Positions 1 to 34,482 of a stretch of DNA of 34,482 bases are shown one piece after another. The notes beneath the pieces were generated by a model. It was not told the DNA's origin. It was given only the letters and a program-made list of their open reading frames with translations, and did not search any database. The stretch is from Candidatus Omnitrophota bacterium. GTDB taxonomy: Bacteria; Omnitrophota; Gorgyraeia; Zapsychrales; Fredricksoniimonadaceae. How positions within the stretch are numbered: the stretch's first letter is position 1; each line of letters opens with the position of its first letter. The position numbers and the translations under genes are program-made. The stretch spans positions 1-34,482 of the forward strand of contig CAJARJ010000004.1 of the NCBI GenBank assembly GCA_903944345.1. The letters are read 5' to 3'.

Positions 1-13
1 ATTTTTTTAGCGG

Positions 14-42
14 TTGTTGAGATGTCTTTTTCGTGGTATACT
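14..42 (+). promoter_or_regulatory. possible sigma70-like promoter for the PilZ pair
   Basis: A TATACT -10 element at 37-42 is preceded by TG one base upstream (extended -10), and a weak TTGTTG lies 17 bases further upstream. It would give a leader of roughly 140 bases before the first PilZ gene. A second weak pair, TTGAAT at 159-164 and TAGAAT at 181-186, sits almost on the start codon. Nothing else was recognised in bases 1-192. Confidence 0.3.
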
Positions 43-192
43 TCGAAAGTCACTCGTTATGTAACAGGAACATAAGCTTTTGCCAACATTGAACTTGAAA
101 CAATAAAACGTTTAACGCAGCATTTTCTGTTGCGGAAATTAAAAAAATCAGTATTCCATTGAATTTGTCCAAAAAGGTATTAGAATAAAATT

Positions 193-555
193 ATGATAAC
201 AGATCAGAATAAAAGAAAAACACATCGCTTTGACTGCCTTGTTCCGGTTGACGGCAAGGACGGTTCCTTGTTTTCGCATTCCAGAACTGTTGATATCAGC
301 CGTGAGGGGATTGGCTTTTTGTCCGATCATGCCATTCCCTTGAAAGAAAAGATTGCTATCGAGCTTTCCGTTTCTCCCGAGTCTGAGCCAGTGCTGGTTG
401 TAGGCGAGGTGCAGTGGGTTCGTAAAATCTCTGACTCGGACAAGTATCGGATAGGTCTCAGGTTTGCGGATATTATTGATGGATCTCCGGAGCAACTGGA
501 GCGGTCTTTAAATCACAGACTTCCTTCCCGCGACGAAGTTCAGGATTCTTTATAA
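193..555 (+). CDS. single-domain PilZ protein (probable c-di-GMP receptor)
   Basis: This 120-residue protein is essentially one PilZ domain. PilZ domains bind cyclic di-GMP and pass the signal to motility, secretion or polysaccharide machinery. Both signature elements are visible: RxxxR at R8-R12 (RKTHR) near the N-terminus and D34-I-S-R-E-G39, matching (D/N)xSxxG. The hydrophobic strand pattern after these fits the beta-barrel, with a VQWVRK strand near residue 74. There is no signal peptide or membrane segment, so it should be cytoplasmic. No good Shine-Dalgarno site lies before the ATG; the nearest purine run, AAGG, is about 15 bases upstream. A second PilZ gene follows after about 25 bases, so the two are probably co-transcribed. 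The output partner is not identifiable here. Confidence 0.85.
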   Translation: MITDQNKRKTHRFDCLVPVDGKDGSLFSHSRTVDISREGIGFLSDHAIPLKEKIAIELSVSPESEPVLVVGEVQWVRKISDSDKYRIGLRFADIIDGSPEQLERSLNHRLPSRDEVQDSL

Positions 556-579
556 TACATAACCGGATTGGGATTTTTC

Positions 580-921
580 ATGGAGCCGCCAGAACAGCGA
601 CTTTTTTCCCGTTTTGTTTCGCGCTTCCCCACCAAGTTCAAGGACTCGGTGGAGGAGTACGGCCAGGAAATTTTTTTGCGTGATGTTTCCGCGACGGGAG
701 CCCGGGTTGTGTCCCGCAACAGGCTTTTTATTGATGATGTCTTGTCGTTATCGGTCAAGCTTCCCGACGGAAGAGAACCGGTTGAACTCAGCGGGCGCGT
801 ACGCTGGGTGCATCATCCCTCCCCCCAGGGATGGGAAGCCGGTTTGCAGTTTCATAAAATTGACCTTATGCGCATTCATCGTATCGTAAGATTCACTCTC
901 GATACCCCTTCTTTGCTCTGA
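580..921 (+). CDS. second single-domain PilZ protein
   Basis: This is a PilZ-domain protein of 113 residues from the ATG at 580. An in-frame TTG at 568 would add four residues, but the GGGA at 570-573 is well placed for the ATG and not for the TTG. An RLFSR and an overlapping RFVSR both satisfy RxxxR, and DVSATG supplies the (D/N)xSxxG element, so c-di-GMP binding is likely. The strand VRWVHHP matches VQWVRKI in the neighbouring PilZ protein, but the two are otherwise diverged, so they are paralogues rather than a recent duplication. No fused output domain is present. It is cytoplasmic and probably shares a transcript with the upstream gene. Confidence 0.83.
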   Translation: MEPPEQRLFSRFVSRFPTKFKDSVEEYGQEIFLRDVSATGARVVSRNRLFIDDVLSLSVKLPDGREPVELSGRVRWVHHPSPQGWEAGLQFHKIDLMRIHRIVRFTLDTPSLL

Positions 922-931
922 AAAAACCTTC

Positions 932-960
932 TTGCAAATGCCAGTTGTGCCGGGTATAGT
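932..960 (+). promoter_or_regulatory. sigma70-like promoter for the large secreted protein
   Basis: TTGCAA at 932-937 and TATAGT at 955-960 are separated by exactly 17 bases, ending about 60 bases before the start codon at 1021. A GTGAGGGAAA Shine-Dalgarno region directly precedes that ATG. Confidence 0.5.
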
Positions 961-1020
961 GTTTTTGATCAAGAAAAGCTATATCTGTCAGAGAATGCAT
1001 GTCTAAACAAGTGAGGGAAA

Positions 1021-3297
1021 ATGAGAAAAATAGCTTCTTTGTTTATTCTTGTGCAGTTTGTTGCAACAGCCGTTTCTCCCGGGCCGGGTTGGGCCCAGAC
1101 TTTGTCGGCTGCGGGGCTTTTGCCCGAGCCGGGCACGCCCCTTTCTTTGTCCGAAGCCTTTACTCCGGCGTATCTGCAGGGAATGGTTATCAATCCCGCC
1201 GATCCCTTCAAATTTGACTTTATCATCCATCGGGGTGACGAACAGCTTGCGGCTGATCAGAAGCAGGCGGAATACACCCGCTTGATCAAGTATTTTCTGG
1301 CCGCGCTGGCAGTGCCCGATCAGGAACAGTGGGTGAACCTTTCTCCGTATGAGCAGGACCGGATCATTCCTGACGGCATGGGTCTTACCGAAATGGGGCG
1401 AGATCTTTTGGCGCAGGATTATATTCTTAAACAGTTGACCGCATCGCTGAGTAACCCGGATTCGGCAATGGGAAGAAAGTTCTGGGACACTATTTACGCC
1501 CGGGCTTACCAGAAACTGGGCACAACCGATATTCCGACGGATGTCTTTAACAAGGTCTGGATCCTGCCCGACGCCGCCGAGGTTTACGAAAAAAACAATA
1601 CCATGGTGGTTGTCAGGCATCATCTGAAGGTCATGCTCGACAGCGATTACCAGGCGATGAAAGAAAATGCTGTTCCGGCAGAAATTGATGCGCAGACGGC
1701 GGAACTGTCCCGGGAAGTGATGCGCGAGGTAATTCTTCCTGTTCTGGAGCAAGAGGTGAACGAGGGGCGTAATTTCGCGCCGTTGCGCCAGGTGTACAGC
1801 GGAATGCTGTTGGCGACGTGGTACAAGACAGCTCTCAAGGAGTCCATTCTGGGCCAGCTTTACGCGGACAAACAAAAGGTCAAAGGGGTTGACCAGGATC
1901 CGGTTAATAATCAGCGCATTTATGATCGTTATGTAGAAGCTTTTCGCCGGGGTGTGGTGAACATGATCCGCGAGGACGTGGACAAATATTCCAATGAGGT
2001 CATTCCCCGAAAATATTTTTCCGGAGGATTTCAAAGAGAGCGGGGGGTTTCGGTTACAGATTCTCCTGAGGCGGCCCAGCTGGCCGCAAGCGTGGAGGAG
2101 TCTGCGGATTTTGCAGCTGTTCGGGTGAAAGATCCGCAAGAGGATCTGGCGCCGACGGCTGATTCTGCCGCCGCCTTCATCATCCCCCTCGCCGAGTATG
2201 CGGAGGATTATCCAGGTTTTGTTGAGCGCAAACAGTTCTGGCCGCGAAGAAAAGCTGTTCTAGCTTTTGAGGCGCCTTATCGTTACTTAGAGCAAGACAA
2301 ACGATTTGCTCTTTGGGATATTTCTTTTGTAGGGCCCAATTATCAGCCGGGACCGTTATCGTCCGGGTGGATGAAAGCCCAGCAAAAGCTGGCCCGAAAG
2401 TATGCTCTTTTGCTATGGGAAAAAGAATTCTCCAACTTAAAACCAATAGAGCAAAAAAGTATTCTAATGTTTATTCTTAAATATTCTGAATTTCAAGAAA
2501 AAAAAATAGGATTGATGTCGTTGGTTTATTTGAGAATGGATCTTGTAGCAAAGAAGAAACAGATGATTTCTTCCTGGCTTCTTTTAGTTCGTGAGTATGA
2601 AAAACGATGGGCTCAAACTTATCCGCAGGCAGTCGCGCTTATCGAAGAAGTTATACCCCGGCTTATGGCGAGATGGGAAGCTATAGTAGAGCCGGCGGAA
2701 TATACACATGGTAAGTACGTATACACTCGTTTTACAGAGGGCGATATTGAAGCAATGAAATTGATGGAGTCTTTTGATGGGCAGCCGGAAGCATTGGTGG
2801 GGTCCGCGCTGGCTCTTTTGCAGTCTCTTGAAGGCGGGACATTGCGAGGGTTGAAAACACCAGTTCCTGAGGACATTGCCGTTCAACAGGAAAGATTCTT
2901 CCGGGAAGTTTTTCCCGACCAGATAGGGTATCAAATCAATACTGATCCTGAAGGAAGAATGACGATTGTTTTTGAAGGGGTAAAATCAAAGGATTCGAGA
3001 CTTGCGAAAGAAAGGGAAGATCATGAAGCGCGGATGAATGACTGGGCCTCCTCCCCGGACAAGCCCCTTTCCTCTATTGAAAGATTGCAGGTCGCGGCAA
3101 AACCCGAGGCTTTGGCCGGAGATCCTGTGGGCGGTATTGATTTTGCCCAGTCCAATCTGAATATGCGCATTAAACGCGACGGCGCTGGAGTGCCCTTGCC
3201 AGCCAGTCAGCAGGATCTGGACAGCATTCATATTAACGGACTGGTGCCGGAGATATTAAGCATTCAGCCGCTTCAGCCCGGGCAGATCATCAGGTAG
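1021..3297 (+). CDS. large secreted protein of Omnitrophota-type family, function unknown
   Basis: This 758-residue exported protein has a Sec signal peptide (MRK, a hydrophobic stretch, then GWAQ with probable cleavage near residue 26). The first half, about residues 50-335, is hydrophilic and helical and ends in VIPRKYFSGG. The C-terminus holds GGIDF, RDGAGVPLP and a closing NGLVPEILSIQP segment. From memory, these blocks recur in many large Omnitrophota proteins whose middles differ, but the family has no assigned activity. The central part (about residues 385-660) has no recognisable domain, is rich in aromatic and basic residues, and is encoded by visibly AT-richer DNA, including a nine-A run at 2498-2506. 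That fits a modular design with fixed ends and a variable centre. It has its own promoter and terminator, so it is probably monocistronic. The function is unknown. Confidence 0.85.
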   Translation: MRKIASLFILVQFVATAVSPGPGWAQTLSAAGLLPEPGTPLSLSEAFTPAYLQGMVINPADPFKFDFIIHRGDEQLAADQKQAEYTRLIKYFLAALAVPDQEQWVNLSPYEQDRIIPDGMGLTEMGRDLLAQDYILKQLTASLSNPDSAMGRKFWDTIYARAYQKLGTTDIPTDVFNKVWILPDAAEVYEKNNTMVVVRHHLKVMLDSDYQAMKENAVPAEIDAQTAELSREVMREVILPVLEQEVNEGRNFAPLRQVYSGMLLATWYKTALKESILGQLYADKQKVKGVDQDPVNNQRIYDRYVEAFRRGVVNMIREDVDKYSNEVIPRKYFSGGFQRERGVSVTDSPEAAQLAASVEESADFAAVRVKDPQEDLAPTADSAAAFIIPLAEYAEDYPGFVERKQFWPRRKAVLAFEAPYRYLEQDKRFALWDISFVGPNYQPGPLSSGWMKAQQKLARKYALLLWEKEFSNLKPIEQKSILMFILKYSEFQEKKIGLMSLVYLRMDLVAKKKQMISSWLLLVREYEKRWAQTYPQAVALIEEVIPRLMARWEAIVEPAEYTHGKYVYTRFTEGDIEAMKLMESFDGQPEALVGSALALLQSLEGGTLRGLKTPVPEDIAVQQERFFREVFPDQIGYQINTDPEGRMTIVFEGVKSKDSRLAKEREDHEARMNDWASSPDKPLSSIERLQVAAKPEALAGDPVGGIDFAQSNLNMRIKRDGAGVPLPASQQDLDSIHINGLVPEILSIQPLQPGQIIR

Positions 3298-3324
3298 GGC
3301 CTGGCAAGGATATAGGCTATTGAT

Positions 3325-3355
3325 AAAAAGGCCGGGTATTATCCCCGGCTTTTTT
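3325..3355 (+). terminator. intrinsic terminator after the large secreted protein
   Basis: GCCGGG at 3331-3336 pairs with CCCGGC at 3344-3349 around a seven-base loop. An A-run on the left and a T-run on the right extend the stem and supply the U-tract. It lies about 30 bases after the stop codon at 3297. Confidence 0.85.
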
Positions 3356-3375
3356 GTCGAAATTTTTTTCTTCGC

Positions 3376-3404
3376 TTGTTCATTTTTCCGTCTTGCGATA
3401 AAAT
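3376..3404 (+). promoter_or_regulatory. promoter for the GH94-type gene
   Basis: TTGTTC at 3376-3381 and TAAAAT at 3399-3404 are 17 bases apart, directly after the preceding terminator and about 60 bases before the GTG start at 3465. No clear operator palindrome was seen here. Confidence 0.42.
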
Positions 3405-3464
3405 CATTTTTTTAATTCTTACTATTCGGCAACACGGGGTTTAATCCAATCAGAGGAGTGTTTT

Positions 3465-6167
3465 GTGGAAAGGTTTTTTGAATATTTGCCGGACGGAACC
3501 ACCTTCCGGTCGCGTGCGGCGGCAGCCGTTCGCCAGGTGTATGCGCCGTTGTGTTCTCCCGATGGCAAAGGCATCAAATCGGCGATTACGCCCCTTTTGT
3601 CGGGCGACATCAAACTGGACAAGTTTCATTACCTGACCAGGCCGGCTTCACGGGAAGACTTGCGCCAGCCGGTGCGTAATTTTTATCTGGATATAGTGGA
3701 AGGCGGAATTTTTGTTTTCTCCAATCCGCTCAAGGCCGAAGTTACCGTTGAGGTCGGGCAGTTGTGGCACAAGGTGGTTCAGCGTTGCCCCGCGCTTGGC
3801 GTTGAAGTCACGGCTCGCACTTTTGTTCCGCTTGGCGGCGGAGATGCGGAACTGACCTGCTATAGCGTCCGTAATATTTCAGACAAAACTTTGCAGCTGA
3901 CACCTACTGCTGCGATTCCTGTGTTTGCTCGAGCGCTGGCCAACAAGCATGACCATGAGCATGTTACGGCTCTGCTCAACCGGGTTGAACAGCTGCCTGA
4001 CGGCATTGTAGTCGAGCCTTCGATGATGTTTAACGAGGAGGGGCACAAGGCTTGCGCGAGTGTTTATTTTGTTTATGGAGCCGAGGGGCAGGGGAACAAG
4101 CCTGTCGGATCGTTCCCGACGTTTGAAAGTTTTCTGGGCGAAAGCGGAACCTGGAGCCGTCCGGAAGCTGTTTTTGAAAGCCGTTCTCCGAAGCTTCTTT
4201 CTTCGGCCGAGCGTCAGGGGAAGGAAGTAGCCGGTGCCTTGCGTTTTTCCCGGCAGGAGCTGGGCGCGGGAGAGGAAAAACATTTTATTGTGTGTATCGG
4301 CATGGCGGAATCGCGCGCGGCGGCGGCAGAAGTTTTTGGCCGGTTTGCTTCGGTCGATCTTTTCGGGAAAGCCCTGAAAGAGAACGAGGAATACTGGACG
4401 GCCAAAACAGCGGTGATCCGTTTTGAAACCGGAGAGAAAGACTTTTCTTCCTGGATGCGCTGGGTGACCCTGCAGCCTGTCCTGCGCCGGATCTTTGGCT
4501 GTTCTTTCCTGCCGGATCACGATTACGGCAAGGGCGGCAAGGGCTGGCGGGATATCTGGCAGGATCTTTTATCGCTTATTCTTATCGAGCCGGAACAGGT
4601 GCGCTCCACTCTGCTCAACAATTTTGCCGGAGTGCGCATTGACGGCACGAATGCCACGATCATCGGACAGAAACCCGGAGAGTTCATTGCCGACCGCAAT
4701 GCCATCACCCGGGTCTGGATGGATCACGGTGTCTGGCCGTTTCTGACCACGCAGCTTTATATTGACCAGACCGGGGATACGGGGATTCTTTTTGAAAAAG
4801 TGCCGTATTTCTGTGACCCGCAAATGGCACGCTCCACTCGCAGGGATGAAAACTGGACGCCTGCATGCGGGGAACGCCTGCGCGAACGCCAGGGAGAGAT
4901 TTATTATGGAACGGTGCTGGAGCATATTCTTGTCCAGCATCTGGTTCAGTTTTTTAATGTCGGCGAACACAACATGATCCGTCTGGAGAGCGCTGACTGG
5001 AACGACGGTTTGGACATGGCTTTTAATCGCGGCGAGAGTGTGGCCTTTTCGGCATTCTATGCGGGAAATCTGCTGTCCATCGCCGGCCTTCTGGAAGAAC
5101 TTTCCCGGCGGGCTTCTGTTGGGACGGTTTTGCTTGCCCGTGAGACCGCTCTGTTGCTGGACACCTTGTTTGACCGGCTGGATTATGAGAGTCCCGGGCA
5201 GAAAAAACAGCGCCTTTTCGAGGAATACTTCAAGGCGGTTCAGCCGGTTCTTTCCGGCGAGGTTATGGAAGTTCCGGTTGCGGATCTGGTGCGCGATTTG
5301 AGGGCCAAGGGCGAATGGCTGGCAAACAAAATCCGTTCCCAGGAGAGCCTGAGCTTTAAAGATGCCGGCGAAGAGTATGCGTGGTTTAATGGTTATTACG
5401 ACAATAACGGCGAACGGGTTGAAGGCCCGAAAGATGCGGGCCTGCGCATGACTTTGACCGGTCAGGTTTTTCCTCTTATGCATGGGGTTGCGTCTGCGGA
5501 TCAGGCTCGTGCGACTGTCAAGGCGGTTGAGAAGTTTCTTTGGGACAGCACTTTGGGAGGTGTTCGGCTGAACACGGATTTCGGGGTGGGGCATTATCCC
5601 GCCATGGGCCGGGCGTTTGGTTTTGCTTTTGGTACCAAGGAGAACGGTGCGGTGTTCAGTCATATGGCGGTTATGTACGGCTATGCGCTTTACAAGTGCG
5701 GACTGCCCAGAGAAGGTCGTGCCGTTTTGCGCTCGTTGTTCGATATGAGCGTTTGTCCGGACCGGGCCATGATCTATCCGGGTATTCCGGAATATTTTGA
5801 TGCCCAGGGCCGGGGCATGTATCACTTTCTTACAGGTTCGGCCAGCTGGTATGTTTTGACACTTTTGACGATGGCTTTTGGTGTTCGCGGAGAACTGGGC
5901 GACCTGGTTTTGTGTCCGCGTCTGGTCAGGGAAGATTTCGTTGCTACGGAAGTTTCGGCAGATTGTCAGTTTGCCGGGCGGCAGTTGCGGGTTACGTATG
6001 TAAATCCTCTCAGGCTGGATGTTGGGGAATACCGGATAGAGCGTATAACGCTTAATGATCAGTCGGTCCATTTTGATCGTCGGGGTGCGTGTGATATCCG
6101 TCTGGGCAGAGATCAGATCACCGCCAGCGCGGAGTGCGTGCAGATCAGGGTTTTTCTGGCGGCCTGA
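3465..6167 (+). CDS. GH94-family glycoside phosphorylase-like protein
   Basis: This 900-residue cytoplasmic protein resembles family GH94 (cellobiose and chitobiose phosphorylases and relatives), which split beta-glucosidic bonds with phosphate to give a sugar 1-phosphate. The fold order is typical: an N-terminal beta-sandwich, a linker, then an (alpha/alpha)6 barrel. It carries the GWRDIWQDLL segment (R362-D363) and SADWNDGLD, where D514 of the W-N-D motif aligns with the known general acid. At 900 residues it is longer than the usual roughly 800. The N-terminus lacks the classic FYRD-type opening of cellobiose phosphorylases, so the substrate may differ. The start is GTG with a GAGG site seven to ten bases upstream. 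There is no signal peptide. A sugar ABC importer follows, so it probably acts on an imported beta-linked oligosaccharide. The exact activity is not assignable; a non-phosphorolytic relative is possible. Confidence 0.8.
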   Translation: MERFFEYLPDGTTFRSRAAAAVRQVYAPLCSPDGKGIKSAITPLLSGDIKLDKFHYLTRPASREDLRQPVRNFYLDIVEGGIFVFSNPLKAEVTVEVGQLWHKVVQRCPALGVEVTARTFVPLGGGDAELTCYSVRNISDKTLQLTPTAAIPVFARALANKHDHEHVTALLNRVEQLPDGIVVEPSMMFNEEGHKACASVYFVYGAEGQGNKPVGSFPTFESFLGESGTWSRPEAVFESRSPKLLSSAERQGKEVAGALRFSRQELGAGEEKHFIVCIGMAESRAAAAEVFGRFASVDLFGKALKENEEYWTAKTAVIRFETGEKDFSSWMRWVTLQPVLRRIFGCSFLPDHDYGKGGKGWRDIWQDLLSLILIEPEQVRSTLLNNFAGVRIDGTNATIIGQKPGEFIADRNAITRVWMDHGVWPFLTTQLYIDQTGDTGILFEKVPYFCDPQMARSTRRDENWTPACGERLRERQGEIYYGTVLEHILVQHLVQFFNVGEHNMIRLESADWNDGLDMAFNRGESVAFSAFYAGNLLSIAGLLEELSRRASVGTVLLARETALLLDTLFDRLDYESPGQKKQRLFEEYFKAVQPVLSGEVMEVPVADLVRDLRAKGEWLANKIRSQESLSFKDAGEEYAWFNGYYDNNGERVEGPKDAGLRMTLTGQVFPLMHGVASADQARATVKAVEKFLWDSTLGGVRLNTDFGVGHYPAMGRAFGFAFGTKENGAVFSHMAVMYGYALYKCGLPREGRAVLRSLFDMSVCPDRAMIYPGIPEYFDAQGRGMYHFLTGSASWYVLTLLTMAFGVRGELGDLVLCPRLVREDFVATEVSADCQFAGRQLRVTYVNPLRLDVGEYRIERITLNDQSVHFDRRGACDIRLGRDQITASAECVQIRVFLAA

Positions 6168-6192
6168 CAGTCTGGGCGGCGATGTGCGGATA

Positions 6193-6211
6193 TTGTTTTT
6201 GACAAAAACAA
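6193..6211. promoter_or_regulatory. perfect 19-base palindrome overlapping a -35 box (candidate operator)
   Basis: TTGTTTTTG-A-CAAAAACAA is a perfect 9+1+9 inverted repeat. It contains the consensus -35 TTGACA (6199-6204) of the importer promoter. A repressor bound here would block polymerase. The LacI-family gene at the end of the same locus is the obvious candidate, although classical LacI operators are centred on CG rather than on a single base. Confidence 0.5.
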
Positions 6212-6226
6212 ATCAGATGTTAGGAT
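6199..6226 (+). promoter_or_regulatory. promoter of the sugar importer operon
   Basis: A consensus TTGACA at 6199-6204 is followed after 16 bases by TAGGAT at 6221-6226, with TG one base upstream as an extended -10. An alternative -10, GATAAT, sits at 6224-6229. The start codon is at 6291, preceded by AAGGAGA. Confidence 0.55.
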
Positions 6227-6290
6227 AATCTTTCAAAAAAAGATTTTTGAGTTGTGCTTCAGAATCCGTTTATTCTAAAAAGGAGACTTC

Positions 6291-7577
6291 ATGAAGCGTT
6301 TTTTAACATTCTTGTGCGGAACAGTTCTTCTGGCGGCATCCGGATGCGGACAAGCCTCCAAACCAGCCAACCAGATCGAGGTCTGGCACTGGATGACCGA
6401 TCGGCATGAAGCCTTCGCCACTCTCGCCCGCCAGTATGAGGAACAAACCGGAATTAAAATCAAGCTTGAACTCTTCGCCCCTTCAGATACTTACACTCAG
6501 AAAATAACCGCTGCCGCACAAGCCAATGTTCTGCCGGATCTTTACGGCATTCTTGACAAGAAATCTATTGTTGGGGCTTTTATTAAAGCCGGGCTTGTGG
6601 CTGACCTGACCGCGGATTTTGAAGCGAATAATGCGGCCTGGGAAAAGGCAATGTATCCTAAAGCTCTGGATGTCATGAGGTTTTCTGCCGGCAATATTGA
6701 TGAAGTCAAGCCGGGAATTTACGGAGCGCCGCTGGATGTGACCAACATTCAGATGGTTTATAACAAGGAATTGCTTAAAAAAGCCGGCATTACCAGGGTT
6801 CCTGCAACCTTTGATGATTTTCTTGCGGCGATTGACGCTCTCAAGCGGGTTGGGGTTGCTCCATTTGTTTCCGGTTTCGGAGAAATGTGGATTGTAGACT
6901 GTTTCGCCTCCAATTATGCTTTCAATATTATGGGGCAGGACAAGGTTATGGCGACTTTCCGCGGAGAGGTCAAGTACACTGATCCGGACTGGGTGAAGGT
7001 TTTGACCATTTTCAAAACACTGGCTGATCGGGGAGCGTTTATTGACGGCATTGTTACCAAAGGCAACAAGTATGCCGAGCAGGATTTTGCGTTGGGCCGT
7101 GCGGCGTTTGCCTTTAACGGTTCATGGTGCGTCAATGTTTATCGTGATATGAATCCGGATCTGGATTACGGCGTGGCATCTCTGCCGGCTATGGATCAGA
7201 GCCGTCCGGTCAGAAGCTGGGGCGGAGCGGGCTCTTCTTTGGTGGTGAACGGAAATTCATCCAACAAAGACAAGGCGATCGCTTTTCTTAAATGGTTGAC
7301 GGCTAAGGAGCAGCAGGCTTATTTTGCCGAGACAACGAACAATCTTCCTGCCAACCGGGATGCGGGCACCGCCATATCGCCTGTACTTGCAGAGTTTTCA
7401 AGGCTGGTTGAGCATACGACACATCCCAGCATTTGGCCTTTGAATGAAGATCCGTTGGTCATTGAGGCGTTTGACAAAGGAATCCAGGCGATCATTATTG
7501 GTGACAAGACACCCGTTGAGATTGCCGAACAGGTTCAGTCGGTGAAAGAGCGTCAAATGAAAAAGGCGGCCAAATAA
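6291..7577 (+). CDS. ABC transporter sugar-binding lipoprotein
   Basis: This 428-residue extracytoplasmic solute-binding protein belongs to the family 1 sugar binders (MalE/UgpB type). It captures an oligosaccharide and hands it to the two permeases encoded next. The N-terminus is a lipoprotein signal, with a hydrophobic stretch ending LAASGC and probable lipidation at C19; alanine at -3 is a slightly unusual lipobox. The opening EVWHWMTDRHEAF and the later DKAIAFLKWLTA segment are typical of the family. A strong AAGGAGA site precedes the ATG. The next gene starts two bases after this stop. No ATP-binding subunit is present, as is common for this family, where a shared ATPase is encoded elsewhere. 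The ligand cannot be read from sequence; context suggests a beta-glucan oligosaccharide. Confidence 0.92.
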   Translation: MKRFLTFLCGTVLLAASGCGQASKPANQIEVWHWMTDRHEAFATLARQYEEQTGIKIKLELFAPSDTYTQKITAAAQANVLPDLYGILDKKSIVGAFIKAGLVADLTADFEANNAAWEKAMYPKALDVMRFSAGNIDEVKPGIYGAPLDVTNIQMVYNKELLKKAGITRVPATFDDFLAAIDALKRVGVAPFVSGFGEMWIVDCFASNYAFNIMGQDKVMATFRGEVKYTDPDWVKVLTIFKTLADRGAFIDGIVTKGNKYAEQDFALGRAAFAFNGSWCVNVYRDMNPDLDYGVASLPAMDQSRPVRSWGGAGSSLVVNGNSSNKDKAIAFLKWLTAKEQQAYFAETTNNLPANRDAGTAISPVLAEFSRLVEHTTHPSIWPLNEDPLVIEAFDKGIQAIIIGDKTPVEIAEQVQSVKERQMKKAAK

Positions 7578-7579
7578 CC

Positions 7580-8506
7580 ATGTTTTCCCGTGCGGATATC
7601 CGATCTTCAATCAAGGTTACGGCGCTGGATGCCGGCAAGAATGCTCTTTTTGTCCTTCCGGCGGTAGTTATCTTCAGTACTTTTTATATATACCCTTTCT
7701 TCGAACTGATTAATCTTTCCTTACATCAGTGGCCGGGTATCGGACCCAAGACTTTTGTCGGTCTGGAGAATTTCCAGGAATTGCTTTCAGACAAGGTATG
7801 GTGGCTGTCCATGTGGCATGCAGCCTATATTACCCTGATTGCACTGGTCTTCCAGAATGCTTTGGCCTTTGCTTTGGCTCTGGCGTGTGACCGGGAAATT
7901 CGCGGGCAAAAGTTCTACCGGGTAATATTTTTTATTCCACCGGTTCTTTCGGAAGTTGTGGTTGGTATCCTTTGGAACTGGATACTCAATGCCGGAACGC
8001 AGAACGGTGAACATATCGGGTTATTGAATTATTTTCTTAACGCTACCGGATTGCCCCAGCTTGTGCACAGCTGGCTGTCTGATCCCAAAACAGCCCTGAC
8101 GTGTATTGCTGTCGTTCATTCCTGGAAAGGCTTTGGTTGGGGTTTTATCATGTTGCTGGCTGGTCTGCAGACGATTGACCGCCAGCTTTATGAAGCAGCC
8201 CGGGTGGATGGCGCCGGCAGCTGGCGGACATTCTTGAATGTCACAATTCCGATGATGATTCCTGTTATTATGGTTGTTGTTATTTTAACTATTCTGGGGT
8301 CGATGCAGGTTTTTGTTTTGATTCTTTCTTTGGTCAATCAAGGCTTGGTTTATCATACCGAAGTTCCTGTTACGCGCATTCTGGGTTCCATGCAGGGCAC
8401 CAAACAGTTCGGTTACGCTTGCGCCCAGGCCGTTGTTTTCGGCGCAATTCTGGTTATGGTGTCTTTCTCGTTTAAGAAAATATCCAATCTGGCAAAACAG
8501 GCATAA
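7580..8506 (+). CDS. sugar ABC transporter permease (MalF/UgpA type)
   Basis: This 308-residue inner-membrane permease has six hydrophobic segments. The cytoplasmic EAA loop that docks the ATPase begins at E205 (EAARVDGAGSWRTF) and lies between the fourth and fifth segments. This subunit pairs with the next gene product to form the channel. It starts two bases after the binding-protein stop, with AAAGG inside the upstream coding end, so translation is probably coupled. It has no extended periplasmic loop of the E. coli MalF kind, so the shorter UgpA-like architecture fits better. The family is certain; the substrate is inferred from neighbours. Confidence 0.93.
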   Translation: MFSRADIRSSIKVTALDAGKNALFVLPAVVIFSTFYIYPFFELINLSLHQWPGIGPKTFVGLENFQELLSDKVWWLSMWHAAYITLIALVFQNALAFALALACDREIRGQKFYRVIFFIPPVLSEVVVGILWNWILNAGTQNGEHIGLLNYFLNATGLPQLVHSWLSDPKTALTCIAVVHSWKGFGWGFIMLLAGLQTIDRQLYEAARVDGAGSWRTFLNVTIPMMIPVIMVVVILTILGSMQVFVLILSLVNQGLVYHTEVPVTRILGSMQGTKQFGYACAQAVVFGAILVMVSFSFKKISNLAKQA

Positions 8507-8509
8507 ATC

Positions 8510-9355
8510 ATGAGACTCAATCGTTATATTCTGCAAGACATCTGTAAAAACACCGTTTTGCACATTTTTCTTCTTACGGTCACAATTTCTTGTCTTTTCC
8601 CTATTTTCTGGATGGTGCGCTCGTCTTTGATGACCAATCAGACAATCTTTGTTGACCACTCTTTCTTTCCGGGACAGCTAAACTGGCAGAATTATGCAGA
8701 AGCCTGGGTTAAGGGGCGTTTCGGGATTTATTTTTTTAACAGCATTATTTATACCGTTTCTGTAGTTACGGGAATTGTTGTGGTCTCTTCCATGGCGGCT
8801 TTTGCGTTTTCACGGCTTTATTTCCCTGGTCGCGATTTGATTTTCTATATCTTTGTTGCGGCCATGATGATTCCTTTGCCCGGATCGTTTGTGCCTTTGT
8901 TTGTCATGATGAACAAGCTGCATTTAGTTAATACTCGAATCGGTTATATTCTTTGCATGATCAATGTTGGTTTGTCGTTGAGCATTCTCTTACTTAAGAC
9001 TTTTTTTGATAAAATGCCGTCTGATCTTGAAGACGCCGCGCGTATTGATGGCTGTAACCGTTGGCAGATCTGGTGGCATGTGGCGCTGCCGTTGGCCCGC
9101 CCAGCTTTGGCTGTTATCGTTATATATAACTCCCTTAATGTCTGGAATGAGTTTATTCTCGCCAATCTTTTGCTCAACGACAAGACGCTCATGCCTTTGC
9201 AAACCGGATTAATGGCGTTTAACGGAGCGTTTCAGGTTGATTATCCGGTGTTGATGGCAGGGCTGACAATGACTGCGATTCCGATTGTTGTTGTTTATCT
9301 TATGATGCAAAAGCATATTGTTAAAGGTCTTTCGTCCGGGGCGGTAGTGGGGTAA
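8510..9355 (+). CDS. sugar ABC transporter permease (MalG/UgpE type)
   Basis: This is the second permease of the importer, 281 residues with six predicted membrane segments. The EAA-type loop starts at E174 (EDAARIDGCNRWQIW) and is followed by the usual LPLARPA. The N-terminal CLFPIFWMVRSSL segment is also typical of the MalG group. The gene begins three bases after the first permease and ends four bases before the glycosidase gene, so all four genes look like one transcript. The ATPase must come from elsewhere in the genome. Confidence 0.93.
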   Translation: MRLNRYILQDICKNTVLHIFLLTVTISCLFPIFWMVRSSLMTNQTIFVDHSFFPGQLNWQNYAEAWVKGRFGIYFFNSIIYTVSVVTGIVVVSSMAAFAFSRLYFPGRDLIFYIFVAAMMIPLPGSFVPLFVMMNKLHLVNTRIGYILCMINVGLSLSILLLKTFFDKMPSDLEDAARIDGCNRWQIWWHVALPLARPALAVIVIYNSLNVWNEFILANLLLNDKTLMPLQTGLMAFNGAFQVDYPVLMAGLTMTAIPIVVVYLMMQKHIVKGLSSGAVVG

Positions 9356-9359
9356 TCTT

Positions 9360-11651
9360 ATGCGTAATACCTTCTGTTCCAAAATTGTCGTGTCTTCTGT
9401 GATGACTTTTGCTCTTTGCTCCGGAGCATGGGCTCAGCCTCAGGAGTCTTTGTCCGGAAAAAGTTCCACCGATCTGGTCAAAATGGCGTGGTCGGCCTCC
9501 AATCGTTCGGCCTTCGAAGAACTTCAGGCTATTGTTGTCCAATTGCGCTCGGCCTTTGAAGAGCAGGCTATTGCCCAGACTGTGCTTCTTTCCGGGTTTC
9601 CGGACAGAGACAAGATTGAAGATTTTAAGGTGATGAATGATTTTGCAGTTGTCCTGTTTGTTCATGCCGAAGCTTTGATGCATACAGGTAAAACGGAGGA
9701 AGCGATCAAGGCGTTTGAAGCCATTATTACCCAGTACCCCTACGCACAGTCCTGGGATCCCAGTCGTGGTTCTTATTGGTCCGTAGCAGAAAAGAGTCAT
9801 GCCAGTATCCAGGCCATGAAGGGGCTGGATGAAGAGGCCGAGGGTTCCTCAAGTCATGCGCCGGAAACAGTCCCTGTTTTGTCCAGAAAAGGAAAAGTTC
9901 GTGTCGTTGATTACAGCCGTTTCGGGACTTTTAGCGGAATTGGAACCAAAGATTACAGTTTTAGAATGCGCAGTCTAAGTGAACTGGCGGACGCTGTTGG
10001 AGAAGGTATTTATCCCAATACAGGAGATGTTTACAAGAATCCGCGTTTTAAAGCACTTTTTCGGGAGGGACGGCAAGAGGGTTCGCATTGGGATTATGTG
10101 AATACAAAGGATCTGGAAGCTGCTTATTTCAAGTGGGCAACAGCTGCAGAAAATCCCGGGGTTAAGCTTTTTTATATGGCTCTTGTTTTCGAAAAAGCCA
10201 AAATGTATTTGCAAGCTATTAAGGCGTATCATGCTTTGGTGGTGCATTTTCCGACAAGTTCGGGGGTCACATACTGGCATACACCGTGGTATCCTGCCCA
10301 GGCAGCGGTGGCCAAAATCAAGAATATTTTGCGTCAGAATCCGCAGTTAGGCCTGGTGTATCGGGACGCAAAAGTGAGAGTTCATAACGGAAACGACAGC
10401 GATACGGGTAATGATGTGTTTTTGGTTTGGCCCGGAGTGATCCAGAAAGGGTCAACGGCAAAGATCGGGCGCATGGAGCCGTCTGCCGTCAGCCTGACTC
10501 GCGGGGGCAAACAAGTTAATTTTGTGAAGTATGCCAATGGACACTGGCAAATGCAGGTGGATGGCAAACCCTTTATGATCAAAGGGATAACCTACGCTCC
10601 GACCAAGATCGGGCAGAGTCCGGACAAGGGCACGTTAGCCAACTGGATGTTTGAGGATACCAATGACAACGGAAAACCGGACGGTCCTTACGATTCATGG
10701 GTTGACCGTAACCGTAACGGGATTCAGGATGCCAATGAGCCTGTGGTGGGTGATTTTCAGTTGATGAAAGAGATGGGGGCTAATGCCCTGCGCGTTTATC
10801 ATAATGGTAATCAGATTAATCGTGAGCTTCTGCGCGAGCTGCATGCCAAATATGGTATTTACGTTGCTATGGGGGATTTTCTTGGCAAGTATACTCTGGG
10901 ATCAGGCGCTGAATGGTCGGTGGGAGCTGACTATGAAAATCCGGTTCACAAGGCCAGGATGATGGAAAGCGTTGAGTCGATGGTTAATAGTTATAAAGAT
11001 GAGCCATTTATTTTGATGTGGATTCTTGGTAATGAAAACAATTACGGCGTAGGCTGCAATGCGGACAAGAAGCCGGAGCAATATTACAGGTTTGTCAATG
11101 AAGTCGCTAAAAGAATCAAAGAGTTGGATCCTAACCATCCGGTGGCGATTGTTAACGGAGATGCCCAGTTCCTTGAGTTATTCAGTCAGTTTGCGCCGGA
11201 TGTGGATGTTTTTGGTGCCAATGTTTACCGAGGTGATTACGGGTTTGGCTCATTCTGGGATGACATTAAAACAATTGCAGACCGGCCGGCATTTATTTCC
11301 GAATACGGAGCCCCCGCACATTCACGCAGAACCCCTAGAGAACAGGCCGAGCGGGAACAGGCGGATTACCATCGCGGTAATTGGATGGATATTGAGGCGA
11401 ATTCGGCCTTTTCTGCCGAGGGAGAAGGCAATGCGGTTGGAGGCTTTGCTTTTGAATGGGCGGATGAGTGGTGGAAAAATTACGAGCCTATGAAGCATGA
11501 TACAAAAGCGGATGTTATCGGACCGTTTGCTGGTGGCTTCTATTATGAAGAATGGTTTGGCTTGACCGGCCAGGGTAACGGTCAGCACAGTCCGTTTCTC
11601 AGAGAATTGAGAGAGGCCTATTTTGCTTATCAGCGCATGTGGAAAAAATAG
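9360..11651 (+). CDS. secreted clan-A glycosidase with N-terminal TPR-like repeat
   Basis: This 763-residue exported enzyme has a signal peptide that ends at AWA, with cleavage near residue 25. Residues about 33-157 form a TPR-like helical unit, with its AEALMHTGKTEEAIKAFEAI and YPYAQSWDP blocks, that is homologous to the two repeats of the next protein. A second helical segment follows to about residue 335. Residues about 395-760 are a TIM-barrel glycosidase of the GH2/GH5-like clan A. E559 in LGNEN is the likely acid/base and E648 in FISEYG the likely nucleophile. An aspartate- and asparagine-rich stretch (DTNDNGKPDG, DRNRNGIQDANE) resembles a calcium-binding loop inserted near the start of the barrel. 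It is probably a periplasmic or surface beta-glucanase or transglycosidase. The substrate is unknown. It is co-transcribed with the importer, with a four-base gap and GTGGGG as the ribosome site. Confidence 0.82.
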   Translation: MRNTFCSKIVVSSVMTFALCSGAWAQPQESLSGKSSTDLVKMAWSASNRSAFEELQAIVVQLRSAFEEQAIAQTVLLSGFPDRDKIEDFKVMNDFAVVLFVHAEALMHTGKTEEAIKAFEAIITQYPYAQSWDPSRGSYWSVAEKSHASIQAMKGLDEEAEGSSSHAPETVPVLSRKGKVRVVDYSRFGTFSGIGTKDYSFRMRSLSELADAVGEGIYPNTGDVYKNPRFKALFREGRQEGSHWDYVNTKDLEAAYFKWATAAENPGVKLFYMALVFEKAKMYLQAIKAYHALVVHFPTSSGVTYWHTPWYPAQAAVAKIKNILRQNPQLGLVYRDAKVRVHNGNDSDTGNDVFLVWPGVIQKGSTAKIGRMEPSAVSLTRGGKQVNFVKYANGHWQMQVDGKPFMIKGITYAPTKIGQSPDKGTLANWMFEDTNDNGKPDGPYDSWVDRNRNGIQDANEPVVGDFQLMKEMGANALRVYHNGNQINRELLRELHAKYGIYVAMGDFLGKYTLGSGAEWSVGADYENPVHKARMMESVESMVNSYKDEPFILMWILGNENNYGVGCNADKKPEQYYRFVNEVAKRIKELDPNHPVAIVNGDAQFLELFSQFAPDVDVFGANVYRGDYGFGSFWDDIKTIADRPAFISEYGAPAHSRRTPREQAEREQADYHRGNWMDIEANSAFSAEGEGNAVGGFAFEWADEWWKNYEPMKHDTKADVIGPFAGGFYYEEWFGLTGQGNGQHSPFLRELREAYFAYQRMWKK

Positions 11652-11653
11652 CC

Positions 11654-11682
11654 TTGGCAGATTCAAAATAATATGTCATAAT
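11654..11682 (+). promoter_or_regulatory. promoter for the two-repeat periplasmic protein
   Basis: TTGGCA at 11654-11659 is followed after 17 bases by CATAAT at 11677-11682 with an upstream TG (extended -10). A 6-7-6 inverted repeat, TTGTGC and GCACAA at 11682-11700, lies at the predicted transcription start. It may be an operator or a 5' hairpin. Confidence 0.5.
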
Positions 11683-11732
11683 TGTGCCTATATTGCACAA
11701 AAACGTAGATTTCATAATTAAAGGAGGCAGGA

Positions 11733-12638
11733 ATGAAAAGGTTTATTGGGTTAAGTGCCGTTATGATTCTTTTGGCGGCTGGGACAACGGTTGTTTCTGC
11801 GCAGAGTCTTTCCAAGGCTGATGCGCCGGCGTCCTACAACTATGGAGACAAAACGTCCTCGACATTGACCACCAAGGCGTGGGAAGCTCTGAAGAACAAG
11901 GATCTCGATGCTGTTCTGGCGTACACCAATATGTGTGTTTCTCTTTATGCCGGCGAAGCAGCCAAAATGCAGGCTGGACTGAATAATTTCCCGACAGGTT
12001 CTGATCAGGAAGTTTTTGCGTTCTGGGCTTTGAATGATGTTGCTACTTCTTTGTATATTCAAGGCGAGGCTTACTATCAGGCAAAACAGGAAGCCAAAGC
12101 TAAGGAAATTTTTAATCGTGTTGTCAAAGAGTTTTCCTATGGTCAGGCTTGGGATCCGGCCCAGAAGATTTTCTGGAAACCGGTTGATCCTTCACGCGAT
12201 AAGCTTAACATGATGGAAAAGGGACTGCAGCTGGATTTCGGCGACATGACCTCTTCTTTTATGGCCAAGCAGGCATGGGAAGCGCTCGCAGCCAAGAACT
12301 ATCCCGCAGTGCAGGAATATGTCAACAAAATTGTTGCCATGTATGGAGAAAAAGCCAAAGAAATGCAGAAGAGTCTCAAAGAGGTTCCGTGGGAATCCAA
12401 GGACAAGATTTTCTCTTATTGGGCGCTCAACGATGTTGGAACTGCTTTGTTTATCTCCGGTGAAGCTTATCGTCAGGAAGGCAAGACCGCAGAAGCTATT
12501 GCTGCTTTCCAGAAGTTGATTAATGATGTCCGTTATGCCCAGTGCTGGGATCCCCAGGGCTGGTTTTGGAAACCGGCAGATGCGGCAGAGCAGAAACTTG
12601 CTGCGCTGGAAGCAATTGCGAATATGAACAAAAAGTAA
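11733..12638 (+). CDS. periplasmic protein of two TPR-like repeats
   Basis: This 301-residue exported protein has a signal peptide cleaved near VSA (residue 23), followed by two homologous units of about 125 residues, roughly 38-163 and 170-297. Each unit shows TSSxxxxKAWEAL, a Y/AxxxKxMQxxL block, FxxWALNDV, an EAYxQ helix pair and a closing QxWDP...FWKP. The same unit occurs once at the N-terminus of the upstream glycosidase. From memory, relatives are annotated as TPR proteins or 'beta-glucanase precursor', but no catalytic residues are visible, so I read it as a binding or scaffold protein. The ribosome site AAAGGAGG is very strong and the gene has its own promoter, which suggests high expression. 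Its location in the glycan locus supports a role in polymer handling. Confidence 0.82.
   Translation: MKRFIGLSAVMILLAAGTTVVSAQSLSKADAPASYNYGDKTSSTLTTKAWEALKNKDLDAVLAYTNMCVSLYAGEAAKMQAGLNNFPTGSDQEVFAFWALNDVATSLYIQGEAYYQAKQEAKAKEIFNRVVKEFSYGQAWDPAQKIFWKPVDPSRDKLNMMEKGLQLDFGDMTSSFMAKQAWEALAAKNYPAVQEYVNKIVAMYGEKAKEMQKSLKEVPWESKDKIFSYWALNDVGTALFISGEAYRQEGKTAEAIAAFQKLINDVRYAQCWDPQGWFWKPADAAEQKLAALEAIANMNKK
11844..12624 (+). repeat. tandem duplication of a ~125-residue coding unit
   Basis: The two coding repeats span about 11844-12228 and 12240-12624. They share the protein motifs KAWEAL, WALNDV and WDP-x-FWKP but have diverged at the DNA level, so the duplication is old. A third, more distant copy lies at about 9456-9830 inside the glycosidase gene. 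Confidence 0.75.
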
Positions 12639-12665
12639 GCAGAAGTGTGCAGTGGTAATACTCTG

Positions 12666-13334
12666 ATGTTGCTAAAGGCTACGAATTACGGGATTCTGTT
12701 AATTACGCTGATAGCTTCAGGGTGTTCTTCACAACAGCCTCAGCTCGACAATAAAACGACCTCTTCGGACGCCATGTCCGAAGAGGTCGTTTCTTCTTCA
12801 GACAGCAAAAAGTTTCAGCCTTTCTACGTCTATCAGGATAAGCATTCCAGAAATCGCTTTACGCCATCTGGTTATATGCCTAACGGAGAATGTCTTGATC
12901 TTGATGACGGTTGGCAATATGACCCTAAAGAGGGCAAAACTTCAATTCGTATAGTTTTTGATGTGGTTTGTTCGCGTGAGAGCCGAAAATGGGCAGGGAT
13001 TTATTGGCAGAACCCTCCTGACAACTGGGGCTCCAGAAAAGGCGGCTATGACCTTTCAGGAGCTTCCAGGCTGGTTTTTTGGGCCAAGGGAGAGTTGGGG
13101 GGGGAGCGAATTGAGGAGTTCCGCATGGGGGGGATTGGTCAGGGACAGGATTATCCGGACAGCGATTCCGCTGCAATTGGCCCGGTGATTCTGACTAAGG
13201 AATGGAAACTTTACAGCATTGATCTGCGCGGGCGGGATCTTTCTTATATCAGCGGAGGGTTTGCCTGGTCCGCCAATGTTCAGTTTAATCCGCATCACTG
13301 CACCTTTTATCTTGACGATATTCATTTTGAATAA
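12666..13334 (+). CDS. lipoprotein with jelly-roll, carbohydrate-binding-like domain
   Basis: This lipoprotein of about 222 residues starts at the ATG at 12666. An in-frame GTG at 12645 would add seven residues, with no better ribosome site. A short hydrophobic signal ends in IASGC, then comes a serine- and threonine-rich linker and a beta-rich domain of about 170 residues. The pattern FWAKGE, EWKLYSIDL and the closing FYLDDIHFE is typical of the beta-sandwich of CBM-like and galactose-binding-like modules. No catalytic motif is visible. It is probably surface or periplasmic, capturing glycan for the neighbouring enzyme and importer. The linker codons form a perfect 17-bp hairpin, and two G-runs of eight and seven lie in the domain. 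The fold assignment is moderate and the ligand unknown. Confidence 0.72.
   Translation: MLLKATNYGILLITLIASGCSSQQPQLDNKTTSSDAMSEEVVSSSDSKKFQPFYVYQDKHSRNRFTPSGYMPNGECLDLDDGWQYDPKEGKTSIRIVFDVVCSRESRKWAGIYWQNPPDNWGSRKGGYDLSGASRLVFWAKGELGGERIEEFRMGGIGQGQDYPDSDSAAIGPVILTKEWKLYSIDLRGRDLSYISGGFAWSANVQFNPHHCTFYLDDIHFE
12754..12792. repeat. perfect 17-bp inverted repeat inside a coding region
   Basis: The left arm at 12754-12770 and the right arm at 12776-12792 are exact reverse complements (core ACGACCTCTTCGGAC) around a five-base GCCAT loop. The right arm is followed by TTTCTTCTTC. It codes for the linker of the lipoprotein. It could attenuate transcription or stabilise the upstream mRNA. Confidence 0.9.
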
Positions 13335-13427
13335 GATATACTTGTAGCCAGCCTGAACATTTTTCCTGCTCTCGACGGATTGTAACAAGCTATTCTTTCT
13401 ATCATTGTGAAAAAAAACAATTTTTAG

Positions 13428-13456
13428 TTGAGAAGGGAGTGGCGCTTTGTTATATT
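13428..13456 (+). promoter_or_regulatory. promoter of the coiled-coil membrane protein
   Basis: TTGAGA at 13428-13433 and TATATT at 13451-13456 are 17 bases apart. This predicts a start near 13463 and a leader of about 28 bases to the ATG at 13491. It argues against the upstream in-frame TTG at 13428 being the true start. Confidence 0.55.
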
Positions 13457-13490
13457 TAAAGCGATTCATAACCTACACAGGGATAATACA

Positions 13491-14834
13491 ATGTCAAAAG
13501 CGATCATGCAGTATATCATCCTCGTCATCGTTTTTCTGGTTGTTTGCGTCGGAGTGGCGATTTTTGTTATTCTGCAGAAGATCGAGCTGGAAAAACAGAA
13601 TGAAGTTCTCAATGGTCAGGTCGCCGAGTATGAAACCAAGCAACAGTCGCTGACTAAGCAGATTTCGACTCTCACCGAAGAAGCCAACAAGGTTCGCACC
13701 TCTCTTGAAAAAAAGAATCAGGAAGCTGAAGATCTCAAGCGTAAAAATACCACCATCCAAAGCGATCTGGACAGAATCACCGAAGAGTTGGATCAGGTTG
13801 CCCGTGAAAAAGAGTCGCTGAATTCCAGGATTGGTACACTTAGCAGTGACCGCGACAAGTTGATGCGTCAGGTTAGCGAAGCGCAGGAGTTTCAGAGCGA
13901 GCGAGATCGTTTTGCCAGCAAAGTCAAAGAGCTTGAAAAGATTATTTCTGAGCGCGATGCCAAGGAACAGGCGGCGGTGACCCAGCAGCAGGAAGAGGCT
14001 CAGAAGAAGGCGGATCCTGACGGAGTGTTTGCCAAAGAAAATGAAGAATACACGGCTCGTTTGGAACGGGAAAAAGCCGGACTTCTTATTGAGATTGACA
14101 AAGTCAAGCAGGAGCTCGCCGAGGTTAAACTCAAGATCACAGATCTGGTCAAGATTAATAGCGACCTTGATGTGGAAATCGGAAGGCTTAAAAACGAGAA
14201 AGAAGAGATTGTTGGTCGTATCAAGTATGGAGAAAATCTGGCGGACAATCTTTCTATCGAGCTGGCCCGCGCTCGTAATGACCAGAGAATGACAACCGAG
14301 CGCGCTTCCAAAGTCGATGAAGACAACAAGGCTTTGCGCAGTGAGATCAAGCAGTTGACATCGACCAAGTTGTCTCTTGAAAAGAGTATTGCCCGTCTGA
14401 CAGATGACAAGGCGGTTATTGAGAAGAAGCTTCTGGAAACTGAAGGAATTATTCAGAGTCGTATTGACGAAATCTGGAAGATTAAAAAGGACATCGACAA
14501 GCGTTTTGATATTGCTTCGCTCAAGACCAACTCGGCGCAGGTTGAGTTGGCTCCGATTGTGGTCAATGCCAATGGTCCGGTTGATTCCAAGCTGGTGACT
14601 TCGTTATCTACACCTCGGCCTTCGGGTGTTGTGGTTAGTGTGAATGAGGATAACAATTTTATCGTTGTGGATATGGGCGAGAAAAGCGGAGTCAAGCCCG
14701 GTGAGCAGTTCCGTGTTTATCGCAATGGCGGACAGATTGGTCTGATTGAAATTATACAGGTTCGTCAGGATATCTCGGCTGCAGATATTCGCCAGAAGAG
14801 CATGTCTTTCAAACCGGGTGATACGGTCAAATAA
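13491..14834 (+). CDS. membrane-anchored long coiled-coil protein with C-terminal beta domain
   Basis: This protein of about 447 residues has one N-terminal membrane segment (about residues 6-28, IILVIVFLVVCVGVAIFVIL), a long heptad-rich coiled coil (about 30-350), and a compact C-terminal beta domain. The last part reads VVVDMGEKSGVKPGEQFRVYR and IGLIEIIQV, which looks like the small barrel seen at the end of FlgT-type and other envelope proteins; this is a weak match. The ATG at 13491 is chosen because AGGG lies eight bases upstream and the promoter ends just before it. The topology suggests an envelope spacer protein. It precedes the LacI-type gene by five bases, so the two are probably co-transcribed. 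The specific role is unknown, and its link to the glycan locus rests on position alone. Confidence 0.78.
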   Translation: MSKAIMQYIILVIVFLVVCVGVAIFVILQKIELEKQNEVLNGQVAEYETKQQSLTKQISTLTEEANKVRTSLEKKNQEAEDLKRKNTTIQSDLDRITEELDQVAREKESLNSRIGTLSSDRDKLMRQVSEAQEFQSERDRFASKVKELEKIISERDAKEQAAVTQQQEEAQKKADPDGVFAKENEEYTARLEREKAGLLIEIDKVKQELAEVKLKITDLVKINSDLDVEIGRLKNEKEEIVGRIKYGENLADNLSIELARARNDQRMTTERASKVDEDNKALRSEIKQLTSTKLSLEKSIARLTDDKAVIEKKLLETEGIIQSRIDEIWKIKKDIDKRFDIASLKTNSAQVELAPIVVNANGPVDSKLVTSLSTPRPSGVVVSVNEDNNFIVVDMGEKSGVKPGEQFRVYRNGGQIGLIEIIQVRQDISAADIRQKSMSFKPGDTVK

Positions 14835-14839
14835 CAGCT

Positions 14840-15868
14840 GTGGTCAGCAGAAACGCCAGTATCAGGGATGTTGCGAAACTTGCCGGAGTTTCTATGGCAA
14901 CGGTTTCCCGGGTGCTGTCCCGTTTTCCCTCTGTTGATAAAAAGAACATTCTCAAGGTTGAGGCGGCTGTTGCCGAGCTCAAGTTCCGGCCGAATATTTC
15001 CGCCCAGCGCCTGGTTAAAGGCTCCAACAATACAATTGGTTTGGTGATCCCCAGTTATCCCGGGGTTTTTCATTCGTTTTACGGGATTGAACTGATCCGT
15101 GGGGTTGGTCATGCGTGCGAGGTTGCGCGGCAGGATCTTGTCTTGCATATTACCGATGGCAGGAATTCGTTGAATATCGGATATCTGGGGGGAGTCATCT
15201 TTGCAGATATTATCGAAAATAGCGGGCAAATTCGCTCGGCCTTGGCGAGCGGGGTGCCGTGTGTTGTGATCAATAATGTGGTTCGTGATATGGCGGTCAG
15301 CTATATTGCGGTGAACAATTACAAGGGGGGAGAGCTGGCTGCCCGTCATTTTGTTGCCCTCGGACATGTGCGCATCGCCACCATTACGGGGAATCTCAAG
15401 ACACAGGCAGGTTTCGAGCGTCTGGACGGTTTTATGAAAGCACTGGATGATTCGAGTATCAGTGTTCCCGAAGAATATGTGTTTCGTGGAGACTATTCCC
15501 GGTATTCCGCCAGAGTTGGCGCGGAGCGACTTTTTAATCTTAAGAACCGGCCCACGGCGATTTTTGCCCAAAGTGATGATATGGCGCTGGAAGTTATTGC
15601 GGTTGCGCATGAGCGCAGGCTGCGTGTGCCGGAAGACGTATCAGTTATAGGGTTTGACGATAGCCCTCAGGGAATGTCGGCGGCTGTTGGTCTGACCTCA
15701 ATCCGTCAGCCAGTTTTTGAAATGGCGGAACGTGGCGTTCATCTGCTGATGGAGCTTATTAGCGGACGGCGCAAAGAGAATTTGCATTTGCTGCTTGAGC
15801 CGGAGCTTGTGTTGCGCGATTCGTGCGCGGCCCGTCCTGCCATGGTCAGATCCCGCACCAGGCGCTGA
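14840..15868 (+). CDS. LacI-family transcriptional regulator
   Basis: This 342-residue regulator has an N-terminal LacI helix-turn-helix (SIRDVAKLAGVSMATVSRVL, about residues 7-26) and a hinge helix region around FRPNISAQRLVKG. A periplasmic-binding-protein-like effector domain follows, with IGLVIP, GFDD and TSIRQP in the expected places. It binds DNA as a dimer and releases or binds when a sugar is sensed. The GTG start lies five bases after the previous stop with no clear ribosome site, so translation is probably coupled. It sits at the end of the glycan locus, and the palindrome at 6193-6211 over the importer -35 box is a candidate target. The family is certain; the effector and the regulon are inferred. 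Confidence 0.93.
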   Translation: MVSRNASIRDVAKLAGVSMATVSRVLSRFPSVDKKNILKVEAAVAELKFRPNISAQRLVKGSNNTIGLVIPSYPGVFHSFYGIELIRGVGHACEVARQDLVLHITDGRNSLNIGYLGGVIFADIIENSGQIRSALASGVPCVVINNVVRDMAVSYIAVNNYKGGELAARHFVALGHVRIATITGNLKTQAGFERLDGFMKALDDSSISVPEEYVFRGDYSRYSARVGAERLFNLKNRPTAIFAQSDDMALEVIAVAHERRLRVPEDVSVIGFDDSPQGMSAAVGLTSIRQPVFEMAERGVHLLMELISGRRKENLHLLLEPELVLRDSCAARPAMVRSRTRR

Positions 15869-15895
15869 TTTCGTTATTCGACAGAAAGAATTTCT

Positions 15896-17779
15896 ATGGG
15901 TAAGATATACGGCTGTATTGTGATCGGCAGTGGTCACGCCGGAGTTGAAGCGGCACTTTTATGCGCCCGCATGGGCGTCTCAACCGTGATGGTCAACTTT
16001 TCGTTTGATACGATCGGACTGATGAGCTGCAACCCTGCTATCGGCGGAGTCGGTAAAGGTCAGCTGGTGCGTGAGGTGGATATTCTCGGCGGCGAAATGG
16101 GGCGTGCGGCTGACCAGACCGGAATACAGTTTCGTCAGCTGAATGCCGGTAAAGGCCAGGCAGTGCGTTCGTCCCGGGTGCAGGCTGACCGGACACGGTA
16201 CAAGCAGTATATGCAAAAACGTGTTTTGGAGCAGGAAGGGCTGGAATTTTGTGCGGGAGAAGTTGAAGCACTGGAATCCGTGAGTGGCAAGATAACGGGT
16301 GTTCGTCTTGCTGATGGAAATTTTCTGCTGGCTTCTCAGGTGATCGTGACGGCAGGAACTTTTCTGAACGGTCGATTGCATATTGGCCCTTCGATTACTC
16401 CGGGGGGAAGGATTTCCGAACCGCCGTCCTTGAAGCTGGCTGCAAGCCTGCAGTCTCTGGGGTTTAACCTCAGGAATTTCAAGACCGGAACTCCACCCCG
16501 CCTGGATGGGCGAACTATTGATTATGCCTGCATGCAAAGGCAGGATTCGGACAGTCCGCCGCTGCCTTTTTCTTTTCGTACAAAAACTATTGCTTCGGAC
16601 CGGTTTCTTTTGCCTTGCTGGATTACCCGGACTACGGAACATACCCATGAGATTATCCGGAAAAATTTTCATCTTTCCCCGATGTACTCCGGGCAGATTG
16701 ATGCAACCGGTGTTCGTTACTGCCCTTCGATCGAGGACAAGCTAAAGAAGTTTGGCGAGCGGGAGAGCCATCATGTTTTTCTTGAGCCGGATGGAATAGA
16801 TACTCCGGTGATTTATCCTAACGGGGTTTCTACGGGGCTGCCGGCGGCGGTTCAGGAAGCCTTTATACGGACTATTCCGGGACTGGAGCGGGTAGAATTT
16901 GTCCAGTATGGGTATTCGATTGAACATGCCGTGATCGATGCCCGGGAGCTTTCTCCGACGCTTGAGTCCCGCAGGGTCAAGGGGCTGTTTTTTGCCGGCC
17001 AGCTGAACGGCACGACAGGCTATGAAGAAGCTGCGGCACAAGGGGCCATAGCCGGGATCAATGCGGCCCTGCGGCATAAGGGCGAGCTACCGTTTGTTCT
17101 GGGCCGGGACGAGGCTTACGCAGGGGTTTTAATTGATGATTTGGTGACCAAAGGGACTAATGAGCCGTATCGCATGTTCACTTCCAGAGTGGAACACCGG
17201 TTGTTGGTGCGGGAAGATAATACGGACGAGCGCCTCTCACAGTATGCGTTTCGTATGGGGTTGATGTCTGAGAGCGAATTTGCAGCGATCAACCGCAAGT
17301 ATGAACAGGTGCGGCGCACTCGCGTCAGATTAAGAGAAGTAGCGGTTTCGGCACAGGAGCTTAATCCGGTTCTTGAGGCCGCCGGCTCAGCGGTGGTGAC
17401 CCGTAAAAGCGTGCTGGAAGATATTTTGCGGCGACCGGCTGTTTTCTGGGCTCAGCTGGCCGGCCTCGATCCGCAATTGCAGGAGGTCGATGCTGCAGTT
17501 GCCGCCCGGGTGGAATATGATGTCAAATACGAAGGTTTTATCGAGCGGCAGAAAAAAGAACTGGAGAAATTCCGGCATCTGGAAAATATTCGTATTCCGG
17601 AAGAGTTTGATTATGCCGCGGTGCATTCTATATCGCATGAAGTGCGCCAAAAATTGGAGGCCCAGCGGCCGCAGACGCTGGGGCAGGCTCAGCGTATCTC
17701 CGGAGTTACTCCGGCGGCGATTGCGGTTTTGATGATCAGTCTGAAAAAATACTTTGATCTTCATCGAAAAGAGGAATGA
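15896..17779 (+). CDS. mnmG: tRNA uridine-5-carboxymethylaminomethyl modification enzyme MnmG
   Basis: This 627-residue FAD enzyme works with MnmE to install the cmnm5 group on wobble uridine 34 of several tRNAs. The N-terminal FAD-binding GSGHAGVEAA (residues 11-20) is the family signature, with serine in the usual second glycine position. NPAIGGVGKGQLVREVD, GTFLNGRLHIG, the central EEAAAQG and GTNEPYRMFTSRVEHRL all match MnmG. The C-terminal helical region that binds tRNA is complete (YEGFIERQ, ISGVTPAAIAVLM). The length is typical. The gene starts about 28 bases after the LacI-type gene with only a weak AGAAAG site. The next gene overlaps by four bases. mnmE is not in the window. Confidence 0.97.
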   Translation: MGKIYGCIVIGSGHAGVEAALLCARMGVSTVMVNFSFDTIGLMSCNPAIGGVGKGQLVREVDILGGEMGRAADQTGIQFRQLNAGKGQAVRSSRVQADRTRYKQYMQKRVLEQEGLEFCAGEVEALESVSGKITGVRLADGNFLLASQVIVTAGTFLNGRLHIGPSITPGGRISEPPSLKLAASLQSLGFNLRNFKTGTPPRLDGRTIDYACMQRQDSDSPPLPFSFRTKTIASDRFLLPCWITRTTEHTHEIIRKNFHLSPMYSGQIDATGVRYCPSIEDKLKKFGERESHHVFLEPDGIDTPVIYPNGVSTGLPAAVQEAFIRTIPGLERVEFVQYGYSIEHAVIDARELSPTLESRRVKGLFFAGQLNGTTGYEEAAAQGAIAGINAALRHKGELPFVLGRDEAYAGVLIDDLVTKGTNEPYRMFTSRVEHRLLVREDNTDERLSQYAFRMGLMSESEFAAINRKYEQVRRTRVRLREVAVSAQELNPVLEAAGSAVVTRKSVLEDILRRPAVFWAQLAGLDPQLQEVDAAVAARVEYDVKYEGFIERQKKELEKFRHLENIRIPEEFDYAAVHSISHEVRQKLEAQRPQTLGQAQRISGVTPAAIAVLMISLKKYFDLHRKEE

Positions 17780-18450
17780 TGCCGCGCAGGAAGTTTCTTT
17801 TTTTGGTCGGTCTTGCCGGATTGCTGCTTTTATCTTTTGTGCTGGCTCGTCTATTTACACGGTCGGGCAATGTTGTAGAATCCTTTTTTATGCATTCGCA
17901 TCCGGGATTGGCGGCGCCGGTTTTCTTTGTTGTTTTTATCCTTTCGTCTTTTATTATTCTTGATATCAAGGACATTCTCAAGATTGCAGCCGCACTGGCT
18001 TTCGGGGCCACGGGCAGTGCCTTACTGATCTGGCTGGCGGAGCTGGTCAATTGTTGGCTGTTGTTTCATCTGGCGCGCCGCTATGGCCGGGAGTGGGTCG
18101 AGCAAAGATTTGGAGTGCGTGAAAAACATTTGTCCTGGGTCAAGCGGTTCTATTCGACGGGAGCGATATTTGTGTTGCGAAGCCTGCCGGTTTTTCCTTA
18201 CCGGATTCTGGATGTTGCCTATGGGCTTTCGGAGCTTTCTTTCCGGAAATATTTTGTGATATCCGCTTTGTCCTCGCCGATAAGGATATTCTGGCTGCAA
18301 TTTATTTTGGCGGCCATGGGCGCGGCGGTTTTTGATCAGCAGAAGATGACGCAGTATTTGCAGGCCAATCCGGACTTATTGAAGGCAAGCCTGGCTTATC
18401 TTCTGGTAAGTCTGGTTGCGGCTTTTGTTGTCGGTAAAAGACTGAAGTAA
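17776..18450 (+). CDS. TVP38/TMEM64 (VTT-domain) membrane protein
   Basis: This 224-residue integral membrane protein belongs to the TVP38/TMEM64 or DedA-like VTT group. In bacteria these proteins are linked to lipid transport and envelope homeostasis, but the exact substrate is often unclear. The signature region is present: a GATGSALLIWLAE segment, then HLARRYGREWVEQ, and RSLPVFPYRILDVAYGLSELSF with its characteristic R-x2-P-x2-P. About five hydrophobic segments are visible. The ATG overlaps the mnmG stop as ATGA, and a second ATG follows immediately; AGAGGA fits the second (17779) slightly better. It is probably the second gene of the mnmG transcript. Confidence 0.85.
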   Translation: MMPRRKFLFLVGLAGLLLLSFVLARLFTRSGNVVESFFMHSHPGLAAPVFFVVFILSSFIILDIKDILKIAAALAFGATGSALLIWLAELVNCWLLFHLARRYGREWVEQRFGVREKHLSWVKRFYSTGAIFVLRSLPVFPYRILDVAYGLSELSFRKYFVISALSSPIRIFWLQFILAAMGAAVFDQQKMTQYLQANPDLLKASLAYLLVSLVAAFVVGKRLK

Positions 18451-18487
18451 TCTTGTTTTGGAATAACGGAAAACCAAGGAGCGAGAC

Positions 18488-18670
18488 ATGTTTGGAATAG
18501 GACTTCCGGAAGCGCTGGTGATTGTTTTTATTGCTCTTTTGCTTTTTGGGGCCGAGCGTTTGCCCGGAGCTGCCCGGGCTATGGGGAGGGCTGTGGAGGA
18601 ATTCAAGAAAGGGCTGCGGGAACCCTCGGCGTTTGTTCCGGCTGCAGATGATGCCCGGGACAACAAATGA
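18488..18670 (+). CDS. tatA: Sec-independent protein translocase subunit TatA
   Basis: This 60-residue protein has the TatA/E layout: a short N-terminus, one membrane helix (LPEALVIVFIALLLFG), the hinge FGAERLPGAARAMG and an amphipathic helix (RAVEEFKKGL). TatA oligomerises to open the path for folded proteins with twin-arginine signals. AAGGAG six bases before the ATG is an excellent ribosome site. The stop overlaps the tatC start. No separate tatB is seen, so a minimal TatA-TatC system is likely. Confidence 0.95.
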   Translation: MFGIGLPEALVIVFIALLLFGAERLPGAARAMGRAVEEFKKGLREPSAFVPAADDARDNK

Positions 18671-19404
18671 CGCCTCGCTATTCCGGTGAGTTACCGCAGA
18701 TGGATTTTATCGGGCATCTGGCCGAGTTGCGCCGGCGGGTTTTGATCAGCCTGTTCTTTTTTACATGTATTGGTGCGGCCTTGTTTTCGCAAGGGGCAGC
18801 GCTGGTTGCGGGGCTCGCCGCTCCGGTGCAGGGCGTTAGCCAAGGGTTTATTTTTATTGATCCCCTTGAGGCTTTTGGAGCACAGTTCCGGGTTGTAGTT
18901 TTGGGCGCGTTCTTTGTTTCTTTACCGGTTATCCTCTGGCAAGCCTGGTGTTTCTTGTCTCCGGCTTTATTTGTGCCGCTTCGGCGAGAGCTATTTTTCT
19001 GGCTGGCTGGAGCTTTGGGTTGTTTTTATGGCGGAATTGTATTTGCCTATAAAGTTTTTCTTCCTGTGGCGGCAGGATTCCTCTTGCAATTTGGCGCACA
19101 GATTGCCCGGCCGCAAATCAGTATATCCGCATATGTTTCGTTTGCTTCCTTTCTGCTTCTGGCGGGAGGTTTTATTTTTCTGTTGCCTGTAGCCATCGCC
19201 ATGCTGAGCAAGGTAGGGATAGTGAGTCCCCGGCAATTGTCCGCTTTTCGCAAATACGCTTGGCTTTTCCTGGTGGTGATCGCAGCCGTGGCCTCGCCCA
19301 CGCAGGATGTTTTTAATCTGTTTCTTTTGGCCCTGCCGATGATTATTTTTTACGAGCTGGGAATTATTCTTTCCCGCCTGAGCAGGCGAAGAAAGAAAGA
19401 GTGA
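18667..19404 (+). CDS. tatC: Sec-independent protein translocase subunit TatC
   Basis: This 245-residue inner-membrane protein is the twin-arginine signal receptor. The N-terminal DFIGHLAELRRR is the TatC signature, followed by six membrane segments. The conserved SPTQDVFN precedes the last helices, and the loop WQAWCFLSPAL is also typical. It overlaps tatA by four bases (ATGA), so the two are translationally coupled. The gene ends 13 bases before the end of thiH on the opposite strand, with no terminator visible between them. Twin-arginine substrates are not obvious among the exported proteins in this window. Confidence 0.96.
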   Translation: MTPRYSGELPQMDFIGHLAELRRRVLISLFFFTCIGAALFSQGAALVAGLAAPVQGVSQGFIFIDPLEAFGAQFRVVVLGAFFVSLPVILWQAWCFLSPALFVPLRRELFFWLAGALGCFYGGIVFAYKVFLPVAAGFLLQFGAQIARPQISISAYVSFASFLLLAGGFIFLLPVAIAMLSKVGIVSPRQLSAFRKYAWLFLVVIAAVASPTQDVFNLFLLALPMIIFYELGIILSRLSRRRKKE

Positions 19405-19417
19405 CCCCGGAAAGGTT

Positions 19418-20446
19418 TCAGGTATTGGCGATCCGGCGCCAGTCGGTAAAGACCGGGTCGAAGCCGTGATCCCGCAGATAGCCCAGGGTTTCTTCTGCGT
19501 CACGTTCGTCGGCAATATCAAACTGCGGGGCATTTTCGCGGGAGCCTTCCAGGTAACCTCCGACGGTGGTTCGGGAACCGACTGATATGCGCGAGACGGC
19601 AATTTCCAGGGCCCGGTTGCGGAATTCTGCTGATTCGCGGGTGGACAGATTGATGCCTGTGCGCGGAAAAAGCAGACGGGTCAGGCAGAGGATTTTGACC
19701 AGGGTCGTGTCATCGACGGCTGTTCCGGCAAAGTTTTGGCTGTTGATGGTGCGTAGCCGGGGAAAAGACAGGCTGTATTCGACCCCCGGAAAAGATTGCT
19801 CCATTTCCCGCAGATGGCTGTAGAGGGCGTACAGGTCTTCGGCCAGAGGCCCGAGTCCCAATAAAATGCCCAGTGAAATCTGGCGCATCCCTGCGTGTGC
19901 GATACGGGCAGGGGCATTGCGGCGGAAGTCGTAGTCAGTCTTTTGTCCGGCCAGATGAACTTCCCGATAGCGTGAGCGGTCATAGGTTTCCTGGTAAATG
20001 GTTATGCCGTCCGCTCCTTCCAGATAAAGTTCCCGGTAGCCATCGTTGCTCAAAGGATAGATTTCCAGCGTTATCCCCTGAAAGTATTTTTTAGCCAGTC
20101 TGATTGCGTTTTTGAGGTAGTCCAGCGGTGTCGCTTGCGGAGATTCTCCGGTCAGCAAAAGAATGTTTTGTATTCCGGTTGCGGCAATGGCCCTCATTTC
20201 CCGGTCGGTTTCTTCGGCGGAGAGTTTGACCCGCTTGATCGGATGATGGCTGTGGAATCCGCAATACACGCAGTGGCTGGAACAGTAATTGGAAAGATAA
20301 AGCGGAGTATAGAGTCCGATCGCGCGGCCAAAATACTGACGTGTGGCTTTGCGGGCCGCCTGGGCCAGGCTTTCCAGTTGTTGCACATTCTGGTTTTCGA
20401 GCAGGTTCTGGATGGACGCGGGGGATATGGGCATTGCGGCGGGCAT
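19418..20446 (-). CDS. thiH: 2-iminoacetate synthase ThiH (tyrosine lyase)
   Basis: This 342-residue radical SAM enzyme cleaves tyrosine to dehydroglycine and p-cresol, supplying the glycine-derived part of the thiamine thiazole ring. The iron-sulfur site is C55-x3-C59-x2-C62 in NYCSSHCVYCGFH. LLLTGESP, IYPLSNDGYRELYLEG and YQETYD are typical of ThiH rather than of the related HydG or biotin synthase. It is somewhat shorter than the E. coli protein (377 residues) at the N-terminus. The start is chosen at the ATG nine bases after thiG; another ATG lies four codons downstream. The oxygen-sensitive ThiH route, rather than ThiO, fits an anaerobic lifestyle. Confidence 0.94.
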   Translation of the reverse strand: MPAAMPISPASIQNLLENQNVQQLESLAQAARKATRQYFGRAIGLYTPLYLSNYCSSHCVYCGFHSHHPIKRVKLSAEETDREMRAIAATGIQNILLLTGESPQATPLDYLKNAIRLAKKYFQGITLEIYPLSNDGYRELYLEGADGITIYQETYDRSRYREVHLAGQKTDYDFRRNAPARIAHAGMRQISLGILLGLGPLAEDLYALYSHLREMEQSFPGVEYSLSFPRLRTINSQNFAGTAVDDTTLVKILCLTRLLFPRTGINLSTRESAEFRNRALEIAVSRISVGSRTTVGGYLEGSRENAPQFDIADERDAEETLGYLRDHGFDPVFTDWRRIANT

Positions 20447-20455
20447 GGTGCGGTT

Positions 20456-21226
20456 TCAGGGGTGAAGAAAACCGGTCAGAGGAGAAGATGCCTGCGCCTG
20501 TTCACGTTTCTCAGGCAGGCCGCTCAGAAAGGCTTCACGCCCGGCGGTAACGGCACGGGCGAAAGCCTGGGCCAGAAGAGGAGGATTATCGGCGATAGCA
20601 ATTGCGGTATTGACAAGAACTGCGGCGGCCCCCATCTCCATAGCCTCGCAGGCCTGGGAGGGGGCGCCGATACCGGCATCGACAATAACCGGCAAAGGAA
20701 TTTCTTCGATGAGCACGCGAATAAAGTCGCGGGTGCGCAGGCCCTGGTTAGATCCGATAAAGGAACCCAGCGGCATGACTGCCGCGGCACCGGCCGCCAC
20801 CAGTTGTCGCGCGGTATAAAGATCTGGCGAGATATAAGGCAGGACGTTAAAGCCCTCGGCGGCAAGAATTTGTGTTGCCAGGACTGTTTCGGCATTGTCC
20901 GGTAAAAGATATTTGGAATCATTAATCACTTCAATTTTGACCCACGAGCCATACCCAGCAGCCCGGGCCAGGTGGGCGATACGCACGGCCTCTTCGGCGG
21001 TTCGCGCACCCGAGGTGTTGGTCAGAAGGGTTATGCCTTCGGGAATATATTCCAGGATATTATCCTGATGGCGTTCGGGGTCAATCCGGCGCAAGGCAAC
21101 CGTGACAATTTTTGTGCCGGAGGCAAGGATGCTGGTTTTCAGATCGGCTTTGTTGGGAAACTTTCCGGTGCCCAGAAGGAATCGGGAGGAAAATTCTTTG
21201 CCGGCCAGGAGCAAGGAGTCGGACAT
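20456..21226 (-). CDS. thiG: thiazole synthase ThiG
   Basis: This 256-residue TIM-barrel enzyme condenses deoxyxylulose 5-phosphate, dehydroglycine and ThiS-thiocarboxylate into the thiazole phosphate of thiamine. K97 in WVKIEV is the Schiff-base lysine. [10 protein letters not shown] at the start, [15 protein letters not shown] and the phosphate-binding [13 protein letters not shown] are all conserved. The length is normal. It lies four bases after thiS and nine before thiH on the same strand, the standard S-G-H order. The genes for ThiF, ThiC, ThiD and ThiE are not in the window. Confidence 0.97.
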
Positions 21227-21230
21227 AAGC

Positions 21231-21431
21231 TTAGCCGCCTCCTACAAAGGTCAGCAGCTCAACCGAGTCTCCCTCTTTCAGGGCGATGCGGGGCCATTGT
21301 TCGCGGGCGATAATGGCTTTGTTAAGTTCCGCAACCAGTCTTTCCGGAGGATGTCCGGTCTGGCACGCCAGCTCGATCAAAGTCGTTCCGTCGGCAACAG
21401 GTTTATCTTGTCCGTTTAGAGTGATAAGCAT
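21231..21431 (-). CDS. thiS: sulfur carrier protein ThiS
   Basis: This 66-residue ubiquitin-like sulfur carrier ends in the required diglycine (VGGG), which is adenylated and converted to thiocarboxylate. The [17 protein letters not shown] opening is typical of ThiS. It heads the thiSGH operon. There is almost no ribosome site before the ATG, and the likely promoter lies so close that the mRNA may be nearly leaderless. No thiamine-pyrophosphate riboswitch was recognised upstream. Confidence 0.93.
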
Positions 21432-21440
21432 GATTAGGTC

Positions 21441-21469
21441 ATCTTACGGCAGCGGCGGGCAGAAATCAA
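21441..21469 (-). promoter_or_regulatory. possible promoter of the thiSGH operon
   Basis: On the minus strand, TTGATT (21469-21464) and TAAGAT (21446-21441) are 17 bases apart. Transcription would start only a few bases before the thiS ATG at 21431. Confidence 0.35.
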
Positions 21470-21515
21470 GCGTTTCGTACTGTCCTATTTTCGGGGTATT
21501 TTGTTTTGAAGTGAA

Positions 21516-21544
21516 TTGGCAGGCGGTTAAGTTGGTGCTAGGAT
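21516..21544 (+). promoter_or_regulatory. promoter of the SPFH gene with extended -10
   Basis: TTGGCA at 21516-21521 is followed after 17 bases by TAGGAT at 21539-21544 preceded by TGC. The TGCTAGGAT core resembles those before comEA and the zinc-ribbon gene. The leader is about 75 bases and ends in a near-perfect AAGGAGGT ribosome site at 21617-21624. Confidence 0.5.
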
Positions 21545-21628
21545 AACTTGTCCCGGAGGGCCTTTCGCAAGGAGGGCACAAGAGGATATGGGGCAATCTA
21601 GCGATTTATTCAAATCAAGGAGGTTTTT

Positions 21629-22510
21629 ATGTCGGCAGGAATATTCTGGATCGCTCTTTATGTCGCGCTCATGATTTTCTTTTTGGGAATCCGCATTGTT
21701 CGCCCGACCCAGCGGGGCTTGATTGAACGATTCGGGAGATATAACCGGTTTGGTGTGCCCGGGTTTAACTGGATCATTCCTATGGTGGAAAATATCTATC
21801 TGCTTAACGTCACCGAACAGATGATTGAAGCCAATCCGCAGGAAATTATCACCAATGACAATCTTAACGCGAAAGTGGACGCCCAGGTGTATTTCAAGAT
21901 TCGTCCTGACGAGCAGAGTGTCAAGAACGCGGTTTACAATGTCCAGAACTGCCAGTACCAGATTGTGAATCTGGCGCGGACGACCCTGCGCAATATTATC
22001 GGCACCATGACGCTTAAGTCTGCCAACAGCGAGCGGGGAAAGATTAATGCCGACCTGCACGCGGTTCTTTTGCGGGAAACCGAGAGCTGGGGAATCCAGA
22101 TCGTGCGTACGGAACTAAAGGAAATCGATCCGCCCAAGGATGTGCAGGACACGATGAACAAGGTGGTCAAAGCCGAGAATGAAAAGATTGCGGCTATCGA
22201 TTTTGCCACCGCCAGAGAGACGGAGGCTGATGGACAGAAGCGTGCCGAGATCAAGAAAGCAGAAGGTATCAAGCAAGCCAGGATTCTTGCCGCCGAGGGT
22301 GAAGCCGAGGCGATCCGTCTGGTCAATGAAGCTGCCGAGAAATATTTTACCGGCAATGCCCAGCTGCTGCGTCGGTTGGAAATGGTCGAGAATGCGCTTA
22401 AGGACAATGCCAAGATTGTGGTGCCTACAGGCAGCGATCTGGTCAATGTGGTCGGTGAAATGGCCGGTATTGCGCCGCTAAGAATGCCGGAAAAGAAAGA
22501 TCGCGCCTGA
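21629..22510 (+). CDS. stomatin/prohibitin-like SPFH membrane protein
   Basis: This 293-residue protein has one N-terminal membrane anchor (about residues 5-23), an SPFH domain (RPTQRGLIERFGRYNR through TELKEIDPP) and a coiled-coil C-terminal part rich in A, E and K (EADGQKRAEIKKAEG and AEGEAEAIR). It is closest in layout to slipin/QmcA-type proteins, which form large membrane rings or microdomains and modulate proteases and membrane order. Slipins often pair with an NfeD protein, but none is adjacent; the next gene is a DUF4139-type secreted protein about 65 bases downstream. The ribosome site is very strong. The biological target is unknown. Confidence 0.9.
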   Translation: MSAGIFWIALYVALMIFFLGIRIVRPTQRGLIERFGRYNRFGVPGFNWIIPMVENIYLLNVTEQMIEANPQEIITNDNLNAKVDAQVYFKIRPDEQSVKNAVYNVQNCQYQIVNLARTTLRNIIGTMTLKSANSERGKINADLHAVLLRETESWGIQIVRTELKEIDPPKDVQDTMNKVVKAENEKIAAIDFATARETEADGQKRAEIKKAEGIKQARILAAEGEAEAIRLVNEAAEKYFTGNAQLLRRLEMVENALKDNAKIVVPTGSDLVNVVGEMAGIAPLRMPEKKDRA

Positions 22511-22575
22511 GTTGAGGGCGACCAGTTCATGCAGGGCGCGACCATAAGTTGGACTGTCGATTAAAAGGGGAAGCT

Positions 22576-24012
22576 ATGATTAAAGGTGTGTGCGCGGCGA
22601 GTGTGCTGTTGTTTGTTTTCTTGGCGGCGGGAGTTCGCTCCGAAGAGATTATCAAAAGCAGCGGAGCTGACCAGTCTTCGGTCAGCCTGACGGTTTATAA
22701 TTCGAACGTCGGGCTGGTCAGGGAGGTTCGGCGACTGACGCTGCCGTCCGGTACCGGAGAGCTGCGGTTTATGGATGTGCCCTCGGGCATTATTCCGGAA
22801 ACTGTGCTGGCCCATTCCTTGACGGCCGCCGACAGGTTCAAGGTATTGGAACAGAACTACGAATACGATCTTATCAATCGCCGGCGACTGCTGGACAAAT
22901 ATGTTGGCAGGAGGCTCAAGATTGTGCCGTTTGATCAGTCTCAAGGCAAGGGCGATCCAGTCGAGGCGACACTGATTTCCAACAATGACGGTGAGATTTA
23001 TGATATCAACGGTGAAATTTTCCTGGGCCACCCCGGGGTGGCGGTCTTGCCGGATATCCCTGACAATCTGATTGCCAAGCCGACCTTGATGTGGCTGTTT
23101 GCCAACGAAACCCGGGAGCCGCAGGATATCGAGGTGGCCTATATGACCAACAATATTACCTGGCGGGCCGACTATGTTCTTTCTCTCGACAAGGAGGATC
23201 GCCTGGGAGACCTTGCCGGATGGGTCACTATAAATAATCAAAGCGGGGCCGCCTACACGGATGCGCGGCTGAAGCTGGTTGCCGGAACGCTCAATCGGGT
23301 ATCTTCCGAGGACAAGATGGAGAGCGTCCGCGCGGCAAAGTCACTTGCTTTCGCCGAGGTAGCCGATGCGGGTTTTCAGGAAGAATCTTTCTTCGAGTAT
23401 CATCTTTATGATCTGCAACGCAAGACAACCGTCAAGGATCGGCAGACCAAACAGATCAGCTTGCTCGAAGGTAAGGGAGTTCCGCTGCGCAAGGAATTTA
23501 TTATTGATAACGCCCAGAACTGGTGGTTCTGGCAGGCGTATTCCGAGCAGGAAGAGAACAAGCCGGTCAAGGTTGTGGTCAGTTTTCGCAACAGCGAGGC
23601 CGACCGTCTGGGGATGCCGCTGCCCGAGGGGATTATTCGTCTTTACAAGCAGGACAGTGCCGGAGGTTCCCAGTTTGTCGGGGAAGACCGTATTGAGCAT
23701 ACTCCCAAGGATGAAGAAGTTCGGATCAAGGTTGGCGAAGCTTTTGATGTGGTCTCACAACGGCGTCAGGTTAATTTCCAGAGGATATCCAACCGTACGA
23801 TTGAAACCTCGTGGGAGATCCGGATCAGGAATCACAAGAAAGAAGATGTTCTCGTGCAGGTGATTGAGCCGATTGCCGGGTATGCCGATTGGCAGATTCC
23901 GCAGGCGTCGTATCCTTACACCAAGGTTAATGCGGCTAATATTCGTTTTGAAGTTCCGGTGTCCCGGGATGGCGAGGCCATTCTGACGTATACGGCCCAG
24001 GTGACGCGCTAG
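22576..24012 (+). CDS. secreted DUF4139-domain protein
   Basis: This exported protein of about 478 residues starts at the ATG at 22576, which has AGGGGAA five bases upstream; an in-frame TTG at 22549 lacks a ribosome site. The signal peptide ends near GVRS. The mature part is beta-rich. Its opening VSLTVYNSNVGLVREVRRLTL, the central YMTNNITWRADYVL and the conserved NNQSGAAYTDARLKLVAG are typical of DUF4139 proteins, which have no established biochemical role. The end, FEVPVSRDGEAILTYTAQV, fits too. It follows the SPFH gene in the same direction and may share its transcript. Confidence 0.85.
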   Translation: MIKGVCAASVLLFVFLAAGVRSEEIIKSSGADQSSVSLTVYNSNVGLVREVRRLTLPSGTGELRFMDVPSGIIPETVLAHSLTAADRFKVLEQNYEYDLINRRRLLDKYVGRRLKIVPFDQSQGKGDPVEATLISNNDGEIYDINGEIFLGHPGVAVLPDIPDNLIAKPTLMWLFANETREPQDIEVAYMTNNITWRADYVLSLDKEDRLGDLAGWVTINNQSGAAYTDARLKLVAGTLNRVSSEDKMESVRAAKSLAFAEVADAGFQEESFFEYHLYDLQRKTTVKDRQTKQISLLEGKGVPLRKEFIIDNAQNWWFWQAYSEQEENKPVKVVVSFRNSEADRLGMPLPEGIIRLYKQDSAGGSQFVGEDRIEHTPKDEEVRIKVGEAFDVVSQRRQVNFQRISNRTIETSWEIRIRNHKKEDVLVQVIEPIAGYADWQIPQASYPYTKVNAANIRFEVPVSRDGEAILTYTAQVTR

Positions 24013-24033
24013 AGTGTCTGTCCCGGAGAGGCG

Positions 24034-24062
24034 TTCTAAAAATGTTTTTTATATGCTAGAAT
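24034..24062 (+). promoter_or_regulatory. possible extended -10 promoter before the zinc-ribbon and leuS genes
   Basis: TGC-TAGAAT (24054-24062) copies the TGCTAG-N-AT pattern of other promoters here; TTCTAA at 24034-24039 is a weak -35 at 17 bases. It overlaps the ATG at 24061, so if it is active the zinc-ribbon protein would have to start at the in-frame GTG at 24070. Confidence 0.3.
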
Positions 24063-24264
24063 GACAGCCGTGTCCGAGCGTATTTGCCCCCATTGCTGCA
24101 ATCCCATTTATGACGACGATGCTTTGTTGTGTCATTTCTGCGGCAATTCCGTCGGAACCGGCAGTAGCGGGGCCATGGGGCTTATGCGTGGGGCCGGGAT
24201 GAAGGTTTTTTTGACCGTGCTGGCGTGTCTGCTGGTGCTGGGGATGATTTTGCAGATGATCTGA
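24061..24264 (+). CDS. small zinc-ribbon protein with C-terminal membrane helix
   Basis: This protein of up to 67 residues has a zinc-ribbon knuckle pair, C9-P-H-C12 and C24-H-F-C27, and a hydrophobic tail (about residues 47-66) that would anchor it in the membrane with the ribbon in the cytoplasm. The start is uncertain: the ATG at 24061 has no ribosome site and overlaps a possible -10, and a GTG three codons later is the alternative. It lies 20 bases before leuS. No function is known for this arrangement. Confidence 0.65.
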
Positions 24265-24284
24265 TAATTATTGAAAGGACAAGC

Positions 24285-26786
24285 ATGCCGTATACAGCGA
24301 ACGACATTCGCCGGGTCGAGGAGAAGTGGCAGGAATATTGGCAGAAGAACAGGATTTTCAGTGCTGCTGTCAACCAGGGCAAGAAAAAATATTATGTTCT
24401 GGAAATGTTCCCGTATCCCTCGGGCAAGATTCATATGGGGCATGTGCGCAATTACACCATAGCGGACGTGATCGCACGTTATAAAATGATGCGCGGATTT
24501 AATGTTTTGCATCCTATGGGCTATGACGCTTTCGGGCAGCCCGCCGAGAATGCCGCGATCAAGCGGGGCGTTTCTCCTGCGGAATGGACGTACAAGTGTA
24601 TTGATGACATGCGTGTCGGGCTGCGGCGCATGGGGTTCTCTTATGATTGGGAGCGCGAGTTGGCAACCTGCGATGCGTCCTACTATAAATGGAATCAGTG
24701 GCTGTTTCTCAAGATGTTCGAGAAAGGCCTGGCGTATAAAAAGGCTTCTGCGGTTAACTGGTGCCCTTCCTGTGAAACAACCCTGGCCAACGAGGAAGTT
24801 ATCAACGGAGCTTGCTGGCGCTGCAAGAACGAGGTCGTCCAGAAGGAGCTGGAGCAGTGGTATCTGAAGATCACACATTATTCAGAGTCGCTTCTGGCTG
24901 ACCTGCAGCGTCTGGAGAATTGGCCGGCAAGGGTGCGGGCTATGCAGGAAAACTGGATTGGTAAAAGCTACGGAGCCGATATCTTTTTCAAGGTTTCCGG
25001 CAGCGATGAAACTATTACGGTCTTTACGACACGTCCGGATACTATTTTTGGAGCAACGTATGTTGTTCTGGCTCCGGAACATCCCTTGACGGATCGTTTG
25101 TCGCGCGGGACCGCACAGGAAGCGGCCGTTCGAACCTTTGTTGAAAAAGCGGCGCACACATCAAAAAGCCTGCGGGTGTCCGGTGATGCCAGGAAAGAGG
25201 GAGTTTTCTCCGGGGCGTTCGCGATCAATCCTGTTAATGGCGAGAAGATTCCGGTCTGGATTGGCGATTACGTGCTTATGGAATACGGCACAGGCGCCAT
25301 TATGGCCGTTCCGACTCATGACCAGAGAGATTTTGAGTTTGCCCGGCAGAACGGTCTGGCAATGCGGGTGGTTATCACGCCGTCCGTTGGTGAGAAGTTT
25401 GATCCGGAACAGATGGACCGGGCTTTCGAGGACGGCGGCGTCTTATGTCAGTCTGCCCAGTTTGACGGGATGCCCAATGAGCAGGCCAAGAAAGCCATTT
25501 CCGACTGGATGCAGGCAAAGGGTATAGGCCGCGTGAGTGTTCGCTGGCGTTTACGCGACTGGCTGATTTCGCGGCAGCGTTACTGGGGCACACCGATTCC
25601 GATGATTTATTGTCAGACCTGCGGAGTCGTGCCGGTAGCGCAGGATCAGCTTCCGGTCAGACTTCCGGACAATGCTCCGATTACCGGAGAAGGCGGCAGT
25701 CCGCTGGCCAAGGTTCCGGAGTTTGTGCAGGCGGCCTGTCCCAAGTGTGGACGATCAGCTCGTCGGGAGACGGACACGATGGCCACTTTCTTTGATTCGT
25801 CCTGGTATTTTCTGCGTTACTGTTCCGCACATGATGACGGACAGATTTTTGATCCTGTCCAGGCGGCGTACTGGATGCCGGTTGATCAATATATCGGCGG
25901 GATCGAGCATGCAATTCTGCATCTGCTTTATTCACGTTTTTTCACCAAGTTTATCCGGGATCTTGGACTGGTAACCGCGGATGAACCCTTCGAACGGCTG
26001 TTGACCCAGGGGATGGTGTTAAAAGACGGGGAAGTTATGTCCAAGTCGAAAGGCAATGTGGTTGACCCCGATGAAGTGATTGCGAAGTTCGGGGCGGACA
26101 CCCTTCGCATGTTTATTCTTTTTGCCGCGCCGCCGGAAGACCAGCTGGAGTGGAATCCGGCAGGACTGGAAGGAAACTGGCGGTTTATCAACCGCCTCTG
26201 GAATGCCGTTGAACAACGCTATGTCCGCGAAGCTAGTGGAGAGTCTGCCCTCGATGCCGGGGACAAAAAACTCGAGTTTGAACGTCATGCGGCGATCAAA
26301 CGGGTGACGGAAAGTATGGAAGGCGGTTTTAAGTTCAATACAGCGATCTCCGCGGTGATGGTTCTTATGAACGCGGTCGACAAGTACCCTGACCCTTCCG
26401 GAGTGACGGCCAAACAGGCCCGTTTGAACAAAGCGATCGAAACGGCGGTTCTTTTGCTGGCACCTTTTATTCCGCATGCCGCCGAAGAGTTGTGGGAAAT
26501 GATGGGCCAGCGGATTTCTTTCGGGGCCGGTTCGGTTGCTTTTGAACCCTGGCCAGTGTTTGACGAGGCCGCTTTGGTGACCGACAAGGTAAAAATTGTC
26601 GCCCAGGTCAACGGCAAGGTGCGGGCGGAGTTTGAAGTCCCGCGGGATGTGGACGAAACATTTCTTCGTCCGTTGGTGCTGGCAGACGAGGCGGTCATTC
26701 GCCACATGTCCGGGCAGGAGATCAGGAAATTTATTGTGGTTAAAAACAAGCTGGTGAGTATTGTGACCGCAGAGAAGGCGCAGTGA
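24285..26786 (+). CDS. leuS: leucyl-tRNA synthetase
   Basis: This class I synthetase of 833 residues attaches leucine to tRNA-Leu. The HIGH motif is H50-M-G-H53 in [13 protein letters not shown]. The KMSKS loop is V584-M-S-K-S588, a variant common in bacterial LeuRS. The CP1 editing domain is present, with [12 protein letters not shown] and [20 protein letters not shown] CxxC/CxxC zinc knuckle lies in the insertion after residue 160, and a second CQTC/CPKC pair lies near residues 445-490. The C-terminal anticodon-binding and LeuRS-specific parts are complete. I take the ATG at 24285 with GAAAGGAC upstream; the frame stays open further upstream, but there it overlaps the zinc-ribbon gene. The next gene overlaps by four bases. 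Confidence 0.97.
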
Positions 26787-27340
26787 GCGGGGCCTGGCGT
26801 GTTGTTCTGTTACTCATTGTCGGGGCGATCATTTGTGCGCCTGTTTCTTTCCTTGGGCGGTTAAAACAGCTGACCCTCCCGGCTTTGACGGCGTCAGATC
26901 TGAAGCAGAGTTCTTTGTCTTTTTCCGATCAGCGCACGCGGGTCATGCGATATTTTTATGCCGTCGATCAGATTTTCTCTGCTTGCGCAGCGGCCACACA
27001 CACGCACGACAGCAACGAAGTTGTTCCCGCTTGCCGGCGTTCTGCCAGATTGTTGGCGCAACTGATTTTGCCTCGGGGACTGCCCGCGGATGTTTCCGCA
27101 AACCTGGCTTTTTATCATCAGGCTGTGATTAATGAATCATTCCTGCTCGCCGCGCGCTGGGAGAATACGCGCAAGGAGGGCGGCGGCTTCTGGCCGTTCT
27201 TGCGTTATTGGACGATTGACACCTGCGGCACTAACAGCGTTCCACAGCGGATCTTGCGTCTTTATTCTCTGGATTGGGGGCAGGTGCGGGCCTTGGGGCC
27301 GGCGCTCGACCTGGAGTTGGGAGATTTTCCGGGCAATTGA
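26783..27340 (+). CDS. membrane-anchored protein of unknown function
   Basis: This 185-residue protein starts with GTG overlapping the leuS stop (GTGA), with AGAAGG a few bases upstream, so translation is coupled. One N-terminal hydrophobic segment ([21 protein letters not shown]) is either a signal anchor or an uncleaved signal. The rest is mainly helical with a few cysteines and no motif I recognise. The slot after leuS often holds lptE in other bacteria, but nothing here resembles LptE. It precedes another membrane protein, and the two may act together in the envelope. Confidence 0.7.
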
Positions 27341-27383
27341 TTCTCAGGGGCAGGATTTCCAAGGCAGAAGAAAAGAGGTGTCT

Positions 27384-28259
27384 TTGGGCAGGAAGATTCT
27401 GATAAAACTGTTTTGGTGTTCTCTCTTGCTCTGGATTGTTGCGGCTTATCAGCGGGAACGTCTGCCGCCGCCATCTTTTGTGATGGAGCCACTTCTGCAG
27501 GAACCGATACAACTTCCGGCGGACGATGCGCAAACGTTTCGGGCCAGGGCCCGGAAGCATTCCTATGAAATAATGCCGCTTTTTTCTTATGAGTTGTATG
27601 GCATGGTTGTTAGCCGTCACCACTCAGACAGCTGGTTTGATTATCATCATGAGCAGTGGAAAGATTTTCTGAATGTGGCGGATCTTTGTGTGATTTATGC
27701 AGACAATCTGCGTTCCAATGTCTATCAGAAGATGCGTTTCTCCTCCACCGATTATACTTGTCATTTCCGCTGGAGCAGTCCCGGTGTGGGGGAGTTCTTT
27801 AATGGAAAAGCTTTGTCCAATAATCATGTTTTGACCAACAAGCCTTCACTGATTAAGAAAATAAAGAAAGTTCGTCCGGGTGACCAGATTTATATGAAAG
27901 GTTCACTGGTCAATTATTATGAACAGAATTGCCCTGAATGTCTGCGGCCTTCCAGCATTTCCCGCGACGATGAAGGGCAGGGAGCCTGTGAGGTGGTTTT
28001 TCTGGAAGATTTCAGAATTTTGCGCACGGCTCGTCCAGTTTGGCGGCTGGTTTATTATTTGGCCTTTGGACTGACGTGTTTGTTGCTGTTTTTTTTGCTG
28101 AGAATCCATGAGGCGATTGCCTGGCATGTGGCCAGGTTGCGCGGCGCTTCCCAGGCGCTGCAAGAGGATGGTGGCTTGCCGGATGAGGCGCAAGACTATT
28201 CGCAGGATCACTCACAGGATGATTCGTCTTTCCCTCCCGGTTCCGGGCCAGACAGATAA
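27384..28259 (+). CDS. conserved envelope protein with two membrane helices, unknown function
   Basis: This protein has about 291 residues if it starts at the TTG at 27384, which has AAGAGGTG just upstream; the frame is open further 5' but there it overlaps the preceding gene. An N-terminal helix (ILIKLFWCSLLLWIVAAY) and a C-terminal helix (LVYYLAFGLTCLLLFFLL) frame an extracytoplasmic domain of about 210 residues. Its blocks NVADLCVIYADNL, LSNNHVLTNKPSLIKKIKKVRPGDQI and SSISRDDEGQGACEVVFLEDFRIL resemble, from memory, an uncharacterised conserved bacterial family. The tail is acidic and low in complexity (QDYSQDHSQDDSS). No enzymatic motif is evident. Confidence 0.72.
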   Translation: MGRKILIKLFWCSLLLWIVAAYQRERLPPPSFVMEPLLQEPIQLPADDAQTFRARARKHSYEIMPLFSYELYGMVVSRHHSDSWFDYHHEQWKDFLNVADLCVIYADNLRSNVYQKMRFSSTDYTCHFRWSSPGVGEFFNGKALSNNHVLTNKPSLIKKIKKVRPGDQIYMKGSLVNYYEQNCPECLRPSSISRDDEGQGACEVVFLEDFRILRTARPVWRLVYYLAFGLTCLLLFFLLRIHEAIAWHVARLRGASQALQEDGGLPDEAQDYSQDHSQDDSSFPPGSGPDR

Positions 28260-28265
28260 AATCTT

Positions 28266-28294
28266 TTGACAGCCCGACTGGGGATTGCTAGCAT
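28266..28294 (+). promoter_or_regulatory. strong sigma70-like promoter of comEA
   Basis: A consensus TTGACA at 28266-28271 and TAGCAT at 28289-28294 are 17 bases apart, with TGC as an extended -10. Downstream, CCCCGG at 28320-28325 pairs with CCGGGG at 28332-28337 and would sequester the G-rich ribosome site just before the ATG at 28342. Confidence 0.6.
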
Positions 28295-28341
28295 AGGGTT
28301 CCCTTGAGTCCTTCTTTCGCCCCGGATGTCGCCGGGGGCCA

Positions 28342-28680
28342 ATGCTGTATCTGACCAAACAGGAACACTCTCTTTTTGTATTTTTGCTTCTTGCCTGTCT
28401 GGGTGGCGCCGTATTTGTGGCGTTGGCACAGGCAAACCCCGTATTGTGTCAGGCAGTCTCTTTTATTGAACGCTCTCGTGCCACACAAGCCGTCAATATC
28501 AATACAGCAGACTATCACGAGCTGGTTACGGTGTCCGGGATTGGTCCCTTGACGGCACGCCGGATTCTTGCCGAACGCCGCCGTGCCGGAGATTTTGCTT
28601 CTGTGGACGAATTAAAACGTGTCCGGGGTATGTCCTCAAAGCGTATTGGGCAGATTTCCGGCCAGATCAGGCTGAGGTGA
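28342..28680 (+). CDS. comEA: ComEA-type helix-hairpin-helix DNA-binding protein
   Basis: This 112-residue protein has one N-terminal membrane anchor (about residues 11-30) followed by a ComEA helix-hairpin-helix domain (VNINTADYHELVTVSGIGPLTARRI, then DFASVDELKRVRGM). ComEA binds incoming double-stranded DNA outside the inner membrane during natural transformation and feeds it to the ComEC channel. The next gene is comEC, which overlaps or closely follows this stop, so the two form the usual pair. The ribosome site lies inside a GC-rich hairpin, which may limit translation. The domain is certain; a role in competence is likely but depends on an intact ComEC, which is broken here. Confidence 0.92.
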   Translation: MLYLTKQEHSLFVFLLLACLGGAVFVALAQANPVLCQAVSFIERSRATQAVNINTADYHELVTVSGIGPLTARRILAERRRAGDFASVDELKRVRGMSSKRIGQISGQIRLR

Positions 28681-28685
28681 GTGCA

Positions 28686-29477
28686 ATGCGGAGCGTGACC
28701 TCTACGCATCGCCCGTTATTCTGGCTGGGTGGGGCTTTTGCCGCAGGGATAGTTGTTTTGGGAGAAAAGCCTGCTTTCTGGCCGTTACTGGTTGGCGGCA
28801 TGGCCGTTTTTTCGCTTGCCAGTGCAGTCGTCTTTTTTCGTTTACGGTCTTCATCTATAGTATTTTTGCTGTTGGCGGTTTTTTGTGCGGGAGGGTTGTG
28901 GTATCGCCATGTCAGTATTTTGACCCCGGCTCATATTAGCGTCTGGCTTGGGCGGGGAAAAGAAGCGTGTACTGTCCGGGGCATTGTTTTGTCGTATGTG
29001 AAGGCGGGATCTTCCGGTATCATTCCCCGCAGTACGTTTATGCTGCAAGCGCAGTCTGTCTGCCGGATGGGAGAATGCCGGAGTGCCGTTGGCACGGTTC
29101 TGGTCAATCTTTTTGTTCCGGTAGATTTTTCCTCCGGAGACGAGGTTGTTGTGCGTGGCAAGTTGCATCGGCCTGGAGTTTTTGGTCCGAGTGCTCGCAG
29201 CTCTTATAGAGATATTCTCAGGAACAAGGGGATCGAAGTTTGTCTAAGCGTCAGGAAGGCGGACCGGCCGCTTTTGACGCGTCGGGCGTCTTTATGGTCA
29301 CTGCCTGCGGCGGCCCAGAGAATGCGCAAGCACTCCGCCCGGCTTTATGAACGCTATTTGCCGCCGGAAGAAGCCGGGCTTATGAAGGCTTTTATGCTGG
29401 GGATGCGGGAAAATATTCCCGCGCATGTTTATCGCCTTTTTCGTGATACCGGGACGGCGCACGTCTTACCAGCTTAA
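28686..29477 (+). pseudogene. comEC: comEC N-terminal fragment, interrupted
   Basis: The first 264 codons encode the N-terminus of a ComEC/Rec2 DNA-uptake channel: membrane helices near residues 10-65, the beta-rich OB-like domain (ACTVRGIVLSY through DEVVVRGKLHRPG) and the start of the competence domain (LPPEEAGLMKAFMLGMRENIPAHVYRLFRDTGTAHVL). In intact ComEC the GTAH-x-L motif continues into SGLH and many membrane helices, normally for several hundred more residues. Here the frame stops three codons after that motif, exactly where base composition changes. The ATG at 28686 has AGGTGAG six bases upstream; an in-frame GTG lies at 28677. An insertion or recombination seems likely, and an assembly join cannot be excluded. 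The missing C-terminal part is not found in the window. Confidence 0.85.
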
Positions 29478-29496
29478 TACACGAAATCGCCTAAAA

Positions 29497-29886
29497 TTGA
29501 GCTTTAAAGCTTCATTACCTGATGAAAATAAAGAGGTTAAGAAAATAGCGAGTGGGAAGAGATTTGTCAGCTCCTATGCCAGTATTCCGCCTAAAATGGC
29601 AGATAAATTGACTGCTTTAGCAAAGAAGCTGAAGGTGACAGAATCCGAGGCTTTGAGAAAGATTCTTGATAAATATTTCAAGGACATTGAAAAGAAGGGG
29701 TTGCCTTACGAGCCGTTAAGGAAGACCCCGCCTGTTGGACTAAAGATGATTCCCCGGACTATTGGCAGGGAGCAGGCAATTAAGCTTCGGGAGCTTTCAA
29801 GGAAGACCGGCAGGAAGATGAGCGAGTTGATTAGGGAAGCTGTGGAGATGAGGGTTGACTACATCTTGAAGGATATGGAAAGTTAG
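29497..29886 (+). CDS. tandem ribbon-helix-helix-like DNA-binding protein, start uncertain
   Basis: This protein has about 129 residues if it starts at the TTG at 29497. It holds two similar units: FVSSYASIPPKMADKLTALAK, then KVTESEALRKILDKYF (first), and MIPRTIGREQAIKLRELSR, then TGRKMSELIREAVEMRV (second). Each fits a short strand followed by two helices as in CopG/MetJ/Arc ribbon-helix-helix regulators, so one chain may supply both halves of a dimer. No ATG or ribosome site lies at the beginning, and the open frame runs back into the comEC fragment. The true N-terminus may therefore have been lost at the junction. It could regulate the three-gene operon that follows; a palindrome at 29994-30008 lies between them. 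Confidence 0.55.
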   Translation: MSFKASLPDENKEVKKIASGKRFVSSYASIPPKMADKLTALAKKLKVTESEALRKILDKYFKDIEKKGLPYEPLRKTPPVGLKMIPRTIGREQAIKLRELSRKTGRKMSELIREAVEMRVDYILKDMES

Positions 29887-29993
29887 ATTAATAAATATGT
29901 AAAACTAATTGTGCAAGAAATTTATACCCTTAAAATATGAATAGCAATTTGAATAGGTCGGTCAGAGATTTCTTGAGCCAATTACGGCTTTGT

Positions 29994-30008
29994 GTTATTG
30001 TAAATAAC
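29994..30008. promoter_or_regulatory. 15-base palindrome, candidate operator for the three-gene operon
   Basis: GTTATT-GTA-AATAAC is a perfect 6-3-6 inverted repeat about 60 bases upstream of the ATG at 30069. It lies between the ribbon-helix-helix gene and the operon. A confident -35/-10 pair could not be assigned in 29887-30068. That gap otherwise holds only a doubtful 27-codon frame. Confidence 0.4.
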
Positions 30009-30068
30009 TTCAAGCGGTAGCGTGTCAAGAATTATTTTATCTAAGATGGTTTTTGTTGGAGGATTTTA

Positions 30069-30764
30069 ATGAAAAAAATGCTTCTTTTGAATGATAAAGC
30101 TATTCCAGATTTTCTTCAATTTATTAAGTTAACAAAAGAACAGCTTCATGAGTTGCATTCTTTTCTGAGAAGAAAAGGGTTTGAAATTGGGATAGAAAGT
30201 TGTTGGGAGCTAGGCACTCTTCTAGGAGTTCAAAGCAGAGAAGCAATTGATTTGTTAACAATTTCTCAATTCCTTTTCGACCAAGTGCAAAAATTTAATT
30301 TTACAAATGAGGAATTGGTAACAGCTATACAAGAAGCTATACAAAATAATGGTCAAAGTGCGGATGCTATAAAAGTATTTGAGGCTCAACGAGAAGATTA
30401 TATAGCTTTGTTGAGAGACCCCGTCATTCAGGAAGGTATAAAAATTCGTGACCTTCAGTCGGGAATTATTAAATATGCCAGTGATTTTAAGTCTTTTTGT
30501 GATTACAGACCGTTATTTAGTGCAGATAGAAAAGAAATAAAAGGCTTTGTTCCCGCTATCTTAGTGCGTATTAGGACAAAAGATGATTTCGGAGAAAAAC
30601 AAGATATTATTTTTCAGTTAAACGAAGATTCTCTAAATGAACTAATAGAATTTACGACAGACATTAAGAAAAAATTAACTACGTTGAAGAAGTATGAGGG
30701 AGAGAAGATAAAGATTATTGGATGTTTGGGAGAGTACAAGGGCACTAATGTCGAGTCCAAGTAG
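30069..30764 (+). CDS. unknown protein, first gene of the MBL operon
   Basis: This is a 231-residue cytoplasmic protein with no signal or membrane segment and no family I recognise. The first 100 residues are helical (LTKEQLHELHSFLRR, then EELVTAIQEAI). The C-terminal part alternates strands and a long helix (FVPAILVRIRTKDDF, IIFQLNEDSLNELIEFTTDIKKKL), an arrangement seen in small partner or immunity-like proteins, though this is only a resemblance. GGAGG sits eight bases before the ATG. The next gene starts about 20 bases after the stop, and the third overlaps the second, so the three are almost certainly one operon. AT-rich codon use marks it as part of the island. Confidence 0.75.
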   Translation: MKKMLLLNDKAIPDFLQFIKLTKEQLHELHSFLRRKGFEIGIESCWELGTLLGVQSREAIDLLTISQFLFDQVQKFNFTNEELVTAIQEAIQNNGQSADAIKVFEAQREDYIALLRDPVIQEGIKIRDLQSGIIKYASDFKSFCDYRPLFSADRKEIKGFVPAILVRIRTKDDFGEKQDIIFQLNEDSLNELIEFTTDIKKKLTTLKKYEGEKIKIIGCLGEYKGTNVESK

Positions 30765-30785
30765 TAATATTTTAGGAGTGTAAAG

Positions 30786-31340
30786 ATGCCGGATGTGATG
30801 GAATATAAGAAGACAGAATTATTTCCAGCGAGACGCGGTTCTGTAAAAGATTTCCAGAGGTCAAGATTCTCGGTTGATGACACCTCTTCTGACGTTCCGA
30901 AAACTTTTAATACTGACACAAGTCTCTTAGTGGCATTAATTGATTCTTTGGAGGAAACTCAGTCAGAATCAGCCAGCCCAATTGAGAAAGAATTGTTGTA
31001 TAAAAAAGTCAAAGAGTTGTTAAAGAAGTTGAGCCAAGAAAAGACTGTTTTACGGAAAGAGTATTATGATGGATTGGTAAGAGAAGTTTATGAAAATTCT
31101 GCTCGCGTTGAAATCGCTCGTAACAACGGGACTATTAGAAGAGATTTGTTTCCGTATTCGGTTTTTAAGAATGGGATACCTCAGGCTGGCGATGCTATAC
31201 GTTATGCAGCCATACAGTATGATAATGGGGAATATGGCGGAGAGATAGAAATTAAAGGGCCTGCAAAATTGAGTATGGATAATGTGTCGAATTTAGAATC
31301 ATTGATGGATAGTCTTTGGAAAAGGCTTAATAAAAAGTGA
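30786..31340 (+). CDS. unknown protein, second gene of the MBL operon
   Basis: This is a 184-residue cytoplasmic protein. Residues 1-60 look disordered and are rich in S, T and charged residues. A helical hairpin follows (about 64-92, IEKELLYKKVKELLKKLSQEK). A small beta-rich domain closes the protein, with REVYENSARVEI, RRDLFPYSVF and GDAIRYAAIQYDNGEYGGEIEI. No catalytic motif is visible, and I do not recognise the family. AGGAGTG lies before the ATG. The stop overlaps the GTG of the metallo-hydrolase gene (GTGA), so the two are translationally coupled, which suggests their products form a complex. Confidence 0.75.
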   Translation: MPDVMEYKKTELFPARRGSVKDFQRSRFSVDDTSSDVPKTFNTDTSLLVALIDSLEETQSESASPIEKELLYKKVKELLKKLSQEKTVLRKEYYDGLVREVYENSARVEIARNNGTIRRDLFPYSVFKNGIPQAGDAIRYAAIQYDNGEYGGEIEIKGPAKLSMDNVSNLESLMDSLWKRLNKK

Positions 31341-32449
31341 TTAGAATTCACGTCGTTGAATGTGGCAATGGCGATACGATTCTTATTGAGTTCCCAAATG
31401 GGAAATTTGGGTTGGTTGATTGCAATCTTTATTCATCTGCTTGCCGAGAAACAGGTTCCTGCCGTACTTATAATTATCTTTTAAGTGCAATCAAAAATAA
31501 AAAACTTTCATTTGTTTGTTTGACGCATTTTCATGAAGACCATTTCACGGGAATGGCAGATATTCTTGATTATTATGAAGAAGATATGGAAATGTATATT
31601 GATTGCGGGAGAGTTTTTCTTGATGGCATTTTGAATACTAAATATGCAATTGATTATTGTACTAACGGTTTGAATAATAAAAACAATGAGTTAAAACGGA
31701 TATGCGACAAAGTAACTCAGATTGAAAGGGCTGGAAAGAAGAAAAGTTTTTATACAGATTTAAGTTTTGAGGTAATGAACAATTCTGCTCCTATTTTGCC
31801 GCTTGATTTAGGAAAAGGAGTTTCAGTAAAGATACTGCTTCCCTCTAGATATTCTATGAGTGCTTTCTCCAGATATCTAAGATGGAAATCTTTCTTGTGT
31901 AGACAAAGAGCCGATAATCCATCTCGTTTCGTCAGTAATATTAGTTACAATGACATTTCTTTGATGTTATTAATAGAATATCAGAAAACAAAAATCTTTC
32001 TTTGTGGAGACACGTCAAGACGCGGATGGAGTTATTTATTAAAAAATGAGGAAAATATCGCGGCAAATTTTGTAAAGGTAAGTCACCATGGTGCTAATAG
32101 TGGGAATCATCCAGCAATATGGGATAGAATAAGTCCGCAAGGCAGAGCTGTTGCTGTAATATCAGCAGATGGACAGAAACATCCTAGTCAGGAACTTTTG
32201 AATGAAATAAGACGAAAAGCGAAAGTATTTTGCACTAATATATCGAAACATTGTGATGATTCAAGGGGTGATATTTTTTCTGAATCAATAGACAGTGTAT
32301 ATATGATGGGTGACGAGATTGTAGATGTATCTTGTAAGGAGGCGTCCTTACTAAGTAATAAATGTTACGGAACAATGGTTTTCGATATAGATAACGAAGG
32401 TTGTGTTGGTTTGAACTGGTCAGAACATCAACGAGCAAATTGTTGTTAG
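31337..32449 (+). CDS. ComEC-type metallo-beta-lactamase-fold hydrolase (first)
   Basis: This 370-residue soluble hydrolase resembles the C-terminal MBL domain of ComEC/Rec2 without its membrane part. It has the metal-binding H64-x-H66-x-D68-H69 (THFHEDH), a GDTSRRGW aspartate that would bridge the metals, and H250-H251 in VSHHGANSG, with SADGQKHPSQELLNEI downstream. Such domains usually cleave phosphodiester bonds in nucleic acids or nucleotides. The opening IRIHVVECGNGDTILIEF fits stand-alone members of the group. It starts with GTG overlapping the previous stop. About 80 extra residues between the third and fourth motifs and the CC tail set it apart from the second hydrolase. It is cytoplasmic. 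The substrate is unknown; a defence role is an inference from its context. Confidence 0.85.
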   Translation: MIRIHVVECGNGDTILIEFPNGKFGLVDCNLYSSACRETGSCRTYNYLLSAIKNKKLSFVCLTHFHEDHFTGMADILDYYEEDMEMYIDCGRVFLDGILNTKYAIDYCTNGLNNKNNELKRICDKVTQIERAGKKKSFYTDLSFEVMNNSAPILPLDLGKGVSVKILLPSRYSMSAFSRYLRWKSFLCRQRADNPSRFVSNISYNDISLMLLIEYQKTKIFLCGDTSRRGWSYLLKNEENIAANFVKVSHHGANSGNHPAIWDRISPQGRAVAVISADGQKHPSQELLNEIRRKAKVFCTNISKHCDDSRGDIFSESIDSVYMMGDEIVDVSCKEASLLSNKCYGTMVFDIDNEGCVGLNWSEHQRANCC

Positions 32450-32497
32450 CGTTGAGCGCATATTTAGTTTTATTTCTTTTTTTAATATTTCCCTTTG

Positions 32498-32746
32498 TTA
32501 GTTTTTAGCTTCATTCAACTGGACAGCAGTTTTATCATCAAACAACGAATCACAGCTTAGGCAGTAAAAGACACCATGAACAGGCAGGACTTCCTGTTTT
32601 AGCGGCTCATCGCTGAAAATAAGTGAACAGTTCGGCATCTTGTCGTAAGACCCGTCAGCTTCGCACCACCCGGAAACCTCAGAAATGTTCTCACTTCCAC
32701 AATTTTTGCATGTCTTAATTGATATAGTATCAAATTCTTGACTCAT
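32498..32746 (-). CDS. small zinc-ribbon protein
   Basis: This is an 82-residue protein on the minus strand. It has C13-K-N-C16 and C62-L-S-C65 knuckles plus C28 and C40, so it probably binds one zinc ion, perhaps two. AAAGGAGC seven bases before the ATG is a strong ribosome site, which makes this a real gene. It converges with the first hydrolase gene and diverges from the second hydrolase unit. No family was recognised; a nucleic-acid or protein-binding role is plausible. Confidence 0.7.
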   Translation of the reverse strand: MSQEFDTISIKTCKNCGSENISEVSGWCEADGSYDKMPNCSLIFSDEPLKQEVLPVHGVFYCLSCDSLFDDKTAVQLNEAKN

Positions 32747-32765
32747 TTATTGCTCCTTTACGCGA

Positions 32766-32774
32766 AATATAGCA
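32766..32774 (-). promoter_or_regulatory. extended -10 element of the small zinc-ribbon gene
   Basis: On the minus strand TGC-TATATT ends about 20 bases before the start codon at 32746. The -35 region is poor (TGGTTT), as is common with extended -10 promoters. Beyond it, up to 32864, nothing else was recognised. Confidence 0.4.
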
Positions 32775-32864
32775 TAGATATTGAGCGAAAACCATATTTT
32801 CATTGATACAACATCAAAATAATAAAAATGTCCGAAAAGGTCAGTTTTTGGCGCACTCATCCTA

Positions 32865-32892
32865 TTTACAGGACAAATAATAAGAGTATAAT
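32865..32892 (+). promoter_or_regulatory. strong promoter of the second hydrolase unit
   Basis: TTTACA at 32865-32870 and a consensus TATAAT at 32887-32892 are 16 bases apart. Transcription would start near 32899, giving a leader of about 115 bases that contains an intrinsic terminator. Confidence 0.55.
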
Positions 32893-32898
32893 ATTTTA

Positions 32899-33000
32899 TT
32901 CTACTTATGCGAAATTGGGAGAGTTCTAGGCAATGGGAATTTTAAGCGATACTATTTCTTTTTAGGAACCTTCGCTCACAAGGCGAGGGTTTTTGTTTTT
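32899..33000 (+). ncRNA. candidate attenuated leader or small RNA
   Basis: A promoter at 32865-32892 and a terminator at 32969-33000 bound a transcript of about 100 bases that lies just before the second hydrolase gene. It could be a free-standing small RNA or a leader whose terminator must be overcome for expression. No known riboswitch pattern was recognised. No open frame of note lies inside. Confidence 0.4.
32969..33000 (+). terminator. intrinsic terminator in front of the second hydrolase gene
   Basis: CCTTCGC pairs with GCGAGGG (one G-U pair) around a short loop, followed by TTTTTGTTTTT. The ribosome site AAAGGAG starts one base after the T-run, so the terminator lies within the 5' leader of the next gene. 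Confidence 0.75.
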
Positions 33001-33014
33001 AAAGGAGACAATGT

Positions 33015-34109
33015 ATGGGATACGAAGTTGATTTTATGCCAGTTGGGGAAGGCAAGCGTGGCGGAGATGCAATTTCTTTACGATACGGCAATCTTAATGG
33101 CGACAGAAAAGAACAAATTGTCGTAGTGATTGATGGCGGCACAAAGGAGTCCGGTGAGAAGTTGGTAGCGAATATTAACCAGTGGTATAAAACAAACGAA
33201 GTGGATTATGCTGTGTCCACACATTTACATGCTGACCATTCATCTGGACTTTCAGTTGTTTTAGAGAAAATGAAAGTAAAGAAGTTGTTAATGCATCGTC
33301 CTTGGAATCATGCGTCGGATATCAAAAATTTCTTTCAGAATGGCAGGTTGACCGTAACCGGCCTTAAGGATAGCTTAAAGGCATCGCTTGAAAATTCGTG
33401 TGAGCTAGAAAAAATCGCTCAGCGGAAAGGAATACCGATTGTTGAGCCATTTTCTGACAACGCCGGAGTTATTGGCGATTCGTTAGTAGTGCTAAGTCCT
33501 AGCGTAAAATTTTATGAGGCGTTATTACCACATTACGTTGAGACTCCTGAGGCTAAAGAGCCTGTCGGAGTGTTTGAAAAATTTTATGAAGGGGCTAAAG
33601 AAGCAGTAAGGTGGCTTCAGGAAAACTGGGGAATTGAGACACTTAAAGACCCCGAAGAGAACAAAGTTAATGCTGAAAATAATTCTAGCGTTGTGCTCTT
33701 GTTGCGGGTTGACGGTAACCAAATCCTTTTTACAGGAGATGCTGGTGTTGAGGCATTGAATGAAGCGATTGCAAAAGCTTCCTCACTAGGAATTGATTTA
33801 AGCAAAGTTTCGCGTATACAAATACCGCATCATGGGAGCAAACATAATGTTGGGCCTACAATCTTAAACTACCTTATTGGGCCAAAGAATAACGAGGAAA
33901 AGAAACTTAAAACTGTTTATATTAGCGTGCCTAAAGAAGGAGACCCAAAGCATCCGTCGAGGAAAGTGGTAAATGCTCTGAAACGTCGCGGAGCAGATGT
34001 CTACGTGACTAAAGGAAACACATTGCATCATTGGATTGATGCTCCGGAGCGTGCCGGATGGAATTCTGCTGTTCCATTGGGTTTTTACAATGAAGTTGAA
34101 GAGGATTAG
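33015..34109 (+). CDS. ComEC-type metallo-beta-lactamase-fold hydrolase (second)
   Basis: This 364-residue soluble MBL-fold protein carries H70-L-H72-A-D74-H75 (THLHADH), an FTGDAG aspartate, and H272-H273 in IPHHGSKHN, then KHPSRKVVNALKRRG. It belongs to the same ComEC-like hydrolase group as the first but is clearly diverged, with a different insertion (about residues 100-215). It should bind two metal ions and probably hydrolyses phosphodiester bonds. The ATG at 33015 is preceded by AAAGGAG; an out-of-frame ATG at 33011 is ignored. No signal or membrane segment is present. The lipase-like frame starts 11 bases after the stop, so the two form a pair. Expression may be gated by the terminator just upstream. 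Confidence 0.85.
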   Translation: MGYEVDFMPVGEGKRGGDAISLRYGNLNGDRKEQIVVVIDGGTKESGEKLVANINQWYKTNEVDYAVSTHLHADHSSGLSVVLEKMKVKKLLMHRPWNHASDIKNFFQNGRLTVTGLKDSLKASLENSCELEKIAQRKGIPIVEPFSDNAGVIGDSLVVLSPSVKFYEALLPHYVETPEAKEPVGVFEKFYEGAKEAVRWLQENWGIETLKDPEENKVNAENNSSVVLLLRVDGNQILFTGDAGVEALNEAIAKASSLGIDLSKVSRIQIPHHGSKHNVGPTILNYLIGPKNNEEKKLKTVYISVPKEGDPKHPSRKVVNALKRRGADVYVTKGNTLHHWIDAPERAGWNSAVPLGFYNEVEED

Positions 34110-34120
34110 CGAGGTCAAGG

Positions 34121-34390
34121 ATGGCTACATTGCAGGCTAATATTCAGTACTTTCAATATCCTTCATTATTAACACCGCCAATCTTGCGTGCCGCATACAG
34201 CGATAGGACGGCATGGCTTATGGCTGAGATGTCTCGGCTTGCTTACATCAAGTTTGAGACTTCCCCAGAGAATATGGGATTACTTAGTGCAAGCTTAAAC
34301 ACGGCAGGATTCCAGCTTGTTTCTACTTTTAACGGCACTCGTGTTAGCGGGATTTTAAATACAGCCACTCCTGGTGATGCTGTTTTCTGA
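34121..34390 (+). CDS. N-terminal fragment of a lipase class 3-like protein
   Basis: This 89-residue frame reads like the beginning of a class 3 lipase (alpha/beta hydrolase). YSDRTAWLMAEMSRLAYIKF and TAGFQLVSTFNGTRVSG match the usual helix and following strand, and GDAVF sits where AVxxFRGT normally follows. A TGA stops it before the GxSxG nucleophile region, so it cannot be catalytic as written. The downstream bases in the same frame (VRMVLRAVRRFLD) do not continue as a lipase. It may be broken by frameshift or recombination, or affected by sequence error near the window end. It probably pairs with the hydrolase upstream. Confidence 0.5.
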   Translation: MATLQANIQYFQYPSLLTPPILRAAYSDRTAWLMAEMSRLAYIKFETSPENMGLLSASLNTAGFQLVSTFNGTRVSGILNTATPGDAVF

Positions 34391-34482
34391 GTACGCATGG
34401 TCTTGCGCGCAGTGAGGCGTTTTTTAGACAGTGCTCCTCCTGAGAAGTTTATTTGGCAATAAGCGCGACGCGCGAGGGCGAC
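34391..34482. other. unassigned end of the window
   Basis: These 92 bases are GC-richer than the island. An open stretch in the same frame as the lipase fragment ends at a TAA at 34460, and no gene can be named. They may be flanking chromosome or a contig end. Confidence 0.3.

Follow-up and report, generated by a model that had tools for sequence, protein, structure and literature searches.

The ComEC/Rec2 protein combines an OB fold (DUF4131), a channel domain and a metallo-β-lactamase (MBL) nuclease domain, and the roles of its OB and nuclease parts were first proposed in an earlier study (PMC5031224). In the ComEC domain of M. glycerini, the residues H598, D602, H603 and D700 are required for Mn-dependent DNase activity, a mutation in most of the metal ligands leaves hardly any nuclease activity, and the substitutions D600A and S728A lower the rate about 5-fold and about 3-fold, respectively (PMC12455585). 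The ComEC nuclease domain alone binds DNA very weakly, and the addition of an OB fold to the same chain raises the rate about 7-fold (PMC12455585). Several bacterial immune systems have recently been found to share ComEC-like MBL nucleases as effectors, which are activated by a partner protease; in Hachiman and AVAST defence such MBL hydrolases have been proven to be DNases, and in HamM the nuclease is gated by insertions (PMC12799240). In another protein family that is relevant here, the ten human COMMD proteins form a closed ring (PMC10187114). Here, we describe a three-gene locus (the trio) from a Candidatus Omnitrophota bacterium and read it as one member of a rare and widely scattered module, which consists of an exchangeable first protein, a protein with a predicted OB fold and an MBL of the ComEC type and which would act as a nuclease system in defence or conflict; we give this reading about an even chance.

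The window, i.e., the whole stretch of DNA that was analysed (34,482 nt), corresponds to a complete contig (C4) of a draft genome that comprises 22 contigs and 2.18 Mb. The three genes of the trio all lie on the plus strand and encode P1 (gene A, 30069-30764, 231 aa, ATG start), P2 (gene B, 30786-31340, 184 aa, ATG start) and the MBL (gene C, 31337-32449, 370 aa, GTG start). The genes for P1 and P2 are separated by 21 nt, those for P2 and the MBL overlap by 4 nt (GTGA, 31337-31340), and clear ribosome-binding sites are present 5' of P1 (GGAGG) and P2 (AGGAG). The G+C contents are 33.5 % for P1, 38.2 % for P2 and 34.9 % for the MBL gene, compared with about 50-54 % for the host genes.

The MBL matches only Lactamase_B families in Pfam, and the Competence channel (PF03772) is absent from its chain. 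Its ligand set consists of D28, the motif THFHEDH (H64, H66, D68 and H69), the motif GD (D225) and the motif SHHG (H250 and H251). Among 12 aligned family members, i.e., the window protein and 11 relatives, H64, D68, H69, D225, H250 and H251 are invariant, and position 66 is either H or D. The ligands of the window protein correspond to H598, D600, D602, H603, D700 and H725 of the M. glycerini domain, and the nuclease-like reading is strengthened because the metal ligands that are critical in ComEC are conserved; the position of S728 is occupied by Ala in the window protein and by Ser in the other 11 members. A profile built from these 12 real sequences identified the ComEC nuclease domain 9IC4 as the closest solved relative (E=1.8e-22), and the same profile also matched the choline-phosphate esterase Pce/CbpE (E=3.5e-8). 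Partial matches to LmuA, RTasMBL, PDC-M48B and Avs1a were obtained in PADLOC, and those to ComEC, Avs1a and 6A-MBL in NCBIfam were all far under the cut-offs. Between HxHxDH and GD the family has about 120-156 residues, although some of the ligands picked automatically are doubtful, and a short soluble protein of the ComEC-like kind has 93; a conserved C-terminal extension is common to the family. Based on these comparisons, the MBL is classified as a soluble ComEC-type hydrolase and predicted to be a Mn-dependent nuclease, for which nuclease chemistry is likely.

P2 is composed of an N-terminal part, a predicted OB fold at residues ~87-160 and a C-terminal helix. An AlphaFold2 model of residues 62-184 (123 aa), computed from a 10-row alignment that included nine gene-B relatives, had a mean pLDDT of 88.2 and showed five strands with one flanking helix at each end. 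The top Foldseek matches of this model were mostly OB folds with E values of ~0.01-0.1 (best 0.011), including the cold-shock protein CRHSP-24, the S1-like domain of DBC1, a telomere end-binding protein, eIF2-alpha and aIF1A at E values of ~0.01-0.07, so that the C-terminal part is assigned as a predicted OB fold with moderate confidence. P2 gave no family match. The comparison of P2 with the gene-B proteins by hhalign reached E=0.11, and the gene-B HMM scored P2 at E=1.3, yet this was the best of 2,117 ORF segments besides two training members. P2 is grouped with the other gene-B proteins by its length, a coherent model and the gene position and layout common to at least 19 loci; by sequence alone the grouping is weak. 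A PADLOC match of P2 to ZorA (E=0.0013) was rejected, since it likely reflects a coiled coil and was absent from the two gene-B relatives scanned.

P1 has a helical N-terminal part and a C-terminal COMM-like domain, with the motif D-x-R-P-x-F at residues 145-150. Its relatives are encoded by the upstream genes of the MBL loci in Planctomycetes (30 % identity at L042, 18 % at L035 and 17 % at L041); P1 aligned to them by hhalign with E=1.5e-9, and the motif D-x-R-P-x-F is held in common. A profile of the four sequences matched PDB 9Q6A, deposited as "COMMD-like protein" MBK5214510, with E=2.8e-7, and after the addition of four further relatives from Planctomycete genomes the match improved to E=1.5e-15 over profile positions 4-215, nearly the full length; the COMM-like part of the family profile by itself gave 3.8e-12. 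P1 therefore belongs to a family of bacterial COMMD-like proteins, one of which has been solved (9Q6A/9Q6C/9Q6D), as judged from these profile alignments across nearly its full length. It is diverged from MBK5214510, with R-P in place of the R-M of the solved protein, and its gene stands in an operon with an OB-MBL pair. A tie to the eukaryotic COMMDs is suggested by the depositor's name and by sub-threshold Pfam matches: the COMM_domain (PF07258) was found at residues 161-193 of P1 with E=0.047 and 14.3 bits, below the gathering threshold of 22.4 bits, and weak matches were seen in two of eight P1 relatives, while the P1-family profile obtained no direct match to eukaryotic COMMDs. With COMMD1-10 of the Commander/CCC complex, P1 shares the helical N-terminal part followed by a C-terminal COMM-like domain; the eukaryotic set forms a hetero-decamer with CCDC22/93 (PMC10187114). 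The AlphaFold model of P1 from the single sequence had a pLDDT of 35.5, and the literature search found no paper on bacterial COMMD-like proteins.

COMMD-like genes without an adjoining MBL gene were also found, in four genomes (G399, G445, G567 and G675). These genes (L057:6018-6704, L058:5582-6286, L060:2389-3048, L061:2411-3139 and L059:6717-7979) are mostly the first in short operons, and their varied downstream partners overlap with them or lie within a few nt; at L059 (G675), a gene for a DUF6079 ATPase is located further downstream on the same strand. From these few loci, COMMD-like proteins may be a general component of the first slot of such operons.

An earlier note, made from the letters of the window, had described a tightly packed operon with a GTGA overlap, the base composition of the surrounding island and an MBL that keeps all visible metal ligands, and the values above agree with it on all three points. 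Its statement that the two partners match nothing had to be given up, as P1 belongs to the COMMD-like family of 9Q6A and P2 is predicted to contain an OB fold.

The trio recurs in distant phyla. When 84,980 species genomes were scanned with the MBL as the sole bait, at least 16 loci were confirmed, and ten of these (L033-L042) as well as a locus on a viral contig (L031) have the order A-B-MBL, with all genes on one strand and overlapping or nearly abutting where their starts were readable. Profile searches in 392 genomes of the phylum of G398 (Planctomycetes), 398 genomes of the phylum of G747 (Pseudomonadota) and ten genomes already reached added L063, L064, L065, L067, L068, L069, L071 and L072, all A-B-MBL. 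In total, at least 19 further loci, or at least 20 with the window, have constantly the order A-B-C on a single strand, not counting L070 (broken or truncated), the distant L043-L045 and the partial L046-L048. The hosts are Planctomycetes, Verrucomicrobia, Gastranaerophilales, Alphaproteobacteria and other Pseudomonadota, and the distribution is patchy, with 3/392 genomes of the Planctomycetes and 6/398 of the Pseudomonadota positive, the genomes at the centre of each search included. Gene A is exchanged between loci: it encodes a COMMD-like protein in the window, L035, L041 and L042, and other protein types, of one or more families, in most other loci. The identities of the parts and their recurrence are well supported and are held with high confidence, that of P2 with less. 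A Lichenibacterium genome carries two A-B-MBL copies (L072, G745:C107:454519-455469, and L036), which differ considerably in their MBLs and in the type of gene A.

The search patterns were widened by alignments with invented variant rows, which served only for choosing search words; each match of a widened pattern was reproduced by tblastn with the actual protein of the window, and its later assessment used genuine sequences only. The initial searches for close relatives gave no match for the MBL in genomes and viral contigs, for P1 and P2 in viral contigs and plasmids, for P1 in phages, or for the DNA of the trio in E. coli. P1 and P2 were absent from 384 genomes of their own phylum, where weak matches (L011-L016 and L020-L024) were judged to be due to chance, L020 lying within an apparent dihydroorotate dehydrogenase electron-transfer subunit. 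Plasmid proteins of Geobacillus annotated as 'ComEC/Rec2' proved to be soluble MBLs with a nearby DUF3006 gene and were hence rejected as trio members. As far as tested, the trio is uncatalogued in Pfam, NCBIfam, PADLOC and PHROGs, and no model in them covers P1 or P2; likewise, no convincing model from Pfam, NCBIfam or PADLOC was obtained for A or B in the relatives tested.

An integrative element, inserted in comEC and split over two contigs, carries the trio as cargo. The 5' part of the host comEC (28677..~29468-29477, plus strand), encoding the DUF4131 OB domain (Pfam E=2.7e-13), is interrupted by the element at about 29465-29475. The rest of the gene, encoding the channel domain, is found on contig C2 (L029:10930-11685, minus strand; Pfam Competence E=1.4e-44) and ends without an MBL domain. 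This fragment adjoins a large serine recombinase with Resolvase, Recombinase and Zn_ribbon_recom domains (L029:10930-13280 region), and the part of the element on C2 also encodes a 768-aa protein with an ATPase-like motif, a Replic_Relax protein and a small protein read as a MerR-like helix-turn-helix protein that gave no Pfam match. At the left end of the element on C4, a gene of uncertain start (29470..29886, plus strand) encodes a ribbon-helix-helix regulator of the CopG/Arc type, which matches RHH_3 in two stretches (Pfam 4.7e-12) and a transcriptional repressor in PHROG (2.7e-9). C4 and C2 both terminate within the element, so the element is incomplete in the assembly; it covers at least ~5 kb of C4 and 8 kb of C2, with the middle missing. 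The G+C content of the element on C2 is 42 %, and that of the trio is lower than that of the rest of the element. The trio is regarded as mobile because of the split comEC, the large serine recombinase, the Replic_Relax protein and the shift in G+C. The possibility that the MBL is a piece broken off the neighbouring comEC was rejected on account of the C2 fragment, which ends before any such domain, and of the membership of the MBL in the trio family across phyla.

The pair of OB-fold protein and MBL recalls the soluble halves of ComEC minus the channel. With ComEC/Rec2, the trio shares an OB fold, here a predicted one, an MBL of the same subfamily and the conserved metal ligands, whereas its two counterparts are separate soluble proteins with no channel and an extra COMMD-like partner, and its MBL differs by the spacing of HxHxDH to GD, longer than in the short soluble relative, and by the C-terminal extension. 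The trypsin-MBL modules of Hachiman, AVAST, Lamassu and DRT (HamM and Avs1a; PMC12799240) resemble the trio in having a ComEC-like MBL with dedicated partners and a mobile, patchy occurrence. In the trio, however, the MBL gene is the last and not upstream, and no trypsin-like protease gene is found just downstream of it, the next genes encoding a zinc-ribbon protein and a second MBL; the score of the MBL against the Avs1a model was far too low, at 45 bits compared with 420 bits. The 6A-MBL anti-phage system (NCBIfam NF058524) likewise has an MBL-fold enzyme of ~350 aa, to which the window protein has a significant partial match (E=6.1e-9), but the score of 35.5 bits (at most 48 bits in the relatives) is far from the cut-off of 220, and neither P1 nor P2 matched in NCBIfam. 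The match of the LmuA model of Lamassu to the MBL (E=2.7e-18) reflects the shared fold, and no PADLOC partner (LmuB) was found among P1, P2 and the neighbouring genes. By these comparisons, the module is one more form of the effector modules built on a ComEC-like MBL, with a novel partner for control. The rare recurrence of its gene order in distant bacteria suggests an undescribed system of defence type or of gene conflict.

In the proposed mechanism, the MBL would act as a two-metal-ion DNase, and the OB fold of P2 would bind nucleic acid and deliver it to the MBL, as the OB fold of ComEC does for its nuclease domain. A complex of P2 and the MBL is a natural proposal, because the two parts of ComEC are here separate proteins encoded by overlapping genes. 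P1, probably oligomeric via its COMM-like domain, would sense a trigger or restrain the P2-MBL pair until infection or the entry of foreign DNA, a role as sensor or brake that we infer because the first gene varies between loci and B and C are retained. The outcome would be the degradation of the invading DNA, or of all DNA. A function in defence is plausible because of the mobility and rarity of the trio, the PDC-M48B cargo next door and the proven DNase activity of such MBLs in other immunity (PMC12799240); we judge a defence or conflict role of the trio to be evenly balanced between true and false. Somewhat below this stands our tentative proposal of a novel class, in which a constant pair of an OB-fold protein and a ComEC-type MBL nuclease works under an exchangeable first protein, in one lineage a COMMD-like oligomer, so that relatives of human Commander subunits would have sensory or regulatory roles in conflict operons of bacteria. 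Such a module would pair a known kind of immune nuclease with a different control layer, and it would give the COMMD-like proteins of bacteria, whose eukaryotic relatives form a family with an unclear origin and function, a testable genetic context in which they are coupled to a downstream gene, here the OB-MBL pair.

The conflict system suggested by the earlier note finds agreement in the soluble ComEC-type MBL (9IC4) with dedicated partners, in its mobile and variable setting within comEC and in a unit structure that recurs with an exchanged first gene, to which the PDC-M48B neighbour adds circumstantially; no system in PADLOC or NCBIfam matched, and the anti-phage role remains as conjectural as before. 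The note would have dropped the system idea if the trio never recurred, and this condition fails, as the trio was found in fixed order in distant phyla. The flanks of the relatives (~5-9 kb read) contained mostly ordinary genes or transposases and no clear defence islands.

Several other explanations have to be weighed against the defence or conflict reading. The MBL could be a small-molecule hydrolase (a phosphodiesterase or esterase) in an operon that handles a signal or metabolite, with the OB fold as a scaffold; MBL folds have many substrates and Pce/CbpE is matched by the profile, but this is unlikely given the far better scores of the ComEC nuclease domains (1.8e-22 vs 3.5e-8), and nucleic acid is indicated by the OB partner and by the complete set of ComEC ligands. 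The transport of the trio by a recombinase-bearing element with further cargo, together with its tight translational coupling, would agree with a stability or addiction module, in which a toxic MBL nuclease is held by P1/P2 and freed on loss of the element. An effector as the last of three genes behind an exchangeable first gene is unlike the usual toxin-antitoxin layout, however, and many relatives are on chromosomal contigs without an evident element, so that we regard an addiction module as quite unlikely.

We allow only a small chance that the trio controls the entry of foreign DNA, as a soluble counterpart of the OB and nuclease parts of ComEC that serves the element which destroyed comEC. 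The pairing of domains mirrors ComEC (PMC5031224, PMC12455585) and the element sits in comEC, but P1, P2 and the MBL show no membrane part, the MBL does not stem from the disrupted gene, and the flanks read at the other trio loci showed no link to comEC. That the three genes are a chance cluster of unrelated accessory genes would fit the weak homology of P2 by sequence and the P1-like genes found away from MBLs, and is nevertheless barely credible in view of the A-B-MBL order in at least 20 loci of distant phyla.

Further genes of the element follow the trio in the window. A small zinc-ribbon-like protein (32498..32746, minus strand), recognised by Cys pairs in the translation and weak Pfam zinc-ribbon matches, is encoded between the trio and the gene of a second, different MBL hydrolase (33015..34109, plus strand), which belongs to the PADLOC candidate family PDC-M48B (PDLC04676, E=1.7e-95) and is thereby a candidate for defence, starts 0.6 kb from the trio and is neighbouring cargo outside it. 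Full-length relatives of this second MBL with 33-38 % identity are present on plasmids. It is followed at 34121-34390 by an ORF of 89 aa, with a TGA stop near the contig end, that may be truncated; by eye it resembles the start of a class-3 lipase, and it gave no database match. On a plasmid of Burkholderia glumae (L026:783-6071), a PDC-M48B relative stands in a row of four genes, the others of which encode a further metallohydrolase, a ThiF-family adenylyltransferase and a hypothetical protein.
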